Shown here piece after piece: positions 1-64,000 of a stretch of 64,000 bases of DNA (the first letter of the stretch is position 1; every line of letters starts with the position of its first letter). This DNA comes from Dissulfurirhabdus thermomarina (GTDB lineage Bacteria > Desulfobacterota > Dissulfuribacteria > Dissulfuribacterales > Dissulfurirhabdaceae), in contig NZ_JAATWC010000001.1 in the NCBI RefSeq assembly GCF_012979235.1, positions 315,001-379,000 of the forward strand, read 5' to 3'. Position numbers and translations under genes: made by a program. Under the pieces are notes generated by a model. It saw only the letters and a list, made by a program, of their open reading frames with translations, was not told where the DNA came from and did not search any database.

Positions 1-735
1 GGTGGTGAAGATGGTCTCCGGCGCAAGACCCATCTCCTCGAGCCGGTCGAGCACCACCCGGATCATGACCTCCGGGCCGCAGACCAGGGCGCTCGTCCGC
101 TCCGGTCGGAGGTCCACCTCGTCGAAGAGCGTGGTCACGAGGCCCACCCGGCCCTGCCAGGCCGCGTCCCCCCGGTCCACGGTGACGCGGCACCGCAGGC
201 CCTCCCCGGCATTCCAGCCGTCCAGCTCCCGGGAAAAGCAGATGTCGGACGGGGTCCGGCAGCCGTAGAGCACGGTGAGGGCGCCGTAGCGCTCCCGCGC
301 CGCGAGACAGGCCAGGAGGGCGGACCTCAGCGGTGCCAGCCCGATGCCTCCGGCCACGAAGAGGAGGTCCCGGCCCTCCAGCTCTGCCATGGGGAAGGGG
401 CGGCCGTAGGGCCCCCGGATCCCTACCGTGTCGCCGGGGCCGAGGGTGTGCATCGCCCCTGTCAGCCGGCCGGCCCGGCGCACGGTGAGGGTGAGGCCGC
501 TCCCCCGCCCCGGCGGGGAGGAGATGGAGATGGGGGCCTCCCCCTGGTGCGGCACCGAGACCATGACGAACTGGCCCGGTTCGAAGGAGAAGGCCGCCTC
601 GGCCCCGGCGTCCGCCGGCTCGAGGACGAAGGTCTTGACCCGCGGGTTCTCGGGCCGCACCTCGCGGATACGGGCGGGCAGGGGCAGATAGGGGTTGGCC
701 GTGTATGTCGCGGTGGCATTGGACCGGGGGGTCAT
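1..735 (-). CDS. FAD/NAD(P)-binding oxidoreductase subunit, hydrogenase-gamma (HydG/AsrB) type, partial
   Basis: The C-terminus is cut off by the window edge; 245 residues are visible. The protein looks like a ferredoxin-NADP reductase-type flavoprotein: an FAD-binding beta barrel with PGQFVMVS and APISISS, followed by a nucleotide-binding half with VAGGIGLAPLR, LYGCR and VCGPEVM. Such subunits carry electrons between Fe-S partners and NAD(P)H in sulfhydrogenases and anaerobic sulfite reductases. Its ATG overlaps the stop of the Fe-S gene upstream (ATGA), and that gene follows a formate dehydrogenase. I infer it is the NAD(P)-reactive arm of a cytoplasmic formate dehydrogenase complex. The last 30-40 residues, with the usual Cys-rich [2Fe-2S] tail, are not visible. 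Confidence 0.88.
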   Translation of the reverse strand, partial: MTPRSNATATYTANPYLPLPARIREVRPENPRVKTFVLEPADAGAEAAFSFEPGQFVMVSVPHQGEAPISISSPPGRGSGLTLTVRRAGRLTGAMHTLGPGDTVGIRGPYGRPFPMAELEGRDLLFVAGGIGLAPLRSALLACLAARERYGALTVLYGCRTPSDICFSRELDGWNAGEGLRCRVTVDRGDAAWQGRVGLVTTLFDEVDLRPERTSALVCGPEVMIRVVLDRLEEMGLAPETIFTT

Positions 736-1820
736 CTGGCATCCTCGTCGGTGGCATGGTGATTGCCGAAACTGCAGACCATCTCCACGAAGCGGGCCAT
801 GTCCACTCCGCCGAAGCAGATGCCCAGGCAGCGGCCGCAGCCGACGCAGCTCGGCCGTCCATGCCGCGCCACGTCGTGCCGGAGCTTGTGGAGGAAGCGC
901 CGTCGGACGCGCTCCGTGGCGCCGTCGACGGGGTTGGCGTCCCCGGCCATGCGGGTGAAGCCGGAGAAGGTACAGGCGTCCCACGTGCGCACCCGTTCGC
1001 CGTGGTGTTCGTCCAGGGGCTGGTCGGTGATGGTGAAGCAGGTGCAGGTGGGGCAGACGAAGGCACAGCCGCCGCAGTCCTGGCACCGCTCGGAGAGCCG
1101 CCGGACCACGCCCTCCGGCTCCCGGCCCGCGAGGAGGCCCACGGCCAGGTCCACGTGGATCTTCCGCTCGAAGAGGCCCCGGGCCTCGAGGGCTGCCTGG
1201 AACTGGGCCTGGCGGTCCGGCTCGCCGGCCGGCTGGAAGAAGGCCGGCCAGCGGGCCACGATCTCCGCTCCGCCGGGCTTTCCGGTCTCCACGTAGAAGC
1301 GGTCGCCGAGGTCGAAGAGCTGGAGGTCGAAGCCCAGCTCCAGGGAGGGGCCGGTTCGGGTGGCGTTGCAGAAACAGCCGGCGAAGGGGTGGTGGCAGGC
1401 GAGGGTGGCGAAGACGGCCCCCGCCCGCCGCCGCTGGTAGTAGGCATCCCGCCGCCGGCCCTTGAGGAAGACCAGGTCGCAGTAGAGGACCCCGAAGAGA
1501 TCGCAGGAGCGGACCCCGAAGTAGACCGTGGGCCGCTCCTCGGGGAGATGGGTCTCGAAGGCGTAGCGGTGCCCGCCCCCGGTATCCGGCGCCACGGTGT
1601 AGGAGAAGAGCCGCTCCCGCTGGGGGAAGAAGAAGCCCTTCAGGGAGTTCTGCGGTCGCGCCTCCAGGTCCAGGCCGTCTTCTTCGAGGTCCGTCACCGG
1701 GGCATAGAGGGTGTCGCCGTAGCCGTTGCGGACCGGCGCCACCAGCCGCCGGTCCCGGCCGAGGCGGCGCAGCAGGGGCACGAGATGGTCCTTCTCCAGG
1801 ATGAAGGCGTCCTGCGGCAT
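732..1820 (-). CDS. 4Fe-4S dicluster protein, hydrogenase/sulfhydrogenase beta-subunit (HydB) type
   Basis: A 362-residue Fe-S electron-transfer subunit. Two C-terminal cysteine clusters are visible: CQDCGGCAFVCPTC at about residues 246-259 and CVGCGRCLGIC at about 325-335. The N-terminal half, with VYFGVRSCDLFGV and ACHHPFAGCFCNA, matches the HydB/AsrA family that bridges a catalytic subunit and a flavoprotein. I chose the ATG at 1820, one base after the fdhA stop, because an AGGAGG lies just upstream inside fdhA; an in-frame ATG at 1853 would overlap fdhA and lacks this site. It probably relays electrons from formate dehydrogenase to the flavoprotein encoded next. Confidence 0.88.
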   Translation of the reverse strand: MPQDAFILEKDHLVPLLRRLGRDRRLVAPVRNGYGDTLYAPVTDLEEDGLDLEARPQNSLKGFFFPQRERLFSYTVAPDTGGGHRYAFETHLPEERPTVYFGVRSCDLFGVLYCDLVFLKGRRRDAYYQRRRAGAVFATLACHHPFAGCFCNATRTGPSLELGFDLQLFDLGDRFYVETGKPGGAEIVARWPAFFQPAGEPDRQAQFQAALEARGLFERKIHVDLAVGLLAGREPEGVVRRLSERCQDCGGCAFVCPTCTCFTITDQPLDEHHGERVRTWDACTFSGFTRMAGDANPVDGATERVRRRFLHKLRHDVARHGRPSCVGCGRCLGICFGGVDMARFVEMVCSFGNHHATDEDAR

Positions 1821-1821
1821 C

Positions 1822-3873
1822 TCACGTGTCCTCCTTTTCCACCGCCACGGCACAGAGCTTGAGCTCGGGGCAGCGGGCCACCGGGTCGCAGCGGCTCACC
1901 GTGAGGGCGTTCACCGGGGCCTCGTGGAAGTGAAAGTCGGCGTAGAGCTGGCCGGGGGCCACCCGCCGGCTCAGCCGGGCGAAGAAGACGCAGTCCCCCC
2001 GGCGGGAGCGGACCCGGACCCGGTCCCCCGGCCGGACCCCGATCCGCTCGGCGTCCTCCGGGTGGATCTCGATCCAGGGCCGGTCGAGTTCCCGGGCCAG
2101 GGTGGCGGAGCGGCGGCTCATGGTGCCGGTGTGGTAGTGGTGGTAGGCACGGCCGGTGATGAGGCGCAGGGGGTGGTCATCGGAGAGCGGATCCACGGGT
2201 TCCACGGGGCTGGCCGGCTCGAAGCGGCCCCGGCCGCGGGCGAAGCTGTACTTGTGGAGGTAGGGGGTCCCGGGATGGTCCCGGTCCGGGCAGGGCCACT
2301 GGAGCCCCCAGGAGTCGCGGAGCCGGTCGTGGTACATCCCGCCGTAGATGGGGACGAGGAGGCAGATCTCCTCCATGACCTCGGCGGGCGAGCCGTAGGC
2401 CATGGGGTGGCCCATTCGGGCGGCGAGGGCGCAGACGATCCGGTCGTCGGGCCAGGCCTCGCCCACCGGCTCGATGGCCTGGTGCATGAGCTGCACCCGG
2501 CGCTCCGAGTTGGTCACCGTGCCGGTCTTTTCGGCGAAGGAGGCGGCGGGGAAGACCACGTCGGCCAGCCGGGCCGTCTCCGTGAGAAAGAGGTCCGAGA
2601 CCGCCAGGAAGTCCAGCCCCCGGAGGGTGGCCTCCACCCGGCTGGAGTCGGGGTCGCTGCGCACGGGGTTCTCGCCCATGACGTACATGGCCCGGACCGC
2701 CCCGGCCGCGCCGCCCGCCTCCCCGGGGCCGTGGGTCATCTCCAGCAGGGCCAGGCCGGGCCGCTCCGGCAGCTTGACCCCCCAGGCCCGTTCGAACTTG
2801 GCCCGCACCGCCGGGTCGGCCACCGGCTGGTAGCCGGGGAAGACGTTGGGCAGGGCGCCCATGTCGCAGGCCCCCTGGACGTTGTTCTGCCCGCGCAGGG
2901 GGTCGACGCCGGTGAACTCCCGTTCCACGTGGCCCGTCAGCATGGCGAGGTTGGCGTAGGACTGGACGTTGGCCGTCCCGCAGACGTGCTGCGTCACCCC
3001 GAGGCAGTAGCAGATGACCGAACGCTGGGCCCGGGCGTAGATCCGGGCCGCCTTCAGGATCAGCTCCTTTGCCACCCCGGTCGCCTCGGCCGCCTGGTCG
3101 ATGTCCACCTGGAGGAGGTGGTCGCGCAGGGCGAAGAAGTTCTCGGTACGCATCTCGATGAAGAGGTCGTCGACGAGGTTCTCGTCGAGGATGGCGCGCA
3201 TGAGGCCGCTGGCCAGGGAGATGTCGGTTCCGGGCCGCAGCCGGAGGTGGATGTGGGCCCGCCGGGCCAGGGCCGTCTCGCGGGGGTCGACGACGATGAG
3301 GCGGGCGCCGCGGTCCACGGCGTCGAAGATGCGGCGGGCCACCTGGGGATGGGCCTCGGTGGTGTTGGAGCCCGCCACCAGGATGACCTCGGCCTCCTCC
3401 AGCTCGTTGATGGAGTTGGTCATGGCCCCGCTGCCGAAGGTGGTGGCGAGACCCGCCACCGTGGGGGCGTGTCAGAGCCGGGCGCAGTGGTCGATGTTGT
3501 GGGTGCCGAGCACCGCCCGGGTGAAGCGCTGGAGGAGGTAGTTCTCCTCGTTGGTGCACTTGGCCGAGGCCAGGACGCCGATGGCGTCCGGGCCGTGGCG
3601 TTCCTTCGCCCGGGCGAGCCCGTCGGCGGCCCGGTCCAGGGCCTCGTCCCACGAGGCCGGCCGGAGGCGCCCGTTCCGGCGCACGAGGGGCCGCGTGAGC
3701 CGGTCGGGGTGGTGGATGAACTCGTGGACGTGCCACCCCTTGGCGCAGAGGTTGCCGCGGGAGACGGGGTGGCGCCGGCTCGGAGCCACGCCGGTCACCC
3801 GCCCGTCCTCCACCTGGAGGTAGAGGCCGCAGCCGCAGCCGCAGTAGCAACAGACGCTCATCACATGGCGCAT
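1822..3873 (-). CDS. fdhA: Formate dehydrogenase alpha subunit, selenocysteine-containing
   Basis: A molybdenum/tungsten bis-MGD enzyme oxidising formate to CO2. The reading frame is interrupted by one TGA (3474-3472), read here as Sec134, for a 683-residue product. The site sits in CARL-U-HAPTVAGLA, which matches the FdhF active-site context where Sec ligates the metal and is followed by the catalytic His. The N-terminus has the [4Fe-4S] ligands CCYCGCGCG and CAKGW. Later motifs (GSGAMTNSINE, VVDPRET, YCLGVTQHVCG) and the C-terminal VRPGDRVRVRSRRG cofactor-binding domain are typical. A GGT-CT-loop SECIS hairpin follows the TGA directly. The start has GGGAGGT upstream. The gene lies 85 bp downstream of nrdJ, so it may share the met-nrdJ transcript or have its own weak promoter. 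Confidence 0.95.
3442..3474 (-). promoter_or_regulatory. Bacterial SECIS element for the fdhA Sec codon
   Basis: The TGA at 3474-3472 is followed by 11 nt and then a perfect 7-bp stem, GGTGGCG (3460-3454) pairing with CGCCACC (3448-3442). The stem closes a GGTCT loop (3453-3449). Spacing and the GGUCU loop match the SelB-binding SECIS of E. coli fdhF. The hairpin lies in coding sequence, so it constrains the codons for residues 139-144. Confidence 0.93.
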
Positions 3874-3958
3874 GGCAGACCTCCCGGTCCCTGGCGGACC
3901 CTACCGAACGTATCGGCCGGCCGCTCCGTCTTGAACAACGACCGGCGGGCCGGGACGG

Positions 3959-5734
3959 CTAGAGCCGGCACTCCCCGGGGTCGCAGCGGGCGGTGTGGTC
4001 CGCCAGGAAGGCGGCGTCCCCGGCGCCGAGCTCGAGCACCTGGCCCGCCTTGCTCCCGTAGCGATAGACGGTGATCCCCTTCAGGCCGAGTTCCCAGGCG
4101 CGGCGGAAGACGGCGGCCACGTCGGCCGGCGTTGCCGCCGGCGGCAGGTTCACCGTCTTCGAGACGGAGTTGTCCACGTGGCGTTGGAAGGCGGCCTGGA
4201 CGGCGAGGTGCCGTTCGGGCGGGACCTCGAGGGCGGTGACGAAACGGCTCCGGAGGGTCTCCGGGACGTCCGGGACGGCGGAGAGGCGGCCCCGGCGGCG
4301 GACATCCTCCACCAGGCGCCGGGGATCGAGGCCGTGGGCCCGGGCGGCGGCCTCGAAGAGGGGGTTCACCTCGGTGAGTATCTCGCCGTCGAGGGCCCGC
4401 CGGCGGTAGGCCAGGGCGAAGAAGGGCTCGATGCCGGCGCTGGTCCCGGCGATGATCCCGAGGGTCCCGGTGGGGGCGATGGCGGTCCGGGTGGCGTTTC
4501 GGACCGGCACGTCCCCGGCGGGACCGCCGCGGCGCCAGGCGGGGTAGGGGCCGCGCTCCCGGGCCAGCTCCCGCGAGGCCGCGAGGGCCGCCTCGGCCAG
4601 CTCCCGGGCGACGTCCCCGGCCACGGCGACCGCCTCGTCCGAGTCGTAGGAGATACCCATCCGGACCAGCATCTCGGCGAATCCCATGACACCGAGCCCG
4701 ATCTTGCGGGTGGCGGCGGCCGCCTCCGCCAGCGGCTGGAGGGGATAGCGGCACACCTCGATGACGTCGTCCAGGAACCGGACCGCCTCGGCGGCGAGGC
4801 GGCGCAGGCGCCGGCGGTCCAGCCGGGCGCCGGTCCCGTCCCCCCGCACCAGCCGGGCGAGGTTCAGGGAGCCCAGGTTGCACGACTCGTAGGGCAGCAG
4901 CGGAACCTCGCCGCAGGGGTTCGTGGCCTCGATGGGGCCGAGTTCGGGAACGGGATTGGCCCTGGCCACGGCGTCGAGGAAGAGAAGCCCGGGATCTCCG
5001 CAGGCCCAGGCGGCCTCGGCCATGGCGGCCAGGACCTCGGCGGCGTCCAGCCGGCCCACCCGTTCCCCGGTGCGCGGGTGGACCAGCGGGTAGGTCCGTC
5101 CCGCGGCCGCCGCCTCCATGAAGGCGTCGGTGACCCCCACGGAGAGGTTGAAGTTCTGGAGGCTCACCCCGTCGAGCTTGGCCCGGACGAAGGCCAGGAC
5201 GTCCGGGTGGTCCACCCGGAGGACCCCCATGTTGGCGCCCCGGCGCTTGCCGCCCTGCCGGATGTTCTCGGTGGCGCAGTCGAAGATCTTCATGAACGAC
5301 ACCGGGCCGGAGGCCGCGCCGCCCGTGCTGGCCACGAGGTCGCCGGCGGGGCGGAGGCGGGAGAAGGAGAAGCCCGTCCCGCCGCCGGTCCGCTGGACCA
5401 GGGCCATGTCCCGGACGGCCCCGAAGATGCCCTCCATGGTGTCGGGCACCGGGAGTACGAAGCAGGCCGAGAGCTGGCCCAGGGCCGTGCCGGCGTTCAT
5501 GAGGGTGGGGCTGTTGGGGAGGAAGTATCCCCCGGTCATGAGGCGGCGGAAGCGGCCTTCCCACCGGGCGGCGGCTCCGGGGCCGCCGAAGCGGAGCTCG
5601 GCCCCTGCCACCGCCCGGGCCACCCGGGCGAAGAGGTCCTCCGGGCTCTCGGCGATGCGTCCCCGGGCATCCCGCCGCAGATAGCGGGCCTCGAGCACCC
5701 GGCGGGCATTTTCGGAGATGTGCAGGGGTTTCAC
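3959..5734 (-). CDS. nrdJ: Adenosylcobalamin-dependent (class II) ribonucleotide reductase
   Basis: A 591-residue class II enzyme reducing ribonucleotides to deoxyribonucleotides with coenzyme B12, without oxygen or a small subunit. It shows the barrel motif NPCGEVPLLPYESCNLGS near residue 272 (active-site Asn/Cys/Glu), LSACFVLPVPDTMEGIF with the substrate-side cysteine, GTGFSFSRLRP, and TGTLGIIAGTSAGIEPFF. The short C-terminal tail has CDPGEC, a plausible redox-active cysteine pair. The GTG start at 5734 overlaps the metW stop (GTGA) and has GGAGG seven bases upstream. Translational coupling to the methionine genes is implied; both pathways depend on B12 in many anaerobes, but that link is inference. 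Confidence 0.95.
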   Translation of the reverse strand: MKPLHISENARRVLEARYLRRDARGRIAESPEDLFARVARAVAGAELRFGGPGAAARWEGRFRRLMTGGYFLPNSPTLMNAGTALGQLSACFVLPVPDTMEGIFGAVRDMALVQRTGGGTGFSFSRLRPAGDLVASTGGAASGPVSFMKIFDCATENIRQGGKRRGANMGVLRVDHPDVLAFVRAKLDGVSLQNFNLSVGVTDAFMEAAAAGRTYPLVHPRTGERVGRLDAAEVLAAMAEAAWACGDPGLLFLDAVARANPVPELGPIEATNPCGEVPLLPYESCNLGSLNLARLVRGDGTGARLDRRRLRRLAAEAVRFLDDVIEVCRYPLQPLAEAAAATRKIGLGVMGFAEMLVRMGISYDSDEAVAVAGDVARELAEAALAASRELARERGPYPAWRRGGPAGDVPVRNATRTAIAPTGTLGIIAGTSAGIEPFFALAYRRRALDGEILTEVNPLFEAAARAHGLDPRRLVEDVRRRGRLSAVPDVPETLRSRFVTALEVPPERHLAVQAAFQRHVDNSVSKTVNLPPAATPADVAAVFRRAWELGLKGITVYRYGSKAGQVLELGAGDAAFLADHTARCDPGECRL

Positions 5735-6405
5735 GGGCACCTCCTCCACTCGCTTCGGGTGCGCGGCCCGGCCTCCAGCTCGAAGAGCGCCAGGGCCGCC
5801 CGGAGGCCGGGCAGGCGCCGGACGGGCCGCGGCTCCCCCCGCCGGCCGATCGCCGCGAAGGCCTCCCCCCGGATTCCTATTTTGCGCTCTCGGCACAGGA
5901 TGCGAAAGTCCGCCACCGTGACGAGGCGGATGTGCGGGGTCTCGTGCCACCCGTAAGGAAGGGCGGCGGTGACGGGGAGCCGGCCCCGGAGGCCGAGCCG
6001 CAGCCGGATCCGCCAGTGGGCGAAGTTGGGCACGGTGACCAGGGCCAGGGGGGCCAGCCGGAGGGCCGTTTCGAGTGCGGCCGCGGGGTCCCGGAGGAGG
6101 GGGAGCACCTGGTTCAGGATCACCACGTCGAAGGTGCCGGCGGCGAAGTCCCGAAGGCCGGCCTCGATGTCCCCGTGTGCCACGCAGAGGCCGCGGGCGA
6201 TGGCCTCCGCCGCCGCCCCCGGGTCCAGCTCGATCCCCGTCCCCCGGGCCGCCCGCTCCCGCTCGATGCGCTGGAGCAGGGCGCCGTCGCCGCAGCCGAG
6301 GTCCAGGACCCGGGCCCCTCGGGGCACCCGGCCCGCGATCCACGGGTCGAGGGCGCGGTCCCGCAGCCGGGTCCGGGCCCAGTCCACGGCAGGGCCGGGC
6401 CTCAT
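5731..6405 (-). CDS. metW: MetW-like methyltransferase-fold protein
   Basis: A 224-residue SAM-dependent methyltransferase-fold protein: VLDLGCGDGALL is motif I, followed by GIELDP and DVVILNQVLPLL. The MetW signatures VTVPNFAHWRIR and PYGWHETPHIR are present. MetW pairs with MetX in homoserine acylation in many proteobacteria. The gene is sandwiched with 4-nt overlaps between metX upstream and nrdJ downstream, as expected for a coupled metX-metW unit. The length is normal for the family. Confidence 0.94.
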   Translation of the reverse strand: MRPGPAVDWARTRLRDRALDPWIAGRVPRGARVLDLGCGDGALLQRIERERAARGTGIELDPGAAAEAIARGLCVAHGDIEAGLRDFAAGTFDVVILNQVLPLLRDPAAALETALRLAPLALVTVPNFAHWRIRLRLGLRGRLPVTAALPYGWHETPHIRLVTVADFRILCRERKIGIRGEAFAAIGRRGEPRPVRRLPGLRAALALFELEAGPRTRSEWRRCP

Positions 6406-7577
6406 GTCGCCTCCCGGTCCAGGCGGTCCAGGAACCCGGCCACCAGGTCGCCCATGCGGTGGCCGGGCAGGAGAAAGGCGTCGTGGCCCTGGTGGGTTCG
6501 GATCTCGCAGTAGGAGACCTCCCGCCCGGCCAGCCGCATGGCCCGAACCATCTCCTCGGAAAGGGCGGCGGGGAAGAGCCAGTCGCTGGAGAAGGAGACC
6601 ACCAGGAAGCGGCACGCGGCCCGGCGGAAGGCCGCCTCCAGGGAACCCCGGCCGGCGGCGAGGTCGAACCGGTCCATGGCCCGGGTGATGTGGACGAAGG
6701 TGTTGGCGTCGAACCGGTCCACGAATCGGCGGCCCTGGTGGTGGAGGTAGCGTTCCACCTCGAAGCCGCCGGTACCGGCCGTGCCGCCGCCCCGCCGGGC
6801 GAACTTCCGCACCATGGCCTCTTCCGAGAGGTAGGTGATGTGGCCGATCATGCGGGCCAGGGCAAGGCCTGCCCGCGGCGGGTCCGCGGCCTCGTAGCGG
6901 CCCCCCCGCCAGCCTGGGTCGCGGAAGATGGCCTGGCGGGCCACCTCGTGGAAGGCGATGGCCTGGGGCGAAAGGCGCGGGGCCGTGGCGAGGGCCACGG
7001 CGCCGGCCACCCGCGCCGGGTGCCGCACGGCCCACTCGAGGGCCTGCATGCCGCCCATGGAGCCGCCGATCACCGCGAGCAGGCGGGGGATGCCGAGCCG
7101 GTCCAGGAGCCGGGCCTGGAGCTCGACCTGGTCGCCGATGGTGTAGGCGGGGAAGTCCGGCCCGTAGGGCCGCCCGGTGGCCGGGTCGATACTGGCCGGC
7201 CCGGTGGTGCCCGCGCATCCCCCGAGGAAGTTGCTGCAGATCACGAAGTAGCGCCGGGTGTCCAGGGGCTTGCCCGGCCCGATCATGAGGTCCCACCACC
7301 CCGGGCGTTCCCCGGGGACGCCGCGATGGAAGCCCGCGGCGTGGGCGTCGCCGGAGAGGGCGTGGCAGACGAGCACGGCGTTTCGGCGGCCCGGCGCCAG
7401 GCGCCCGTAGGTCTCGTAGGCCACGGTGACCGGGTTGAGACGGGCGCCGCACTCGAGCCGGAAGGGCGCGGCCGGGGTGTCGAAGGTCTCCGTCCGGGTT
7501 CGGACGCGGCCGACGGAGCCGCCCGGGGCGACCGCCGTGGCGGCTGCGGCGAGGCGGGGGGAGGCACCGGTGGTCAT
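6402..7577 (-). CDS. metX: Homoserine O-acetyltransferase
   Basis: A 391-residue alpha/beta hydrolase that acylates homoserine, the first committed step of methionine synthesis. The nucleophile elbow is GGSMGG (Ser about 173). The acid and base are seen as SSDWLF and [18 protein letters not shown] and [12 protein letters not shown] form the oxyanion and substrate region. The ATG overlaps the metY stop (ATGA) and has GGAGG upstream. With metY it makes the direct sulfhydrylation route to homocysteine. Acetyl rather than succinyl specificity is assumed from family and partner. Confidence 0.96.
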
Positions 7578-8857
7578 GGCACCGCCTCCAGGGCCCGGTC
7601 GATGTCCTCGATGATGTCCGCCGCGTCCTCGATGCCCACCGAGAGACGGACGAAGTCGTCGGTGACCCCGGCCCGGCGCCGTTCCTCCGGGGCCAACTGC
7701 TGGTGGGTGGTGGAGGCGGGGTGGATCACCAGGGACTTGGCATCGCCGATATTGGCGAGGTGCGACAGCAGCCGGACGTTCTCGATGAAGCGGACGCCCG
7801 CCGGGTAGCCGCCCCGGACCCCGAAGCCCACGATGGCGCCGAAGCCCCCGCCGAGGTATCGCGCGGCCAGGTCATGGGTGGGGTGGTCCTCGAGGCCGGG
7901 GTACCGGACCCAGGCGACCTTGGGGTGGCCGGCCAGGTGCCGGGCCACGGCCAGGGCGTTGGCACAGTGGCGTTCCATGCGCAGTGGAAGGGTCTCGAGG
8001 CCCTGGAGGAAGAGGAAGGCGTTGAAGGGGGAGAGGGCGGGGCCGAGGTCCCGGAGGTACCGGGTGCGGAGCCGGGCGATGTAGGCCAGGTCCCCGAAGG
8101 CCTCCTTGTAGACCAGCCCGTGGTAGCTGGGGTCCGGCCGGTGGAGACCGGGGAACCGGTCCTCGGGCCAGGGGAAGCGTCCCGAGTCCACGACGATGCC
8201 GCCGATGGAGGTCCCGTGGCCGCCGATGAACTTGGTGGCGGAGTAGATCACCACGTCGGCCCCGTGGTCGATGGGGCGCCAGAGTCCGGGGGCCACGGTG
8301 TTGTCCACCAGGAGGGGCACCCCCGCCTCGTGGGCCGCTTCGGCCAGTGCCTCGAAATCCGGGACGTCCAGTTTCGGGTTCCCGATGCTCTCCACGTAGA
8401 GGGCCCTGGCGGCGGGGCCGAGAGCGCGGCGCACGGCGGCGGGGTCCGCCGGGTCCACGAACCGGACGGTGATCCCGAGGTCCGCCAGGGTGTGGCGGAA
8501 GAGGTTGAAAGTGCCGCCGTAGAGGCTCGAAGAGGCCACGATCTCGTCGCCGGCGCGGGCCAGGTTCAGGAGGGCCAGGGTGATGGCGGCCTGGCCGGAG
8601 GCCACGGCCACCGCCGCCGCGCCGCCGTCGATGAGGGCCATGCGGCGCTCGAGGACGTCGGTGGTGGGGTTCATCATCCGGGTGTAGATGTTGCCGGGGG
8701 CGCGCAGGGCGAAGAGGTCGGCGGCGTGGGCCGCGTCCCGGAAGAGGTAGGAGGTGGTCTGGTAGACGGGGACGGCCCGGGCCCCGGTGGCGGGGTCCGG
8801 GGCCTGGCCCCCGTGGACGGCGAGGGTGGCGAGCCGATAGCGGCGGTCGTGGGCCAT
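7574..8857 (-). CDS. metY: O-acetylhomoserine sulfhydrylase (aminocarboxypropyltransferase)
   Basis: A 427-residue PLP enzyme of the Cys/Met metabolism family, converting O-acetylhomoserine and sulfide to homocysteine. The PLP lysine lies in [11 protein letters not shown] (about Lys209). [25 protein letters not shown] and [12 protein letters not shown] are typical. It is the first gene of the met-nrdJ-fdh cluster and follows a leader of about 300 nt. A GAGGA sits eight bases before the ATG. In a sulfide-rich anaerobe direct sulfhydrylation is the expected route; no metB or metC is visible in the window. Confidence 0.96.
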
Positions 8858-9154
8858 GGGGAGATTCCTCGGCGGCGGCCGGCACCGCCCGGAGGGCGGG
8901 CGCGGCGGTCTGGCGGCGCCCGGCTTCCCGGGGCCGCGGACTCGAGTTGTTCAGGTGGTGGAATCGGGTGGAAGCGACCCGAGCACGCCGGTGGGGCGGC
9001 TCAGGTCGTGGGCATGAGACATGAACGCGGACGCCCGCTCCGGCAGGGGGCCGGCGGGGCGGCGGGGCGGCGGATGGGGTGCAGGGCGTTCATGCCGTTG
9101 TCCGTTTGTCCGTGGTCGGTGTCCGAGGCGGCCGACCTGCCGGCCGCGCTCCCT
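8858..9154 (-). promoter_or_regulatory. Long metY leader with several hairpins and a small upstream reading frame
   Basis: If transcription begins about 7 nt after the predicted -10, the leader is near 297 nt. It contains a GC hairpin (GCGGCCG/CGGCCGC near 9150-9130), a TCGGGT/ACCCGA hairpin near 8982-8964 and a CCGCCC/GGGCGG hairpin about 35 nt before the metY start. An ATG at about 9094 opens a frame of roughly 30 codons that ends at about 9003; I see no good ribosome site for it. I could not match the leader to the SAM-I, SAM-II or SAH riboswitch cores. It may be a regulatory RNA or an attenuator, but the class is unknown. Confidence 0.45.
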
Positions 9155-9160
9155 GTACAC

Positions 9161-9189
9161 TGTCTAAGACACCGGGGCGCCGGTGTCAA
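9161..9189 (-). promoter_or_regulatory. Predicted metY-operon promoter with palindromic operator in the spacer
   Basis: TTGACA (9189-9184), a 17-nt spacer and TAGACA (9166-9161) form a good sigma-70-type promoter directly behind the pncB stop. The spacer is filled by an inverted repeat, GACACCGG (9187-9180) and CCGGTGTC (9175-9168), with a 4-nt loop. A dimeric repressor binding here would block RNA polymerase. The same palindrome could act as a weak terminator for pncB, but no U-run follows it. Confidence 0.6.
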
Positions 9190-9190
9190 T

Positions 9191-10600
9191 CTAAAATAAT
9201 TCTTTCCTTGATTCCGGCTCGGCCGGGGTGCGGATTCCGGGTGTATCCCGGTTCGCCGACCGGGCCGTCCGGGCGTCCACTTGCCGGGCGAGCTCGGCGA
9301 GGCGGGGCGAGACCCGGACGGGGTAGGCAGGGGCGGGGTCCAGGGACCGCAGGGCGGGAGGGAGCCGGTCCATGGCCTCGAGGGTCCGGGCGCGGATCTC
9401 GTCGAGGGAGGGCGCGGGGAAGAGCCGGCGCCCCGCCCGCATGACGGGCACGAGGAGGGGCGTCCCTTCCAGGTCTTCCTCCTCCAGGCCCACCACGTCC
9501 TCCATCGGCCGGCCCTCGTCGTCGAAGCGTCGGAAGACCTGCTTGCGGCCGGGGAGGGTGGCCTTCCCCTCGGAGCGCTTCCTGCGGGGGACGCCGTCGT
9601 ACTCCTGGAGCTTGTAGGCACAGTCGAGGCTGGGGGCGTCGGCGGAGGTATCGAGGCGCGTCCCGACGCCGAAGCCGTCGATGGGGGCCCCGGCGGCGAG
9701 GAGGCGGGCCAGGGCGGCCTCGTCGAGGTTGCCGCTGGCGAAGATCCGGACGTCGTCGAGACCCGCCGCGTCGAGGATGCGGCGGACCGCGGCGGCGTGG
9801 GCCGCCAGGTCCCCGCTGTCGATCCGCACCCCCCGGACCCGCACGCCGGAGGCCCGGAGCCGGGGGACCAGGGCCGCCACCCGGTGCGCCGCCGCCTCCG
9901 TGTCGTAGGTGTCGATGAGGAGCACGGCGTTTTCGGGCCAGGCCCGGGCGAAGGCCTCGAAGGCGGCCGCTTCGCTCTCGTGCGCCTGGACGAAGGAGTG
10001 GGCCATGGTGCCGAAGACGGGGATCCCGAAGCGGACGCCGGCAAGCACCGTCGAGGTCCCGGAAAGGCCCGCGAGGTAACCGGCCCTGGCGGCCAGCAGC
10101 CCCGCCTCGGCCCCGTGGGCGCGGCGCAGGCCGAAGTCCACCAGGGTCTTTCCTGGAGCCGCGAGCACCACCCGGGCGGCCTTGGAGGCCACGAGGATCT
10201 GGAAATGGAGGAGGTTGATGAGGCGTGTCTCCACGAGTTGGGCCTGGGGCAGGGGGGCCGTCACCCGGAGCACCGGCTCGCCCGGGAAGAAGGGGGTCCC
10301 CTCCGGCAGGGCGTGGACGTCGCCCCGGAACCGGAGGTCTTCGAGGGCCCGGAGGAACGCGTCCCGGAAGCCGCCGAGGCCCCGGAGCGCGTCGATCTCC
10401 TCCGGGGTGAAGGCGAGGCCCTCGAGGAAGTCGAGGACTTGTTCGAGGCCGGCCGCCACGAGGAAGTTCCGGGAGGGGGGCAGGCGCCGCACGAAGAACT
10501 CGAAGACCGCCGTGGCCTCCATGCCCTCCAGGTGGTAGGCCTGGAGCATGGTGAGCTGGTAGAGGTCCGTGAGGAGCGGAGATGCTTCGGGCGGTCTCAT
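9191..10600 (-). CDS. pncB: Nicotinate phosphoribosyltransferase
   Basis: A 469-residue enzyme making nicotinate mononucleotide from nicotinate and PRPP in the Preiss-Handler NAD salvage route. It begins SPLLTDLYQLTMLQAY, the usual family N-terminus. DFGLRRAHG, GTMAHSFV, RIDSGDL and GVGTRLDTS form the barrel active site and phosphate-binding segments. The start overlaps the pncA stop (ATGA), so deamidase and transferase are translated together. The gene ends only 2 nt before the -35 of the metY promoter. Confidence 0.95.
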   Translation of the reverse strand: MRPPEASPLLTDLYQLTMLQAYHLEGMEATAVFEFFVRRLPPSRNFLVAAGLEQVLDFLEGLAFTPEEIDALRGLGGFRDAFLRALEDLRFRGDVHALPEGTPFFPGEPVLRVTAPLPQAQLVETRLINLLHFQILVASKAARVVLAAPGKTLVDFGLRRAHGAEAGLLAARAGYLAGLSGTSTVLAGVRFGIPVFGTMAHSFVQAHESEAAAFEAFARAWPENAVLLIDTYDTEAAAHRVAALVPRLRASGVRVRGVRIDSGDLAAHAAAVRRILDAAGLDDVRIFASGNLDEAALARLLAAGAPIDGFGVGTRLDTSADAPSLDCAYKLQEYDGVPRRKRSEGKATLPGRKQVFRRFDDEGRPMEDVVGLEEEDLEGTPLLVPVMRAGRRLFPAPSLDEIRARTLEAMDRLPPALRSLDPAPAYPVRVSPRLAELARQVDARTARSANRDTPGIRTPAEPESRKELF

Positions 10601-11202
10601 CCGGCGGCCTCCGTTCCACCCAGATCCGTGCTGGCGGCGACGGCGGCCCCGAGCCCGCGCATCTCCTCCAGGGCGCGCTCCCCGGCGCCGGGCTCGGCGT
10701 CCACGGCGCGCATCGCGTCCTGGAGGAGGACCACCTCGTAGCCCAGCTTCCGGGCGTCCTTCACCGTCTCGAGCACGCAGTAGTCGGTGGCGAGCCCGCC
10801 CACGAAGAGGCGCCGGACCTCCAGGGCGCGCAGGTAGTCGTCGAGGTCGGTCCCCTGGAAGCCGGAATAGGCCTCGGTGTCGGGGCGGGTGGCCTTGGAG
10901 ACCACGATGACGTCGGCCGGGAGCTCGAGCCCGTCGGCGAAGTCCGCCCCCGGGTCGCCGGCCACGCAGTGCGGGGGCCAGGGGCCGCCCTGGGCCTGGA
11001 AGGAGACATGCTCCGGGGGGTGCCAGTCGCGGGTGGCGAAGACCGGGCGCCCGGCGGCGCGGAAGGCCCGGAGGCAGCGGTTCATGGCCGGGACGACCGC
11101 GTCCCCTTCCGGGACGGGCAACCGCCCGCCGGGGAGAAAGTCCTTCTGGAGGTCCACGACGAGGAGGGCGTCGCCCTCCCCGATGGAAAGGCCGGATGCC
11201 AT
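10597..11202 (-). CDS. pncA: Nicotinamidase/pyrazinamidase
   Basis: A 201-residue isochorismatase-fold hydrolase deamidating nicotinamide to nicotinate. The catalytic triad is visible: Asp in VVDLQKDF, Lys in VSKATRPDTEAYSGF and Cys in GGLATDYCVLET. Metal ligands lie in DWHPPEH. It feeds pncB, which overlaps its 3' end. A GGAAGAGGC ribosome site precedes the ATG. It diverges from the sulfatase-like gene at 11353 across about 150 bp. Confidence 0.95.
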   Translation of the reverse strand: MASGLSIGEGDALLVVDLQKDFLPGGRLPVPEGDAVVPAMNRCLRAFRAAGRPVFATRDWHPPEHVSFQAQGGPWPPHCVAGDPGADFADGLELPADVIVVSKATRPDTEAYSGFQGTDLDDYLRALEVRRLFVGGLATDYCVLETVKDARKLGYEVVLLQDAMRAVDAEPGAGERALEEMRGLGAAVAASTDLGGTEAAG

Positions 11203-11274
11203 GCCTCTTCCTTACACCATCCGTTCGGGAAAACAAGGGCACGGGGCCGGCGGCCCCGGCGTGTTCCGGCGTCT

Positions 11275-11303
11275 TTGTGATCCCGGCGGCTTCCTGTTAC
11301 ATT
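11275..11303 (+). promoter_or_regulatory. Predicted promoter of the sulfatase-family gene
   Basis: TTGTGA (11275-11280), 17-nt spacer, TACATT (11298-11303). A start near 11310 gives a 5' leader of about 43 nt before the ATG at 11353. Confidence 0.5.
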
Positions 11304-11352
11304 TCGGGGCGGCTCGCCCGGCGCCACGCCGGCGGGCTCTGTGGAGGACGCC

Positions 11353-13260
11353 ATGCATCTAGCGGAGACCAGGGGCGCGGGCCGCTCGGGGGGCGGGCTT
11401 CCGGCCTTTTTCGGTTTCACCTACCTGGCGGTGCTCGGCCTCGCCGCCGCCTACCTCGGCCGGGTCCCGGCCTGGGACCTGCGGACGGTGATGTTCGCCG
11501 CCGGGGCCGTCCCGACCTATGCCGCCTTCTACCTCCTGCCCGCCTTGCTCCTGACCCTCGGGGCATGGGGCGCCGGGCGCCTTGCCGCCCGGCGGGGCCG
11601 GGGTGGGCGCTGGGCCGGGGCCCTCGTGGCCCTCGTGGCGGTGTCCGCCACCGGGTGCACCTCGATCCTCCTCTTCGCCGACCTCTTCATCCACCGGCTC
11701 TACGGGTTCCACCTGAACGGGTTCGTCTGGAATCTCATCCGGACGCCCGGCGGCATCGACTCCCTCGGGGGCGGCGCCGCCACCACGGCGACCTTCGCCG
11801 CCATGGCGGCCGGGTTCTTCCTGTTCCAGGCGGTGCTGCTCGCCGCCGCCCGGCGCCTGCCTCTCCTGGCGGGCTGGCGGCCGGGGCGGCGGACCTTCCG
11901 CTGGGGGCTCGCCGCCCTGGTGCTCCTGTCCGCCGGGGAGCGGGCCACCTACGCGGTGAGTGAATTCCAGGGCCACGCGGGCGTCACCGAGGCGGCCGCC
12001 ACCCTGCCTCTCTACTGCCCCCTCACCATCCACAACCTCGCCCGGCGCCTCGGCTACGAGGTTCCGCGCCGGGCGCGGCTGGCCGTGGAGGTCCGGGCGG
12101 CCCGCCTCGCCTATCCCGCCCGCCCCCTCCGGGTGGAGCCGCCGGCGCACCCGCTCAACGTGGTGGTCCTGGTCGCCGAGTCGCTCCGGGCCGACATGCT
12201 CACCCCCGAGATCATGCCCCGGACCTGGCGATTCGCGGCCCGGGCCCACCGCTTCACCCGGCACTACAGCGGTGGCAACGGCACCCGGATGGCGCTCTTC
12301 TCCCTCTTCTACGGCCTCTACGGTTCCTACTGGTTCCCCTTCCTGGAGCTTCGGCGGGAGCCGGTCTGGATGGAGGTGCTCCGCCGGCAGCGATACCAGT
12401 TCTTCCTCTACACCGGGCAGAGCTTCACCTACCCCGAGCTGGACAAGACCGTCTTCGCCCGGGTGCCCCGGCGCCTCCTCCACCCGACCCCCCCGGGCTA
12501 CGGCTGGGAGCGGGACCGGAAGAACACCGCCGACCTGGTGGCGGCGATCCATGGCCGGGACCGCCGTCGGCCCTTCTTCGCCTTCCTCTTCTTCGAGTCC
12601 ACCCACGCCCGTTACTCCTTCCCGGAGGAGAGCATCATCCGCCGGCCCTACCTCCGGAACTTCAACTACGCCACCATGGACCTCGCCCGGGACATCGGGC
12701 TCATCCGGAACCGCTACGTCAACGCCGCCCACCACGTGGACGGGCAGGTGGGCCGGATCCTCGACGCCCTCGAGCGGGAGGGCCTTCTCAAGGACACCAT
12801 GGTCGTCATCACCGGCGACCACGGGGAAGAATTCATGGAGAAGGGCCACTGGGGGCACAACTCGGAGTTCACCGAGGAGCAGACCCGGGTGCCCCTGGTG
12901 CTCTGGGTGCCCGGGACGGGGAGCGGCACCGTGGACCGGATGACCAGCCACCTGGACGTCGCGCCCACGCTGCTGCCGCGGCTCGGGGTCCGCAACCCCG
13001 CCTCGGACTACAGCCTGGGCTTCGACCTCCTGGGCCCGCGGCGGCGGACTTACACGGTGATCTGCGACTGGGACCGGGTGGCCTACGTGGGAATGGACTA
13101 CAAGGCGGTGATCCCGGTGAAGACCTCGGCCCTCATGCGCAACCGCGTCACCACCGCCGACGACCGGCCGCTCCCGGATGCCGCCACCTTCCTCTCGGGG
13201 CACCGGGACGTCCTCGTCCGGCTCATGCAGGAACTCCGCCGTTTCCAGCGGCAGGGATGA
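11353..13260 (+). CDS. Membrane-anchored sulfatase-family protein (YejM/phosphoethanolamine transferase-like)
   Basis: A 635-residue inner-membrane protein with about five hydrophobic segments in the first 210 residues and a periplasmic alkaline-phosphatase-fold domain after that. The fold is shown by VLVAESLRADM (metal and nucleophile region), HYSGGNGTRMALFSLFYG, VVITGDHGEEF and KGHWGHNSEFTEEQTRVPL. In this clan the N-terminal nucleophile is Thr or Ser/Cys; here GNGTR carries a plausible Thr. YejM/LtaS-like relatives act on envelope lipids or in signalling without sulfatase activity. The ATG at 11353 was chosen over the upstream GTG because GGAGG lies five bases before it. Substrate unknown. 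Confidence 0.85.
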   Translation: MHLAETRGAGRSGGGLPAFFGFTYLAVLGLAAAYLGRVPAWDLRTVMFAAGAVPTYAAFYLLPALLLTLGAWGAGRLAARRGRGGRWAGALVALVAVSATGCTSILLFADLFIHRLYGFHLNGFVWNLIRTPGGIDSLGGGAATTATFAAMAAGFFLFQAVLLAAARRLPLLAGWRPGRRTFRWGLAALVLLSAGERATYAVSEFQGHAGVTEAAATLPLYCPLTIHNLARRLGYEVPRRARLAVEVRAARLAYPARPLRVEPPAHPLNVVVLVAESLRADMLTPEIMPRTWRFAARAHRFTRHYSGGNGTRMALFSLFYGLYGSYWFPFLELRREPVWMEVLRRQRYQFFLYTGQSFTYPELDKTVFARVPRRLLHPTPPGYGWERDRKNTADLVAAIHGRDRRRPFFAFLFFESTHARYSFPEESIIRRPYLRNFNYATMDLARDIGLIRNRYVNAAHHVDGQVGRILDALEREGLLKDTMVVITGDHGEEFMEKGHWGHNSEFTEEQTRVPLVLWVPGTGSGTVDRMTSHLDVAPTLLPRLGVRNPASDYSLGFDLLGPRRRTYTVICDWDRVAYVGMDYKAVIPVKTSALMRNRVTTADDRPLPDAATFLSGHRDVLVRLMQELRRFQRQG

Positions 13261-13284
13261 GACCGCCGCCCCGGCGGCCGGGGC

Positions 13285-13647
13285 TCAGGCGGCCAGGCGC
13301 TCCCGGAGCCAGTCCTGGAGGCGGGCGTTCAGGGCGTGGACGCCGACCCCGGGCCGGCGGCCGGCCTCCCGGACGGCCTCGGCGAAGAGGGGCTCGGGCA
13401 CGGGAACCTTGGCGAGTTCCTCGACGCCCTTGGAGTCGCGGCGCAGCAGCGTCACCTGGGGCGGACGCTCCCAGTCGTAGATGACGAAGTAGAGGGAGGA
13501 CTCGTTCGCTCCCCGGACGAAGTCCTTTCCCCGGGTCCAGCCGGCCCCCCACTCGAGGTACATGTCCACGGCCTTCTCCGGCGTCATGGACCAGTCGATC
13601 TCGTTGACGAGGCGGCGGTCTTGGCGGAGTGCGTCGATGTGCATCAT
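13285..13647 (-). CDS. DVU0772-like conserved small protein of unknown function
   Basis: A 120-residue soluble protein with IDWSMTPEKAVDMYLEWG near the N-terminus and YFVIYDWERPPQVTLLRR in the middle. This pattern resembles a family seen in sulfate-reducing Desulfobacterota (named after DVU0772 of Desulfovibrio). I recognise no catalytic motif. It stands alone, convergent with the sulfatase-like gene, behind its own promoter and a leader of about 70 nt. An AAGGAA site precedes the tandem ATGATG start. Confidence 0.75.
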   Translation of the reverse strand: MMHIDALRQDRRLVNEIDWSMTPEKAVDMYLEWGAGWTRGKDFVRGANESSLYFVIYDWERPPQVTLLRRDSKGVEELAKVPVPEPLFAEAVREAGRRPGVGVHALNARLQDWLRERLAA

Positions 13648-13722
13648 GGCGGGATTCCTTTCCTTGTGCCCCGGAGGGCGGCGGGCGGATAGAATAGATT
13701 CAGAAATAGTAATCTTTTTTAA

Positions 13723-13751
13723 TTAGTAATGTCTCTGTCGCGGTGGGTCAA
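13723..13751 (-). promoter_or_regulatory. Predicted promoter of the DVU0772-like gene
   Basis: TTGACC (13751-13746), 17-nt spacer, TACTAA (13728-13723), in an AT-rich patch that stands out in this GC-rich DNA. The predicted 5' leader of about 70 nt carries A/T runs. Confidence 0.5.
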
Positions 13752-13782
13752 CCCGGGTGCCCGGGCCGGGCGGCCTGAAGGG

Positions 13783-14835
13783 TCATTCGTGGTAGAGGGG
13801 GCTTTCGAGGTAGGAACGGCGGGCGTGGCGAACCAGCACCATGAGGACGGCGGCGGCCGGGATGGCCACGAGGACGCCGAAGAAACCGAAGAGCTGCCCC
13901 CCGGCCAGCACCGCGAAGATCACCACCACCGGGTGGAGCCCCACCCGGTCGCCCACGAGGACGGGGGTGAGGACGGTTCCCTCGAGGAGCTGGCCCACGG
14001 CGAAGACGCCGGTCACGTAGAGGAGGTGGGCCAGGTCGTGGTATTGGACCAGGGCCGCGGCCCCGGCGGCGAGGATCCCCAGGGCGAAGCCGAGGTAGGG
14101 GACGAAGCTCACGAGCCCGGCCGTGATCCCGATGAGGAGGGCCAGTTCCAGCCCCGCGAGGTGGAGCCCGATGGAATAGACCGCGGCCAGGGCCAGCATG
14201 ACCAGGAGCTGGCCCTTCAGGAAGGCCCCGAGGACCTCGTCCGCCTCCCGGGCGAGGGCCGCCACGGTGGGCGCCGCCCGCCGCGGGAGCAGGGCGTGGA
14301 GGTCCGCGAGCAGCCGGTCCCAGTCCCGAAGGAGGTAGAAGGTCACCACCGGGATCAGCACGAGGTTCCCGATGGCGGCCAGGAGGGCCATCCCGGACCG
14401 GGAGACCGAGGAGAGGACCCGGACGGCGAGGCCGCCGGCCTGCCGCCAGTGCGCGGCCAGGGCCTCCTGGATCGCCCCGGCGTCCGGGAGGGCCGCGGGC
14501 AGGCCGAGTCGGTGGGCGAGCCACGGGAGCGCCGTCTCCCGCGCCCAGGCCAGCACCGCGGGGAGGCGCCGGGCCAGGGCCGCCGCCTGGCGCTCCAGCA
14601 ACGGCACCAGGACCAGGACGAGGGCCAGGAAGGCCAGGACGATCACGGCGAAGACCAGCGCCACGGCCAGGGTCCTCGGGACCCGCCGGCGTTCCATGGC
14701 GTCCACCGCCGGGTCGCCGAGGTAGGCGAGGAGCGCCGAGACCAGGAACGGGGTGAGGACCGGGGCGAGAAGGTGCGCCAGCCAGGCCGCCCCCAGGCCC
14801 ACCGCCAGGAAGAACCACCGCCGGGAGTCGCTCAT
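13783..14835 (-). CDS. AI-2E family (PerM-type) membrane permease
   Basis: A 350-residue polytopic membrane protein of the AI-2E/UPF0118 family: two N-terminal hydrophobic segments, a central soluble stretch (residues about 85-145), then five or more C-terminal segments. FVPYLGFALGILAA and LEGTVLTPVLVGDRVGLHP match the family C-terminal signature. Members export small molecules or Na+/H+; the substrate here cannot be read. The ATG overlaps the recD2 stop (ATGA), so it is translated with the helicase. A second family member lies at 50054-51190. Confidence 0.9.
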   Translation of the reverse strand: MSDSRRWFFLAVGLGAAWLAHLLAPVLTPFLVSALLAYLGDPAVDAMERRRVPRTLAVALVFAVIVLAFLALVLVLVPLLERQAAALARRLPAVLAWARETALPWLAHRLGLPAALPDAGAIQEALAAHWRQAGGLAVRVLSSVSRSGMALLAAIGNLVLIPVVTFYLLRDWDRLLADLHALLPRRAAPTVAALAREADEVLGAFLKGQLLVMLALAAVYSIGLHLAGLELALLIGITAGLVSFVPYLGFALGILAAGAAALVQYHDLAHLLYVTGVFAVGQLLEGTVLTPVLVGDRVGLHPVVVIFAVLAGGQLFGFFGVLVAIPAAAVLMVLVRHARRSYLESPLYHE

Positions 14836-17186
14836 GGGATCGGGACCTCCCGCGCCGCCGCCCGCCCGAGCCAGGTCCGCCGCCGCGCGCTCTCCACGTT
14901 GGTGCAGGCGCGTTTCAGGGCGTAGCGTTGCCCCACCAGGTAGGCCTTTTCCTCCGCCCGGGTGATCGCGGTGTAGAACCACTTGTTGTTCAACATGATG
15001 AAGTGGGAGTTGGTGAGGGGGATGGCCACCACCCGGTACTGGGCCCCCTGGGCCTTGTGGACCGTGAGGGCGAAGGCGGGCTCGACGATGTCCCCGAGGT
15101 GGTCGAAGTCGTAGGCCACCACGATCCGCTCCGGGTAGACCACGTAGAACTCCTGGGCCTCCGGGTCGACCCGCGCCACGAGGCCCACGTTCCCGTTGAA
15201 GACCCGCCGGAAGCCGCCCCCGCTGAAGGTCTTCCCGGCGCGGGCGAAGTCGGCCCAGGCCATCACCGCCATGTCGCGGTTCTGGAGGTGGACCACCTTG
15301 TCCCCTTCCTTCAGGGTGAGACCCGCCCGCTGGAAGGAGGCGCCCGGGCCGGGGTTCAGGATCTCGCGGAGGCGGGCGTTGAGGTTCTCCGTCCCGAGCT
15401 GGCCCACCCGCATGGGGGTGAGCACCTGGAAGTCCCAGACGGGGTGGGTGAGCCGGTCGCGCCAGTCCCGGGCCAGTTCGCAGATCCGCTCCAGGATGGC
15501 CTGGTTGTTCTCTTCCCGGAAGCGCTTGAGCTCGGCCTCGGTGTGGCGGGCCTTGAGCGCGTAGATGTTGTGCCGTTCCACCGGTTCGAAGGCGAAGTCG
15601 CGCCAGCCCTGCGCCTCGACCCCCTCCGGGATTCGGCCCCGGCGGATCTCGTTGGCGAAGAGGGCGAGGACGCTCTCCGGGCTCTGGCGGTAGATCCGGG
15701 TGAGGTGGACGGCGGGGACGAGCCCGAGGTCGAGGACGTCGCCGAAGACGTTGCCCGCCCCGATGGGCGGCAGCTGGGCCGGGTCGCCCACCATGAGGAA
15801 GAGCGTTCCGGGCCGGAGGGATCGGGCCAGCCGGTAGAAGAGGGGGAGGTTCACCATGGAGGCCTCGTCGAGGACCACCACCCGGTGGGGCAGGGGGTTG
15901 TCCGGCCCGTGCTCGAAGCGGCCCTCTCCCTGGTACTTGAGGAGGCTGTGGATGGTGAAGGCCTCGTAGCCCGTGGCCTTTCGGAGCCGGGCGGAGGCCA
16001 TGCCCGTGAAGGCGCAGCAGACGATCTCCTCCGGGGCGGCCAGGCGGCCGGCGAGGAGATCCAGAACGGCCCGGCAGACGGTGGTCTTGCCGGTGCCGGC
16101 GTAGCCGGCCAGGGCGAAGACGGTGGCGGGCTCGGTGGCCGTCCGGACGAGGATCTCCCTTTGCTCCGGGGCGAACTCGATGCGGTGGCGGGCCTCGAAG
16201 TCCGCGATGAAGCGCTCCACGGCGGCGGCCTCGAGTACCGGGCGGTCACCGGCCCGCGCCCGCTCGGCGAAGAAGTCGCGGAGCCAGTCTTCCATGTGCC
16301 GGAGACCGGAAAGGCCCGTCTCGCCCCCCGGCCCCCGCACCAGGGTCCCGTCGGCCACCATGGCGGCCGCCGCCTCGTCCACCGGGGCGGCGGTGTCGTC
16401 CCCGTCGCCGAGGACCTCCGCCGCCGCGGCCCGGAGCTCGTCGGCCGTGAGATACGAGTGCCCGGCCTCCTCGGCGGCCTTCACCAGCACGTGGTTGAGG
16501 GCGGCGCGGACCCGGGCCGGGTCCCCGGGCGGGACCCCGAGGGCCATGGCGATGCGGTCCGCGGTGCGGAACCCGATGCCCCGGACCTCGGTGAGCCGGT
16601 AGGGATCGGCCCGGACCACGGCGGCGGCCTCGTCCCCGAAGTGGTTGTAGATCCGGATGAGGAGGTTGGGGGTGACGCCCCCTTCGGCGCCGCCGAGGAC
16701 CTTGGAGAGGGCCTTGAGGTTCTTGAACTTTCGCCAGGAGCGGAGGATGAGCTCGAGCCGCCGCTCCTTGATGCCCTTGACGTTCAGGAGGCGGGCCGGG
16801 TCCTCGTCGAGGATCCGGACGAGGGCCTCCTCCCCGAAACGGTCGAGGAGCTGGCGCGCCAGCTTCGGCCCCAGGCCCTTGACCACCTTGGAGAGGAAGA
16901 AGAGGAGATCGCCCCCGCACGCCGTGCACCGGGTGAAGGCGAACTGGCGGCCGTACTTGTTCACGGTCCATGCGCCGCGGAAGCGGAACTCCGCCCCGGC
17001 CAGGCCCGCCCCGCCCGCCAGCTCCGGGACGACCCCCGTGGCCGTAAAACGCGCGCCCCGGGGAGGGCGCACCTGGAGGACGGCAAACCCCGTCTCCGGC
17101 GAGGCGTAGGTCACGCGTTCGACCCGGCCCTCCAAGGTGATCTCCGGCTCCCGGGGCGCCGTGGCCCCGCTCTCCGCCCCAGCCAT
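14832..17186 (-). CDS. recD2: ATP-dependent RecD2-like DNA helicase
   Basis: A 784-residue SF1B 5'-3' helicase. An OB-like N-terminus is followed by helix-hairpin-helix repeats (VKGIKERRLELILRSWRKF, VRGIGFRTADRIA). The motor has Walker A GYAGTGKTT (Lys about 367), Walker B LDEASMV, VGDPAQLPPIGAGNV, and the C-terminal ALTVHKAQGAQY and YTAITRAEEKAYLVG. This is the free-standing RecD2, not the RecBCD subunit. No Shine-Dalgarno precedes the ATG at 17186, but a -10-like hexamer lies exactly 7 nt upstream, suggesting a leaderless transcript. An ATG at 17222 is the alternative. Confidence 0.93.
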   Translation of the reverse strand: MAGAESGATAPREPEITLEGRVERVTYASPETGFAVLQVRPPRGARFTATGVVPELAGGAGLAGAEFRFRGAWTVNKYGRQFAFTRCTACGGDLLFFLSKVVKGLGPKLARQLLDRFGEEALVRILDEDPARLLNVKGIKERRLELILRSWRKFKNLKALSKVLGGAEGGVTPNLLIRIYNHFGDEAAAVVRADPYRLTEVRGIGFRTADRIAMALGVPPGDPARVRAALNHVLVKAAEEAGHSYLTADELRAAAAEVLGDGDDTAAPVDEAAAAMVADGTLVRGPGGETGLSGLRHMEDWLRDFFAERARAGDRPVLEAAAVERFIADFEARHRIEFAPEQREILVRTATEPATVFALAGYAGTGKTTVCRAVLDLLAGRLAAPEEIVCCAFTGMASARLRKATGYEAFTIHSLLKYQGEGRFEHGPDNPLPHRVVVLDEASMVNLPLFYRLARSLRPGTLFLMVGDPAQLPPIGAGNVFGDVLDLGLVPAVHLTRIYRQSPESVLALFANEIRRGRIPEGVEAQGWRDFAFEPVERHNIYALKARHTEAELKRFREENNQAILERICELARDWRDRLTHPVWDFQVLTPMRVGQLGTENLNARLREILNPGPGASFQRAGLTLKEGDKVVHLQNRDMAVMAWADFARAGKTFSGGGFRRVFNGNVGLVARVDPEAQEFYVVYPERIVVAYDFDHLGDIVEPAFALTVHKAQGAQYRVVAIPLTNSHFIMLNNKWFYTAITRAEEKAYLVGQRYALKRACTNVESARRRTWLGRAAAREVPIP

Positions 17187-17193
17187 GGAAGAC

Positions 17194-17222
17194 AGGATAG
17201 AGCAAAACGCCGGGCCTGTCAT
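17194..17222 (-). promoter_or_regulatory. Predicted recD2 promoter giving a leaderless mRNA
   Basis: ATGACA (17222-17217), 17-nt spacer, TATCCT (17199-17194), then 7 nt to the A of the ATG at 17186. The distance fits transcription starting at the first base of the start codon, which agrees with the missing ribosome-binding site. Confidence 0.45.
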
Positions 17223-17696
17223 GGCCGTGGAGATTTTGACGGCCCGGCGGCCGGGGCGTCATTTCCCCGGGGTGCGGCCGGCGCCGGCGGACCCGGCTCG
17301 GGCGGGCCGCGGCCGCCATCGAGGCGTGATGGCCGCGGCGAAAAGGTTTCAGGGCAGATGGCGCAACAGAGATCGGCAAATGCACGGCATGGGGGTGTCG
17401 AGGAATGAGGAATGCTTGGCGCCGCCGCAATGACGAGGGCATCCGAGGCAGCACAGCAGTCGGCGTATTTTGCGACGCCATCAAGTTTCCATCGCGGGAT
17501 GTCGATAATACCTCCATGAACCGCCGAAGGGCGGAAACCGCTGCGGCGAGGAGGTCTTCCGGGGATGCACGGTTCTTGCTTTCCGTCCAGGGGACAGGGT
17601 CACCCGGCCGGGACACACGTCCTCGACTCCGGGTGCAGGCAGGGTTTCGAATTCGGTGGCCGATTTCACAACGTCTTGGGGAAAGGGGGTGAACTC
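17223..17696 (+). other. Intergenic stretch between recD2 and the cytochrome gene
   Basis: About 470 bp between divergent genes. It holds one copy of the 127-bp dispersed repeat (17357-17482) and a TAATAC hexamer at 17506-17511 with no matching -35. Short frames here have no coding signature, and I see no structured RNA. The promoter for the 17697 gene is presumably within it but not identified. Confidence 0.6.
17357..17482 (+). repeat. Dispersed repeat copy A (about 127 bp, inverted ends)
   Basis: Copy A of a repeat also found at 19732-19858 (opposite strand) and 63502-63628. It starts GATGGC and ends TTTTGCGACGCCATC; shared internal blocks are CGCCGCAATGACGAGGGCAT and ATCCGAGGCA. The ends are roughly inverted (GATGGC...GCCATC) and the halves are partly self-complementary, as in a MITE-like or hairpin-forming element. 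It encodes nothing. Confidence 0.8.
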
Positions 17697-17999
17697 GTGA
17701 GGAAGAGCCTGATTCTCGCGGTGCTCGGGGTCATGCTGACCGCCGCCGGCGCCATGGCCGGCCCGGCGGATCTCTTCGTGAAGACCTGCGGGCAGTGCCA
17801 CGTCAAGGGAGGGCAGGCCCCGCCGGTGAACCCGGCGGACAAGGCTATGTCGGTCTGGGAGAAGTACTTCAGGCGAGGCCGGCACCCGGTGGATCTTTCC
17901 GGAAAGATCAGCTCGGACCAGCTCCAGATCGTCGTCGAGTATCTCAAGGACCACGCGGCCGACAGTGACCAGCCGCTGGCGGCGGTCATCCCGAAGTAG
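17697..17999 (+). CDS. Small periplasmic monoheme c-type cytochrome
   Basis: A 100-residue protein with a signal peptide (MRKSLILAVLGVMLTAAGAM, cleavage after AMA) and one heme site, CGQCH at about residue 36. No second CXXCH is present; the distal ligand may be a Met (AMSVW) but this is unsure. The GTG start at 17697 has AGGGGGTG upstream. It lies 48 nt before the DUF3373 porin gene and probably shares its transcript, so it may shuttle electrons to or near an outer-membrane complex. Ext-type clusters in Geobacter relatives also pair small cytochromes with such porins. Confidence 0.88.
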   Translation: MRKSLILAVLGVMLTAAGAMAGPADLFVKTCGQCHVKGGQAPPVNPADKAMSVWEKYFRRGRHPVDLSGKISSDQLQIVVEYLKDHAADSDQPLAAVIPK

Positions 18000-18047
18000 G
18001 GGCGGCCACGCGCGGCTACGCAGCAACGAAATGCGGGAGGATATGAA

Positions 18048-19646
18048 ATGAAGCGCGTTTTGACGGCACTCATGGTGCTTTCGCTGACGGCCTGGTCCGG
18101 CTCCGCCCTGGCGGCCCGGGACGACCAGGTGACGCTGTCGGCGAAGAAGTTGAAGGCCGTGCTCGGAAAGGTGCTGGAACTCCAGCGCCGGGTCAGCGAC
18201 CTCGAGCACGGCAAGGCCCGCGGCGGGCCCTCGGAGGTGGAAAAGTCCGCCGCCATTCCGGAATACGACAAGCTCACCCGCGACATCGAGGAGATCTACG
18301 ACACCCTCGACAAGGTGGAGACCCGCGCCCTGCAGGACAAGGTCAATTTCGGCGTGGAGGTTCGCTCCCGGGTGGACTTCTTCAAGTACGAGGACGTCTG
18401 GACCTACACGGAGCCTGCGGCGAACCCCAACGCCCTCTTCGGTCTCGACCCGGGTGACATGGTGGACCACGTCTACCCGAACACCATCAACAGCGCGCGG
18501 AAGGAGTGGACGGCGGACAACAAGTGGAGCACCCGGGTGCGCCTCAACATGGAGGCCCGGGCCGCCAACAGCCTCACCTTCCACGGTCGGCTCGCGGTTT
18601 ACAAGAACTGGGCCGAGAGCGGCGACATCCAGCGCAACGTCGACTTCTACCGGGCCCACCGGCCCGACGACACCACGGTGAAGCTCGACCGGGCCTACGT
18701 GGACTGGATCGTCCCCGTCCCCTTCCCCCTGGCCGTCACCTTCGGCCGGCATCCCTCCACCGAGGGGCCGCCCATGGAATACCGGGAAAACCTCCCCCGG
18801 CAGGCGACCTACCCCTCCCTGGTCTACGAGGGCGAGACCGACGGCATCGTGGTCACCCTGGGCCTCGAGCGCTACACCGGCCTCGTGAACTCGGGCCTCC
18901 GCCTGGCCTACGGCAAGGGCTACCAGCAGGACGAGTCGGGCTACTCCAACTTCACGGCCTTTGGGTCCCGGGCCAGCGGCATCAAGGACACCAACTTCTG
19001 GGCGGCCTTCTTCGAGACCGAGGTGCCCTACGTGCCCGAGAGCCTCCTGGTGTTGAGCTACATCCACGGAAACGACCTCATCGACAACCCGGCCGGGCCC
19101 CAGGCCAACCTGGGGAACATGGACGTCTACGGCGCCCACCTCCAGATGTCGAACTTCCTCGACACCGGGCTCGACCTCTTCGTCTCGTGGGGGCTCAACA
19201 ACGCCGATCCGAAGAAGCGGGCCGGCCAGTACGCCACGACACAGATGTACTTCATCAACCCGGCCACGGGGCTGCTCACCACCATGCCGGTGGGCCTCCT
19301 CGGCACCCAGGGGAGCAAGTGGGGCTGGGCCATCTACACCGGCTTCCGCTACACCGTCCCGGTGGACGCCCTCAAGCGGCCGAAGATCGGCTTCGAGTTC
19401 AACTACGGAAGCCCCCACTGGTTCTCCTTCACCTGGGGGAGCTCCGATCCCTACAACAAGCTCGCCACCCGGGGCAAGGCCTACGAGGTCTACTACATCC
19501 AGCCCTTCAACCGGTACCTCTTCATCCGGACGGGCTATACCAAGATCAACTACAACTGGAGCTTCAGCGGCTACCACCTCGGCGAGCCCTGGAAGATCGA
19601 CGAGAACCTGTCGAACTTCTACGCCCTCTTGGACGTCCGGTTCTAG
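18048..19646 (+). CDS. extI: DUF3373-type outer-membrane porin, ExtI-like
   Basis: A 532-residue outer-membrane beta-barrel: a signal peptide ending SALAARDD, a short coiled-coil (KLKAVLGKVLELQRRVSDLE, residues about 38-57), then a long run of alternating strands and a terminal Phe (LLDVRF). Conserved-looking pieces are DKVNFGVEVRSRVDFFKYED, FGRHPSTEGPPMEY and YGAHLQMSN. DUF3373 proteins are found with multiheme cytochromes in Desulfobacterota, and ExtI of Geobacter is a porin of this kind, tied to selenite/tellurite reduction. The symbol rests on this resemblance and on the neighbouring Rieske, cyt b and cytochrome genes. A strong terminator follows. Confidence 0.8.
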   Translation: MKRVLTALMVLSLTAWSGSALAARDDQVTLSAKKLKAVLGKVLELQRRVSDLEHGKARGGPSEVEKSAAIPEYDKLTRDIEEIYDTLDKVETRALQDKVNFGVEVRSRVDFFKYEDVWTYTEPAANPNALFGLDPGDMVDHVYPNTINSARKEWTADNKWSTRVRLNMEARAANSLTFHGRLAVYKNWAESGDIQRNVDFYRAHRPDDTTVKLDRAYVDWIVPVPFPLAVTFGRHPSTEGPPMEYRENLPRQATYPSLVYEGETDGIVVTLGLERYTGLVNSGLRLAYGKGYQQDESGYSNFTAFGSRASGIKDTNFWAAFFETEVPYVPESLLVLSYIHGNDLIDNPAGPQANLGNMDVYGAHLQMSNFLDTGLDLFVSWGLNNADPKKRAGQYATTQMYFINPATGLLTTMPVGLLGTQGSKWGWAIYTGFRYTVPVDALKRPKIGFEFNYGSPHWFSFTWGSSDPYNKLATRGKAYEVYYIQPFNRYLFIRTGYTKINYNWSFSGYHLGEPWKIDENLSNFYALLDVRF

Positions 19647-19670
19647 CGGACCGGATACCGCCGGAACGAA

Positions 19671-19696
19671 CCGGGCCCTTCGGGGCCCGGTTTTTT
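19671..19696 (+). terminator. Rho-independent terminator after the DUF3373 porin
   Basis: Perfect 8-bp stem CCGGGCCC (19671-19678) and GGGCCCGG (19683-19690) with a TTCG tetraloop, followed by six T (19691-19696). It lies 25 nt after the stop. Confidence 0.95.
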
Positions 19697-19731
19697 GATG
19701 GCGTCTCGGACATCGCCAAGCGCCGACACTT

Positions 19732-19858
19732 GATGGCCTCGCAAAAAGGCGCGGGCTGCGGCGTTGCTTCGGATGCCCCCGTCATTGCGGCGGGGCTCAA
19801 GTCGGCCTCATTCCTTGACGTCCCCGCGTCTTCATTCGGCGATTCTTGTCGCGCCGTC
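19732..19858 (-). repeat. Dispersed repeat copy B (about 127 bp, inverted ends)
   Basis: Read on the minus strand this copy aligns along its length with the copies at 17357 and 63502: AGAATCGCCGAATG, GTCAAGGAATGAGG, CCGCCGCAATGACG, GCATCCGAAGCAACGCCGCA and TTTTTGCGAGGCCATC occur in the same order and spacing. A further fragment, TTGATGGCGTCTCGG, lies just before it at 19695-19709. It fills the gap between the porin terminator and the end of the cytochrome gene. Confidence 0.82.
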
Positions 19859-20012
19859 CCCGCCGAGGACTTTTCGCGCGGAGTCATCCAGGATGCGCGG
19901 ACCCCGGACGCGCTCGTCACCGTTCATGGCCGGGCCGTTCCGGGCGGATGCCGGGGCAAGGGGAAGACGCCGGTCCCGGGATGGACGGCGCGGCCCCGGC
20001 GTCTTCGGGGGG

Positions 20013-21815
20013 TCAGGGGCGTGCCGCGGCGGGCGCGTGGCGGCAGGGGCGCGGCATGCGCCCGGGGCGCCAGGCCCGCATCACCGGGTCCCGGAGGTCC
20101 CGGTGGCAGGGAAGGCAGAGCCCCACGTCCAGGACGCGGCGGATCTCGTCTCGGCCCAGGGGGCGAAGGTCCGGCCGGGAGGTGTGAACCAGGGCGGTGC
20201 CGTTCGCGTCCACGAAGGCGTCCAGGGGGTGGTCGATCCCGAGGAGGCGGGGCCGGGCGGCCAGGGCGGGGGTGAAGGCCCAGCCCCCGGGCCCCCGGTG
20301 GAGGCTTCCCTCCCCGAGGCCCAGCGCCCGGGGGGTCTGGTGGCAGTCGGGGCAGCTCCGGCCCTTGGGCTGGGTGGTGTGGGGGTCCATCCACGAGACC
20401 GTGAGCCGCACGAAGTCCTTTTCCCATCGGCCCCTGTGATCCAACAGGGAGACAAAGTCCTGTCACCCGGGGACGAGGATCACCACCTCGTCGCCCTTGC
20501 GGCCGAGAGGCGGGCTCTCGTGGCGCATGAAGGAGCGGAATTCGCTCCACCGGCCCGGCGTCTCCCGGGCGGCCACCTTGTCCAGCATGGCCTGGCTCCG
20601 GTCCGCCCGGACGTGGCAGCCGTAGCACTGGGGGACCCAGGTGCTGTGGCAGGCCTGGCAGGAGAGGCGCCGGTGGAGGGGCCCCCGGCAGGCCGCGGGG
20701 TCGGGCGGGTCGAGGGGGTGGAGCTTCCGGTCCCGCCGGCCTTCCAGGAAGAAGGCCGTTCCCTTGGCCACCACGTCCAGCCGGGGCGGCGCCCTCTTGA
20801 CCTGCACCCCGGAAGGGGGGCCGAGGCCCCGCTTCCGGAGGGCGTAGGCCTCGGCCAGGGGGCGGAGGGCCTCGCCTCCGGCGTGGCAGGTGACGCAGCG
20901 GACCTCCAGCTGTTCCTCGAAGTGGACGTGGCGCGTGCCGTCGCCCATGGTTTCGCGCTGGGTGTGGCAGTCCACGCAGGCGAGGCCCTTACGGTGGTGG
21001 ACGTCGTCGGGCATGGACCGGACGTAGCGGCCGTCCTCGAGCTGGTGGGTCCCGAGGTCGCCCGCCTCGTACGGCGTGCCGTAACCCTCCGATTCCATGA
21101 GGCCCTGATACGAGAGGCCGATCCGGCCGCTCCGGTTGTGGCAGCGGACGCAGTTTTCGAGGGGGGCGTCCCGGGTGATCCGGGTATGGGCCCGCTCCCG
21201 GGGTGTGTCCGGTTCGGGCTTCTCCTGGTGGCACGCGGTGCAGCCGCCGCCCTTGGCGGCCAGGAAATCCGGCAGGGAGCCCTTTTCCATCCAGAGGTGG
21301 CAGCTGCCGCAGAGCTTCCGGAAGTAGTCCAGGGCCGGGGAGGTAAGGCCGGAGCGGGCCAGGCCGTGCACGGTGAGGTCCTCGGCCCCCGGTCCGGCGG
21401 ATTCACCCCAGTAGGTGCGAAGTGCGTCGATGATGCCCCGGTTGGTGGCCATGAGGGAGTTTTCGACCCACCGGAGCTGGTTCGGGTGGCAGCCCGCCTG
21501 GCCGCAGGTGCGGGGGCCGAGGCGGAGTTCGCCGGGGTTCTTCACCATACCCCGGTGGGCGCGGGTCTTGTCGCCGGCCAACGGGTCGCCCAGGTGGCAG
21601 GCGGCGCAGCCGAGGACGTCCCTGGCGTGGGCGCCCCCGGGATCCTGCCGGTGGCACCCGAGGCAGAGGTCCACCTGGCCAGCGGTGGTCCGGGTCACCG
21701 TGGGCGGCGGATGGTCCAGGGCCGGGACGCCTGCGGGGGGCGCCGCGGCGGCGGTCGAGAGCCATGCCAGCATCAGGGCGAGGCAGAGGAGGGCCGGGGG
21801 GCGGTTCGGGGGCAT
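20013..21815 (-). CDS. extKL: Multiheme c-type cytochrome with predicted selenocysteine (ExtKL-like)
   Basis: A periplasmic 12-heme cytochrome, 600 codons if the in-frame TGA at 20465-20463 is read as Sec451. The signal peptide ends TAAAAPP. Heme motifs before the TGA: CLGCH, CAACH, CGQAGCH (CX4CH), CGSCH, CTACH, CVRCH, CVDCH, CVTCH, CQACH and CYGCH. After it, in the same frame: CPDCH and CLPCH. The site reads ILVPG-U-QDFVS. A SECIS-like hairpin follows at normal distance, and no ribosome site or good start exists after the TGA, so two genes are unlikely. A nonsense mutation is the alternative. GAAGGAGGACGCC precedes the ATG. It is last in an operon with Rieske and cyt b genes, matching ExtKL-type modules; the name is from memory. 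Confidence 0.78.
20431..20465 (-). promoter_or_regulatory. Candidate SECIS element in the multiheme cytochrome gene
   Basis: After the TGA (20465-20463) come 12 nt, then a 7-bp stem TCCCTGT (20450-20444) with ACAGGGG (20437-20431, one U-G pair) closing a 6-nt loop TGGATC. Loop guanines 21-22 nt after the UGA fit the bacterial SECIS pattern (short upper stem, G near the loop start). It is less canonical than the fdhA element because it lacks GGUCU. Confidence 0.65.
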
Positions 21816-21826
21816 GGCGTCCTCCT

Positions 21827-22642
21827 TCACCGGAGCCAGGCCACGGCGGTGAGCACGAGGTAGCTGGCCCCCCAGAGGCCGAGCAGCCACCAGAGCGGCC
21901 GCCGTGCCCGGGCGAGCGGCATGAGCCCGAGGGCCGCCACGGGGACGGCGGGATAGACGACCCCGGCCGCCAGGGGCGGAAGATGCCGGAGCAGCTCCTG
22001 CACCGCCAGGAAGAACCAGGGCCCGTGGATGAGGTCCGGCGCCGCCCCGGGGGCGTCCATGGGGGCACGGACGAGAGCGGCCGCCGCCCCCGTGACCCCG
22101 AGGATCAGGGCGAGCTCCCTCCGCCCCACCAGGACCCGGCGCGTGTGGTACCAGGTGCCCAGGCCCCAGAGGAGGGCCGTCAGGAGGTAGTGGACCACGT
22201 AGACCCGGTTCAGCCCCTCCAGGGACACGGCGAAGAGGAGCCGGTCCAGGGCCGGCCCCGCCACGGGCACGGCGAGGGCCAGGTGTTCGGCCACGGCCCC
22301 GGCGGCGAGCCCCGTGGCGTCGGCCCGGAGGACGTAGCCGGTAAACAGCGCGAGAACTCCCATGGGCAGCAGCGCGACGAGCAGCCACCATCGCCCGTTG
22401 TGCTGGCGGTCCAGGGTGGCCTCGTCCAGCATCTGCCAGGTGTGGACGAGGAGGAGCAGCACGAAGGCCTGGCTCGAGTAGAAGTGGAGGGCGCGCCAGA
22501 ACCCGCCGAAGGGCAGGAGGGCGTCGATGGCCACGGCGGAGCCGAAGGCATCCGCCGCCTCGTAGTGGTAGGCCACCACGAAGCCCGAGCCGGCCGAGAC
22601 CAGGAGGGCCGCGGTGGCCAGCTCCCCCCACCGCCGGCTCAT
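21827..22642 (-). CDS. extP: b-type cytochrome membrane subunit (ExtP-like)
   Basis: A 271-residue integral membrane protein with about seven hydrophobic segments. Its N-terminal half resembles cytochrome b6: paired histidines lie in LHFYSSQAFVLLLLVHTW and in RVYVVHYLLTALLW...TWYH, placing two hemes b across the membrane. The ATG overlaps the Rieske stop (ATGA) and the gene is followed 11 nt later by the multiheme cytochrome. A Rieske-cyt b-cytochrome c arrangement suggests quinol oxidation with electrons delivered to the periplasmic cytochrome. The C-terminal segments may correspond to a subunit IV-like part. Confidence 0.82.
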   Translation of the reverse strand: MSRRWGELATAALLVSAGSGFVVAYHYEAADAFGSAVAIDALLPFGGFWRALHFYSSQAFVLLLLVHTWQMLDEATLDRQHNGRWWLLVALLPMGVLALFTGYVLRADATGLAAGAVAEHLALAVPVAGPALDRLLFAVSLEGLNRVYVVHYLLTALLWGLGTWYHTRRVLVGRRELALILGVTGAAAALVRAPMDAPGAAPDLIHGPWFFLAVQELLRHLPPLAAGVVYPAVPVAALGLMPLARARRPLWWLLGLWGASYLVLTAVAWLR

Positions 22643-23040
22643 CCGAGCCCCCTGGGGATCACCACCGCGTAGCCGCCGTCCTCGAGGCGCCGGACCCCGA
22701 GCCGGGGCAGGTCCTTCTTGGCCGGCCCCGAGACGTAGCGGCCGTCCCAGGTGAACCGGCTCTGGTGGCAGGGGCAGATGAAGCCGCGCTCCACCGGGTG
22801 GTAGGTGATCCGGCAGCCGAGGTGGGGGCAGCGGCGCGAGACGGCCATCGGCCCGGCCTCGGTCTCGAAGAGGCAGAAGTCGGGCTCGAGGAGGTACTGC
22901 CCGGGCTTGAGCTCCTTCCGGATGCGCACCGTCCGCGGCGGGCGGACCCGGTCGGTGGTGACGAAGGCGGCGAAGGGGTAGAGCCCGAGGACGCCCAGGG
23001 CCCACCCCGCCGCCCGCTTCAGCCAGTCGCGGCGGGTCAC
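22639..23040 (-). CDS. extO: Rieske [2Fe-2S] protein (ExtO-like)
   Basis: About 133 residues: an N-terminal TRRDWLKRAAGWALG segment that looks like a twin-arginine signal/anchor, then a Rieske domain with both cluster motifs, CPHLGC and CPCHQSRF, and the usual FTWDGRYVSGPA and DLPRL loop. It would oxidise quinol together with the cyt b encoded next. I prefer the GTG at 23040, which overlaps the upstream stop (GTGA) like the other junctions here; an ATG at 23055 adds five residues. Neither has a clear ribosome site. Confidence 0.85.
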   Translation of the reverse strand: MTRRDWLKRAAGWALGVLGLYPFAAFVTTDRVRPPRTVRIRKELKPGQYLLEPDFCLFETEAGPMAVSRRCPHLGCRITYHPVERGFICPCHQSRFTWDGRYVSGPAKKDLPRLGVRRLEDGGYAVVIPRGLG

Positions 23041-23258
23041 TTGCGAAGGATCCATAGGAGGAGGGTGAGGAGGGCGCTCAGGAGGAGCGAGGTGGCCAGC
23101 GGGAAGTAGAAGGTGAAATTTCCTTTCCGGATGAGGATGTCCCCGGGCAGGCGGCCGATGAAGGAAAGACGCGAGCCGGCCATGAGGAGGAGCCCCACCA
23201 CCGCCACGGCCGCGCCGAAGAAGAGGAGCAGCCGCCCGATCTCGCCCAGGGGGTTCAC
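23037..23258 (-). CDS. DUF2905 family small membrane protein
   Basis: A 73-residue protein with two hydrophobic segments flanking SRLSFIGRLPGDILIRKGNFTFYFP, the hallmark of DUF2905, followed by LLLSALLTLLLWIL. Function unknown. The GTG start overlaps the queH stop (GTGA) and has GGGAGGG upstream; its own stop overlaps the Rieske start. It is often found as an orphan housekeeping gene, so its place between queH and the redox genes may be incidental. Confidence 0.85.
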   Translation of the reverse strand: MNPLGEIGRLLLFFGAAVAVVGLLLMAGSRLSFIGRLPGDILIRKGNFTFYFPLATSLLLSALLTLLLWILRK

Positions 23259-23845
23259 GCCGCCCTCCCCGCGGCCGGCGCCGCCAGCCGCCGGCGGAGC
23301 CGCTCGGCCCGGGCCGCGTAGCGCTCGCCCTCGCTGAAGAGGCAGCCGCAGTAGGGCTGCCGGTAGATGCCGAGGGCCCTCGCGGCCTCGATGCCCGCGG
23401 CCCAGCCCTCGCGGAAGTCCTCGTAGTGAAAGGCGACCCCCGCCTCTCGGGCCGCCGCCTCGCCCGCGGCCCGGATCTCGGCGTGCCGCTGGTAACGGCT
23501 GTAGAGCAGGGTGGTGCTGAAGGCCGGGAACCCGTGTGCCTTCGCCGCCGCGGCCGCGGCGGAAAGCCGCAGCCGGTAGCAGGCCGGGCACCGCCGGCCG
23601 GGATCGGTCTCCGGCCCCACGGCCTCGAACCACCGGTGCAGGTCGTAGCCCTCCGGAGCCCAGAGGACCGGGAGCCCGAGCCGGTCCGCCACGGTCTCCA
23701 TGGCCTCCACCCGGCGCTCGTACTCGCGGAAGGGGTGGACGTTGGGGTTGAAGAAGTGCCCCGTCACCTCGAAACCCTTGGCCCGTAGGCGTTCCAGCGG
23801 GTAGAGTGTGCAAGGCCCGCAGCACGTGTGAAGGAGGAGCCGCAT
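23255..23845 (-). CDS. queH: Epoxyqueuosine reductase QueH
   Basis: A 196-residue Fe-S enzyme for the last step of queuosine tRNA modification, replacing QueG. The start MRLLLHTCCGPC carries the first cysteine pair; DPGRRCPACYRLRL and YCGCLFSEGERY carry the others. The ATG at 23845 abuts the divergent mutY ATG (23844) within one CATG. No ribosome site is present, but a strong promoter ends 7 nt before the ATG, so the mRNA is probably leaderless. It heads the operon leading into the DUF2905, Rieske, cyt b and cytochrome genes. Confidence 0.92.
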   Translation of the reverse strand: MRLLLHTCCGPCTLYPLERLRAKGFEVTGHFFNPNVHPFREYERRVEAMETVADRLGLPVLWAPEGYDLHRWFEAVGPETDPGRRCPACYRLRLSAAAAAAKAHGFPAFSTTLLYSRYQRHAEIRAAGEAAAREAGVAFHYEDFREGWAAGIEAARALGIYRQPYCGCLFSEGERYAARAERLRRRLAAPAAGRAA

Positions 23846-24992
23846 GGCGGAGATTTTAAGGACCCCGGACGGGGGGGTCAACCTCGCTCGCTGGCGGGCC
23901 GCGGCCCCCGGCGTGGCGGCCCGGCTCGCCGGGTGGTTCGACGGCGCCCGGCGGGACCTCCCCTGGCGCCGCCACCGGACCCCCTGGCGTACCTGGGTCT
24001 CGGAGGTGATGCTCCAACAGACCCAGGTGGCCAAGGTGGTGCCCTACTTCGAGCGGTTCTGCGCGGCCTGGCCGGACGTCGCGGACCTGGCCGCCGCCCC
24101 CCTCGAGCCGGTCCTGAAGGCCTGGGAGGGGCTCGGTTACTACGCCCGGGCCCGGAACCTCCACCGGGCGGCCCGGGTGGTGGCGGAGCGCCACGGCGGC
24201 CGGGTGCCGGACGACCTCGACGCCCTCCTGGCCCTCCCGGGGCTCGGCCCCTACACCGCCCGGGCGGTGCTCAGCCTGGGCTTCGACCGCCCGGTGGCCG
24301 TCGTGGACGGCAACGTGGGCCGGGTGCTGGCGCGGCTGGCCGCCGTGGATCGCCCCCTTCGCCCGGGCGCCGACCCCGAGATCTTCCGCCTGGCCGAGGT
24401 CCTGTTGGACCGCGCCGCCCCCCGCCGCCACAACGAGGCGCTCATGGAGCTCGGGGCCCTGGTGTGTCGGCCGGGCCGGCCCGCGTGCGGCGCCTGCCCC
24501 CTCTCCCCCGTCTGCCTGGCCCGCCGCCGGGGGCGGGCGGCGGACCTCCCCCGCCGCCCGCCCCGGCGGCGCCGGCCGCACCTCCAGGTGACCGCTGCCT
24601 TCATCCGCGACGGCGCCGGCCGCATCCTCATCACCCGCCGGCCCCTCGACGGGATGCTCGGGGGACTCTGGGAATTCCCCGGCGGCAAGCGCGAGCCCGG
24701 GGAGTCGCTCGAGGCGTGCATCCGGCGCGAGATCCGGGAGGAACTCGGGGTCCCGATCCGGGTCCTCGGGCCCCTCGTGACGGTCCGCCACGCCTACACC
24801 CATTTCTCCATAGAGCTCCACGTCTTCCGAGCCGAGATCGCCGCCGGGACGCCGCGCCCCCTCCAGTGCCTGGACCTGGCCTGGGCCGCGCCGGGCGAGC
24901 TGGAGCGTTACGCCTTCTCCGGGGCGGACCGGAAGGTGCTTGCCGCCCTGGCCGCCGGGCAGGGACCGGCGGCCGCCGGCGCATCGAGGTGA
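23844..24992 (+). CDS. mutY: A/G-specific adenine glycosylase
   Basis: A 382-residue DNA repair enzyme removing adenine mispaired with 8-oxoG. The N-terminal helix-hairpin-helix domain shows SEVMLQQTQV (catalytic Glu), LPGLGPYTARAV and VDGNVGRVL (catalytic Asp). The [4Fe-4S] loop is CRPGRPACGACPLSPVC. The C-terminal NUDIX-like domain (GGLWEFPGGKREPGES, REIREELG) reads the oxoG strand and looks intact, even keeping a Nudix box. The ATG at 23844 follows AAGGAGGAGC. It is divergent from and overlaps queH. Confidence 0.95.
   Translation: MAEILRTPDGGVNLARWRAAAPGVAARLAGWFDGARRDLPWRRHRTPWRTWVSEVMLQQTQVAKVVPYFERFCAAWPDVADLAAAPLEPVLKAWEGLGYYARARNLHRAARVVAERHGGRVPDDLDALLALPGLGPYTARAVLSLGFDRPVAVVDGNVGRVLARLAAVDRPLRPGADPEIFRLAEVLLDRAAPRRHNEALMELGALVCRPGRPACGACPLSPVCLARRRGRAADLPRRPPRRRRPHLQVTAAFIRDGAGRILITRRPLDGMLGGLWEFPGGKREPGESLEACIRREIREELGVPIRVLGPLVTVRHAYTHFSIELHVFRAEIAAGTPRPLQCLDLAWAAPGELERYAFSGADRKVLAALAAGQGPAAAGASR
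23853..23881 (-). promoter_or_regulatory. Predicted queH-operon promoter giving a leaderless mRNA
   Basis: TTGACC (23881-23876), 17-nt spacer, TAAAAT (23858-23853), then 7 nt to the A of the queH ATG. It is near consensus and lies inside the first codons of mutY on the other strand. Initiation at the ATG would explain the absent ribosome-binding site. Confidence 0.6.
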
Positions 24993-24996
24993 CGCC

Positions 24997-25266
24997 ATGG
25001 ATCCGAAGCTGTTTCTGACCACCTTCACCGCCGTCTTCCTGGCCGAGCTGGGCGACAAGACCCAGCTGGCCACCGTCGGGTTCGCCGCCGGGTCCGGGGC
25101 CCGGTGGACGGTCTTCGCCGCCGCCTCTTCGGCCCTGGTTCTGAGCACCCTCGTGGGAGTGCTGGTGGGCGGGGCGGCGGGCGAGACGCTCCCCGCCCCG
25201 TTTCTCCGGCGGGGGGCGGGGCTCCTCTTCGTGGGGATCGGGGCCTGGCTCCTTTGGCGGGGCTGA
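24997..25266 (+). CDS. TMEM165/GDT1 (UPF0016) half-length membrane protein
   Basis: An 89-residue membrane protein with three hydrophobic segments and the family signature AELGDKTQLATVGFA. Full-length GDT1 proteins carry this unit twice and transport Mn2+ or Ca2+; single-repeat bacterial forms work as pairs. Only one copy is seen here, so a homodimer or a second copy elsewhere is needed. It starts 4 nt after mutY, with GAGGTGA before the ATG. Confidence 0.88.
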   Translation: MDPKLFLTTFTAVFLAELGDKTQLATVGFAAGSGARWTVFAAASSALVLSTLVGVLVGGAAGETLPAPFLRRGAGLLFVGIGAWLLWRG

Positions 25267-25410
25267 GGGGGCGCCTCCGCCCGGCCTTGTCTTTTCGTGG
25301 GATCTGCCCCATCATTTAAAAAGTCCCGGCCCGGCGCCCGTTTTCAAGGCCGGCCCCCAGGAGGCCGATGAAAGAAGAACGGGGTGTGAGGCCGGGGACG
25401 CGGGGGCGAC

Positions 25411-27909
25411 ATGGAGCGGTTTCAGCGACGAGGCGCGCGTGCCCTCGAAAAACTCAAGCAGGCCGCCTTTCCGCCCGAAGACGGCGGCGGCCCGGGCCCG
25501 GCCATCGGCTCGTACATCCAGGCCGTGGCCCGGACGGCCACGTTGCTCCTCGAGTCGGGCGACATCTCCGCCGCCGCCGCCGACGTGGTCCGGACGCTGG
25601 CCGGGGCCGCCGGGGCCGGTCGCTGCTGCTACTACGAGGTCCGGCCGGGCAACCCCTCGGGCCTCCGGGTCCACCGCCGGGCCGAGTGGTGTGCCCCCGC
25701 CCCGGTTCCCGACGGCGGCCTCCCGGACGCCGAGGACCTCTTCGGGCGCGATCCCTTCCGCCGGTGGCTCGGGCGGCTGGCGGCGGGGGAGGTGATCAAC
25801 CGTGCGGCCGCCGACCTCCCCCCCGCCGAGGCCGATACCCTTGCGGCCCTGGGCATGGAGGCCGTGCTGTTGCTCCCGGTCCTGGTGCGGGGCCGGCTGG
25901 CGGCCTTTCTCGGCTTCGGGCGGACCGGCGCCGGGGCCTGGAGCGATGCCGAGGTGGACCTCCTCTTCGCCGGGGCCTACGCCTTGGCCCTGGCCCTCGA
26001 GCGGGAGGAGTCGGCCCGGTCCCTCCTCCTCCACCGGCAGATGTTCGAGGCCTCCCCCGACCAGATCTCCCTCCTCGACGTGGAGGGGCGCTACCTCCTC
26101 GCCAACGACGCCTACGGGCGGGCGGTGGGATGGGACGCCGGCGCCCTCGCCGGCCGCTCCATCCGGGAGGTCTTCGCCCCGGGGGACTACGAGGCCAAGA
26201 TCCAGCCGAGGCTCCGGCTGGTCCTCCAGTCCGGGCAGGCCGTCACCTACGAGGACTGGTTCGACTTCCCGGCGGCGGGGCGCCGCTACATGGCGCGGAC
26301 CTACTTCCCCCTCCGGCGGGGCGACGAGGTCATCGGCATCGGCATCATCGGCCGCGACCTCACCGAGCTCGAGGAGGAAGAACACGTGGTCCGGCGCAGC
26401 CGCGATCTGCGCCGCATGTACGCGGCCGTGGAGCAGCTCCCCGTCATGGTCATCATGACGGACACCGCCGGGCAGATCGAGTACGTCAACCCCGCCTTCG
26501 AGCGGATCACGGGGTTCACCCGGGCCGAGGCCATCGGGCAGAACCCCCGGATCCTGAAGAGCGGCCGCCACGACGAGGCCTTCTACCGCGACCTGTGGGG
26601 CACCATAACGGCCGGCCGGGTCTGGGAGGGGCGTCTCGTCAACAGGGCCAAGGACGGGCGCCTCTTCACCGAGAACGCGGTGATCGCCCCGGTCAAGGCG
26701 GGCGACGGGGCCATCCTCGGCTACATCGCCGTCAAGGACGACATCACGGAGCGGATCGCCCTGGAGGAGGAGGTCCGCAACCGGCAGAAGCTGGACGCGG
26801 TGGCCACCCTGGCCGGCGGGCTCGCCCACGAGTTCAACAACATCCTGGCGGGCATCCAGGGGTACGTGGAGGCCCTGGAGCGGGAGCTGCCGCCCGATGG
26901 CGGGGCCCGCGGCGTGGCGGAGAAGATCCACCGGGCCATCGACCGGGCCTCCGGGCTCACCCGGCAGGTCCTCTCCATCAGCCGGCCCGGGGAACCGGAC
27001 GTCCGCCCCGTCCAGCTCAATCGGCTCATGGAGGACGTGGCCGCCATGCTCCGGCAGACCTGTGACCGGCGGATCACCTTCACCCTCGACCTCGCCCCGG
27101 ACCTGCCACCGGTGCTGGGGGACCCGGGGCAGCTCCACCAGGTGCTCCTGAACCTCGCGCTGAACGCGGTGGACGCCCTGAACGGGGGCGGGGAGGTCCG
27201 CTTCACCTCCCGCCACGACGGCCGGGGGGAGCTGACCCTGGAGGTCCGGGACAACGGGGCCGGCATGGACAAGGCCGTCCTGGAACGGATCTTCGATCCC
27301 TTTTTCACCACCAAGCCCATGGGAGCCGGGACGGGCCTCGGGCTCACCATGACGCGGCGCATCGTGGAGGCCCACTACGGAAGGATCTCGGTGGAGAGCC
27401 GGCGGGGCCGGGGGACCACGGTCCGCGTCGTGCTGCCCGCCGCCAGCTGCCCCGTGGGGCCGGAGGCGGGCCGGGCGGACGAGGAGGACGCGGCGGGCGC
27501 CCGGCCGCAGCCGGTTCGGCGGAAAGGGGGAGAAGCCGTGAAGGTGCTGGTCGTGGACGACGAGGAGATGCTGCGCGACGTGCTCACCGAGGCCCTCGGG
27601 GCCTTCGGTTACGAGGTGACCGCGGTGGAGAGCGGGCCGGCGGCCCTGGAGACCCTCCGCCGGGACCCCGGCGGGGTGGACCTTGCCATCCTGGACATGA
27701 ACATGCCCGGCTGGGACGGGCTCGAGACCCTCACCCGGCTGCGCGAGGTGCGTCCGGACCTTCCGGCCATCCTGGCCACGGGCTACGCGGACGACTCCCG
27801 GCTCGAGGCCTTCCAGGCCGAGGGCCGCGTCGAGATCCTCCACAAGCCCTTCCGGTTCGACCGCCTGGACGAGGTCATCCGCCGGTTCCTCGGCTCCCTC
27901 CCGGGATGA
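25411..27909 (+). CDS. Hybrid sensor histidine kinase/response regulator with GAF and two PAS domains
   Basis: An 832-residue soluble sensor (no membrane segment seen). Order: GAF-like domain (about 50-210), PAS (about 210-325), second PAS (about 335-455, with YVNPAFERITGFTRAEAIGQ), HisKA with LAHEFNNIL (His about 473), HATPase with DNGAGMD, FDPFFTTK and GTGLGLTM, and a C-terminal receiver with VVDDEE, phospho-acceptor LDMNMPG (Asp about 762) and HKPF. Being cytoplasmic, it senses an internal signal. No regulator gene is adjacent, so the output is not evident. Its last 35 bp overlap the convergent ABC ATPase gene. Confidence 0.93.
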   Translation: MERFQRRGARALEKLKQAAFPPEDGGGPGPAIGSYIQAVARTATLLLESGDISAAAADVVRTLAGAAGAGRCCYYEVRPGNPSGLRVHRRAEWCAPAPVPDGGLPDAEDLFGRDPFRRWLGRLAAGEVINRAAADLPPAEADTLAALGMEAVLLLPVLVRGRLAAFLGFGRTGAGAWSDAEVDLLFAGAYALALALEREESARSLLLHRQMFEASPDQISLLDVEGRYLLANDAYGRAVGWDAGALAGRSIREVFAPGDYEAKIQPRLRLVLQSGQAVTYEDWFDFPAAGRRYMARTYFPLRRGDEVIGIGIIGRDLTELEEEEHVVRRSRDLRRMYAAVEQLPVMVIMTDTAGQIEYVNPAFERITGFTRAEAIGQNPRILKSGRHDEAFYRDLWGTITAGRVWEGRLVNRAKDGRLFTENAVIAPVKAGDGAILGYIAVKDDITERIALEEEVRNRQKLDAVATLAGGLAHEFNNILAGIQGYVEALERELPPDGGARGVAEKIHRAIDRASGLTRQVLSISRPGEPDVRPVQLNRLMEDVAAMLRQTCDRRITFTLDLAPDLPPVLGDPGQLHQVLLNLALNAVDALNGGGEVRFTSRHDGRGELTLEVRDNGAGMDKAVLERIFDPFFTTKPMGAGTGLGLTMTRRIVEAHYGRISVESRRGRGTTVRVVLPAASCPVGPEAGRADEEDAAGARPQPVRRKGGEAVKVLVVDDEEMLRDVLTEALGAFGYEVTAVESGPAALETLRRDPGGVDLAILDMNMPGWDGLETLTRLREVRPDLPAILATGYADDSRLEAFQAEGRVEILHKPFRFDRLDEVIRRFLGSLPG

Positions 27910-28687
27910 AGCACACCACCGGCCGGCCCGTGACCGGGTGCGTCTCCACCAGGACCCGGGTCCCGTAGACCGCCTCAATCACCCCCGGCGTGAGGACCTC
28001 CCCGGCCGCCCCGTCGGCATGGACGCGGCCATGCCGCAGGAAGACGATCCGCCGGCAGTAGAGGGCCGCGAGATTGAGGTCGTGCAGCACCGCCACCACC
28101 GTGGCCCCCTCCCGCCGGTTCATCTCCGCGAAGAGGTCGAAGAGCTCGATCTTCCGGTGGATGTCCATGGCCGAGACCGCCTCGTCCAGGAGGAGCAGCG
28201 GGGCCTCCTGGGCCAGGGACCGGGCCACCAGCACCCCTTGGCGTTCGCCGCCCGAAAGCTCCGTCACGGGCCGCTCCGCCAGCGGCGCCACCCCCGCCCG
28301 ATCCATGGCCGACCGGGCGGCCGCCGCGTCGCGTTCCGTGTAGCCCCGCCACGGCCGCAGGTGCGGGTATCGGCCCATGAGGACCACCTCGGCCGCCGGG
28401 TAGGGGAAGGCCGGGCCCGTGCCCTGGGGGACCAGGGCGGCCCGCCGGGCCCGCTCCCGGGCCGTGAGGCGGTGGATGTCGCGGCCCCAGAGACGGATCT
28501 CCCCCCCGGCGAGGGGGACCAGGCCGAGGAGGGCGTGGAGCAGGGTGGTCTTGCCGGAGCCGTTGGGGCCGAGGAGCCCCACCATCTCCCCGGGGGCCAC
28601 GGTGAGGTCCACGTCCCGGAGGACCGTGCGGCGCCCGTAGGCCACGGTGATCCGCCGCGCCGCGATGACGGGAGGGGGGCGGTCCAC
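27875..28687 (-). CDS. ABC transporter ATP-binding protein, FecE/BtuD type
   Basis: A 270-residue ATPase of the iron-chelate/cobalamin uptake class: Walker A LLGPNGSGKTTLLH, Q-loop ALVPQGTGPAF, signature ELSGGERQGVLVARSL, Walker B LLLDEAVSAMD and H-loop VLHDLNLAAL. It starts 3 nt after the FecCD-type permease stop. Substrate could be heme, siderophore, cobalamin or molybdate/tungstate-like; two B12 and Mo enzymes are encoded in the window, but the sequence does not decide. Confidence 0.92.
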   Translation of the reverse strand: MDRPPPVIAARRITVAYGRRTVLRDVDLTVAPGEMVGLLGPNGSGKTTLLHALLGLVPLAGGEIRLWGRDIHRLTARERARRAALVPQGTGPAFPYPAAEVVLMGRYPHLRPWRGYTERDAAAARSAMDRAGVAPLAERPVTELSGGERQGVLVARSLAQEAPLLLLDEAVSAMDIHRKIELFDLFAEMNRREGATVVAVLHDLNLAALYCRRIVFLRHGRVHADGAAGEVLTPGVIEAVYGTRVLVETHPVTGRPVVCFIPGGSRGTGG

Positions 28688-28690
28688 GGG

Positions 28691-29731
28691 TCAGTCCCGG
28701 GCCACCTGCCGCCGGCGGGCCTTCAGGAGGTAACAGAAGAAGGGACCGCCGACGAGGGTGGTCAGCACGCCCACGGGGAGTTCTTCGCCCCCGGGCAGGA
28801 GGTTCTTGGCGAGGAGGTCCGACCCCGCCAGCATGAGGGCCCCGGCCAGGGCGGCGGCGCCGAGCAGCGGCCGGTGCGACGGGCCCTGGACGAGCCGCAC
28901 CATGTGGGGCGCCACGAGGCCCACGAACCCGATGACGCCGCTCACCGAGACCGCGGCGGCGGTGACGAGGCAGGCGGCGGCGAGCAGTACGAGGCGCACC
29001 CGGTCCACCGGGACGCCGAGGTGGCGGGCCTCCAGGTCGCCGAGGGCCAGGATGTCGAGCTCCCGCCCGTAGGCCAGGAACAGGGCCAGGCCGGCCGCGG
29101 CGTAGGGGAGGAGGAAGAGGACGTGGCTCCAGCCCCGGCCGCCCACGCTCCCGAGCATCCAGTAGACGATGGCGGCCAGGCCCTGGTCGTCGAGGCTCTT
29201 CATGAGGCCGATGAGGGCCGAGAGGAAGGTGCTCACCACGATCCCGGCGAGGATCAGGGTGGCGGGCCGGAGCGTGCCGTCCACGCGGGCGAGGTGAAGC
29301 ACCACCGCGAGCGCCGCCAGCCCCCCGGCCATGGCGAAGAGCGGCAAGAGCCCGAGCCCCATGAGGGCGGTGCCCGCCCCCGCCCCGAGGAAGAGGGCCG
29401 CGGTGGCCCCGAAGGCGGCGCCGGTGGAGACGCCGAGGGTGAAGGGATCGGCCAGGGGATTCCTGAGCAGCCCCTGGAAGACGGCCCCCGAGGTGGCCAG
29501 CGACGCCCCTACCAGGGAGGCGAGCAGCAGCCGGGGCAGCCGCACGTCCAGGACGATGGTCCGGACCTCGGGAGGCGGGGGCGGCCCGGTGCCGGCCAGC
29601 GCCGCCGCCAGGCGCAGGATCTCCGCCCAGGTCACCGGGTAGCGCCCGTACCAGAGCCCGAAGACCAGGAGGGCGAGGTAGAGGGCGAGGAGGCCGCCCC
29701 AGGCGAGGAGGCGGCGCGGGGCGGCGGGCAT
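28691..29731 (-). CDS. FecCD/BtuC-type ABC transporter permease
   Basis: A 346-residue permease with about nine to ten membrane segments. ASLATSGAVFQGLLRNPLADPFTLGVSTGA and FVGLVAPHMVRLVQGPSHR are the classic FecCD landmarks. It pairs with the ATPase 3 nt downstream. No substrate-binding protein gene lies nearby, so the binding protein must be encoded elsewhere. The start is unsure: ATG at 29731 or 29761, neither with a clear ribosome site. Confidence 0.91.
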   Translation of the reverse strand: MPAAPRRLLAWGGLLALYLALLVFGLWYGRYPVTWAEILRLAAALAGTGPPPPPEVRTIVLDVRLPRLLLASLVGASLATSGAVFQGLLRNPLADPFTLGVSTGAAFGATAALFLGAGAGTALMGLGLLPLFAMAGGLAALAVVLHLARVDGTLRPATLILAGIVVSTFLSALIGLMKSLDDQGLAAIVYWMLGSVGGRGWSHVLFLLPYAAAGLALFLAYGRELDILALGDLEARHLGVPVDRVRLVLLAAACLVTAAAVSVSGVIGFVGLVAPHMVRLVQGPSHRPLLGAAALAGALMLAGSDLLAKNLLPGGEELPVGVLTTLVGGPFFCYLLKARRRQVARD

Positions 29732-29802
29732 GGCGGGTGAACGCTGTGCTCGGGGGCGCATGGCACGATCCGGGCGGCCGCGGAGAGGCGCCGCCGGCCC
29801 CC

Positions 29803-29866
29803 AGCATACCCCAAGGCCGCCGGCCCCCGCATCCCCCGCGCCCCGCGGCCGGGGTTGTGGTATGCT
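29803..29866. repeat. 12-bp inverted repeat between divergent transporter genes
   Basis: AGCATACCCCAA (29803-29814) and TTGTGGTATGCT (29855-29866) are inverted copies with one mismatch, 40 bp apart, between the FecCD-type permease and the MFS gene. Each half contains TATGCT, a possible -10; the plus-strand copy is TGGTATGCT, an extended -10. The pair may be symmetric promoters or a regulator site. Confidence 0.5.
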
Positions 29867-29942
29867 CTTCCCCGGCGGCCGGCGGCCCGGTGCGCCTCGC
29901 CGGGCCGCGCCGCTTTCGCCTATGCCGGGTGCACTTCCTTCC

Positions 29943-31460
29943 ATGATGCAGCGCCTTCGCCGGCACCGCCTCTTCTGGGTGGGCGTCCTCTACTTCGCCC
30001 AGGGACTCCCCTTCGGCCTCTTCTACGACACCTTCCCGGTCTACTTCCGGCAGCGGGGCGTGGACCTCCAGGAGATCGGGGTCTTGAGCCTCCTGGGCCT
30101 CGCCTGGACCCTCAAGTTCCTCTGGGCCCCGGCGGTGGACCGGGTCCGGGGCCACCGGCGCTGGATGTTCGCCGCGGACCTCGGCATGGGGCTGGTCCTG
30201 GCCGCCTTCGCCGCGCGGGCCGGCGTGGGGCCGTGGGCCCTCGCCCTGGTGGCGGGTTTCACCGTGCTGTCGGCCACCAACGATATCGCCATCGACGGCT
30301 ACACCATCGAGCTCCTCCCCCGGCGGGAGTTCGGCCGCGCCAACGGCCTCCGGATCGGCTTCTACCGGGTGGGGCTCCTGGCCGCGGGGACGGTCCTCAT
30401 GCTGGTGGACCACGTCGGCTGGACGGCGGCCTACCTCGCGGCGGGGGGGCTGGTGGCCCTCCTGGGCCTTGCGTGCCTGGCGGCGCCCCCGGAGCGGGCC
30501 CCGGCCGCCGCCGGGAGGGGGGTCCGCGCCGCCGTGGAGCTTCGGGCCATCGCCCGGCGGCCCGGGGCGGCGGCCATCGTCGCCGCCTTCCTGTGCGGGG
30601 CGGTCTGGCTCGCGGACCGGGCGGCGGGCTGGTCCCAGGGGCATCCCGGCTTCTGGGGATGGGTCCTGGCCGCGGCGGCCCTCCCCGTGGCGGCCTCGGC
30701 CGCCTGGCGGGCCCTTTCTCCCGGCGGAGACGGGACGGCGTCCGTGGACATCACCCGGGGCCCGGTCTTCGGGGCGCTCTTCGAGATGCTCCGGCGGCCG
30801 GGCATCGTCCCGGTGGTGCTCTTCATCCTCACCTTCAAGCTGGCCGATACCTCCATGGGCTTCATGATCAAGCCCTTCTGGGTGGACTGCGGATTCTCCC
30901 CCGGCCAGATCGGGCTCGTCTCGGTGAACATCGGCATCGGGCTGTCCATCCTGGGGGGGCTGGCGGGGGGATGGTTCACGGACCGGGTGGGGGTCTTCCA
31001 CGCACTCTGGATCCTGGGGCTCGCCCAGGCGGTCTCCAACCTGGGCTACGCGGCGGCGGCCTTCGTCGTGCCGGCGGCCGGGGACGGGGCCGCACCCGCC
31101 CTCGCCCACCGGGCGGTGATGTACGGGGCCAGCGCCCTCGAGTCCTTCACCGGGGGGCTCGGGACCGCCGCCTTCCTGGCCTTCCTCATGGCTATCGTGG
31201 ACAAGCGGCGATCGGCCACCGAGTACGCCGTCCTCTCCTCCGTCTTCGCCCTGAGCCGTTCCGTGGCGGGATGGGCGGGTGGCTACGGCGCCGCCGCCCT
31301 GGGCTACGGGCCGTACTTCCTCCTGACCTTCTTCCTGGCCTTCCCGGCCTTCGCCTTCCTGCCGTGGGTGCGGCATATGCTACACTATGCGGCCGTGCAG
31401 CCGGAATGGGGCCAGGGCGGGGGAGGCCCGGCCGAAGCAAGGATAGGAGGCGACGAATGA
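29943..31460 (+). CDS. MFS transporter, AmpG-like
   Basis: A 505-residue transporter with about 12 to 14 hydrophobic segments. FAQGLPFGLFYDTFPVYFR near the N-terminus and ATNDIAIDGYTIELLP in the first half are hallmarks of the AmpG/acetyl-CoA transporter (PAT) branch of the MFS. AmpG imports anhydromuropeptides for peptidoglycan recycling; the exact substrate here is not certain. The start is one of two tandem ATGs with no strong ribosome site. Its stop overlaps the next gene's start. Confidence 0.88.
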   Translation: MMQRLRRHRLFWVGVLYFAQGLPFGLFYDTFPVYFRQRGVDLQEIGVLSLLGLAWTLKFLWAPAVDRVRGHRRWMFAADLGMGLVLAAFAARAGVGPWALALVAGFTVLSATNDIAIDGYTIELLPRREFGRANGLRIGFYRVGLLAAGTVLMLVDHVGWTAAYLAAGGLVALLGLACLAAPPERAPAAAGRGVRAAVELRAIARRPGAAAIVAAFLCGAVWLADRAAGWSQGHPGFWGWVLAAAALPVAASAAWRALSPGGDGTASVDITRGPVFGALFEMLRRPGIVPVVLFILTFKLADTSMGFMIKPFWVDCGFSPGQIGLVSVNIGIGLSILGGLAGGWFTDRVGVFHALWILGLAQAVSNLGYAAAAFVVPAAGDGAAPALAHRAVMYGASALESFTGGLGTAAFLAFLMAIVDKRRSATEYAVLSSVFALSRSVAGWAGGYGAAALGYGPYFLLTFFLAFPAFAFLPWVRHMLHYAAVQPEWGQGGGGPAEARIGGDE

Positions 31461-32467
31461 GGCGAAACCGCATCGGGTGGTGTGCGGCGGCGGTGTGCCT
31501 GGCCGGGGCGTGGCTTGCGGGACCCGCCTGCGCCGGGGTCCGGGTGGGGCCCGGGCCCTTCGCGGATCGGACCTTTCCCTACGTGCGGGTCGGGAAGGCC
31601 TTCTCGGGGACGCCCCTCGAGACCGACCGGGCCCTGGTGCCGGCGGTCCGGGTGGTGGTGGGGGCGGCCGAGCCCGCCCCGGTCGTCCAGGCAGCCGCCC
31701 TGGTGGCGGCGGCGGTGGCGGCCTGGACGGACGACCCCGGGGTGACGGCGGCGGAATCGGCGGCGGGCGACTTCCCGGAGATCCTCCGGCTCGACACGGA
31801 GATCCCGCCCGCGGAGGTCCGGGATTTTCCCCTGGTGGTGGTGGGCACACAGAACCGGCTGGCCGAGCGCCTTTCGGCGGCGGCCGGGCCGATGCCGGAG
31901 GGCCCTGCCGTCTGGCGGGTGGCGAAGGGCCTTCCCGGCGGGCGAGACGTCCTCTGGGTCCGGGGCCGGGACCCCGCGGAGATCCGGGCTGCGGCGCGAT
32001 ATCTCGCCCACCGGCGACTCTACTTCAAGCAGGGGGCCTACCAGGGGTTCTTCGGCTTCGTGCGGCTCCGGGGGCTCATCGAGCGCGGCCAGTTCGCGGC
32101 CGCCGCCGCGGCCTACGACGAGCCGGGAGGGCTCCTCGGCTGCGGAAAGCCCATGATGCTGATCCTGCCGCACCTTTCGGAAAAGCCGCCGGCCCTCCGG
32201 GAGACCGCCGCCCGGCGCAACCGCCTGGTCCTGAAGGATCTCCGGGGGGCGGTGGCGGCACGGGACGGTGCCCGGGCCCTGGCCGCCTGGCGGTCCGCCA
32301 TGCAGACCTGCTATGCCTGCCATCTCGGCCGCGGCGGACCGCGGTTTCGGCCCTTCGCCCCATCGCCCGAACCCCACCGGCTCCACGGCCGGATCGCCTC
32401 GGGGTTCGGGCTCCGGTGCATCGACTGCCATGCCGGGTCCACGGCCCGGGCGGGATATGGGCACTGA
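31457..32467 (+). CDS. Exported diheme c-type cytochrome-like protein
   Basis: A 336-residue protein with a signal peptide (VCLAGAWLAGPACA). Two heme sites lie at the C-terminus, CYACH at about residue 285 and CIDCH at about 321, in a tail resembling class-II-like cytochrome modules. Residues 30-250 show no motif I recognise, though VRVVVGAAEPAPV and PLVVVGTQNRLAER suggest an alpha/beta region. It overlaps the MFS stop by 4 nt, with AGGAGG before the ATG, so the two are co-translated. Role unknown; electron transfer in the periplasm is inferred from the hemes. Confidence 0.8.
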   Translation: MRRNRIGWCAAAVCLAGAWLAGPACAGVRVGPGPFADRTFPYVRVGKAFSGTPLETDRALVPAVRVVVGAAEPAPVVQAAALVAAAVAAWTDDPGVTAAESAAGDFPEILRLDTEIPPAEVRDFPLVVVGTQNRLAERLSAAAGPMPEGPAVWRVAKGLPGGRDVLWVRGRDPAEIRAAARYLAHRRLYFKQGAYQGFFGFVRLRGLIERGQFAAAAAAYDEPGGLLGCGKPMMLILPHLSEKPPALRETAARRNRLVLKDLRGAVAARDGARALAAWRSAMQTCYACHLGRGGPRFRPFAPSPEPHRLHGRIASGFGLRCIDCHAGSTARAGYGH

Positions 32468-33194
32468 GGCCGGAGGCGCCGGAGAGGCCCTCCTCGCCGT
32501 GGCCGACGCCCTCTCGCGCGAGTTGCAGGGGCTCCGGTTCGGGCCGCCCGTCACCCACGTCTACCACCCGCTGGAATACGCACGGGCGCCCTATGCCGCC
32601 TACGTGGCGCGCTTCGGCCGGGCGCCCAAGGAGGTGGTCCTGGTGGGGATGAACCCCGGCCCCTGGGGGATGGCCCAGACCGGGGTCCCCTTCGGGGACG
32701 TGGCCTCGGTGCGCGGGTGGATGGGCATCGAGGCGCCGGTGGGGCGGCCGGGGCGGGAGCACCCGAAGCGGCCGGTCCTGGGCTTCGCCTGCCCGCGGCG
32801 GGAGGTGAGCGGGACCCGCCTCTGGGGCTGGGCGCGGGACCGCTTCGGGACGCCGGAACGGTTCTTCGCCCGGTTCTTCGTGGCCAACTACTGCCCGCTC
32901 CTCTTCCTCGAGGCGGAGGGGCGGAACCGGACCCCGGACCACCTCGGGGCTGCGGAGCGGGCGCCGCTCCTTGCGGCCTGCGACCGGGCCCTCCGCGCCA
33001 CCGTGGAGATCCTCCGCCCCCGGGTGGTGGCCGGGATCGGGGCCTTCGCCGCCGCCCGGGCCGAGGCGGCCCTGGGGGGGCTCGACGTCCGGGTGGGCCG
33101 CCTCACCCACCCGAGCCCCGCCAACCCCGCGGCCAACCGGGGCTGGCGGGAACGGGCCGAGCGGGAGCTGGCGACGCTCGGCGTCGTGCTGTAG
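32457..33194 (+). CDS. SMUG1-type uracil-DNA glycosylase
   Basis: A 245-residue DNA glycosylase. The active-site loop is GMNPGPWGMAQTGVPFG and the DNA-intercalating motif is THPSPANPAANRGW, both as in SMUG1 (family 3 UDG). It would excise uracil or hydroxymethyluracil. The ATG overlaps the preceding cytochrome gene by 11 nt. The functional link to that cytochrome is not obvious; compact gene packing explains the overlap well enough. Confidence 0.9.
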   Translation: MGTEAGGAGEALLAVADALSRELQGLRFGPPVTHVYHPLEYARAPYAAYVARFGRAPKEVVLVGMNPGPWGMAQTGVPFGDVASVRGWMGIEAPVGRPGREHPKRPVLGFACPRREVSGTRLWGWARDRFGTPERFFARFFVANYCPLLFLEAEGRNRTPDHLGAAERAPLLAACDRALRATVEILRPRVVAGIGAFAAARAEAALGGLDVRVGRLTHPSPANPAANRGWRERAERELATLGVVL

Positions 33195-33215
33195 CCGGCG
33201 TCGCCGGGTGCACGA

Positions 33216-33252
33216 TGCAAGCCCTGCACCGGGGAGGCGTGCAGTTCTTGCA
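33216..33252 (+). repeat. Inverted repeat after the SMUG-type gene
   Basis: TGCAAGCCCTGCAC (33216-33229) and GTGCAGTTCTTGCA (33239-33252) pair at 12 of 14 positions around a 9-nt loop. There is no T-run, so it is at best a Rho-assisted end signal. It occupies the first half of the 250-bp gap between convergent genes; a terminator for the opposite strand follows. Confidence 0.5.
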
Positions 33253-33349
33253 CTCTCCGGGCGGGCCGGCGGCCGGACCGCGGTGGAGGACGGGAAGGCC
33301 TCTCTCCGGGCGCCGGCCGCCGCGGCTCGGCGGCACGGGGCGGGACCGA

Positions 33350-33381
33350 AAGAAAGGGCCCTCTTCCGAAGAAGAGGGCCC
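33350..33381 (-). terminator. Rho-independent terminator of the FmdE-like gene
   Basis: On the minus strand: GGGCCCTCTTC (33381-33371), TTCG loop, GAAGAGGGCCC (33366-33356), then TTTCTT. The 11-bp stem is perfect. It lies about 62 nt after the stop at 33443. Confidence 0.93.
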
Positions 33382-33442
33382 AGGGGGGATGGGGAGGAGA
33401 GTGCTGCGATGTGCCCTCTCTAAAAGCAATGCGCGTGCCAAG

Positions 33443-34003
33443 TCATTCGTCCTCTCCTCCGTCCCGGTTTTCCCGGCCGGGCGCCGCGAGGCAGTCGAGG
33501 CAGACGACCTCGCCGTCCCTGAGACGGGCCAGAGGCTCGGCCAGCCGCTCTCCGCAGGCCGTGCAGGTGACGGAGGGGAACCGGGGGGCGGGGCCGGGCG
33601 GCGGCCCGGCCGCCTCCGAGACGGTACAGAGGATCTCCTCCGGGGCGGTGAGGATGGCCCAGGTCCTCTCCCGCCGGTCGGCCCATTCCCCCTCGAGCCG
33701 TTCGGGCGCCACGTAGACCCGTATGCCCTCTCCCATGGCGCGCCGGTAGAGGGTGAAGGCCTGCTTGCCGCGGTTGCGGAGGACGAGGTTGCCCTTGCCG
33801 AGGCTGCAGCCGGCCAGTACCTGGAAGGCGTCCACCCCGCAGGCGTCGGTTTCCGCCACCGCCACCAGCTCCTCGTCCCGGGCGCGCCCGGCCCCGAGGC
33901 GGCGGAGCGCGGCCAAGACCGCCCGGTAGCCCATGGCGAGGCCCGGACATTCGTGGCCGTGAAAGGCCACCACCTTTTCCCAGAGTGATCTGTCGAATCC
34001 CAT
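33443..34003 (-). CDS. FmdE family protein
   Basis: A 186-residue protein matching subunit E of molybdenum formylmethanofuran dehydrogenase: AFHGHECPGLAMGYRA, ETDACGVDAFQVLAGCSLGKGNL and GKQAFTLY, plus a C-terminal zinc ribbon (CTACGERL...CLDC). Bacterial FmdE-like proteins occur in anaerobes without the methanogenic enzyme, often near formate dehydrogenase or Mo-cofactor genes; their role is unsettled. It is monocistronic with its own terminator. The ribosome site is weak. Confidence 0.88.
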   Translation of the reverse strand: MGFDRSLWEKVVAFHGHECPGLAMGYRAVLAALRRLGAGRARDEELVAVAETDACGVDAFQVLAGCSLGKGNLVLRNRGKQAFTLYRRAMGEGIRVYVAPERLEGEWADRRERTWAILTAPEEILCTVSEAAGPPPGPAPRFPSVTCTACGERLAEPLARLRDGEVVCLDCLAAPGRENRDGGEDE

Positions 34004-34101
34004 GCCGGTTCTTTCGCCCGTTTCTCGCCGATGTCTCCCCGGCCAGGTTACCGGGCGGCGGCGGGCCGCGCCAGGGGGGCGCGGGGCCCGGCGGAAAAGA
34101 C

Positions 34102-34130
34102 TTGACACGGCCCCCGGGAGGGCATAGAGG
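34102..34130 (+). promoter_or_regulatory. Predicted promoter of the SAP-domain gene
   Basis: TTGACA (34102-34107), 17-nt spacer, TAGAGG (34125-34130). The -35 is perfect; the -10 follows the TAGA pattern of other promoters in this window. A leader of about 75 nt follows. Confidence 0.5.
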
Positions 34131-34211
34131 GGGGATAAGACGAGATTCGCGGCGGCGCGGGCCGGCCGGGGTCTTCAGGGGTATACCAGGTAAAGAAAAC
34201 GGGGGTGTGGA

Positions 34212-34397
34212 ATGAAGCTCGCCGAGATCCGGAACATGGCCAAGGCGCTCAAGGTGAAGAACTATTCCCGGCGCAAGAAGAACGACCTCATCTGGGCCAT
34301 CCAGCTGGCCGAGGGCCACACGGACTGCTTTCTCAAGATCCCCGGCTGCGGCGTGATGGACTGCCTGTGGCGGCCGGATTGTCAAAGGTCCTGCTGA
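34212..34397 (+). CDS. Small SAP/Rho N-terminal domain protein
   Basis: A 61-residue basic protein. MKLAEIRNMAKALKVKNYSR followed by KKNDLIWAIQLAEG is the helix-extended-helix of SAP/Rho-N domains, which bind nucleic acid. The tail has four cysteines (DCFLKIPGC, DCLWRPDC), possibly a metal site. Similar short proteins are common in Desulfobacterota; role unknown. GGGGGTGTGG precedes the ATG. Confidence 0.85.
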   Translation: MKLAEIRNMAKALKVKNYSRRKKNDLIWAIQLAEGHTDCFLKIPGCGVMDCLWRPDCQRSC

Positions 34398-34813
34398 AGC
34401 GACCGGGGCGGCGGGCGCGCTTGGCCGCCGTTCTCCTTGCCTTCGGGGGCTTGGCCGGGGCCGGATGCCTGCGCCCGGCCGTCTTCGTCTACAAGGAGAT
34501 CCCGGGGGTGGCGGGGGGCTGCGAGGGGTTCATCGCCCTCGGGGCCAGGCGCCCGGCGGTCATCCGGGAGGCCCTCTGCGCCGATCTTCCCCGGATCTTC
34601 GACGCCGCGCGGTTCACGGAAGGCCAGCGCCGCGAGGTGATGACAGCCGCCTGCGATCCCGGATCGACGCCGGCGGCCTTCCACAGGCTCTACACCGCGC
34701 TCCCGGCACCGCGCCGGGCGGCCCTGGTGCGCGCCCTCGCGGCCCGGGGCTATTCCTTCGACCCGGAGACGTGCGCCGGGGCCGCCGGGCTCGGCGGCTG
34801 GTGGGGTCCGTGA
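34379..34813 (+). CDS. Hypothetical exported protein, possibly a lipoprotein
   Basis: A reading frame of about 144 residues with an N-terminal signal-like segment (RRARLAAVLLAFGGLAGAGC). The lipobox is imperfect. The mature part carries four more cysteines (GGCEG, EALCAD, TAACDPG, PETCAG). I recognise no family. The TTG start at 34379 overlaps the SAP-domain gene and has only a weak ribosome site, so start and even reality are uncertain. Steady third-position GC favours coding. Confidence 0.5.
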   Translation: MSKVLLKRPGRRARLAAVLLAFGGLAGAGCLRPAVFVYKEIPGVAGGCEGFIALGARRPAVIREALCADLPRIFDAARFTEGQRREVMTAACDPGSTPAAFHRLYTALPAPRRAALVRALAARGYSFDPETCAGAAGLGGWWGP

Positions 34814-34828
34814 CCGGCGCGGGGGTCC

Positions 34829-35920
34829 TCAGACGTTGAACCGGAAGTGCATGACGTCCCCGTCCTGCACCACGTAGTCCTTCCCCTCCAGGCGCCACTT
34901 CCCCGCGTCCTTGGCCCCCTGTTCCCCGCCGCAGGCCACGAAGTCTTCGTAGGCGACCACCTCCGCCCGGATGAAGCCCTTCTCGAAGTCGGAGTGGATG
35001 ACACCGGCGGCCTCGGGGGCGGTGGCTCCCACGCGTACCGTCCACGCCCGGACCTCCTTCGGCCCGGCGGTGAAGAAGACCTGGAGGCCGAGGAGGCGGT
35101 AGCCGGCCCGGACCACGCGGTCGAGGCCGGGGGCATCGAGGCCGAGGTCGGCGAGGAACTCCTGCCGCTCGTCGTCGGCGAGCTGGGCGATCTCCGCCTC
35201 GATCCGGGCGCAGACCGGGACCACCTCGGCCCCCTCCCGGGCCGCCAGCTCCCGCACGCGGTCGAGGTGCGGGTTGTCCTGGAACCCGTCCTCCGAGACG
35301 TTGGCGATGTAGAGGGTGGGCTTGAGGGTGAGGAGGTGGAGGTCGCGGAGCGTCGCTAGGTCGTCCCCGCCGAGGCCGAGGGCGCGGAGCGGCATGCCCT
35401 GGTCCAGGTGGCCGCGAACGCGCTCGAGGAGTGCCAGCCGCCGCCGGGCGGCCTTGTCGCCGGTCTTGGCCGCCTTCTCCGCCCGGCGCAGGGCCTTCTC
35501 CACCGTCTCGAGGTCCGCCAGGGCGAGCTCCGTGTGGATCACCTCGATGTCGCGGACGGGGTCCACCGACCCCGCCACGTGGACCACGTCCGGGTCCTCG
35601 AAGCACCGGACCACGTGGGCGATGGCGTCGGTCTCGCGGATGTTGGCCAGGAACTGGTTGCCGAGGCCCTCCCCCTTGGAGGCTCCGGCCACGAGACCGG
35701 CGATGTCCACGAACCGGAGGGTCGTCGGGACCACCCGGGCCGGGCGGACGATCTCGGCCAGCCGGTCCAGGCGCGGGTCCGGGACGGGGACCACGCCCAC
35801 GTTGGGATCGATGGTGCAGAAGGGGTAGTTCTCGGCGGCGATGGCGGCCCGGGTGAGGGCGTTGAAGAGGGTGGACTTGCCCACGTTGGGAAGTCCGACG
35901 ATGCCGCATTGAAATCCCAT
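34829..35920 (-). CDS. ychF: Redox-regulated ATPase YchF (Obg-like)
   Basis: A 363-residue ribosome-associated P-loop protein. [17 protein letters not shown] is the P-loop, [18 protein letters not shown] switch I, and [22 protein letters not shown] the G3 region. The C-terminal TGS domain is [17 protein letters not shown]...DVMHFRFNV. Length and ends match the family. It uses ATP in preference to GTP. The promoter lies about 45 nt upstream; no strong ribosome site is seen. Confidence 0.96.
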
Positions 35921-35964
35921 GGTGTCGTCCGTCGGTTGAAATGGGCGCCCGTTGGGGCGGCGCC

Positions 35965-35992
35965 ATTAAACCACATTCCGGCGGGAGGGCAA
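35965..35992 (-). promoter_or_regulatory. Predicted ychF promoter
   Basis: TTGCCC (35992-35987), 16-nt spacer, TTTAAT (35970-35965). The transcript would begin with or near a small stem-loop, ATGG-GCGCC/GGCGC-CAT, between 35966 and 35941. Confidence 0.5.
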
Positions 35993-36051
35993 GGCGGCGG
36001 GGCCCTCGTGCCGCGGGCGGGCGTCTCCGGGCGGCGATCCTCGCGGCGGCG

Positions 36052-37698
36052 TCAGGAGTTGGACTCGGCGGCCTCGGCGAGCCGTTCCCCGGGGGTGACC
36101 CGGAGGATCTGGCCCACCCGGAGCTGGGTGGTCTCAAGGTTGTTCAGCTTCTGGAGGGCCTGGGTGGTGGTGTTGAACCTGCGGGCGATGAGCCAGAGGG
36201 AATCCCCCCGGCGGACCCGGTAGGTGCCGTCCGGGCGGAGGCTTGCCCGCGCGATCCGGCGGGCGGGCCGGCGGGCCACGGTCCCCCGGAGTGGGATCCT
36301 CAGGCGCTGGCCCACCCGGATGAGGTGGCGCCGGCGGATGTTGTTGGCCCGCACGATGGCGGAGACGCGGGTCCGGTAGCGCTGGGCGATGGTGGAGAGG
36401 GTCTCGCCCGGGCGGACCCGGTGGTAGGCGTAGGCGCGCTTGGGCGGCGTATAACGCGGGATCTGGTCGATCCTGGCCAGGAGCACGCTCCCGGTCCCGG
36501 GCGGGACCTTGAGCTTGTACGGGGCGGCCGGCGTCACCTCGTAGCGGAGCTCCGGGTTGAGGCGGTAGAGGTCCTCGGCCGCTACGCCCAGCTCCCGGGC
36601 CACCGACGAGAGCTTGACCTGCTTCTCTATGGGGACCACCTCGTAGGGGGACGGGGGATCGGGGGCGCCCAGGTCGAAGCCGTACTTGTCCGGATCCTTC
36701 AGGATGTGCAGGGCGGCGAGGAACCGGGGCACGTAGCGGGCCGTCTCCCGGGGCAGGCGGTAGTAGAGGTCCCAGAAGTTGTCGAGGTAGTTGATCTTCT
36801 GGTGGCGGATCACCCGGAGGACGGTCCCCTCGCCGCAGTTGTAGGCGGCGAGTACCGTGGTCCAGTCGCCGAAGATCTGGTGCAGGGCCTTGAGGTACTT
36901 GATGGCGGCCTGGGTGGACTTTTCCGGGTCCAGGCGTTCGTCCACCCAGAGGTCGCGCTTCAAGCCGAACTTGTAGCCGGTGGAGGGGATGAACTGCCAG
37001 AGCCCGAGGGCGCGGGCCCGCGAGAGGGCGCGCACCTTGAAGCCGCTCTCGATGAGCGGCAGCCAGGAGAGCTCCTCCGGGAGCCCCGCCTCCCGGAGGG
37101 CCGCGGCGATCATCGGCCGGTACTTCCCGGAGCGGCGGTACGATTCCAGGAAGAAGCGGCGGTCCGGGCCCTGGAACCGGCGGATCTCCGTCTCCACGTC
37201 CTTGTTGAGGACCAGGGGGATCTCCTTGTAGTTTCCCTTGACCGCCGTGGCACGGGAGGCGTAGATCTCGAGGATGCGCTTCGAGATCATGAAGCGCAGG
37301 TCCTCCTTCTGCTGGACGAGCTTGGGATCGCTGTCCGGGTCGACCTTCAGGATCTCCTGGTAGGCCTGGTCCAGGGCCTCCATGGCCCCGTCCACGTTCC
37401 CCTCCTTCCAGTAGGCCTGGGCGGTCTCGCAGAGGTCCAGGGCGGAGTCGATGCAGTCCTGGACGAACCCGTCCTGGGCCTCATCCGGGGTCTGGGTGTC
37501 GTCCGGGGCCTGGGCCTCGTCGCCGGCGTTCACGCCGCCGTAGCTCTCTTCCAAGACGGCCACCGAGGCGAGGGTCTCACCCTCGGGTCCGACGATGGCC
37601 GACTCGGTGGCGGGGCTGCAGGCCGCCACGAGGCACGGGAGGCACGAGAGCAAGAAGAGGGAAAAGAGGGCCGGCGTGGGTCTCGGGGATTTCAACAT
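36052..37698 (-). CDS. mltD: MltD-like membrane-bound lytic transglycosylase with LysM repeats
   Basis: A 548-residue lipoprotein (lipobox LVAAC). An acidic repeat (DEAQ/DDTQ/DEAQ, residues about 63-80) and a helical stretch precede the SLT domain (about 175-320), with catalytic Glu in PLIESGFK, ALGLWQFIPSTG and AAYNCGEG. Two clear LysM domains follow, YHRVRPGETLSTIAQRY and YRVRRGDSLWLIARRF, plus a degenerate one (VVPIEKQVKLSSVARELG). It cleaves peptidoglycan at the inner face of the outer membrane. The upstream promoter is strong. Confidence 0.92.
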   Translation of the reverse strand: MLKSPRPTPALFSLFLLSCLPCLVAACSPATESAIVGPEGETLASVAVLEESYGGVNAGDEAQAPDDTQTPDEAQDGFVQDCIDSALDLCETAQAYWKEGNVDGAMEALDQAYQEILKVDPDSDPKLVQQKEDLRFMISKRILEIYASRATAVKGNYKEIPLVLNKDVETEIRRFQGPDRRFFLESYRRSGKYRPMIAAALREAGLPEELSWLPLIESGFKVRALSRARALGLWQFIPSTGYKFGLKRDLWVDERLDPEKSTQAAIKYLKALHQIFGDWTTVLAAYNCGEGTVLRVIRHQKINYLDNFWDLYYRLPRETARYVPRFLAALHILKDPDKYGFDLGAPDPPSPYEVVPIEKQVKLSSVARELGVAAEDLYRLNPELRYEVTPAAPYKLKVPPGTGSVLLARIDQIPRYTPPKRAYAYHRVRPGETLSTIAQRYRTRVSAIVRANNIRRRHLIRVGQRLRIPLRGTVARRPARRIARASLRPDGTYRVRRGDSLWLIARRFNTTTQALQKLNNLETTQLRVGQILRVTPGERLAEAAESNS

Positions 37699-37747
37699 GG
37701 ATCTCCGGTGGGCCGCCCTCCGCCGGGCTGGCGGAGAGGTCCCGCTC

Positions 37748-37776
37748 TCTCTAGCAGGGTGCCCGGGCCTTGTCAA
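37748..37776 (-). promoter_or_regulatory. Predicted promoter of the MltD-like gene
   Basis: TTGACA (37776-37771), 17-nt spacer, TAGAGA (37753-37748). A start near 37741 leaves a 43-nt leader. Confidence 0.6.
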
Positions 37777-37974
37777 GGCACCCTTCTTATCGGATCGGCG
37801 TCTCCGCGGCATGAAAACCGGCCGGGAGGGCCGTGCGCCGCGGCCCGGGACTCAACGAACTGCGAGAACCGTACCAGCGGGGCCGCGCGGCCCGCGGCCG
37901 CCGGCAGGGTATGGAAAACCCCGGCCGCCGTGTATGATGGGAGGCGGTGGGCCGCCGACGGGCCGACCCAAGGT

Positions 37975-38005
37975 GTCAATCTTTCACGAAGGCGTCAATT
38001 TTTCA
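37975..38005 (+). repeat. Direct repeat upstream of hflK
   Basis: GTCAATCTTTCA (37975-37986) and GTCAATTTTTCA (37994-38005) match at 11 of 12 positions with a 19-bp period, 27-57 nt before the hflK ATG. It may be a regulator half-site pair. The rest of the 330-bp gap from 37699 holds the divergent MltD promoter and a TATGAT at 37933 with no partner. Confidence 0.5.
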
Positions 38006-38031
38006 TCCATCGGCAAGGGAGGAGAGACGGC

Positions 38032-39009
38032 ATGCAACCCCAAGACATCTCCCAGTTCGAGGTCCGGGTCCCCAAGCTGCCCGGGCGGGCCCTCCTGGGG
38101 CTCCTGCTGGCGGCGGTGGCCGCCCTGGTGCTCTGGAACACGTGGTACACGGTGGCCCCGGAGGAGGTCGGGGTGGTGCTCCGGTTCGGGCGGTTCGTCC
38201 GCCAGGAGGCGCCCGGGCTCCACTTCAAGCTGCCGGCGCCCGTGGAGCGGGTCTACAAGGTGCCGGTCCAGCGCCAGCTCCGGGAGAACTTCGGCTTCCG
38301 GACCGGGGAACTGGCCCGCCGCATGGGACGCCTCGGGGGGCAGCTCGAGGCCGAGTCGCTCATGCTCACCGGGGACCTCAACGTGGCCGTGGTGGAATGG
38401 ACCACCCAGTACCGGGTGGCCGACGCCTACAAGTACCTCTTCAAGGTGGCGGACATCCAGACCACCTTCCGGGACATGAACGAGGCGGTCATGCGGGCCG
38501 TGGTGGGGGACCGGACGGTGAACGAGGTCCTCACCGTGGGCCGCCAGGAGGTGGCCGACATGGCGATCCAGAAGCTCCAGGCCCTCTGCGACGAGTACGA
38601 GACCGGCATCGTGGTGGACCAGATCGTGCTCCAGGACGTGAACCCGCCCGACCCGGTCAAGCCCTCCTTCAACGAGGTCAACCAGGCCCAGCAGGAGAAG
38701 GAAAAGCTCATCAACGACGCCATGGCCGCCTACAACCGGGCCATCCCCCGGGCGCGCGGGGAGGCCCTCCGGACCGTGCAGCAGGCCGAGGGCTACGCCG
38801 CCGACCGCGTCAACCGGGCCAAGGGTGACGCCAAGCGCTTCGAGGCCGTCCTGGCCGCCTACCGCCGGGCGCCCAACGTGACCCGGCGCCGGCTCTACCT
38901 CGAGACCATGGCGGAGATATTCCCGCGGGCCAGCCGCAAGGTGATCCTCGACGAGAAGGCCCGCAACCTGCTGCCGCTCCTGTCCCTCGACGGGGAGGTG
39001 AAGAAATGA
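38032..39009 (+). CDS. hflK: FtsH protease activity modulator HflK
   Basis: A 325-residue SPFH-family membrane protein: one N-terminal membrane segment (about 20-38), the band-7 domain (VAPEEVGVVLRFGRFV, APGLHFKLPAPVE), and a C-terminal coiled-coil with ARGEALRTVQQAEGYAADRV. It forms the HflKC cage around FtsH. The stop overlaps the hflC ATG (ATGA). AAGGGAGGAGA precedes the start. Confidence 0.95.
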   Translation: MQPQDISQFEVRVPKLPGRALLGLLLAAVAALVLWNTWYTVAPEEVGVVLRFGRFVRQEAPGLHFKLPAPVERVYKVPVQRQLRENFGFRTGELARRMGRLGGQLEAESLMLTGDLNVAVVEWTTQYRVADAYKYLFKVADIQTTFRDMNEAVMRAVVGDRTVNEVLTVGRQEVADMAIQKLQALCDEYETGIVVDQIVLQDVNPPDPVKPSFNEVNQAQQEKEKLINDAMAAYNRAIPRARGEALRTVQQAEGYAADRVNRAKGDAKRFEAVLAAYRRAPNVTRRRLYLETMAEIFPRASRKVILDEKARNLLPLLSLDGEVKK

Positions 39010-39941
39010 AACAGTTCTCCCTCGGCCTGCTCCTGCTCGTCCTGCTCCTCGCCGTCTCCGTGGTGGGCGGCGCCTTCTACCTCGTCAACGAGGCCGAGCA
39101 GGTGGTGATCACCCAGTTCGGAAAGCCCGTGGGCCGTCCCATCACGGAGCCGGGGCTCCACGTGAAGCTCCCCTTCATCCAGACGGCCAACTACTTCGAC
39201 AAGCGGTTTCTCGCCTGGGACGGCGAGCCCAACCAGGTCCCCACCCGCGACAAGCGTTACATCTGGGTGGACACCTACGCCCGGTGGCGCATCACCGATC
39301 CCCTCAAGTTCCTCCAGCGCCTCCGTGACATCCGGGGGGCCCAGTCGCGGCTGGCGGGGATCCTGAACGGCGAGACCCGGAACACCATCGCCAAGCACGA
39401 CCTCATCGAGCTGGTCCGAAGCACCAACCGGACCCCGGCGGCCGACGACGTCCACGCCAGCGGGGCCCAGGAGACCTTCGGCCAGATCCGGTTCGGCCGC
39501 GAGAAGCTCAGCGCCGAGGTCCTGGCGGCCGCGGCCCAGCGTACCTCCGACCTCGGGATCGAGATCCTGGACTTCCGCTTCAAGCGCATCAACTACGTGG
39601 AGGAGGTCCAGCGCGAGGTCTACGCCCGGATGATCTCCGAGCGCAAGCGCATCGCCGAGCGCTACCGGTCGGAGGGGGCGGGCGAGGCCGCGCGGATCGC
39701 CGGCGAGAAGGAGCGGGAGCTCAAGCGCATCACCTCCGATGCCTACCGGAAGGCCCAGGAGATCAAGGGAAAGGCCGACGCCGAGGCGGCCGACGTCTAC
39801 GCCGCCGCCTACAAGCGGGATCCGGACTTCTACCGCTTCGTGAAGACCCTCGAGACCTACCAGTCCACCGTGGACAAGGACACGGTGCTGGTGCTCACCA
39901 CGGACGGCGAGCTGTTCCGTTACCTCAAGCAGGTGCGGTAG
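39006..39941 (+). CDS. hflC: Protease modulator HflC
   Basis: A 311-residue SPFH partner of HflK with one N-terminal membrane segment (LLLLVLLLAVSVVGGAFY). NEAEQVVITQFGKPVG and EPGLHVKLPFIQ are band-7 motifs; ERKRIAERYRSEGAGEA starts the coiled coil and the C-terminus ends TTDGELFRYLKQ. Translationally coupled to hflK. Confidence 0.96.
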   Translation: MKQFSLGLLLLVLLLAVSVVGGAFYLVNEAEQVVITQFGKPVGRPITEPGLHVKLPFIQTANYFDKRFLAWDGEPNQVPTRDKRYIWVDTYARWRITDPLKFLQRLRDIRGAQSRLAGILNGETRNTIAKHDLIELVRSTNRTPAADDVHASGAQETFGQIRFGREKLSAEVLAAAAQRTSDLGIEILDFRFKRINYVEEVQREVYARMISERKRIAERYRSEGAGEAARIAGEKERELKRITSDAYRKAQEIKGKADAEAADVYAAAYKRDPDFYRFVKTLETYQSTVDKDTVLVLTTDGELFRYLKQVR

Positions 39942-39961
39942 GGCCCGCCGCCGCCCGCCGG

Positions 39962-40708
39962 TCAGCCGGCGGGCATGGCCCGGGCCAGCATCTCCTCGCA
40001 GGCGGCCCGGATGTCCGCCATGAGCCCGGCCTCGGCGAAGCTCGTGAAGCGGCCCGCCTCCCCCACCACCAGGTGGTCGAGGACCCGGATGTCGAGGAGG
40101 CGGGCGGCGAGGTAGAGGTTGCGCGTCAGCCGGATGTCCTCCGGTGAGGGGTCGGTGTTCCCGGAGGGGTGGTTGTGGGCGAAGACCAGGGCGGCGGCGT
40201 GGCGGGCCAGCGCCGCCTTCACCACCTCTCGGGGGTAGACGGCGCTGGCGGTGAGCGTCCCCTCGAAGAGGGTCTCGACGCCGAGGATGGCGTGGCGGGC
40301 GTCGAGGAAGAGGGCGAGGAAGCGCTCCCGCTTCCGGTCCGCCAGGGCATGGCCGAGGTAGGCCGCGACGTCCGCCGCCGCGTGGACGTAGGTCTTCCCC
40401 TCGATGCGGCGCTCGAGGAACTTGCGGGCCACGGCGTGGACGAAGCGGAGGGCGAAGACGTTCTTCGGACCCACGCCCGGGACCCGGCGGAGCTCCTCCG
40501 GGGCGGCCTCCAGGACCGCCGGCAGGGAGCCGAAGCGGGCCAGGGCGGCCCGTGCCCGGTCCTTGCAGTCCTGGCGCGGGGTGCCGAAGCCGAAGAGGAC
40601 CTCGAGGATCTCGGCGTCGGTGAAGGCGCCGAGGCCGTTTTCGAGGAACCGCTCCCGGAGCCGCTCCCGGTGCCCGGCGCCTCGCCGCTGCCAGTCTTTC
40701 TTGTCCAT
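39962..40708 (-). CDS. radC: RadC family JAMM-domain protein
   Basis: A 248-residue protein: N-terminal UPF0758 helical part with a helix-hairpin-helix (LRRVPGVGPKNVFALRF) and a C-terminal MPN/JAMM domain with FAHNHPSGNTDPSPED, whose His-X-His and Asp are metal ligands. Once called a DNA repair protein; its activity is unproven. It diverges from hypF across 78 bp. Confidence 0.92.
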   Translation of the reverse strand: MDKKDWQRRGAGHRERLRERFLENGLGAFTDAEILEVLFGFGTPRQDCKDRARAALARFGSLPAVLEAAPEELRRVPGVGPKNVFALRFVHAVARKFLERRIEGKTYVHAAADVAAYLGHALADRKRERFLALFLDARHAILGVETLFEGTLTASAVYPREVVKAALARHAAALVFAHNHPSGNTDPSPEDIRLTRNLYLAARLLDIRVLDHLVVGEAGRFTSFAEAGLMADIRAACEEMLARAMPAG

Positions 40709-40729
40709 CCGGGGATCCCTCCCGGCCCG

Positions 40730-40738
40730 TGATATAAT
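40730..40738 (+). promoter_or_regulatory. Predicted extended -10 promoter of the hyp operon
   Basis: TGATATAAT is a perfect extended -10 (TGn-TATAAT). No good -35 is visible, as is common for this class. A start near 40745 gives a 42-nt leader to hypF. Confidence 0.55.
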
Positions 40739-40786
40739 GGGAGAACGGGCCGGGTTCAAGGGCGGCGCCCGGGGCAGGGGTGACGG

Positions 40787-43120
40787 ATGTTCGAGTGGAC
40801 GGGCAGCGGCGACGGTGCGGTGGAGGCCTGGCGGATCGAGGTGACGGGCACCGTCCAGGGCGTGGGTTTTCGCCCTTGTGTCTTCCGGGAGGCGGTCCGG
40901 CTCGGGCTCTCGGGCACCGTGGCCAACATCCCCGGGGGGGTGGAGATCCGGGTGGAGGGGCCCCGCCGGGCCCTGGAGGCCTTCTGCCGGAGGCTCCGGG
41001 AGGCGCCGCCCCCGCTGGCCCGGATCCGGTCCCTCACCGTCCGCCCGGAGGCGCCGGGGCGGGCGGGCACCGGGTTCCGGATCCTCTCCAGCCGGGAGGA
41101 CCGTTCGGCGGCGGCCGCCCCGGTCGCCCCGGATGTCGCCACCTGCGGGGCCTGCCGGGCCGAGCTCTTCGACCCCGCCGACCGGCGCCACCGCTATCCC
41201 TTCCTGAATTGCACCGACTGCGGGCCCCGCTACACCATCGTGGAGTCGGTCCCCTACGACCGGCCCCGCACCACCATGAAGGGCTTTGCCATGTGCGACG
41301 CGTGCGAGGCGGAGTACCGCGATCCGGCCAACCGCCGCTTCCACGCCCAGCCCAACGCCTGTCCTCGTTGCGGGCCCCGCCTCGCCCTCCTCGACGCCGG
41401 CGGCCGCCCCGTGGCGGCGGATCCCCTCCGCGAGGCGGCCGAGCGGCTGGCCCGGGGGGAGGTCGTGGCGGTCAAGGGCCTGGGCGGCGTGCACCTGGCC
41501 GTGGACGCGGCCGCCGAGGCGGCGGTGGCCCGGCTCCGGGCCCGGAAGGGGCGCCCATCGAAGCCCCTCGCCCTCATGGCGCGGGACCTCGCGACGGCCC
41601 GGCGGCTCGGGGATGTGGGGGCGGCCGAGGCTGCGCTCCTCGAGGGGGCCCGCCGGCCCATCGTCCTCCTCCTTCGCCGGCCCGGGGCCCCCGTGGCCCC
41701 GAACGTGGCCCCGGGCGTCCACGAGCTCGGGGTCATGCTCCCCTACACCCCCCTCCACCACCTCCTCTTCGCCGAGCCGGCCTGCCCGCCCGTCCTGGTC
41801 ATGACCAGCGGGAACCGGAGCGGGTCATCGCTGTGCGCCGGGAACGACGAGGCCCTGGAACGCCTGGCGGGCATCGCCGACGCCTTCCTGCTCCACGACC
41901 GGCCCATCGCGGCCCGTACCGACGACTCGGTGGTCCGGGTGGCGGCCGGGGCCGAGCGGGTCCTCCGCCGCGCCCGGGGCTACGTCCCGGAGCCCGTGGC
42001 CCTGCCCCGGGCGCTCCCGGCGGTCTTCGGCGCGGGGGCGGCCCTCAAGAACACCTTCTGCCTGGTCCGGGGGGCGGAGGCCGTCCCCGGTCCCCACGTG
42101 GGGGACCTGGAGGACGCCGAGACCTTCGCCTTCTACCAGGAGGCGGCGGCGCACCTTTCGGCGCTCCTCCGGCTGGAGCCCGAGGCGGCGGCCTGCGACC
42201 TCCACCCCGACTACCTCAGCACCCGGTATGCCCGGGGGCTGGGGGTCCCGGTCCTCCCGGTCCAGCACCACCACGCCCACGCCGTGGCGGTGATGGCAGA
42301 GCACGGCCTCGAGGGCCCGGTGCTCGCCGTGGTCTTCGACGGGGCCGGCCTCGGGCCGGACGGCACCATCTGGGGCGGCGAGTTCCTGCTGGCCCGCCCG
42401 GCGGGCTTTCGGCGGCTGGGGAGCCTCCGGTCCTTTCCGCTCCCCGGCGGCGACGCCGCGGCCCGGGAGCCTTGGCGGCCGGCCCTGGCACTCCTCCGGG
42501 CCGCCGGGCGGGCGGGCGGCGACCCGGACCGGCCGCCGGGCGTCCTCCGCCAGATCCCGGCCGGGTCCCGGGCGGCGGTGCTCCGGATGATGGAGCTCGG
42601 CCTCCAGGCGCCGGCCACCACCAGCGCGGGGCGCCTTTTCGACGGGGTCGCCGCCCTCCTGGGGCTTCGCGCCCGGCTCGACTACGAGGGCCAGGCCGCC
42701 ATGGAACTCGAGGCCCTGGCCCACCGCGCGGCCGCCGCCGGGGAGCGGCCGGCGGCCTACCCGGTGGCCCTCCGCCGCGGCGCCGGCGGCTGGCGGCTCG
42801 ACTTCCGCCCCGCGGTGCGCGGGGTGCTCCGGGACATCGGCCGGGGGGCGCCGCCGGAGGTCGCCGCCCTCGCCTTCCACCGGTGGCTTTCGGCCGCCAC
42901 GGCGGCGCTCTGCCGGCGGCTCGCCCGCGAGACGGGGGCGGGCGAGGTGGTCCTCGGCGGCGGGTGCTTCCAGAACCGGCTCCTCCTCGAGGACGTGGTG
43001 GAACGGTTGACGGCCGCGGGGCTTCGCGTCTACGCTGGAGAGCGCGTGCCCGCCGGCGACGGCGGCCTCGCCCTCGGCCAGGCGGCGGCCGCGGGCTTCC
43101 GGCTGCAGGGCGGCGCCTGA
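40787..43120 (+). CDS. hypF: Carbamoyltransferase HypF
   Basis: A 777-residue enzyme making the carbamoyl group that becomes the CN ligands of NiFe hydrogenases. Order: acylphosphatase domain (GTVQGVGFRPCVF), twin zinc fingers (CGACRAEL...CTDCGPRY and CDACEAEY...CPRCGPRL), a YrdC-like domain (VVAVKGLGGVHLAVDA, LMTSGNRSG-like), and the Kae1-like domain (HHHAHAVAVMAEH, FDGAGLGPDGTIWGGEF). First gene of the hyp operon; 25 nt separate it from hypC. Confidence 0.96.
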   Translation: MFEWTGSGDGAVEAWRIEVTGTVQGVGFRPCVFREAVRLGLSGTVANIPGGVEIRVEGPRRALEAFCRRLREAPPPLARIRSLTVRPEAPGRAGTGFRILSSREDRSAAAAPVAPDVATCGACRAELFDPADRRHRYPFLNCTDCGPRYTIVESVPYDRPRTTMKGFAMCDACEAEYRDPANRRFHAQPNACPRCGPRLALLDAGGRPVAADPLREAAERLARGEVVAVKGLGGVHLAVDAAAEAAVARLRARKGRPSKPLALMARDLATARRLGDVGAAEAALLEGARRPIVLLLRRPGAPVAPNVAPGVHELGVMLPYTPLHHLLFAEPACPPVLVMTSGNRSGSSLCAGNDEALERLAGIADAFLLHDRPIAARTDDSVVRVAAGAERVLRRARGYVPEPVALPRALPAVFGAGAALKNTFCLVRGAEAVPGPHVGDLEDAETFAFYQEAAAHLSALLRLEPEAAACDLHPDYLSTRYARGLGVPVLPVQHHHAHAVAVMAEHGLEGPVLAVVFDGAGLGPDGTIWGGEFLLARPAGFRRLGSLRSFPLPGGDAAAREPWRPALALLRAAGRAGGDPDRPPGVLRQIPAGSRAAVLRMMELGLQAPATTSAGRLFDGVAALLGLRARLDYEGQAAMELEALAHRAAAAGERPAAYPVALRRGAGGWRLDFRPAVRGVLRDIGRGAPPEVAALAFHRWLSAATAALCRRLARETGAGEVVLGGGCFQNRLLLEDVVERLTAAGLRVYAGERVPAGDGGLALGQAAAAGFRLQGGA

Positions 43121-43145
43121 GGGCCGCACCGGGAGCGGCGAAACC

Positions 43146-43406
43146 ATGTGCCTGGCCATACCCATGAAGGTCCTCGAGCTGGAGACCCCGGAGGGCGGGG
43201 AGGGGCTCCTGCCCCCGGTGGCCGTGGTGGACGCCGATGGGATCCGCCGCCGGGTGCGCCTCGACGTGGTGGACCGGGTGCCCGAGGTGGGGGAGTTCGT
43301 CATCGTGCACGCCGGGTTCGCCATCCACACCCTCGCCCCCGGGGAGGCCGAGGCGAACCTCGAGCTCCTCCGCCAGATGGCCCGGGCCGTGGCCGGGGAG
43401 GGCTAG
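43146..43406 (+). CDS. hypC: Hydrogenase maturation chaperone HypC
   Basis: An 86-residue chaperone with the family start MCLAIPMKVLEL; Cys2 binds the iron cofactor and the hydrogenase precursor. LDVVDRVPEVGEFVIVHAGF is the OB-fold core. It ends directly before the hypD GTG. Confidence 0.96.
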   Translation: MCLAIPMKVLELETPEGGEGLLPPVAVVDADGIRRRVRLDVVDRVPEVGEFVIVHAGFAIHTLAPGEAEANLELLRQMARAVAGEG

Positions 43407-44528
43407 GTGGCCGCCGGCCAGGCCCGAACCGCGCCGGCGCGCCCGGCGGCCTTCCGGGACCCGGGACTCGCCGCGGCCCAGGTGGCGGAGATCCGCCGTC
43501 TCGCACGCCGGCCCCTCCGCTTCATGGAGGTGTGCGGCACCCACACCGTCTCCATCTTCCGCCACGGGCTCCGGGAACTCCTCCCCCCGGAGGTGGAGCT
43601 GATCTCCGGCCCGGGGTGCCCGGTCTGCGTGACCGACCAGGCCGACATCGACGCCCTGGTGGACCTGGCCGGCCGGCCCGGGGTGCGGCTCGCCACCTTC
43701 GGGGACCTCGTCCGGGTGCCGGGCGGCGGCGGGAGCCTGGCCGAGGCCCGGGCCCGGGGGGCGCGGGTGGAGGTGGTCTATTCCCCCATGGACGCCCTTG
43801 CGCTGGCCGAGGCCCGGCCGCACGAGACGGTGGTCTTCGCCGGCGTGGGCTTCGAGACCACGGCCCCGGCGGTGGCGGCCACGGTGATCGAGGCGGATCG
43901 GCGGGGCCTGGCGAACTTCGCCCTCTGGAGCGCCCACAAGGTGATGCCGCCGGCCCTCCGGGCGTTGCTCGCCGATCCGGGGCTCCGCCTGGACGGGCTC
44001 CTCTGCCCCGGCCACGTGAGTACCATCGTCGGGGCCGGGGCCTGGCGGGGGCTGGCCGCGGACTTCGGGATCCCCTGCGTGGTGGCGGGGTTCGAGCCCC
44101 TGGACGTCCTGGAGGCGATCCGCCGCCTCGTCCTCCAGGCCGTGGAGGGCCGCGCCGAGGCGGACAACGCCTACCCCCGCGCGGTGACCGAGGCGGGGAA
44201 CCCGCGGGCGCTCGCCGTCATGGCGAAGGTCTTCGTCCCCGTGGCCGCCCGCTGGCGCGGGCTGGGGGAGATCCCGGCCAGCGGCCTCGCCCTCGCGCCC
44301 GCCTGGCGGGCCCTGGACGCCGCGGCGCGCTTCGACCTCGACGTCCGTCCGGCCCCGGATCCACCCGGCTGCCGGTGCGGTGACGTGCTCCGGGGGCGGG
44401 CCCGGCCGCCGGAGTGCCCGCACTTCGGCCGCCGCTGCACCCCGGCCCGGCCGGTGGGGCCCTGCATGGTCTCGTCGGAGGGGGCCTGCTCGGCCTGGTA
44501 CCGTTTCGGCGCGGAGGGGGCGCGGTGA
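43407..44528 (+). CDS. hypD: Hydrogenase maturation protein HypD
   Basis: A 373-residue Fe-S scaffold assembling Fe(CN)2CO with HypC. FMEVCGTHTVSIFRHGL, ISGPGCPVCVT and GFETTAPA are conserved active-site segments; the C-terminal cysteines (GCRCGDVLRG, ECPHFGRRCTP, GPCMVSSEGACSAWY) hold the 4Fe-4S cluster. GTG start with GGGGAGGG upstream; the stop overlaps hypE (GTGA). Confidence 0.96.
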   Translation: MAAGQARTAPARPAAFRDPGLAAAQVAEIRRLARRPLRFMEVCGTHTVSIFRHGLRELLPPEVELISGPGCPVCVTDQADIDALVDLAGRPGVRLATFGDLVRVPGGGGSLAEARARGARVEVVYSPMDALALAEARPHETVVFAGVGFETTAPAVAATVIEADRRGLANFALWSAHKVMPPALRALLADPGLRLDGLLCPGHVSTIVGAGAWRGLAADFGIPCVVAGFEPLDVLEAIRRLVLQAVEGRAEADNAYPRAVTEAGNPRALAVMAKVFVPVAARWRGLGEIPASGLALAPAWRALDAAARFDLDVRPAPDPPGCRCGDVLRGRARPPECPHFGRRCTPARPVGPCMVSSEGACSAWYRFGAEGAR

Positions 44529-45547
44529 AGCGGGACACGCCGGGCCGGATCCTCCTCGACCACGGCAGCGGCGGTCTGGCCGCCCGCGAGCTGGTGCGCG
44601 GCCTCTTCCTCCGCCACCTCGGCAATCCCCTCCTCGACGAGCTGGAGGACAGCGCGGTCCTCGATCTCGCCGGCGGGCGGCTGGCCTTCACCACGGACGG
44701 CTACGTGGTGGATCCCCTCTTCTTTCCCGGGGGGGACATCGGGGCGTTGGCCATCCACGGCACCATCAACGACCTCGCCATGCGCGGGGCCGCTCCGGCG
44801 GCGCTCAGCGCCGCCTTCGTCCTGGAGGAGGGGCTCGAGACGGCCGTTCTCGACCGGGTGGCGGCCTCCATGGGGGCCGCGGCCGCGGCCGCGGGGGTCC
44901 CGGTGGTCACCGGCGACACCAAGGTGGTGCCCCGCGGCGCGGCGGACCGGCTCTTCGTCACCACCGCCGGGGTCGGGGTGGTGCCGGCGGGGGTCCGCCT
45001 CGGCGCGGCCTGCATCCGGCCCGGGGACCGGATCCTGCTCTCCGGGACCATCGGCGACCACGGGGTGACCGTCCTCACCCGGCGGGCGGGCCTGGCCCTG
45101 GAGGGCGACCTCCGGAGCGACACCCGTCCCCTCCACCGGCTGGCGGCCGCGGTGCTGGCGGCGGCGCCCGGCGGGGTCCACGCCATGCGGGATCCCACTC
45201 GGGGCGGGCTGGCCGAGACCCTGTGCGAGCTGGCCGAGCGGGCCGGGGCCGCCATGGAGATCGAGGAGGCGGCCGTGCCGGTGCGCCCGGCGGTCCGGGC
45301 GGCGTGCGAACTCCTCGGCCTCGACCCCCTCTACCTCGCCAACGAGGGCAAGTGCGTGGTGGTGGCGGAGCCCGGGGCGGCCGAGGCCGTCCTGGCCGCC
45401 ATGCGGGCGACGGCGGAGGGCCGCGGGGCCGTGGCCATCGGCCGGGTGACCGAGGGCCCGCCGGGGCGGGTGGAGATGCGCACCGCCGTGGGCGGCCGCC
45501 GGATCGTTCCGCCCCTTGCCGGCGATCCCCTGCCGAGGATCTGCTGA
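44525..45547 (+). CDS. hypE: Hydrogenase maturation protein HypE
   Basis: A 340-residue PurM-like ATPase that dehydrates the thiocarboxamide on its C-terminal cysteine to thiocyanate. The terminus is PRIC, keeping the essential final Cys. LLDHGSGGLAAREL, TTDGYVVDPLFFPGGDIG and GDTKVVPRG are family motifs. Starts GTG overlapping hypD; ends overlapping the protease gene. Confidence 0.96.
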   Translation: MKRDTPGRILLDHGSGGLAARELVRGLFLRHLGNPLLDELEDSAVLDLAGGRLAFTTDGYVVDPLFFPGGDIGALAIHGTINDLAMRGAAPAALSAAFVLEEGLETAVLDRVAASMGAAAAAAGVPVVTGDTKVVPRGAADRLFVTTAGVGVVPAGVRLGAACIRPGDRILLSGTIGDHGVTVLTRRAGLALEGDLRSDTRPLHRLAAAVLAAAPGGVHAMRDPTRGGLAETLCELAERAGAAMEIEEAAVPVRPAVRAACELLGLDPLYLANEGKCVVVAEPGAAEAVLAAMRATAEGRGAVAIGRVTEGPPGRVEMRTAVGGRRIVPPLAGDPLPRIC

Positions 45548-46029
45548 TGGCGCCGCGGATCGGCGTGGTGGGCATGGGGAACCTCCTCCTCCGGGACGAG
45601 GGGTTCGGGGTCCACGTGGTCCGGCACCTCGAGGCCCGGGGCGGCCTCGGGGCGGACGTCCGCCTGGTGGACGGCGGGACGGCGGGCCTCTACCTGGCCG
45701 CCCTCCTCGAGGGGCTCGACCCGGTCCTGGTGGTGGACGCGGTGGCCCTGGATGCGCCGCCGGGATCGATCCACGTCTTCTCGAAGGCGGACCTCCGGCG
45801 GGGGCTCGCCCTCGTCCGCAGCAGTTGCCACCAGGCGGGGTTTCTCGACGCCCTGGAGATCATGGATCTCCGGGGCGAGGCCCCCGACCGGATCGAGTTC
45901 TTCGGGGTGGTGCCGGCGGATCTCTCCCCCGGGGTGGAGCTCTCCCCGGTACTCGCCCCGAGGGTGGCCGAGGTGGCGGCCCGGGTGGCCGCGCGGGTGG
46001 AAGAACTCCGCGGGGGCGACGGGGCCTGA
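45547..46029 (+). CDS. Hydrogenase maturation protease (HyaD/HycI type)
   Basis: A 160-residue endopeptidase trimming the C-terminus of a NiFe-hydrogenase large subunit after nickel insertion. GMGNLLLRDEGFGVHVV carries the first metal-binding Glu/Asp and LVVDAVALDAPPGSIHVF the second; SSCHQAGFLDAL has the conserved His. Its presence inside the hyp operon implies a cognate hydrogenase encoded outside the window. Confidence 0.94.
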   Translation: MAPRIGVVGMGNLLLRDEGFGVHVVRHLEARGGLGADVRLVDGGTAGLYLAALLEGLDPVLVVDAVALDAPPGSIHVFSKADLRRGLALVRSSCHQAGFLDALEIMDLRGEAPDRIEFFGVVPADLSPGVELSPVLAPRVAEVAARVAARVEELRGGDGA

Positions 46030-46039
46030 GGGGGCGCCG

Positions 46040-46387
46040 ATGCATGAACTTTCCCTGGCCCAGGGGCTCGTGCGCCAGCTCCTCGACCTTTGCGAGGCCC
46101 ACGGCGCGGGCCGGGTCTGCCGCGTGGTGGTGGAGGTCGGTCCCTTTTCCGGGGTGGTGGCCGCGTCCTTCCGGTTCGGCTTCGAGGCCCTGGCCGCGAC
46201 GGAGGCGGCGCTGCGGGGGGCGCGGCTCGAGATCGAGGCCCCCCCGCCCTCCTACCGGTGCACGGGCTGTGGTAAGGTGAGCGAGGCGGCGGCGCCGGGG
46301 CCGCCCGGCCGGTGCCCCGGCTGCGGCGGCCGGATGGCCCCCTGGGGCGGCGGCGACCTGATGCTGCGCCGGGTCGAGATGGAATAG
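46040..46387 (+). CDS. hypA: Hydrogenase nickel chaperone HypA
   Basis: A 115-residue nickel metallochaperone. MHELSLAQGLV gives the nickel-binding N-terminus (His2), and CTGCG...CPGCGG the zinc site. It works with HypB, encoded 46 nt downstream. Confidence 0.95.
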   Translation: MHELSLAQGLVRQLLDLCEAHGAGRVCRVVVEVGPFSGVVAASFRFGFEALAATEAALRGARLEIEAPPPSYRCTGCGKVSEAAAPGPPGRCPGCGGRMAPWGGGDLMLRRVEME

Positions 46388-46433
46388 AGGGGCGGCCCCG
46401 CCGCGGCGGCGGACCGCCCCGGGAGGCGGCGTC

Positions 46434-47135
46434 ATGTGCGACAGTTGCGGATGCGGCGGACACGGCACGGTGGTGGAGGTCAACCAGAGCCTGCTGGCGG
46501 CCAACGAGGCCCGGGCCCGCGAAAACCGTCGCCACATCGAGGCCCTCGGGGCGGTGGCGGTGAACCTCATGAGCGCCCCCGGCTCCGGCAAGACCACGCT
46601 CCTCGAGCACACCGTGGAGGCGCTGGGGGGGCGCTGCCGGATCGCGGTCATCGAGGGGGACATCGAAACGGAGCGCGACGCCGAGCGCATCCGGGCCAAG
46701 GGGGTGCCGGTGGCGGGGCTCACCACCGGCGGGGCCTGCCACCTCGACGCCCCCCTGGTGCACGAGGGGCTCCACCGGCTTGCGGAAGAGATAGGGAGCC
46801 GGGGCCTGGACCTCCTCTTCATCGAGAACGTGGGCAACCTCGTCTGTCCCGCCGCCTTCGACCTCGGCGAGCATCGCCGGGTGGTCCTGGTCTCCGTCCC
46901 GGAGGGGTCCGACAAGCCGGCCAAGTACCCGGCGGCCTTCCGCCGGGCGGACCTCTTCGTGGTGAGCAAGGCCGACCTCCTGCCCCACTTCGACTTCTCC
47001 CTGGAAGAGGCCCGGACCTCGGCGCGGGCTCTGAACCCCGGCATCCGGATGCTCACGGTCTCCGTGGCGGACGGCCGGGGCTTCGACGCGTGGATCGACT
47101 GGCTCACATCGCTGGTCCACGGGAGGCGGGGGTGA
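46434..47135 (+). CDS. hypB: Hydrogenase nickel-insertion GTPase HypB
   Basis: A 233-residue GTPase delivering nickel with HypA. N-terminal CDSCGCGG is a short metal motif (no long His stretch). G1 is SAPGSGKTTLL, switch IEGDIETERDAERI, ENVGNLVCPA contains the interface Cys, and SKADLLPH is G4. The stop overlaps the Smr gene start (GTGA). Confidence 0.96.
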   Translation: MCDSCGCGGHGTVVEVNQSLLAANEARARENRRHIEALGAVAVNLMSAPGSGKTTLLEHTVEALGGRCRIAVIEGDIETERDAERIRAKGVPVAGLTTGGACHLDAPLVHEGLHRLAEEIGSRGLDLLFIENVGNLVCPAAFDLGEHRRVVLVSVPEGSDKPAKYPAAFRRADLFVVSKADLLPHFDFSLEEARTSARALNPGIRMLTVSVADGRGFDAWIDWLTSLVHGRRG

Positions 47136-47866
47136 GGGGGAGGCGCCGCCGGGGCCCGGTGCCGTCGGACCGGGCGGGATGGGCCGTCCGGCCCTTCGAG
47201 GACCTTGCCGCCCGGCTGGAGCGCGCCGCCCGGCCGCGGCCGTCTGCCCCTGTGCGGCCGCGGCCGTCCGGCCCCCCCGCCGCCGGCCCGCCGGAGGACC
47301 CGGACGAGGTCCTCTTCCGCCGCGCCATGGAAGGGGTGCGGCCGATCCGGCGGCCCGGGGAGACGCCGTCCGGCGCTCCCCGCCCGCGCCCGCCCGCGCC
47401 CGCCCCGGACGAGGACGCGGCGGCCCGGCGCCGGCTCGAGGCGCTGGTGGCGGGGCGGGAGCCCGTCGCCGTGGAGAAGACGCCGGAATTCGTCTCCGGG
47501 GTGGGCCCGGGGGGCGACCCCCTGCTGGTCCGGCGGCTCCACCGGGGCGACTTCGCCGTCCAGGCCTACTGCGACCTCCACGGTCTGGACGCCGAGGCCG
47601 CCGTGGCCGCCTGCCGGGCCTTCCTCGCCGCGGCCCTCGGCGAGGGACGCCGATGCGTGGCCTTCATCCACGGCCGGGGGCTCTCGTCCCCGGGGCCGCC
47701 GGTCTTGAAGCGCCTGGTCCAGCAGTGGCTCTCGCGGGGCCCCTTCCGGCGCCACGTCCTCGCCTACTGCAGCGCCCCGGCCCGGGACGGCGGCGCGGGG
47801 GTGACCTACGTGCTGCTGCGGCGGCGGCCGGCGGCCCGGCGGCGCGGCCGGGGGGCTGGGCGATGA
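47132..47866 (+). CDS. Smr domain protein
   Basis: A 244-residue protein: a disordered Pro/Arg/Ala-rich N-terminus (about 1-125) and a C-terminal Smr domain with DLHGLDAEAAVAAC and FIHGRGLSSPGPPVLK. Smr domains nick or cleave nucleic acid, recently linked to ribosome-collision mRNA cleavage. The GTG overlapping hypB was chosen for coupling; the low-complexity N-terminus makes the exact start uncertain. Confidence 0.85.
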   Translation: MRGRRRRGPVPSDRAGWAVRPFEDLAARLERAARPRPSAPVRPRPSGPPAAGPPEDPDEVLFRRAMEGVRPIRRPGETPSGAPRPRPPAPAPDEDAAARRRLEALVAGREPVAVEKTPEFVSGVGPGGDPLLVRRLHRGDFAVQAYCDLHGLDAEAAVAACRAFLAAALGEGRRCVAFIHGRGLSSPGPPVLKRLVQQWLSRGPFRRHVLAYCSAPARDGGAGVTYVLLRRRPAARRRGRGAGR

Positions 47867-48528
47867 CCGCGCCCGGGCGCAAGGGCCGTCTCGTGGTGGT
47901 GGAAGGGGTGGACGGGTCCGGGAAGAGCACCCTGGCCGCCGCCCTCCACCGCCGGCTCACCGGGGCGGGGGTGCCCTCGGTCCTCACCTTCGAGCCCACC
48001 ACGGGGCCCTTCGGGCGGCGGCTCAGGGAGAGCTTCACCTCCCCCGGGCGCCTGCCCCCGGGGGAGGAACTGGCGCTCTTTTTGGCGGACCGGCGGGAGC
48101 ACGTGGCGCAGGTCATCGCCCCGGCCCTCGCCGCCGGCAAGGTGGTGGTCTGCGACCGGTACTACTTCTCCACCATGGCCTACCAGGGGGCCCGGGGGCT
48201 CGACCCCGACGAGATCCGGCGGACCAACGAGGCCTTCGCCCCGGTGCCCGACCTCGTGCTGCTCCTCGTCCTCCCGGTGGCGGAGGCCCTCCGGCGTATC
48301 CGGGAGAAGCGGGGCGAGGCCCCCAACAACTTCGAGGCCCAGGCCGACCTCGAACGGGTGGCCGCGGCCTTCGACCGGCTGGAGGCGCCCTTCCTCCACC
48401 GGCTGGACGCCCGGCAGCCCGCCGAGGTCCTGCTCGAGGCGGCCTGGGCGCGGGTCCGGCCCTTGGTGCCGGCGGCCGGGCCGGTCAAGGCGCCGGGCGC
48501 CCCCGCAGTCGGCCTTCCTCGGCCTTGA
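47863..48528 (+). CDS. tmk: Thymidylate kinase
   Basis: A 221-residue dTMP kinase: P-loop VEGVDGSGKSTLAAAL, TFEPTTGPFGRRLRE, and DRYYFSTMAYQGARG with the DRY motif. The LID REKRGEAPNNFE lacks the extra arginines of the E. coli type in the P-loop. ATG overlaps the Smr stop. Its last 44 bp overlap the convergent lipoprotein gene. Confidence 0.95.
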   Translation: MTAPGRKGRLVVVEGVDGSGKSTLAAALHRRLTGAGVPSVLTFEPTTGPFGRRLRESFTSPGRLPPGEELALFLADRREHVAQVIAPALAAGKVVVCDRYYFSTMAYQGARGLDPDEIRRTNEAFAPVPDLVLLLVLPVAEALRRIREKRGEAPNNFEAQADLERVAAAFDRLEAPFLHRLDARQPAEVLLEAAWARVRPLVPAAGPVKAPGAPAVGLPRP

Positions 48529-48667
48529 GTTCCTCGTGCGCCTGGTCCGCCCGCTGGACGGTGCCGGACCGGTCGGGCGGCGGGGTCGGGGCGGGACGGG
48601 TGCACGCGGCCAGGAACAGGGCGGCGGCGGCCGCGGCGGGCCAGAGGGTTCGGGTGATGAGGGTCAT
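48485..48667 (-). CDS. Small lipoprotein of unknown function
   Basis: A 60-residue protein with signal and lipobox (AAAAALFLAAC, Cys22) and a short charged mature part (RADQAHEELKAEEG). AGGAGG precedes the ATG, and a good promoter stands upstream, which supports expression despite the small size. Antisense overlap with the end of tmk. Confidence 0.72.
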   Translation of the reverse strand: MTLITRTLWPAAAAAALFLAACTRPAPTPPPDRSGTVQRADQAHEELKAEEGRLRGRPAP

Positions 48668-48715
48668 GAGGCGGCCTCCTGGAGGACTTGGCCCCGCTGG
48701 GCGGGGGCCTTCCCG

Positions 48716-48744
48716 ATTATCGACCGGCCGGGGCGCCGTGTCCA
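48716..48744 (-). promoter_or_regulatory. Predicted promoter of the small lipoprotein gene
   Basis: TGGACA (48744-48739), 17-nt spacer, GATAAT (48721-48716). A GC hairpin (GGCCCCCGCCC/GCGGGGCC, about 48707-48690) lies in the 50-nt leader. Confidence 0.55.
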
Positions 48745-48757
48745 TCCCCGGCCGGGG

Positions 48758-48787
48758 TTGCGGACGGGGCGGTGGGGTCGATAAAGT
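48758..48787 (+). promoter_or_regulatory. Possible promoter of the YfaZ-like gene
   Basis: TTGCGG (48758-48763), 18-nt spacer, TAAAGT (48782-48787); an overlapping TACGAT at 48787-48792 is another possible -10. Weak on its own. Confidence 0.35.
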
Positions 48788-48844
48788 ACGATTTCCGCCC
48801 GGGGAGTCGGAGCCGCCGGGCGCGGAGAGAGCAAGGAGGTCGCC

Positions 48845-49456
48845 ATGAAAGGCCGTGTCGTCCTTTACTGCCTGTTGGCCCTGGCCGCGGCACTGCCGGC
48901 CCGGGCCGACACCCTGGATTTCAGCTTCAACGACGCCAGCGCCGACGTCCAGTATGCCTGGATCTTCGTGAAGTCCGACTACGTCTACGCCGAGGGCGGC
49001 GCCGTCAAGGGCGCCGGCAGGGAGGTGCTGGGCCGGCTCAGCGGCCGCTTCGTCTACAACGACGACGAGGACACCCGGATCGGTGCCCTGGGGGCCGACG
49101 TCCTCGGGCACTTCCCCGGGGCACCGGGGCTGGACCTCGGCGTGGGCCTCCGGTTCTTCGGCGGGGTCACCGACGAGGACCAGGACATCTTCGCCGCGGG
49201 AATCGGGGTCACCGCCACCTACGCCCCGGCTTTCTTCCACGGGGTGGTCCTGGACGGGCACTTCTCCTACGCCCCCCGGGTCTTCTGCGCCCTGGACGCC
49301 GACCGCTTCTGGGAGGGCGGCTTCATGGCCGGCTACACCGTGATGCCCCAGGCCGTGGTCTTCGCGGGCTACAACGCGATGTCGGCCAACTTCGAGGACT
49401 TCGGCCAGCGGAAGATCGACGAGGAGGTCCGGGTCGGGGTCCGGCTGCGGTTCTGA
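48845..49456 (+). CDS. YfaZ-like outer-membrane beta-barrel protein
   Basis: A 203-residue protein with a signal peptide (ALAAALPARA) and alternating beta strands ending in a C-terminal Phe (GVRLRF), as for small outer-membrane barrels. FVYNDDEDTRIGALGADVLGHF and YAPAFFHGVVLDGHFSYAPR fit the YfaZ family. Function unknown. GCAAGGAGGTCGCC precedes the ATG. Confidence 0.82.
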   Translation: MKGRVVLYCLLALAAALPARADTLDFSFNDASADVQYAWIFVKSDYVYAEGGAVKGAGREVLGRLSGRFVYNDDEDTRIGALGADVLGHFPGAPGLDLGVGLRFFGGVTDEDQDIFAAGIGVTATYAPAFFHGVVLDGHFSYAPRVFCALDADRFWEGGFMAGYTVMPQAVVFAGYNAMSANFEDFGQRKIDEEVRVGVRLRF

Positions 49457-49515
49457 GGCCGCCGCGCCGCCCGCCGGTTGATCCCCGCCGGCGCGCGCGG
49501 GGATGTCCGGGAGCC

Positions 49516-50106
49516 ATGGAGGAGCCCATCGACAAGGAGACGGCGCCCGGGGCCGGTGCCCCCGGCCCGGACGTGGAGGCCTGCATCGCCGAGGAGGTGC
49601 TGCTCATCCGGCACTCGGGGGAGATCCCCGAGGTCGCCTTCCACGGTTCCCTCCACTACCTCACCGAGGACCCGGAGGGGCCCGGCCTGGTGCTCGGGAA
49701 GGCGCACCTGCACCGGCTCAAGGTTGCCGTGGTGGCGCGTTACCGGGCCATCCTGCTCCGCGACCTCGATCCCGGCAACCGCGATCGCCGACTCTACCGG
49801 GGGGTGGCGCGGAGCATCTGGAACTGGCGGCGGCTCCGGGACTTCTGCCGGCGGGAGGGACTGGAGGCGGAGGAGATCCGCCGGGAGGCGGCCCGCGCCC
49901 TCGAGGCCTTCCTCCGCTGCGAGCTGGACGACGTCCGGGCGGGCCGGCGCACCAGCTGCATCAACTGTCCGGCCGAAGACCTGAGGGCCTTCGCCCGGGA
50001 ACTCGGCATCCGGGACACCCGGCTCCCCAAGGGCTGGGAGGCGCTCTGCCCGGATGCCCGGGGCCCCCGTGACCAGGGGGCCGGGGACGGCCGTGGAGAC
50101 CCTTGA
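49516..50106 (+). CDS. Conserved protein of unknown function
   Basis: A 196-residue soluble protein. The region from about residue 25 on (EVLLIRHSGEIPEVAFHGSL, HRLKVAVVARYRAILLRDLD, RSIWNWRRLRDFCRREGL, CINCPAEDLRAFARELG) looks folded and conserved, with a CINC pair. I do not recognise the family. Its end overlaps the AI-2E permease start region. Confidence 0.7.
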   Translation: MEEPIDKETAPGAGAPGPDVEACIAEEVLLIRHSGEIPEVAFHGSLHYLTEDPEGPGLVLGKAHLHRLKVAVVARYRAILLRDLDPGNRDRRLYRGVARSIWNWRRLRDFCRREGLEAEEIRREAARALEAFLRCELDDVRAGRRTSCINCPAEDLRAFARELGIRDTRLPKGWEALCPDARGPRDQGAGDGRGDP

Positions 50107-51190
50107 CCGCTGCACCGACAACGAGCGCCTCGTGGCCCTCTTGGCCCTGGCCCTGGCCGGGCTCATCCTGGCCGCGGGTCTGCGGCTCTTTCTCCCCTTC
50201 TTCGAGCCCATCGTGTGGGCCGTGGTGCTGGCCCTCTTCTTCCACCCCGCCCACCGGTGGCTGCGCGAGCGGGCGGGCCTGGGCGAGGGGGTGGCCGCGC
50301 TGCTCATGTGCCTCTTCATCGCGGTCTTCCTCATGGCGCCCGGGCTCTTCCTGCTGGGCAGCCTCACGGCGGAGGTCCTCCGGGTCTACAACGACCTCCA
50401 GGAGGCCCTCCAGACCACGGGTTTCACGGTGGTGCCGGACGCCGCCGCCTTCCCGGTCCTGCACGGGCTCGCGCTCCAGGTCCTGGAGGCCCTCGGTATC
50501 CGGGAGGCGGAGGTCCATGCCGCCCTGGTGGATCTTTCCAAGTGGATGGGGCAGTTCGTGCTTCACCACGGGACGGCGGTCTTTCGGAACATCGTGACGG
50601 TCTTCGCCACCGCCGCCCTCACCCTGGTGGCCCTCTACTACTTCTTCCGCGACGGGGAGCGGATGCTGCGGGCCTTCGAGGACCTCCTCCCCCTGCCCCG
50701 GCGGGAGATCGCCAACTTCGCCAGTGTCACCTCGGACGTCCTCTCCGCCACCCTCTACGGGAATCTCATGACCGGGGCCATCCAGGGGGTGCTGGGGGTC
50801 TTCATCCTGTGGGTGCTGGGCTTTTCGGCCCCGCTCCTCTGGGGGCTGGTGCTGGGACTGGCCACCTTCATCCCCATGGTGGGGACCGCCCTGGTGTGGG
50901 TGCCGGCCACCTTGTACCTCTTCGTCACCGGGGCCTACCTCAAGGGGGCGGTGCTCCTGGTCTTCAGCGTGCTGGTGATCAGCTCCGTGGACTACTTCCT
51001 GCGGCCGTACCTCATCAGCGGCCGGACCCAGCTCCACAGCCTCTTCCTGTTTTTCAGCATCCTCGGGGGGCTCCAGGCCTTCGGGCCCCTCGGGCTGGTG
51101 CTCGGGCCCATCATCGTGGGGCTGTGCGTCTCCATCCTGGAGATCTACCGCCGCAACTTCCTCGGCCGGGGGGAAGAGGCCGAGGCGTGA
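50054..51190 (+). CDS. AI-2E family (PerM-type) membrane permease
   Basis: A second UPF0118 permease, up to 378 residues with seven or eight membrane segments; FFRDGERMLRAFEDLLPLPR and YLRPYLISGRTQLHSLFLFF carry the family features (FLRPYLISG precedes the last segments). Start uncertain: ATG at 50054 overlaps the preceding gene by 53 nt; a GTG at 50093 would give 365 residues. Substrate unknown. Confidence 0.9.
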   Translation: MPGAPVTRGPGTAVETLDRCTDNERLVALLALALAGLILAAGLRLFLPFFEPIVWAVVLALFFHPAHRWLRERAGLGEGVAALLMCLFIAVFLMAPGLFLLGSLTAEVLRVYNDLQEALQTTGFTVVPDAAAFPVLHGLALQVLEALGIREAEVHAALVDLSKWMGQFVLHHGTAVFRNIVTVFATAALTLVALYYFFRDGERMLRAFEDLLPLPRREIANFASVTSDVLSATLYGNLMTGAIQGVLGVFILWVLGFSAPLLWGLVLGLATFIPMVGTALVWVPATLYLFVTGAYLKGAVLLVFSVLVISSVDYFLRPYLISGRTQLHSLFLFFSILGGLQAFGPLGLVLGPIIVGLCVSILEIYRRNFLGRGEEAEA

Positions 51191-51210
51191 GGGAGGACCC
51201 GCCGGGGGGC

Positions 51211-52128
51211 ATGGCGGTCGAGACGCGAAGACCCGCCTACCTGGCACTGCTCGAGACGGGGGAACTCGAACGCCGGGTCGAGGCCGCCTGGGCGCGCCTT
51301 GCGGCCTGTGACCTCTGCCCCCATGCCTGCGGCGCGGACCGGCTGCGTGGGCAGGAGGGGTTCTGCCGCACGGGCAACCAGGCGGTGGTGGCGAGCACCG
51401 GGCCCCACTTCGGGGAAGAGGCGCCGCTGGTGGGGCGGAGCGGTTCGGGAGCGGTCTTCTTCGGCCGCTGCAACCTCCGGTGCCTCTATTGCCAGAACTA
51501 CGAGATCAGCCAGGGCGGCGAGGGCCGGCCCGTGACCCCGGAGGTCCTGGCCTTCCTGTTCCTGGCCCTCCAGGAGCAGGGATGTCACAACGTCAACCTG
51601 GTCAGCCCTTCCCACGTCATCCCCTTCATCCTGAAGGCGGTGGCGCTGGCGGCGCGGGAGGGGCTCCGGCTGCCCCTGGTCTACAACACGGGGGGCTACG
51701 ACGCGGTCTCGGCGCTCCGGCTCCTCGACGGGGTGGTGGATATCTACATGCCCGACTTCAAGTACTGGGACGCGGCAACGGCCCGGCGGCTCTCCGGGGC
51801 CCGGGACTACCCGGCGGCCGCCAGGGCCGCCGTCCTGGAGATGCACCGGCAGGTGGGCGACCTGGAGATCGGGCCCGACAGGGTCGCCCGCCGGGGGCTC
51901 TTGGTGCGGCACCTGGTCTTGCCCGGGGGGCTGGCGGGGACGCGGGAGGTGCTGGCCTTCCTCGCCCGGGAGGTCTCGCCCGCGACCTGGGTGAACCTCA
52001 TGGGGCAGTACCGGCCTTGCGGGCGGGCCATGGACCACCCCCCGCTGGACCGGCGGCCGCTCCCCGCGGAGTTCGAGGCGGCGGAGGCCGCCTGGCGGGC
52101 GTCGGGGCTTCGAAACCGGCTCGGGTGA
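51211..52128 (+). CDS. Radical SAM protein, pyruvate-formate-lyase-activating-enzyme-like
   Basis: A 305-residue protein with the radical SAM motif CNLRCLYCQN (about residue 86) preceded by a Cys motif CDLCPHACGADR, as in the PflA-like family often linked to AmmeMemoRadiSam systems. YNTGGYDAVSALRLLDG and VDIYMPDFKYWD are conserved. The AMMECR1 and Memo partners are not in the window, so the target is unknown. Confidence 0.88.
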   Translation: MAVETRRPAYLALLETGELERRVEAAWARLAACDLCPHACGADRLRGQEGFCRTGNQAVVASTGPHFGEEAPLVGRSGSGAVFFGRCNLRCLYCQNYEISQGGEGRPVTPEVLAFLFLALQEQGCHNVNLVSPSHVIPFILKAVALAAREGLRLPLVYNTGGYDAVSALRLLDGVVDIYMPDFKYWDAATARRLSGARDYPAAARAAVLEMHRQVGDLEIGPDRVARRGLLVRHLVLPGGLAGTREVLAFLAREVSPATWVNLMGQYRPCGRAMDHPPLDRRPLPAEFEAAEAAWRASGLRNRLG

Positions 52129-52177
52129 CATGAGGCCCCGGCTCCGCCCGGGGTGGGAAGGAGAAGGCGAGAGAATC

Positions 52178-52660
52178 ATGGGAGAACGACGGAAAAGCTG
52201 GCGTGAGATCGACAAGATGCGCGACCGGGGCGGCGGCCGCGGCCGACGGCGGGACGACCGGAGCGCCCTGGAGCGCGCCCTCTACGACCGCAAGCTTCGG
52301 GACCAGTACCTCAAGGAGGCGGAGCGCCTCTTCCAGGGGCCCAAGGGCCGGCCCGAGCACGGGCGGGACCTCCAGGCCGTTCACGAGGCCTACGGGACGC
52401 CCAAGTTCCAGGCGGCGGCCCGACACTACCTCGAGACCTACGGCCTCCCGGACGAGTGGGGGACCCTGCTCCTCTTCCTGGACCTCGAGGGGGCGGCCGA
52501 CGTGGTGGCGCAGGCCATCGAGGCCCTCTGCTCGCTGGCGCCGGAGAAGGGGCCCGTGGAGCGGAAGGGCCTGGAGGGCAAGCTCCGGGTGCTGGCCATG
52601 ACCAGCCCCGAGCCCGAGGTCCAGGAGGCCGCCGAGGCCGCCCTGGAGGACCTGGGCTGA
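52178..52660 (+). CDS. Conserved protein with basic N-terminus, unknown function
   Basis: A 160-residue soluble protein. Residues 1-30 are Arg/Gly-rich (DRGGGRGRRRDD) and may contact RNA or DNA; the rest is helical and HEAT-like (DLEGAADVVAQAIEALCSL, EVQEAAEAALEDL). Similar proteins occur in Desulfobacterota but I know no role. GGAAGGAGAAGG precedes the ATG. It ends 5 nt before the Xer gene start. Confidence 0.75.
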   Translation: MGERRKSWREIDKMRDRGGGRGRRRDDRSALERALYDRKLRDQYLKEAERLFQGPKGRPEHGRDLQAVHEAYGTPKFQAAARHYLETYGLPDEWGTLLLFLDLEGAADVVAQAIEALCSLAPEKGPVERKGLEGKLRVLAMTSPEPEVQEAAEAALEDLG

Positions 52661-52665
52661 GGGAC

Positions 52666-53574
52666 GTGGCGGGTTCGGGCGCGGCCTGGACCTCGGCCGT
52701 GGACGACTTCCTCGCCCACCTGGGCGTGGAGCGGGGGCTCTCGCCCCGGACCCTGGAGGCCTACAGCCGGGACCTGCTCGGCTTCGTGGCCTTCGTGGAG
52801 GGGCTGGGCCGGCGGACGCCGGCGGAGGTGCATCCCGGGGACGTCCTCGACTGGCAGCGGGCCGGCCGGGAGGCCGGGCTCTCGGCGAGGTCGGCCGCCC
52901 GGCGCCTGTCCGCCCTCCGGGGCCTCTACCGGTTTCTCGCCGAGACCGGGGCCGTCACCGTAAGCCCCGTGGCCGCCGTGGAGACCCCGCGGACCGGGCG
53001 TCATCTCCCCACGGTCCTCACCGTGGCGGAGGTGGAGGCCCTCCTCGAGCAGCCGCGGGTGGAGACCCCCCTCGGCCTCCGGGACCGCGCCCTCCTCGAG
53101 ATCCTCTATGCCTGCGGGCTCCGCGCCACCGAGGCCGTCTCCCTCCGGCTCTCCCGGGTGAACCGGGAGGTGGGCTACCTCCGCGTCCAGGGAAAGGGCG
53201 GCAAGGAACGGGTGGTCCCCGTGGGGGAGGTGGCCCTCGAGTGGCTGGGGCGGTACCTCGCCGAGGCCCGCCCGGTCCTGCTCCGGGGCCGCTCGAGCCC
53301 CTACGTCTTCCTCGGGCGCGGCGGGCGGCCGCTCACCCGGCAGCGGCTCTGGCAGGTGCTCAAGGCCCACGCCCAGGGCGCGGGCCTCGCCGGCCGGGTG
53401 CACCCCCACGTCCTCCGCCACTCCTTCGCCACCCACCTTCTCGAGCGCGGGGCCGACCTCCGCGTGGTCCAGATGCTCCTCGGCCACAGCGACATCACCA
53501 CCACCCAGATCTACACCCACCTCGATCTCCGCCACCTGCGGGCCGTGCACCGCCGCTACCACCCCCGGGGGTGA
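52666..53574 (+). CDS. xerD: Tyrosine recombinase XerC/XerD
   Basis: A 302-residue chromosome-dimer recombinase: SAM-like N-terminal domain (LSPRTLEAYSRDL), then the catalytic set Arg (CGLRATEA), Lys (GKGGKERVVPV), HxxR (HPHVLRHSFATHLLERG), His (LLGHSDITTTQIY) and the nucleophile Tyr in QIYTHL. XerD is more likely than XerC from these motifs, but not certain. GTG start chosen from codon frame and spacing to the preceding gene. A GGCGGG/CCCGCC hairpin follows the stop. Confidence 0.92.
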   Translation: MAGSGAAWTSAVDDFLAHLGVERGLSPRTLEAYSRDLLGFVAFVEGLGRRTPAEVHPGDVLDWQRAGREAGLSARSAARRLSALRGLYRFLAETGAVTVSPVAAVETPRTGRHLPTVLTVAEVEALLEQPRVETPLGLRDRALLEILYACGLRATEAVSLRLSRVNREVGYLRVQGKGGKERVVPVGEVALEWLGRYLAEARPVLLRGRSSPYVFLGRGGRPLTRQRLWQVLKAHAQGAGLAGRVHPHVLRHSFATHLLERGADLRVVQMLLGHSDITTTQIYTHLDLRHLRAVHRRYHPRG

Positions 53575-53598
53575 GGCGGGAGAGGCCCGCCCTGTGCC

Positions 53599-55191
53599 TT
53601 ACGCCGGGCGTTCCCCGGGGCGGGAACGGGGTTTCCCCCGCCCGAGGGCGAGCAGGAGCACCAGGAAGAGGCTCCCGGCAAGCCCGAAGAGGAAGCTGTG
53701 GCGGAAGGTGTCCTGGAAGGCGAGACTGGCGGCCTCCCGCTGCTGGAGGAAGCCGAGGAGCACGGCGGCCTTGGCCCGGGCCACGTCCGGGGGAAAGTAG
53801 GCCTCCAGCGCCCCGGCGGCGCCGGAGAGGAAGGTCTCCACGTGGGCCCGGTTCTGGAGGAGGGCGATCCCCTCCTGGTGGACGGCCAGGCGGTGCTCCA
53901 GGGTGTTGGTGGCGATGGCGGTGCCGAGGGAGCCGCCGACGAAGCGGAGGTAGTGCATGAGGCTCACCCCGAGGGCGGTGTGTTCCCCCAGCCGGCCGAG
54001 GGCCAGGGCCGAGACCGGGGCGAAGAAGGCCCCCAGGGCGATCCCGAGGGGGATGGTGAGGAGCGCCGCCCGCACCGACGGCGTGTAGAACTCCAGGGAG
54101 GGGATGAGAAAGTAGCTGGTGAAGAGGTAGAGCGTGGTGCTCGCCGCCAGGACCCGGGCCGGGCCGAAGCGGTCGCTCAGGATGCCCGCCAGGGGCGAGA
54201 AGATGGCGATGAACATGGCGAAGGCCAGCATGTGGAGCCCGGTGGAGAAGGTGCCGAGCCCTTTCAAGGTCTCGTAGTAGAGGGGCAGGAGGTAGAAGAC
54301 CTGGTAGATGGACAGCCCCATCACCAGGAAGAAGAACCCCATGGCCAGGGTGTACTCGGTGTGGCGGAAGAGGGCGGGGTCGATGAGGGGGTGCCGGCTG
54401 TGGAGTTCCGAGAGAAGATAGAAGACCAGGGCCGCCGCGGCCCCGAAGCCCAGGAGTACGATGGTGGTGGACTGGCTCCAGCCCAGCTGCTGGCCCTTGG
54501 AGAGCAGCACGAGGAGCAGGACGGTGAAGGTGCCGAGGAAGGCGTAGCTGACGAAGTTGAACCGGAGCCGCTGGCGGTGCTTCACCAGGACGGGGATGAA
54601 GCTTGCCCCGGCCACGAGGTTCAGGACACCCACGGGGAGGTTGATGTAGAAGACCCAGCGCCAGGCGAGGTGCTCCGTGATCCAGCCGCCCACCGTGGGC
54701 CCGATGGAGGGGGCGAAGCTCACCCCCATGGCGTAGATGCCCATGGCGAGCCCGTGTTTCTCCGGCGGGTAGATGAGGAAGAGGATGGTCTGGGCGCTGG
54801 CCATGATGAAGGCCTCGCCGAGGCCCTGGAGTACCCGGGCGCCGATCATCTCGGCCAGGGAGCCGGCGGTTCCGCACAGGGCGCTGGCCCCGGTGAAGAT
54901 CGCCAGCCCCGCGAGGAACAGCCACTTGAGGCCCAGGACGTTGCCGAGGTTGTGGGTGAGGAGCAGCCCCACCGCCGCCGCGATCATGTAGGCGGTGATG
55001 ACCCACTGGACCCCGTAGAGGTCCGTGGACAGCGGCCCCATCATCTTCGGGACCACGACGTCCACCACGGTGGTGTCGAGGATGGCCATGAAGGCCCCCA
55101 CCATGACGATCATCGTGAGGAAGGCCCGGTAGGCGGGGCTGATCCGGGAATGGACGGGGAGGTCGCCGTTCGCGGCCGGGGCGGGGGTCAT
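53599..55191 (-). CDS. emrB: DHA2-type MFS drug efflux transporter (EmrB-like)
   Basis: A 530-residue 14-segment MFS exporter. AILDTTVVDVVVPKMMG is motif D1, WVITAYMIAAAVGL follows, and FAPSIGPTVGGWITEHLAWRWVF is motif C plus the EmrB signature. It works with the membrane-fusion protein upstream (ATGA overlap) and the TolC-like channel to expel hydrophobic compounds. Last gene of the tolC-tetR-emrA-emrB operon. Confidence 0.94.
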   Translation of the reverse strand: MTPAPAANGDLPVHSRISPAYRAFLTMIVMVGAFMAILDTTVVDVVVPKMMGPLSTDLYGVQWVITAYMIAAAVGLLLTHNLGNVLGLKWLFLAGLAIFTGASALCGTAGSLAEMIGARVLQGLGEAFIMASAQTILFLIYPPEKHGLAMGIYAMGVSFAPSIGPTVGGWITEHLAWRWVFYINLPVGVLNLVAGASFIPVLVKHRQRLRFNFVSYAFLGTFTVLLLVLLSKGQQLGWSQSTTIVLLGFGAAAALVFYLLSELHSRHPLIDPALFRHTEYTLAMGFFFLVMGLSIYQVFYLLPLYYETLKGLGTFSTGLHMLAFAMFIAIFSPLAGILSDRFGPARVLAASTTLYLFTSYFLIPSLEFYTPSVRAALLTIPLGIALGAFFAPVSALALGRLGEHTALGVSLMHYLRFVGGSLGTAIATNTLEHRLAVHQEGIALLQNRAHVETFLSGAAGALEAYFPPDVARAKAAVLLGFLQQREAASLAFQDTFRHSFLFGLAGSLFLVLLLALGRGKPRSRPGERPA

Positions 55192-56348
55192 CTCCGGCGG
55201 ATCTCCACCTCGCCCCCGAGGCCCACCCGGAGGCGGGAGAGGTCGCCCCCGGTGAGCCGGATCCGAACCGGGATCCGCTGGGCGACCTTGGTGAACTCCC
55301 CGGCGGAGATGTCCCGGGGCGCCAGGGCGAAGGTGGCCGCCGAGGCGGGGAGGACCGCCTCCACCTCGCCCCGGTAGGTCTCGCCCGGGAAGGCGTCGAT
55401 TCGGACCACCGCCGGCGCCCCCGGGGTCACCCCGCGGAGCTTGTTCTCCTCGAGGAGGGCCACCACGTAGAGGTCCCGGGGGTCCACCAGGGCGAAGACC
55501 GCGCGTTTGGGCGAGGCCTGGGCGCCGGCGGCGAGGTACCGCTTGGCCACCCGTCCATCCATGGGGCTCTTGAGGACGCACTGGGCGAGGTCGTCCCGGG
55601 CGGCGGCCAGGGCCGCGGTGAGGGCCTTGACCTTCTCCTCGAGGGCCTGGAGGGCCTTTTCGGCCTCGCGGACCTGGAGCCGCTCGTTCTCCGCCCGTTG
55701 GACCTCCCGGCGGGCGGTGGCCATGGCCGCCCGGACGGCTTCGGCCTCTGCCGCGGCGGCGCGGCGCTCGGCCCGCCTGGCCTTGAGCCGGGTGGCCACG
55801 TCCTCGGCGCGGCGGCGGGCCACCACCTCGGCCTCGAGGAGGGCGTCGAAGCGCGCGCGGTCGCGGGCGAGCTGCTCGATCTCGGCGTCGATGGCCGCCA
55901 CCCGGGCCCGCAGGGCCGCCTCGCGGCGGGACAGCTCCGTGACCCGCCCCTGGGCGATGCGGACGGCCAGGTCCACCGCCTTCCGGATGCGGGCGAGCCG
56001 GGTCTCCTGGGCGGCCTTTTCGGCCTCGGCCCCGGCCAGCTCGGCGGCCAGCCGTTTGACGGCCAGCCGGTAGACGGTGTCGTCCAGGAGGGCCAGGGCC
56101 TCGCCGGCGCGGACGAGGTCGCCCTCGCGCTTCAGGACCCGGGCGATCCGGCCGCTGACCCGGTCGAAGGCCACGGGGGTGAGGCTGTCGGTCCGGACGA
56201 AGACGGCGTCGGTGACGGCGTAGGCCATCCGGTGGAGGACGAAGCGGACGGCCCCGGCCGCCAGTGCCACTGCGGCGGCCACGAGGACCCATGTGGCGAT
56301 CCGCCGCCCGTTTGCCTGGAAGGTCTTCTTGATCCGTTGGAGGTTCAT
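55188..56348 (-). CDS. emrA: HlyD/EmrA-type membrane fusion protein
   Basis: A 386-residue periplasmic adaptor: an N-terminal anchor (WVLVAAAVALAAGAVRFVL), split lipoyl halves (RVSGRIARVLKREGDLVRAG, SPMDGRVAKRYLAAG), a long alpha-hairpin coiled coil (about 95-250) and a beta-barrel C-terminus. Overlaps tetR upstream and emrB downstream by 4 nt each. Confidence 0.94.
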   Translation of the reverse strand: MNLQRIKKTFQANGRRIATWVLVAAAVALAAGAVRFVLHRMAYAVTDAVFVRTDSLTPVAFDRVSGRIARVLKREGDLVRAGEALALLDDTVYRLAVKRLAAELAGAEAEKAAQETRLARIRKAVDLAVRIAQGRVTELSRREAALRARVAAIDAEIEQLARDRARFDALLEAEVVARRRAEDVATRLKARRAERRAAAAEAEAVRAAMATARREVQRAENERLQVREAEKALQALEEKVKALTAALAAARDDLAQCVLKSPMDGRVAKRYLAAGAQASPKRAVFALVDPRDLYVVALLEENKLRGVTPGAPAVVRIDAFPGETYRGEVEAVLPASAATFALAPRDISAGEFTKVAQRIPVRIRLTGGDLSRLRVGLGGEVEIRRR

Positions 56349-56962
56349 GCCGTGCGGAGCCTTTCGGGTGCATCCGGGGGGGCGATCCCCCCGAGGAGGA
56401 GTCGGCCGACGTGCCGCGCCACCACGGCCGGGTCGTCGTGTTCGGGCCGGGCGCCGGGGAGGAAGGCCCGGAGCGGCGCGGTCTCGTAGTGGTGGGCCAC
56501 CAGGGCCACCAGGGACACGGCGAGCAGGTGCGGGTCGAAGCCCGGGGCGAGTTCGCCCGCCAGGGCCATGATCCGCGCGAAGAGGCCGCCGAAGACCCGC
56601 TCGGCGAGCAGCCGGAGCCGCGCCTCGTCGCCCTCGAGGATCTCCCGGTGGACGAGGCGGCGGAAGTCGGGGTCGGCGGCGGTCACCTCGGCGAAGCGCC
56701 GGAGGAAGGCCCGGAGGCGCCGGCGGGGCGGGATGTCGAGGTCGAGGGGGGCGGCCAGCTCCCGGGCCTTCCCCTCGAAGGCGTGGCGCACCGCGGCCAG
56801 GTACAGGGCCTCCTTGTCGGGGAAGTGGTGGTAGAGGGCGGCCGGCGTCAGTCCCGCCGTCTCGGCCAGGCGCCGCATGGAGACGCCGTTGTAGCCGTCG
56901 CGGGCGAAGAGGGGGACGGCGGCCTCGAGGATGTCCGTTCGGCTGCGGGAAGGGGCGGCCAT
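56345..56962 (-). CDS. TetR family transcriptional regulator
   Basis: A 205-residue repressor with a TetR helix-turn-helix, FARDGYNGVSMRRLAETAGL and ALYHHFPDKEALY. Located between tolC and emrA in the same operon, it most likely represses the operon through the palindrome at 58371-58386 and is thus autoregulated. The ligand-binding domain is unremarkable. Confidence 0.93.
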   Translation of the reverse strand: MAAPSRSRTDILEAAVPLFARDGYNGVSMRRLAETAGLTPAALYHHFPDKEALYLAAVRHAFEGKARELAAPLDLDIPPRRRLRAFLRRFAEVTAADPDFRRLVHREILEGDEARLRLLAERVFGGLFARIMALAGELAPGFDPHLLAVSLVALVAHHYETAPLRAFLPGARPEHDDPAVVARHVGRLLLGGIAPPDAPERLRTA

Positions 56963-56967
56963 GGCGC

Positions 56968-58332
56968 CTACTCCGGCAGGGGCCGGCCCACGGCCTGCTC
57001 CAGCTCGGCCAGCGCCGTGAGGTAGCCGTACCGGGCGGCGTAGTAGTGGGTCTCGGCCCGGGTGAGGAAGGTCTGGGCGTCGAGGACGTCGGTGGAGGTG
57101 GCGAGCTGGTTCTCGTAGCGGAGCCGGGTGAGGCGGAAGTTCTCCCGGGCCTGGGCCAGCGCCGCCTCCGCTGTGCGGATGTTGGTCCGGGCCACCTCGA
57201 GGTCGAGCCCGGCCTGCTTCACCTCCATCCGGACGGCGTCTTCCACCTCGGCGAGGCGCTCGTCCAGGGCGTTTCGCTCGTGCTCGGCCCTGGCGGCCTC
57301 GGCGCCGCGCTTTCCCCAGTCGAAGAGATCCCACTCGGCCCGGACCAGGACGCTGGCGTTGTAGGGGTTGCCGTAGTCGTTGGCCTCGGTGAGGGGGCCT
57401 TGCCCGGTGCGCTCGTACGAGGCGGCCAGGCTGACCCGGGGCCAGTAGCGGCTCCGGGCCAGGGTGACGCCCAGGGCCGCCCGCCGCACGGCCAGGCGCA
57501 GGGCCTTGAGCTCGGGTCGTTTTCGGACGGCCTCTTCCTGGAGGGCGGCCAGGTCGAAGCCCCGAAGCGGCGGCGCCTCGAGCTCCGCCACCCGGGTGGG
57601 GGCGTCGATGGGGAGGCGGAGGAGGCGGTTGAGGTCGGCCTTGGCCAGGGCGAGGGTCCGCCGGGCCCGGACCGCGTCCTGGCGGGCCTCGGCCAGGGCG
57701 ACTCGGGCCTTGAGGAGGTCGTTTCTGGGGATGAGGCCCTGGTCGTAGAACCGGGAGGCCGTCCGCTCGTGGGCGGCGAGTTGTTCCACGGCCTCCTCGG
57801 CCACGCGGACCTGGCGCCGGGCGAGGAGGATACGGTAGTAGGCGACCTTCACCGATTTGGTGATCTCCATCTCGGCCTGGGCCCGCTCCACCCGGCGGCC
57901 GGCGAGGCCCAGCTCGGCGATCCGTCGGCGGGTGACCAGGGCGAACCCCGTGAAGATCGGCTGCCGGAGCGTCACGTCCCAGCGGTACTGGTTCCGGTCT
58001 CCCATGGGGACCTCGAGGCCGCCGAAGACCACGTAGGGGGCGTCCTTGAGGCCGGTGAAGGTGTAGGAGGCGGAGAGGCTGGGGAGGAGGTCGGCCCGGG
58101 CGCTGCGGAGGGCCTCGGCCTGGGCCCGCTCCAACTCGGCGGCGCGGCGGACGGCCGCGTTGTCCGCCAGGGCCTTGGCGACGGCCGCCTCCAGGGTGAG
58201 GGTGGCGTTTGCGTCCCCGGGCGGGGGCGCCGCCCCGGCCGGGCCGGGGATCCCGGCCGGGACGAGCAGCGCGAGGAGGAGGGCGAGGACCGGGGGCTTC
58301 CGGCCCCGGCGCGGCGGCAGAGGGTGCTTCAT
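56968..58332 (-). CDS. tolC: TolC family outer-membrane efflux protein
   Basis: A 454-residue outer-membrane channel: signal peptide (ALLLALLVPAGIPG...AGA), then two repeats of helical hairpins and strands, with LTLEAAVAKALADNAAV and LPSLSASYTF in the first and QARENFRLTRLRYENQLATS near the end. First gene of the efflux operon. Its AAGGAG ribosome site lies in a hairpin. Confidence 0.93.
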   Translation of the reverse strand: MKHPLPPRRGRKPPVLALLLALLVPAGIPGPAGAAPPPGDANATLTLEAAVAKALADNAAVRRAAELERAQAEALRSARADLLPSLSASYTFTGLKDAPYVVFGGLEVPMGDRNQYRWDVTLRQPIFTGFALVTRRRIAELGLAGRRVERAQAEMEITKSVKVAYYRILLARRQVRVAEEAVEQLAAHERTASRFYDQGLIPRNDLLKARVALAEARQDAVRARRTLALAKADLNRLLRLPIDAPTRVAELEAPPLRGFDLAALQEEAVRKRPELKALRLAVRRAALGVTLARSRYWPRVSLAASYERTGQGPLTEANDYGNPYNASVLVRAEWDLFDWGKRGAEAARAEHERNALDERLAEVEDAVRMEVKQAGLDLEVARTNIRTAEAALAQARENFRLTRLRYENQLATSTDVLDAQTFLTRAETHYYAARYGYLTALAELEQAVGRPLPE

Positions 58333-58341
58333 GATCTACAG

Positions 58342-58358
58342 CTCCTTCGCGGAAGGAG
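58342..58358 (-). promoter_or_regulatory. Hairpin covering the tolC ribosome-binding site
   Basis: CTCCTTC (58358-58352) pairs with GAAGGAG (58348-58342) around a CGC loop. The GAAGGAG is the ribosome site, nine nt before the ATG, so the hairpin would lower translation of tolC. Confidence 0.5.
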
Positions 58359-58370
58359 AAACCCTTTATT

Positions 58371-58386
58371 TAACGAACGTTCGGTA
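58371..58386. promoter_or_regulatory. TetR-type operator of the efflux operon
   Basis: TAACGAACGTTCGGTA contains the perfect palindrome CGAACGTTCG (58374-58383), a common TetR/AcrR half-site layout. It sits directly after the -10 of the tolC promoter, over the transcription start, where a bound dimer blocks initiation. Confidence 0.8.
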
Positions 58387-58415
58387 AGATTACCGGTCGT
58401 CCCGGCCGCCGTCAA
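58387..58415 (-). promoter_or_regulatory. Predicted tolC-operon promoter
   Basis: TTGACG (58415-58410), 17-nt spacer, TAATCT (58392-58387), both near consensus. The start falls within the TetR operator. Confidence 0.75.
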
Positions 58416-58432
58416 GCGGGGCGGGCCCGAAC

Positions 58433-58462
58433 TTGAGCAGGCAGGGCGCCGTGTGGTAAAAG
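58433..58462 (+). promoter_or_regulatory. Possible gatC promoter
   Basis: TTGAGC (58433-58438), 18-nt spacer, TAAAAG (58457-58462), back-to-back with the tolC promoter. Leader about 40 nt. Confidence 0.5.
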
Positions 58463-58509
58463 CAGGTAGCCGCGGCGGTGCGGCGAACGGAATTCCAAGG
58501 AGGCGCACG

Positions 58510-58803
58510 GTGGCAGCCGAGAAGATCACGCGGGCCGAGGTGGAGCACGTGGCGCACCTGGCCCGGTTGCACTTTTCGCCGGAGGAGCTCGACGGCTTCA
58601 CCCGGCAGCTGAACGAGATCCTGGCCTACGTGGCCAAGATCGAGGAACTGGACACCGAGTGTGTCGAACCCACCACCCATGCCATCGCCCTCACCAACGC
58701 CTTCCGGGAGGACGAGGTGCGGCCCGGGCTCGACGTGGCCGACGCTCTGGCCAACGCCCCCGAGGGCGAGGACGGCCAGTTCGTGGTGCCCCGGGTCATC
58801 TGA
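58510..58803 (+). CDS. gatC: Asp-tRNA(Asn)/Glu-tRNA(Gln) amidotransferase subunit C
   Basis: A 97-residue GatC: VEHVAHLARLHFSPEELDGF at the N-terminus, then the wrap-around belt TEHAI-like segment (VEPTTHAIALTNAFREDEV) and the C-terminal GQFVVPRVI. GTG start with AAGGAGG upstream. It stabilises GatA, which follows 18 nt later; gatB is not in the window. Confidence 0.95.
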   Translation: MAAEKITRAEVEHVAHLARLHFSPEELDGFTRQLNEILAYVAKIEELDTECVEPTTHAIALTNAFREDEVRPGLDVADALANAPEGEDGQFVVPRVI

Positions 58804-58821
58804 GGGGGCCGGGGAGGCACC

Positions 58822-60282
58822 ATGTCCGAGTTGACGGAACTCACCATCGGCCAGTTGCACCGGCGGCTTCGCGCCCGGGAGGTCTCGGCCGTGGAGGTCG
58901 CCCGGGCCTACCTCGACCGGATCTCCGCCGTGGATCCCAAGGTGGGCGCCTATCTCACGGTTACGGAGGAACTCGCCCTGGCCCAGGCCGAGGCCGCCGA
59001 CCGCCGCCTGGCCGAGGGGCGGGACGTGACGCCCCTGACGGGCGTGCCGCTGGGGATCAAGGACGTGCTGTGCACCCGGGGGGTGCGGACCACCTGCGCC
59101 TCGCGGATGCTGGAGCGCTTCGTCCCCCCCTTCAACGCCACGGTCATGGACCGGCTTGAGGCCGCGGGGGCCGTGATGCTGGGAAAGCTCAACATGGACG
59201 AGTTCGCCATGGGCTCGTCCACCGAGAACTCGGCCTTCCATGTGACGCGGAACCCGTGGGACCTCGAGCGGATCCCCGGCGGCTCCAGCGGCGGCTCCGC
59301 CGCCGCCGTGGCGGCCCGGACCTGCGCCGGCTCCCTCGGTTCCGACACCGGGGGTTCCATCCGCCAGCCTGCGGCCCATTGCGGGGTGGTGGGGCTGAAA
59401 CCCACCTACGGGCGGGTCTCCCGTTTCGGCCTCGTGGCCTTCGCCTCCTCCCTGGACCAGGTGGGCCCCATCACCCGGGACGTCACCGACGCGGCCCTCC
59501 TCCTGAATGCCATCGCCGGCCACGACCCGGCGGATTCCACCTCGGTACCCCGCGAGGTGCCGGACTACACCCGGGCCCTCGTGGAGGGGATGGACGGGGT
59601 GAGGGTGGGGCTCCCGCGCCAGTTCTTCGTGGCCGGGCTCGACCCCGAGCTGGAGGCGGCGGTCCGGGCCGGGGTGCGGGCCCTGGAGGAGCGGGGCGCC
59701 CAAGTGGTGGAGGTGGACCTGCCGCACAACGAGTACGCCGTGGCCGCCTACTACCTCGTGGCCCCCGCCGAGGCCTGCTCCAATCTTTCCCGCTACGACG
59801 GGGTCCGCTACACCTACCGCGCCGCCGAGGCCGGCAACCTCATCGAGATGTACAAGCGAAGCCGGTCCGAGGCCTTCGGGCCCGAGGTCAAGCGCCGCAT
59901 CATGATCGGGACCTACGCCCTCTCGGCCGGCTACTACGACGCCTTCTACAAGAAGGCCTCCCAGGTCCGGACCCTCATCGTGGAGGACTTCGCCCGGGCC
60001 TTCGAGGCCTGCGACGTGATCGCCGCCCCCGTCACCCCCACCCCGGCGTTTCGTATCGGGGAGCGGGTGGGCGATCCCCTCCAGATGTACCTCTCCGACA
60101 TCTTCACCATCTCGGTGAACCTCGCCGGCATCCCGGGGATGTCGGTCCCCTGCGGCCGGACCGGTGCCGGCCTCCCCGTGGGGCTCCAGCTCATGGCCCC
60201 CTACTTCGGGGAGGACCGCCTCTTCCGGGCCGCCTACAACCTGGAGCGGGCCCTGGGGCCGGGAGGCGCCCCGCCTCTCTGA
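58822..60282 (+). CDS. gatA: Asp-tRNA(Asn)/Glu-tRNA(Gln) amidotransferase subunit A
   Basis: A 486-residue amidase releasing ammonia from glutamine for tRNA-bound Glu/Asp amidation. The Ser-cisSer-Lys triad is visible: Lys in GVPLGIKDV, the signature [13 protein letters not shown] and [15 protein letters not shown]. Length normal. Implies an indirect route to Gln-tRNA or Asn-tRNA. Confidence 0.96.
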
Positions 60283-60293
60283 GGGGAGGAGGC

Positions 60294-60638
60294 ATGCAGC
60301 GCATCTCCATCGCACAGGCCGGGCCGGGCATGGTGACCGCCAAGGACGTGCTCGCCCCGGACGGGCGTGTCCTCTGCGGCCCCGGGGTCACCCTCACCGC
60401 CGAGATCATCGAGCGCCTGGCCCGCTCGGGCGTCACGGTCCTCACCGTGGAGGGCCGGCCGGTCAAGGTGCCCGGCGAGAAGTCGCTCAAGGAGCGCCTC
60501 CGCGACCTCGACGCCCGTTTCGCCCGTGTCAAGGACGACCCGGTCCTCGTGGCCCTCATGAAGCTCATCGCCCAGCACTGGATCGAGGAGGAACGGGGCC
60601 CGGCCCGGCCGGCCGGCGGCCCGACGCCGGCGCCATGA
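60294..60638 (+). CDS. Small conserved protein resembling N-termini of HD-GYP proteins
   Basis: A 114-residue protein. QRISIAQAGPGMVTAKDVL, DGRVLCGPGVTLTAEIIERL and GVTVLTVEG match the short all-beta module usually fused before HD-GYP domains. Here it stands alone, before an HDOD gene, and the stop overlaps that start (ATGA). A regulatory partner role is inferred. Confidence 0.75.
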   Translation: MQRISIAQAGPGMVTAKDVLAPDGRVLCGPGVTLTAEIIERLARSGVTVLTVEGRPVKVPGEKSLKERLRDLDARFARVKDDPVLVALMKLIAQHWIEEERGPARPAGGPTPAP

Positions 60639-61501
60639 CCGTCTCCGAGGAACGTGTCCAGGCCATCCGGCACCGCCTCAAGGAGGTCCAGTCCCTCCCC
60701 ACGCTGCCGCCCATCGTCTCGAAGCTCAACCGGATGGTGGAGGACGAGGAGGTCACCGCCGAGCAGCTCGGCCGGGTGATCGAGAAGGACCAGGTCCTCA
60801 CCAGCAAGCTGCTCAAGATGGTGAATTCGTCCTTCTTCGGGTTCCCCCAGCGGATCAGCACCGTCTCCAACGCCATCGTCCTCCTGGGTTTCAACGTCAT
60901 CAAGACCCTCATCGTCACCTCCTCCATCTTCGAGGTGATGCAGGAGAGTGACGTGGGGCTCTGGGAGCACTCCCTCGGCTGCGCCACCGCCGCGGGCATC
61001 CTGGCCCGCCGCCGCGGCGTCAAGAACCCGGAGGAGATCTCCACCGCCGGCCTCATCCACGATCTCGGCAAGATCGTGGTCCGCTCCGAGCTGCCCGAGG
61101 ACTACGCCCGGGTCCAGGACCTCGTGGCCGCCCGGCAGGTGGCCATGCGGGAGGCCGAGCTGGAGGTCCTGGGCGTGGGCCACGGGGAGATCGGCGGCTG
61201 GCTGGCCCGCCAGTGGAACCTCCCCGACCGGCTGGTCCGGCCCATCGAGGCCCACCACCACCCGGAGACGGCCGGGGAGTTCCGCGAGCTGGCGGCCATC
61301 GTCCACTTCGCCGACATCCTGGTCCGGGCCGTGGGGTTCGGCTTCGGCGGCGACCCGTGGGTGCCGCCCCTCGACCACGAGGCCTGGGAGCGGATCAAGT
61401 TCGGCCGGAGCGTCGCCCGAGAGATCCTGGCGGAGCTGGACGACAAGCTCCTGGAGCTCCAGGACTTCACCATGGAGATCCAGCGCATCGGGGAGGACTA
61501 G
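60635..61501 (+). CDS. HDOD domain protein
   Basis: A 288-residue HDOD protein: LPTLPPIVSKLNRMVEDEEV, DQVLTSKLLKMVNSSFFGFP and AIVLLGFNVIKTLI define the domain, and HDLGKIV and HHHPE keep HD-like residues. HDOD proteins are usually non-catalytic signalling modules. It sits between the 114-aa protein and a GGDEF-like regulator, suggesting one signalling unit. Confidence 0.9.
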   Translation: MTVSEERVQAIRHRLKEVQSLPTLPPIVSKLNRMVEDEEVTAEQLGRVIEKDQVLTSKLLKMVNSSFFGFPQRISTVSNAIVLLGFNVIKTLIVTSSIFEVMQESDVGLWEHSLGCATAAGILARRRGVKNPEEISTAGLIHDLGKIVVRSELPEDYARVQDLVAARQVAMREAELEVLGVGHGEIGGWLARQWNLPDRLVRPIEAHHHPETAGEFRELAAIVHFADILVRAVGFGFGGDPWVPPLDHEAWERIKFGRSVAREILAELDDKLLELQDFTMEIQRIGED

Positions 61502-61506
61502 CCGCC

Positions 61507-62454
61507 GTGGCCCGCATCGCCCTGGTGACCCGCGGGTTCATGGCCAGCCTCGACGAGCGGCTCTGCCTGGAGTCCATGGGTCACAAGGTGGCCCTCCACG
61601 CCGACCTCGCCCGGGCCCTCGACAACATCCTGAACGATCCCCCCGACCTCCTGATGCTCGAGAAGGGGCTGGCGGAGGGGGTGGAACTGGACATCATCCG
61701 CTCCCTGAAGGAGAACCTCCAGCTGGCCTTCCTCCCCATCCTCCTGGTGGTGGAGCGCATGGAGCTGGCCGTGGGCCTCGACTGGGACGCCTACGCCGTG
61801 GACGACATTCTCTCGGCCAAGGCCACCGTGGAGGAGGTGATCGCCCGGGTGGAACTCGCCCTGGCCCGCATGCGGCGGGTGGCGGACAACAACCCCCTGA
61901 CCAAGCTGCCGGGCAACTCCTCCATCCTGAAGACCATCCAGGGCGTCCTGGACGCCGGGGCCCCCATGGCCGTGGGCTACGTGGACATCGACAACTTCAA
62001 GCCCTACAACGACCGCTACGGCTTCTCCCGGGGCGACGAGGTCATCCGGATGCTGGCGCGGATCCTGGTGAACGTGGTGGACGAGGCCGCCGGAGAAGAC
62101 GGGTTCGTGGGCCACGTGGGCGGTGACGACTTCGTCTTCGTGGTGCCGCTGGAGGCCGCCGAGCGGGTCTGTCGCGAGACGATCCGGAACTTCGACCGCC
62201 TGATCCCCCTCTTCCTCGACGAGCCGGACCTCGAGGCCGGCTGCTTCGTGGCCGCCGACCGCCGGGGGAACCGGTGCGAGTTTCCCCTCACCAGCGTCTC
62301 CATCGCCGTGGTGGTGAACGCGGACGGGCGCTATTCCCACTACGGGGAGGTGGCCGCGGTGGCGGCCCAGCTCAAGAAGAAGGTCAAGGCGGAGACCGGG
62401 AGCGCTTACCTCGTGGACCGGCGCGTGGCGGACAACGGGCCGCCCCCGGCCTGA
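61507..62454 (+). CDS. Receiver-like and GGDEF-like domain protein
   Basis: A 315-residue protein. The N-terminal CheY-like part (about 1-120) has LLMLEKG where a phospho-acceptor Asp is expected, so it looks like a pseudo-receiver. The C-terminal GGDEF fold shows NNPLTKLPGNSSI, YVDIDNFKPYNDRYGFSRGDEV and HVGGDDFVFV: the signature is GGDDF rather than GGDEF, so cyclase activity is uncertain. GTG start, 5 nt after the HDOD gene. Its last 49 bp overlap the convergent lgt. Confidence 0.85.
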   Translation: MARIALVTRGFMASLDERLCLESMGHKVALHADLARALDNILNDPPDLLMLEKGLAEGVELDIIRSLKENLQLAFLPILLVVERMELAVGLDWDAYAVDDILSAKATVEEVIARVELALARMRRVADNNPLTKLPGNSSILKTIQGVLDAGAPMAVGYVDIDNFKPYNDRYGFSRGDEVIRMLARILVNVVDEAAGEDGFVGHVGGDDFVFVVPLEAAERVCRETIRNFDRLIPLFLDEPDLEAGCFVAADRRGNRCEFPLTSVSIAVVVNADGRYSHYGEVAAVAAQLKKKVKAETGSAYLVDRRVADNGPPPA

Positions 62455-63251
62455 CGCCCCCGCCACGCCCAGAGACCGATCCCCGCCGCCGCCATGGCGG
62501 CGCTCAGCACCTGCCCCATGGTGAGCCACCCGCCGTAGAGAAAACCGAGCTGCGGGTCCGGCTGGCGGAAGCATTCCCCCGCGATCCGGGCCGCCCCGTA
62601 GGCCGCGAGGAAGAGGGCGGTCTTGCGCCCCGCGGCCCAGGGCCGGTTTCGGAGGGGCCAGAGGAGGGCGAAGAGCAGGAGGCCCTCGAGGCCGGCCTCG
62701 TAGAGTTGCGAGGGGTGGCGGGGGACGAGGCCCCCTCCGGGAAAGACCATGGCCCAGGGGACGTCCGCCGGGCGCCCGTAGAGCTCGCCGTTGATGAAGT
62801 TGCCCAGCCGGCCGAAGAAGAGTCCCACGGGGGCCGTCACCGCCGCCCGGTCCGCCCAGGTCCAGAAGTCGGCCCCGTGCCGCCGAAGATACCACCACCC
62901 CAGGGCCAGGGTCCCCAGGAGGCCGCCGTGGAACGACATCCCGCCGTGCCAGATGGCCGGTATCTCCGCCGGGTGGGCGAGGTAGTAGCCGGGGTTGTAG
63001 AAGAGGACGTAGCCGAGGCGCCCGCCGAGGATCACCCCCAGGGCCAGGACGGCGATGAGACCGTCGAGGAGGTCGCCTTCCGCCCGGATCCGCGCCTCGG
63101 CCCCGGGCGCCGTGCCGGCCTGCTCCCGGATCTGGCGCCGGATGAGGAGGTAGGCTGCGGTGAGGCCGAGGACGTACATGAGGCCGTACCACCTTGGGGC
63201 GAAGGGGCCGAGGCGGAAGATGACGGGATCGATCTCGGGGTAGGGGATCAT
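62406..63251 (-). CDS. lgt: Phosphatidylglycerol-prolipoprotein diacylglyceryl transferase
   Basis: A 281-residue, seven-segment inner-membrane enzyme for lipoprotein lipidation. FAPRWYGLMYVLGL, GVILGGRLGYVLFYN and GGMSFHGGLLG (essential His) lead to FGRLGNFINGELYGRPAD, the Lgt signature. Fits the several predicted lipoproteins here. The 3' end overlaps the GGDEF-like gene. Confidence 0.96.
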   Translation of the reverse strand: MIPYPEIDPVIFRLGPFAPRWYGLMYVLGLTAAYLLIRRQIREQAGTAPGAEARIRAEGDLLDGLIAVLALGVILGGRLGYVLFYNPGYYLAHPAEIPAIWHGGMSFHGGLLGTLALGWWYLRRHGADFWTWADRAAVTAPVGLFFGRLGNFINGELYGRPADVPWAMVFPGGGLVPRHPSQLYEAGLEGLLLFALLWPLRNRPWAAGRKTALFLAAYGAARIAGECFRQPDPQLGFLYGGWLTMGQVLSAAMAAAGIGLWAWRGRQAGGGPLSATRRSTR

Positions 63252-63501
63252 GATGGACTCTCAAAGGGCATCAGGGGACGGCCCAGCCAGGTGCGTTTCG
63301 TCGGGGCCCCGGGCCGGCGTCTTTTCCGGTCCTCCGGCACTTGCACGGGGTGGCCCGAGGGTGCGCGAAGCACCGCCCCGATCGACGCATCTTTGCAGGG
63401 GCATCACTTCTTGCCGGGTTCGTAACAAGGCTTCGGAGCGGATGGTAGTGGATGATATTACTTAAGAGCGCATGATGTAAGACGAAAAGGGGCTCTGGGT
63501 G

Positions 63502-63628
63502 GATGGCTCGGCAAAAATCGCCAAATGCACGGCGCGAGGATGTCGAGGGACGAGGCGTACCGAGCTCCGCCGCACTGACGAGAATATCCGAAGCAACGCT
63601 GCAGCCTGTGATTTTTTGCGACGCCATC
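63502..63628 (+). repeat. Dispersed repeat copy C (about 127 bp, inverted ends)
   Basis: Same orientation as the 17357 copy. GATGGC-TCGGCAAAAATC at the start is nearly the reverse complement of GATTTTTTGCGACGCCATC at the end, giving the clearest terminal inverted repeats of the three copies. Shared internal blocks: GCCAAATGCACGGC, TCCGAAGCAACGC. Confidence 0.85.
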
Positions 63629-63781
63629 AGACATTGCCCAGCAAAAGAAGCGAGCTTCAGAAGGAGTCCCGGGCTCCTTGACGCTTCGTGTGGATTTGGC
63701 CTTTCAGGGTCCAGACGTGCACGGAGGGGAAAGATTCGGTGCCTCGGTGGAAGCGCGGTGCCGCCGTCGCCTGCGGCAGGC

Positions 63782-63815
63782 GTTACTTTTCTTTGCGTGC
63801 CCAAAGAAAAGTAAC
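63782..63815. repeat. Palindrome GTTACTTTTCTTT / AAAGAAAAGTAAC
   Basis: A perfect 13-bp inverted repeat (63782-63794 and 63803-63815) with an 8-nt loop, followed by CAAAAGAAAGGGC. I recognise this sequence type as a widespread intergenic repeat of proteobacterial genomes; its function is not known to me. It could also end transcription on either strand. Confidence 0.7.
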
Positions 63816-63842
63816 CAAAAGAAAGGGCAGCCCACTGTAGCG

Positions 63843-63881
63843 CCCTGCCCCCGCCCCGCCTTGGCGGGGCGGGGGGCAGGG
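63843..63881. repeat. GC-rich hairpin CCCTGCCCCCGCCCCGCC / GGCGGGGCGGGGGGCAGGG
   Basis: An 18-bp stem with a 2-nt loop and one bulged G, directly after the previous palindrome. It is part of the same repeat cluster; no T-run follows. Confidence 0.6.
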
Positions 63882-63907
63882 TCCCCTCGGCGTCTCGGCG
63901 GGGCCGG

Positions 63908-63958
63908 GCGCGACGAAAAATTCGCCCCGCTCCGCGGGGCTCGGACAATTCGTCGCGC
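63908..63958. repeat. Nested palindrome at the window end
   Basis: Outer arms GCGCGACGAA (63908-63917) and TTCGTCGCGC (63949-63958) are perfect; inside is GCCCCGC-TCC-GCGGGGC (63924-63940). Together they form a cruciform-like structure. The element may extend beyond 64000. Confidence 0.6.
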
Positions 63959-64000
63959 TTCTTCCGGCCCACCATCGACGCCTTCGGCGCCACAGAGGGC

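Follow-up and report, generated by a model that had tools for sequence, protein, structure and literature searches.

A probable quinol-linked unit with a dodecaheme selenocytochrome beside a separate cytochrome c/porin cassette in Dissulfurirhabdus thermomarina

The window, a 64,000-nucleotide stretch of the Dissulfurirhabdus thermomarina genome, carries two convergent gene groups, which we favour reading as two functional units and not as one conduit. The minus-strand group would encode, in our preferred interpretation, a bc-type quinol:cytochrome c oxidoreductase that feeds a periplasmic selenocytochrome, with the plus-strand cytochrome c/porin cassette standing apart. The original prediction had joined both groups into a complete path from quinol to the outer membrane. 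Its quinol, Rieske/cytochrome b, and periplasmic multiheme part is supported; the small cytochrome and the porin drop out of the path on their distribution and linkage. The two-unit reading corrects a tempting model of an outer-membrane conduit.

Gene content of the two convergent units

All five genes named in the original prediction were recovered at their places by profile search of the window proteins, and its families and coordinates proved roughly right. The plus-strand cassette begins with a class-I monoheme cytochrome c with a GTG start at 17697 (17697..17999; Cytochrome_CBB3 PF13442, 7.6e-06), whose 26.6 bits fall slightly below the 27-bit cut-off. The adjoining gene encodes a DUF3373 porin with an N-terminal coiled coil (18048..19646, plus strand; PF11853, 2e-64), and the two genes are linked in relatives. 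The porin model has a barrel of about 17 strands (mean pLDDT 61) and matches OmpF, OmpC, and AlgE in Foldseek; as modelled, the protein looks like an ordinary OmpF/AlgE-like barrel. An intrinsic terminator 3' of the porin gene (19671..19696, plus strand; CCGGGCCC-TTCG-GGGCCCGG-TTTTTT), a hairpin read by eye from the sequence and absent from the list of the automatic terminator scan, separates the convergent units. Between them also lies a copy of a dispersed repeat of about 150 bp (19731..19881, plus strand), which has 42 genome matches including itself at 72-87% identity. An inverted copy occurs at 17333-17489, on the far side of the cassette.

The minus-strand operon runs queH, DUF2905, Rieske, cytochrome b, and multiheme cytochrome. 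DUF2905 and Rieske overlap by 19 nt and Rieske and cytochrome b by 4 nt, and a gap of 11 nt precedes the multiheme gene. QueH, an epoxyqueuosine reductase (23255..23845; PF02677, 4.7e-60) and the first gene of the operon, is probably metabolically unconnected to the rest. The small membrane protein DUF2905 (23037..23258, GTG start at 23258; PF11146, 3.5e-23) keeps its place beside the Rieske gene in relatives. The arrangement headed by queH had been called unusual, but the order queH-DUF2905-Rieske-cytochrome b is common in Dissulfuribacterales.

The Rieske [2Fe-2S] protein (22639..23055, minus strand; PF00355, 1.9e-10) has an N-terminal membrane anchor or twin-arginine-like signal (RRDWLKRAAG). 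Its ligands C76, H78, C94, and H97 are conserved in 18 aligned sequences, and in the comparison with Ext models only general Rieske models were matched. The diheme cytochrome b (21827..22642, minus strand; PF00033, 4.6e-14) is an ExtP/b6-like protein of 271 aa with a short C-terminal extension; it scores 57 bits against ExtP NF040969, under the cut-off of 290. The bis-His pairs H53/H67 and H151/H166 are conserved in the alignment, and the Qo-type motif GPWFF is present in all aligned sequences.

The last gene (20013..21815, minus strand) encodes a dodecaheme selenocytochrome of the ExtM superfamily, with 600 aa, a signal peptide, and Sec451. Its twelve haem sites, 11 CXXCH and one CX4CH (C104/C109/H110), are all conserved. 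A search for relatives of the protein found 385, of which 80 were kept. A PDB profile search with this protein gave only weak matches to cytochrome c-552 and split-Soret cytochrome (E 0.0035-0.0065), and Foldseek found no fold match for its weak model. Sec451 is proposed to lie near a haem, a placement that the model, with pLDDT < 50 at residues 449-472, does not support. Across dozens of species, conservation extends to the TGA and the motif around it, the haem sites, the ligands of the Rieske cluster, and the histidines of cytochrome b, which is more than chance would give.

Selenocysteine 451 and its decoding signals

The TGA at 20463..20465 (minus strand, VPG-U-QD) is, on comparative sequence evidence, a genuine selenocysteine codon, because the motif is conserved, homologues carry Cys, a covarying hairpin follows, and the genome encodes tRNA-Sec (C1:540897-540990, 75 bits) and SelB (C5:14919-16814, 378 bits). 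The same evidence bears out the earlier call of a Sec residue in the multiheme cytochrome. Dissulfuribacterales and Thermodesulfobacteria share a conserved VPG-U-QD, and Desulfobulbales including cable bacteria have TPGCQD. The site lies in an invariant PG[U/C]Q, which carries Cys in Desulfobulbales, in genomes G096, G060, and G072, and in two members of the order; the rows of the tree comprise 38 Sec and 46 Cys forms.

The SECIS-like stretch (20424..20465, minus strand), identified by comparative folding, consists of the TGA and then an apical stem-loop. Its apex is CCCTGT-TGGATC-ACAGGG in the window and CCTTTC-TGGAT-GAAAGG in most relatives. In the alignment, which leaves out the window's own copy (this folds one base off the alignment register), 95% of cells are paired and covariation is higher than in all 500 shuffles. 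Stem 17-22/28-33 shows 10 double-sided changes; 0 of 500 shuffles reach as high, and slid controls lie far lower. The best stems of the Sec forms measure 7.6 bp against 5.8 in synonymous shuffles, compared with 4.3 against 4.1 for the Cys forms, in which the predicted hairpin is lost. Rfam at gathering thresholds gave no match anywhere in the window, so comparative folding is the basis of the SECIS claim.

A standard-code list of open reading frames divides the gene in two at this TGA, as would be expected of a genuine stop codon, or of a lesion in a pseudogene, that leaves the C-terminal part untranslated. The probability of that reading is negligible. Across about 40 species of the order, most with TGA at this one place, the reading frame beyond it is conserved together with its two haem sites, other lineages have Cys at the position, and the genome has the selenocysteine machinery. 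A stop or frameshift is ruled out by the conserved TGA/Cys alignment and the covarying hairpin.

Distribution and proposed function

Among 46 Dissulfuribacterales genomes, the selenocytochrome occurs in 40, the cytochrome b in 43, and a close porin in 11. Outside the order, the selenocytochrome and cytochrome b occur together in the identical 2 of 53 genomes. Within it both are near universal, and their co-occurrence test (p=1.0) has no statistical power there. The Rieske, cytochrome b, and selenocytochrome genes form one operon in Thermodesulfobacteria, including Thermosulfurimonas dismutans, and also in G006 and G073. With almost the same genomes carrying them, the three proteins seem rather likely to form one system. 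In most Dissulfuribacterales the selenocytochrome gene is distant from the Rieske and cytochrome b genes, so a stable complex is put forward only as a proposal. Incompleteness of MAGs can mask linkage.

In the proposed mechanism, cytochrome b and the Rieske protein would oxidise a menaquinol-type quinol at the membrane, and the Rieske cluster would pass an electron to the periplasmic twelve-haem cytochrome. Beside the haem chain, Sec451 would act as an active-site residue and not as a wiring residue. The system would thereby link the quinone pool, by electron exchange, to a periplasmic sulfur (or selenium) oxyanion or polysulfide, possibly in the reverse direction. The selenocytochrome may possibly act on sulfur (or selenium) oxyanions. 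A more specific version, a quinol-linked twelve-haem selenoenzyme whose catalytic PGUQ Sec serves periplasmic sulfur-compound redox (e.g. thiosulfate, polysulfide, sulfite), is rather unlikely as it stands. Such an enzyme would serve Dissulfuribacterales and Thermodesulfobacteria, with a Cys version in Desulfobulbales and cable bacteria.

The continuous path from quinol through Rieske/cytochrome b, selenocytochrome, and small cytochrome to a DUF3373 porin conduit now appears very improbable. The two units do adjoin in the Dissulfurirhabdus genome and lie about 6 kb apart in G035 (probably also in G025), where genes for a histidine kinase and a GGDEF protein separate them; the selenocytochrome and cytochrome b are akin to Geobacter Ext proteins; and 11 of 11 genomes with a close porin also carry the selenocytochrome. 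Within the order, however, this association falls short of significance (p=0.31), and in nearly all 11 carriers the porin sits elsewhere in the genome, apart from the selenocytochrome unit. By its own terms the original prediction would be refuted if relatives failed to carry the two units together, and the counts of 40, 43, and 11 of 46, with the porin mostly unlinked, go against it. Distribution and linkage rule out the porin and small cytochrome as constant partners of the selenocytochrome. The porin has no similarity to ExtI, and a single haem in the small cytochrome could not alone cross a membrane. A search of the locus for features of an Mtr/Pcc-type conduit found a monoheme partner cytochrome, an OmpF/AlgE-like barrel (pLDDT 61), and no cytochrome at the outer surface; the genome encodes a decaheme/barrel conduit and a true ExtI at other places. 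Porin distribution, non-ExtI identity, and the conduit elsewhere leave the claim of a complete conduit unsupported. The cytochrome c/porin cassette, independent in the preferred reading, probably serves small-solute uptake or sensing.

It is possible, if doubtful, that the selenocytochrome is a mere wire, which takes electrons from Rieske/cytochrome b and passes them to other cytochromes, including GSU2203/GSU2204; Sec/Cys would then be a structural thiol or bind a haem as ligand. The twelve conserved haem sites, the decaheme/barrel conduit in the genome, the Cys form in cable bacteria, and the extracellular electron transfer proposed in the Dissulfurirhabdus genome paper (PMC7478628) are consistent with such a role. 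Nevertheless, the location of Sec in an invariant PGUQ and the rarity of Sec-to-Cys change suggest chemistry at the residue, and Sec would be costly if it were only a ligand. The mechanism and electron carriers of sulfur disproportionators are poorly known, and under the preferred quinol-linked reading Sec451 offers a concrete residue to test.

Comparison with Ext, selenoprotein, and bc-type systems

The extHIJKLMNOPQS cluster of Geobacter has been tied to selenite and tellurite reduction (PMC5877670). The selenocytochrome shares with ExtM/ExtN the ExtM superfamily, twelve haems, an aligned N-terminal half, and Rieske and cytochrome b genes nearby; its C-terminal part matches ExtN/ExtO models. 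Its 268 bits against ExtM NF040943 nevertheless lie far under the equivalog cut-off of 800, and its Sec is Cys in the ExtM of G072 and G060. The locus differs from the Geobacter cluster in having no ExtH, ExtI, ExtJ, ExtKL, or ExtS. The likeness to Geobacter Ext modules seen earlier thus holds for the multiheme cytochrome and, at 57 bits to ExtP, for cytochrome b, but not for the porin, which gave no alignment with ExtI of G072 and no match to the ExtI profile model; an identity as ExtI is ruled out on both counts. An ExtI homologue sits on contig C5, away from the locus. The rhodanese ExtH, noted as missing at the locus, is indeed absent there, and the best score in the whole genome is 42.6 bits against a cut-off of 200. 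A search for it and for further cytochromes beyond the window yielded no ExtH; it did yield the GSU2203 decaheme and GSU2204 barrel, an MtrA/MtrB-type conduit on C3, which plausibly serves as the outer-membrane conduit of the genome.

ExtKL (NF040886) is also a Sec-containing multiheme c-type cytochrome in a related respiratory setting. It has five haems and the Sec motif GHxIPDGUPTPNR, whereas the protein here carries VPGUQD and has no NF040886 match, which rules out its identity as ExtKL. The best ExtKL candidate in the genome reaches 41 bits against a cut-off of 250 and has no TGA. In a 2026 inventory of prokaryotic selenoproteins, the multihaem cytochromes are limited to ExtKL and an octaheme tetrathionate-reductase type; the inventory also names the CXXCH-containing GSU2204 barrel but has no ExtM-type dodecaheme selenocytochrome (PMC13188914). 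GSU2203/GSU2204 (a decaheme with an MtrB/PioB-type selenobarrel) likewise includes a selenoprotein, but its barrel and cytochrome belong to different families and it is unlinked to the locus. Literature searched for cytochromes with selenocysteine in connection with Geobacter, Rieske proteins, or disproportionation yielded no description of the selenocytochrome, and cytochromes go unmentioned in a 2026 paper on disproportionation. The ExtM-type dodecaheme cytochrome, with its Sec/Cys pair, adds a selenoprotein family beyond that inventory. Among the lineages in which this family is tied to a Rieske/cytochrome b complex are known sulfur disproportionators. ExtM has been reported from cable bacteria (PMC11976967). 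The homologues of Desulfobulbales and cable bacteria are 44-50% identical and neighbour the Sec clade in the tree, but they carry Cys instead of Sec, and no adjoining Rieske/cytochrome b of this kind was found.

The proposed complex resembles cytochrome bc1/b6f and other Rieske/cytochrome b complexes in its Rieske ligands, in the two bis-His pairs that hold haem b, and in a putative Qo-type aromatic motif. It differs in that the encoded partner is a dodecaheme selenocytochrome and not cytochrome c1 or f, and in that its cytochrome b is short (271 aa) and carries GPWFF where bc/b6f proteins have PEWY.

Selenocysteine in the dodecaheme cytochrome

The selenocysteine of the 600-aa multiheme cytochrome (20013..21815, minus strand) is real. 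Its TGA codon, encoding residue 451, is located at 20465-20463 on the minus strand, within VPG-U-QD. Among the 99 genomes searched, the gene was found in 40 of the 46 from the order Dissulfuribacterales, including its own, nearly all of these being full-length copies that carry a single in-frame TGA. The alignment column of residue 451 is occupied exclusively by U or C, with Cys in the compared genomes G009, G014, G096, G072, and G060. In the named collection, U is found in Dissulfuribacterales-type MAGs and Thermodesulfobacteria, and C in Desulfobulbales (Desulfocapsa, Desulfurivibrio, Electrothrix, and Electronema). A tree of 84 proteins requires three Sec/Cys changes, readable as one Sec clade followed by two reversions to Cys, with caution against further reading given mixed internal support and several long branches. 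A hairpin common to twenty Sec genes has a stem starting at nucleotide 17 from the TGA; 95% of its cells are paired, and its covariation exceeds that of all 500 shuffles and all slid controls. Stems are longer than in synonymous shuffles for the Sec genes but not for the Cys genes. The genome also encodes tRNA-Sec and SelB.

The probable Rieske/cytochrome b partners

All five genes of the original prediction, a path from quinol to the outer membrane over two convergent units (17697-23040), were present as stated. In the minus-strand unit (queH-DUF2905-Rieske-cytochrome b-multiheme cytochrome), adjoining genes overlap or almost touch. Cytochrome b was found in 43 of the 46 order genomes, in most relatives examined within queH-DUF2905-Rieske-cytochrome b; the queH-headed order is thus a habit of the lineage. 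This arrangement is kept across the order (loci L203, L206-L208, L211, L213, L219, and L221), with no obvious reason why a queuosine gene should be linked with a respiratory complex.

In order relatives the selenocytochrome gene usually lies away from this cluster, although unlinked genes in fragmented MAGs are possibly under-counted. It is the last gene of the queH-headed operon here and in G006, and Rieske, cytochrome b, and selenocytochrome genes are adjacent in Thermodesulfobacteria and G073. Beyond the order, the two genomes with a strong cytochrome b match are also the two with a strong selenocytochrome match (p=7e-4, not corrected for relatedness). The Rieske cluster ligands, both haem b ligand sets, and the GPWFF motif are all conserved. 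Based on linkage, co-occurrence, and these conserved ligands and motif, the best reading of the sequences is that a quinol-oxidising complex feeds the selenocytochrome.

These components are present and conserved. Electrons would pass from quinol through the Rieske protein to the haem chain, at the end of which Sec would serve as a redox-active residue, with a sulfur or selenium compound as the substrate. We infer a sulfur compound because the host lineages include Thermosulfurimonas, Dissulfuribacterales, Desulfocapsa, and cable bacteria. The Cys form is also found in other Desulfobulbales. Alternatively, the selenocytochrome may be a wire only. Its structure model is poor around the Sec region.

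The porin unit and its genomic setting

The plus-strand pair consists of a monoheme cytochrome c (17697..17999) and a DUF3373 porin (18048..19646). Close porin homologues were found in 11 of the 46 order genomes, adjoined by the same small cytochrome wherever the contig reaches far enough. Porin and selenocytochrome are generally on different contigs, except in G035 and apparently G025, where they are about 6 kb apart. The AlphaFold model of the porin (about 17 strands, pLDDT 61) resembles OmpF, OmpC, and AlgE. In most relatives an MCP receptor gene lies downstream of the pair (L089, L090, L091, L092, L093, L095, and L096), but not in the window copy. The genome encodes another DUF3373 protein (C3:137566-139095, plus strand; L098 6567-8096), and DUF3373 alone is therefore not a conduit mark. 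This second porin is divergent; similar ones occur in most order members, with different but conserved neighbours.

Between the two convergent units lie a terminator hairpin and a copy of a dispersed repeat. This ~150-bp repeat has about 42 matches across the genome (72-87% identity), including window copies at 19731-19881 (plus), 17333-17489 (minus), and 63483-63629 (minus). Inverted copies bracket the cytochrome c/porin cassette and may be relevant to its insertion. The genome, window included, comprises 34 contigs and 2.46 Mb; the published Dissulfurirhabdus genome has 2.54 Mb and 70.8% G+C, with a proposed family Dissulfurirhabdaceae in Dissulfuribacterales (PMC7478628). Order-level relatives include Dissulfuribacterales MAGs, and this genome is the sole family member among those compared.

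Relation to Ext proteins and a candidate conduit

In Geobacter, ExtKL is a Sec protein and ExtM a 12-heme cytochrome (PMC5877670; PMC6148476). The selenocytochrome carries twelve haem sites, including one CX4CH. Its residues 44-315 match ExtM (268 bits, cut-off 800) and residues 382-497 match ExtN/ExtO (52 bits) in NCBIfam. Its identity as ExtKL is ruled out, as the Sec motif of ExtKL is GHxIPDGUPTPNR in contrast to VPG-U-QD. A 2026 selenoprotein inventory names ExtKL, the GSU2204 barrel, and an octaheme cytochrome, and has no entry for the dodecaheme selenocytochrome (PMC13188914). Two other cytochromes are encoded on C1, plus strand. One, of 535 aa with nine CXXCH (239926-241533; L099 5927-7534), is related to ExtN/ExtO/ExtM at about 70 bits and is found in many relatives too; the other, of 520 aa with eight haems (642672-644234; L217 5673-7235), is weakly similar to hydrazine dehydrogenase (64 bits).

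The window porin has no similarity to ExtI. An ExtI homologue (287 bits, cut-off 150) is encoded at C5:169399-170796 (plus strand; L239 9400-10797), with no cytochrome neighbours and unlinked to the window locus. A whole-genome search for ExtKL and ExtH gave nothing above cut-off. A GSU2203 decaheme cytochrome and an adjoining GSU2204 barrel (472 and 574 bits) are encoded at C3:176219-179585 (minus strand; L253 8220-11586). This MtrB/PioB-type barrel has its own in-frame TGA (CIAVYDGUANL) and is a second selenoprotein. The GSU2203/GSU2204 pair is the best candidate for, and likely represents, a true porin-cytochrome outer-membrane conduit.

Follow-up and report, generated by a model that had tools for sequence, protein, structure and literature searches.

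We identified in Dissulfurirhabdus thermomarina an exported twelve-heme cytochrome c in which an in-frame UGA, codon 451, is almost certainly inserted as selenocysteine (Sec), judging from comparison with its relatives. The cytochrome is very probably the partner of a Rieske/cytochrome b pair encoded beside it, and we lean towards Sec451 acting at heme 10. Taken together, Sec insertion, the Rieske/cytochrome b partnership and action at heme 10 form a reading that we consider reasonably probable. The cytochrome apparently represents an undescribed selenoprotein family – though Sec-containing multiheme cytochromes are already known.

An in-frame UGA in a twelve-heme cytochrome gene

A first-pass annotation of the window – the whole 64-kb stretch of DNA analyzed here – described a frame with ten heme motifs, a TGA and two further motifs. 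We confirmed the frame, the position of the TGA and the motifs (Table 1). The open reading frame runs on the minus strand from an ATG at 21815 to a TGA stop at 20015-20013, and its hydrophobic leader ends, by eye, in an AXA-type site. The twelve heme motifs comprise eleven CXXCH motifs and one CX4CH motif (CGQAGCH, residue 104). Ten begin before the TGA (residues 51, 70, 104, 169, 192, 222, 280, 307, 386, and 397) and two after it (residues 488 and 567), placing residue 451 between hemes 10 and 11 as originally annotated. GC content by codon position is nearly equal on the two sides of the TGA (0.73/0.55/0.93 before vs 0.77/0.57/0.93 after), which argues that coding continues past it. The same genome encodes a paralog with nine CXXCH motifs (L002, G000:C1:240202-240885), whose match to the Sec cytochrome is confined to residues 52-287.

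Table 1. Features of the Sec cytochrome gene and of the genes upstream of it, in window coordinates.
Feature	Position	Strand	Details
Exported twelve-heme cytochrome c gene, ExtM-like	20013..21815	-	600 codons, UGA read as predicted Sec
Heme 12 motif CLPCH, residues 567-571	20103..20117	-	After TGA; Cys/Cys/His invariant in alignment
Heme 11 motif CPDCH, residues 488-492	20340..20354	-	After TGA; Cys/Cys/His invariant in alignment
bSECIS-like hairpin TCCCTGT(TGGATC)ACAGGGG	20431..20450	-	7-bp stem
In-frame TGA, predicted Sec451 (VILVPG-U-QDFVS)	20463..20465	-	Codon 451
Heme 10 motif CYGCH, residues 397-401	20613..20627	-	Before TGA
Ribosome-binding site AAGGAGG	21821..21827	-	Sequence
Cytochrome b subunit, 271 aa	21827..22642	-	PF00033 53.1 bits; ends 11 bases before cytochrome c start codon
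Rieske [2Fe-2S] protein, twin-arginine-like leader	22639..23055	-	PF00355 41 bits
Small membrane protein, DUF2905-like by eye	23037..23258	-	Upstream of Rieske
queH	23255..24034	-	PF02677 201.9 bits; first gene of conserved locus

To examine codon 451 across the family, we scanned bacterial and archaeal genome contigs and found 80 relatives at 44-61% identity; none were found on plasmid records. Adding members found in whole genomes of the phylum brought the set to 106 distinct core genes, in which the codon aligned to 451 is TGA in 47 and a cysteine codon in 59 (35 TGC, 24 TGT). The annotation had named the VPG-x-Q position as the place where homologs should carry Cys or TGA, and had held that homologs with neither would count against Sec; among the 106 core genes there were none. 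Neither of its other two contrary outcomes, reads with a sense codon or frame decay past the TGA in related strains, was encountered. This exclusivity supports its main reading of a Sec-encoding UGA. Within an 81-row alignment, which takes in two Geobacter-type ExtM sequences (31% identity), P449, G450, residue 451 (U/C), and Q452 are invariant. The site is also Cys (GCQ) in 20 more distant paralogs, where heme 10 reads C[YF]GCH.

The chance that the TGA instead reflects misassembly, a pseudogene stop or codon reassignment is negligible. Independent assemblies yielded 46 more distinct genes with the same TGA, and the downstream sequence is conserved without other stops in nearly all of them (identity among Sec members is 59% before the TGA and 55% after), which rules out sequencing or assembly error and a pseudogene stop. 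General reassignment of UGA is likewise ruled out, since ordinary TGA stops end the Sec cytochrome and both upstream genes.

The genome encodes tRNA-Sec, selA, and selB, bearing out the earlier claim that this organism decodes Sec. The Sec formate dehydrogenase on which that claim drew is present, with its TGA at 3472-3474 on the minus strand (...CARLUHAPTVAGLATTFGSGAMTN), and is a second selenoprotein gene within the window. All 42 carrier genomes tested contain selB, the presence of which is thus common to Sec and Cys carriers and does not separate them. Three genomes of the same order have a second, lower-scoring selB-like gene (G029:C11, G101:C1:1461339, and G365:C127).

Maximum-likelihood analysis placed the Sec genes in a single group that also holds two Cys genes (L013 and L017); the group's sister, mostly Desulfobulbales, has Cys throughout, as do the outgroups. 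The simplest reading is that Sec was gained once and reverted to Cys twice; this count is provisional, because the tree comes from a quick search and both Cys revertants sit on long branches. We note that these natural reversions within the Sec clade (L013 / L141 and L017) combine Cys codons with a broken hairpin register.

The hairpin itself had been annotated as a 7-bp stem with a TGGATC loop, and both are present. Taken singly, its 46-nt fold is unexceptional against shuffles (z -0.66), and the Rfam SECIS models gave no match. Across relatives, the hairpin is kept in 47/47 TGA genes and is weak or absent in Cys genes. The best stem within 48 nt from the TGA onward averages 7.1 bp in the 47 TGA genes vs 3.2 bp in 58 distinct Cys segments, and the loop in TGA genes begins near nucleotide 22 and is usually TGGAT or TGGAC.

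We observed further signs of conserved pairing in the order-level Sec group, where 85% of stem cells pair in a single register (30 genes). Sliding the register by one to three lowers this to 44-66%, and in the Cys clade the figure is 33%. Pairs that covary in this group include 20-28 (T-A/C-G) and 17-31 (C-G/G-C/T-A). The D. thermomarina hairpin is shifted by one base relative to the order-level register and has a six-base loop; relatives from Thermosulfurimonas and Thermodesulfatator have a hairpin of different sequence at about the same place. Against synonymous-codon shuffles, Sec genes gave a median per-gene p of 0.18 vs 0.83 for Cys genes (mean z -0.97 vs -0.31), with most individual genes short of significance. 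The case for a putative SECIS element is therefore one of comparative pattern across relatives and not of single-gene folds. By that comparison, the hairpin just 3' of the UGA would recruit SelB with Sec-tRNA, so that the UGA is passed.

Low selenium commonly brings termination at Sec codons, and the stretch that ends at the TGA is itself a complete reading frame encoding ten hemes. The gene could on these grounds have two functional products, a ten-heme form when selenium is scarce and a twelve-heme Sec form when it is plentiful. We regard this as very improbable: the full length is always encoded in Cys relatives, and hemes 11 and 12 show no substitution at their Cys and His residues. A gene caller that treats UGA as a stop would truncate at least 47 distinct genes of this family.

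The Rieske and cytochrome b genes

The Rieske, cytochrome b, and Sec cytochrome genes of D. thermomarina form an overlapping or near-overlapping run, in which the Rieske stop overlaps the cytochrome b start (ATGA). A c-type cytochrome is here encoded with Rieske and cytochrome b subunits, the gene content of a bc-type complex. The small membrane protein upstream of the Rieske gene also occurs at the Rieske/cytochrome b locus of relatives, and the order queH-small membrane protein-Rieske-cytochrome b is kept in two of them (L189 and L191) and partly in a third (L190); queH is probably unrelated in function to the locus. On the other side, a small c-type cytochrome gene followed by a DUF3373 gene (17565-19646, plus strand) is convergent with the Sec cytochrome gene. 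Elsewhere in the window, an ARAGORN tRNA-Ala call (30435-30518, plus strand) falls inside a long open reading frame (29730-31460), MFS-like by eye, and is probably a false positive.

The gene run is not general, since the cytochrome gene lies away from Rieske/cytochrome b in many relatives, and outside the thermophiles we found no general conserved neighborhood for it. A cytochrome b of the matching type was nonetheless present in 35 of the 35 carrier genomes tested, in several of them within the queH-small membrane protein-Rieske-cytochrome b locus. A tally of core-family cytochromes (567 bits or more) and of cytochrome b (E 1e-20 or better) in 395 genomes of the phylum gave identical sets of 50 genomes – a match that depends on the 567-bit cut and in which genomes that share ancestry are not independent. 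The cut was set from the score list, in which the entries that follow, from 544 bits down, are ExtM and other distant paralogs.

The two genes thus appear, from their distribution, to be inherited as a unit. Because of this strict co-occurrence and of the gene run in D. thermomarina, we consider it very probable that the dodecaheme cytochrome partners Rieske/cytochrome b. It would serve a Rieske/cytochrome b quinol oxidoreductase as its partner for electron transfer in the periplasm; in such a partial complex III, the multiheme protein would replace cytochrome c1 within a putative physical complex.

We also compared the gene's distribution with that of dsrA, which was present in 49 of the 50 carriers (D. 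thermomarina included) vs 13 of 30 sampled non-carriers (p 1.7e-8, a value that overstates independence because carriers and non-carriers are kin). The hosts of relatives include Thermosulfurimonas, Desulfocapsa, Desulfobulbus, and cable bacteria. The partnership would give selenium a place in a core step of respiration, from Rieske/cytochrome b to a multiheme cytochrome, in sulfite-reducing and sulfur-disproportionating bacteria.

Residue 451, heme 10, and candidate chemistry

We next considered where residue 451 sits. In a predicted model of the full protein (pLDDT 85), it lies in the PG-U-Q turn between strands 443-449 and 454-458, part of a beta-rich insert that separates hemes 10 and 11. 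Three ExtN sequences are informative about this site: they keep heme 9, H479, and heme 11, and have lost both the Cys and heme 10, with EYGTFY or PYGTFY in place of the heme 10 motif and VRPEF, IRPQF or LPRF-like sequence in place of the Cys site. This joint loss, probably one evolutionary event, links the Cys/Sec to heme 10, and on the strength of these alignments we favor, with some reserve, Sec451 acting there.

Six non-motif histidines (H63, H87, H210, H273, H381, and H479) are invariant in the 81-row alignment, as are M122, M290, and K167, and a seventh histidine, H298, is found in 78 of the 81 rows. Twelve hemes outnumber the six invariant non-motif histidines, which leaves some hemes with an open site or in need of a different ligand, and residue 451 is a candidate. 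Sec451 would work with heme 10 as an axial ligand or as a redox or nucleophilic residue beside an open iron. Cys would do the same job in relatives, with Sec tuning the site rather than creating it. The more specific proposal that the Sec451 selenolate is a natural axial ligand of heme 10 in a bc-type complex, replaced by a cysteine thiolate in relatives, strikes us as unlikely. Natural homologs allow Cys and Sec to be compared at one residue, probably beside a heme.

Two other non-heme cysteines are conserved, Cys376 (79/81) and Cys591 (78/81), and Sec451 might form a selenenylsulfide with one of them, serving as a structural or regulatory redox switch and not at a heme. The PGCQ motif is, however, kept in both ExtM sequences, though both lack Cys376 and one lacks Cys591, and we consider such a switch improbable.

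If Sec451 acts at heme 10, its most likely role would be electron exchange, with the heme chain on one side and either a sulfur species or a thiol partner protein on the other, in a setting of sulfite-reducing or sulfur-disproportionating metabolism – the weakest step of the proposal. The guess of a sulfur substrate comes from which organisms carry the gene, and sulfur-compound chemistry at Sec451 is a tentative suggestion, with the balance somewhat against it.

A somewhat unlikely alternative makes the cytochrome a periplasmic reductase and not a conduit, with Sec451 in its active site and a chalcogen oxyanion or a sulfur compound as substrate (selenite, tellurite, polysulfide, thiosulfate or sulfite). 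The nearest named family is ExtM, whose gene belongs to the Geobacter ext cluster, and an extI mutant of that cluster shows a defect in reducing selenite/tellurite (PMC5877670). VIA-align matched the full model to a single structure above Z 2, the octaheme cytochrome 1sp3 (Z 7.6, rmsd 4.4 A, 250 aligned), a match within VIA-align's stated noise range. The strict Rieske/cytochrome b link is explained no less well by electron transfer, scores of the family are far under the ExtM cut-off, and we found no evidence for reduction by ExtM itself.

Other structural searches returned little. Foldseek of the full model against the PDB gave nothing at E below 1, and the isolated Sec domain model (pLDDT 77, pTM 0.54) had no structural match above Z 3.3. 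For the whole protein, sequence searches of the PDB gave only marginal matches, to stretches with heme motifs, and for the Sec domain they gave no match of note.

Relation to known cytochrome and selenoprotein families

We compared the Sec cytochrome with a May 2026 inventory of prokaryotic selenoproteins, which includes the families of an mSystems 2025 study of novel selenoprotein neighborhoods. The inventory covers 119 families and subfamilies; its heme-related entries are ExtKL, a GSU2204-type protein, and the octaheme tetrathionate-reductase family, the last listed as a GenBank-annotated selenoprotein family (PMC13188914). Neither an ExtM-like cytochrome nor a PG-U-Q cytochrome motif is among its entries, and its VPGUxxT entry is a thioredoxin-like protein (PMC13188914). 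A search of openly accessible published full texts found no further Sec-containing cytochromes.

ExtKL (NF040886, 5-heme) resembles the Sec cytochrome in being a multiheme c cytochrome of the same phylum with a conserved Sec in a G-U motif. Its Sec, however, lies in IPDG-U-PTPNR and it is a separate protein family, so that both profile and Sec motif reject membership. The octaheme tetrathionate reductase family (TIGR04315) likewise consists of multiheme cytochromes with Sec in many members, but there the Sec is in NNF-U-INI before a CTSCH heme motif; profile and motif again reject membership, and TIGR04315 has no match in the D. thermomarina genome. HmcA (NF045713) was rejected at 22.7 bits vs a cut-off of 400.

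Seven genes recovered in our searches (L169, L173, L174, L179, L180, L183, and L185) are octaheme tetrathionate-reductase-like, with an in-frame TGA in NNF-U-INI or a motif close to it, immediately ahead of a CTSCH heme motif. Many ExtKL members of the phylum likewise contain a TGA. About 30 such members with an internal TGA occur in the 395 genomes of the phylum, which indicates that Sec in multiheme cytochromes is frequent there. The earlier remark that Sec is rare in cytochromes thus needs qualifying, given these members and the ExtKL and octaheme Sec forms already listed (PMC13188914).

The best NCBIfam match is ExtM (NF040943), at 267.7 bits vs a cut-off of 800. With a score so far under the cut-off, the Sec cytochrome is a divergent ExtM relative and not ExtM. 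ExtM is one cytochrome of a conserved Geobacter cluster with Rieske and cytochrome b, described as a bc complex (PMC2825233, PMC5877670). Geobacter ExtM (GSU2935) shares with the Sec cytochrome twelve hemes, 31% identity over its length, a PG-C-Q site, and the association with Rieske and cytochrome b genes (PMC2825233, PMC5877670), but has Cys at the site where the D. thermomarina protein has the predicted Sec. The partner cytochrome b is 26-27% identical to ExtP-like proteins of two ExtM genomes. The gene neighborhoods differ: the Sec cytochrome gene is flanked by Rieske/cytochrome b/queH and the convergent DUF3373 gene, and ExtI, ExtKL, ExtN, and ExtS do not adjoin it. ExtKL and ExtN have no match above cut-off in the D. 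thermomarina genome.

Cable bacteria provide a further parallel. In a recent model for these organisms, a partial complex III (Rieske + cytochrome b) hands quinol electrons on to periplasmic cytochromes, and the multiheme partner is not named there (PMC13047784). Their PetAB-like partial complex III is the same kind of gene pair as that of D. thermomarina, and Electrothrix and Electronema carry the Cys form of the cytochrome (L052, L056, L057, and L069). From this co-occurrence, the Cys-form cytochrome is a candidate partner of the cable-bacterial partial complex III – one that we propose as its missing cytochrome.
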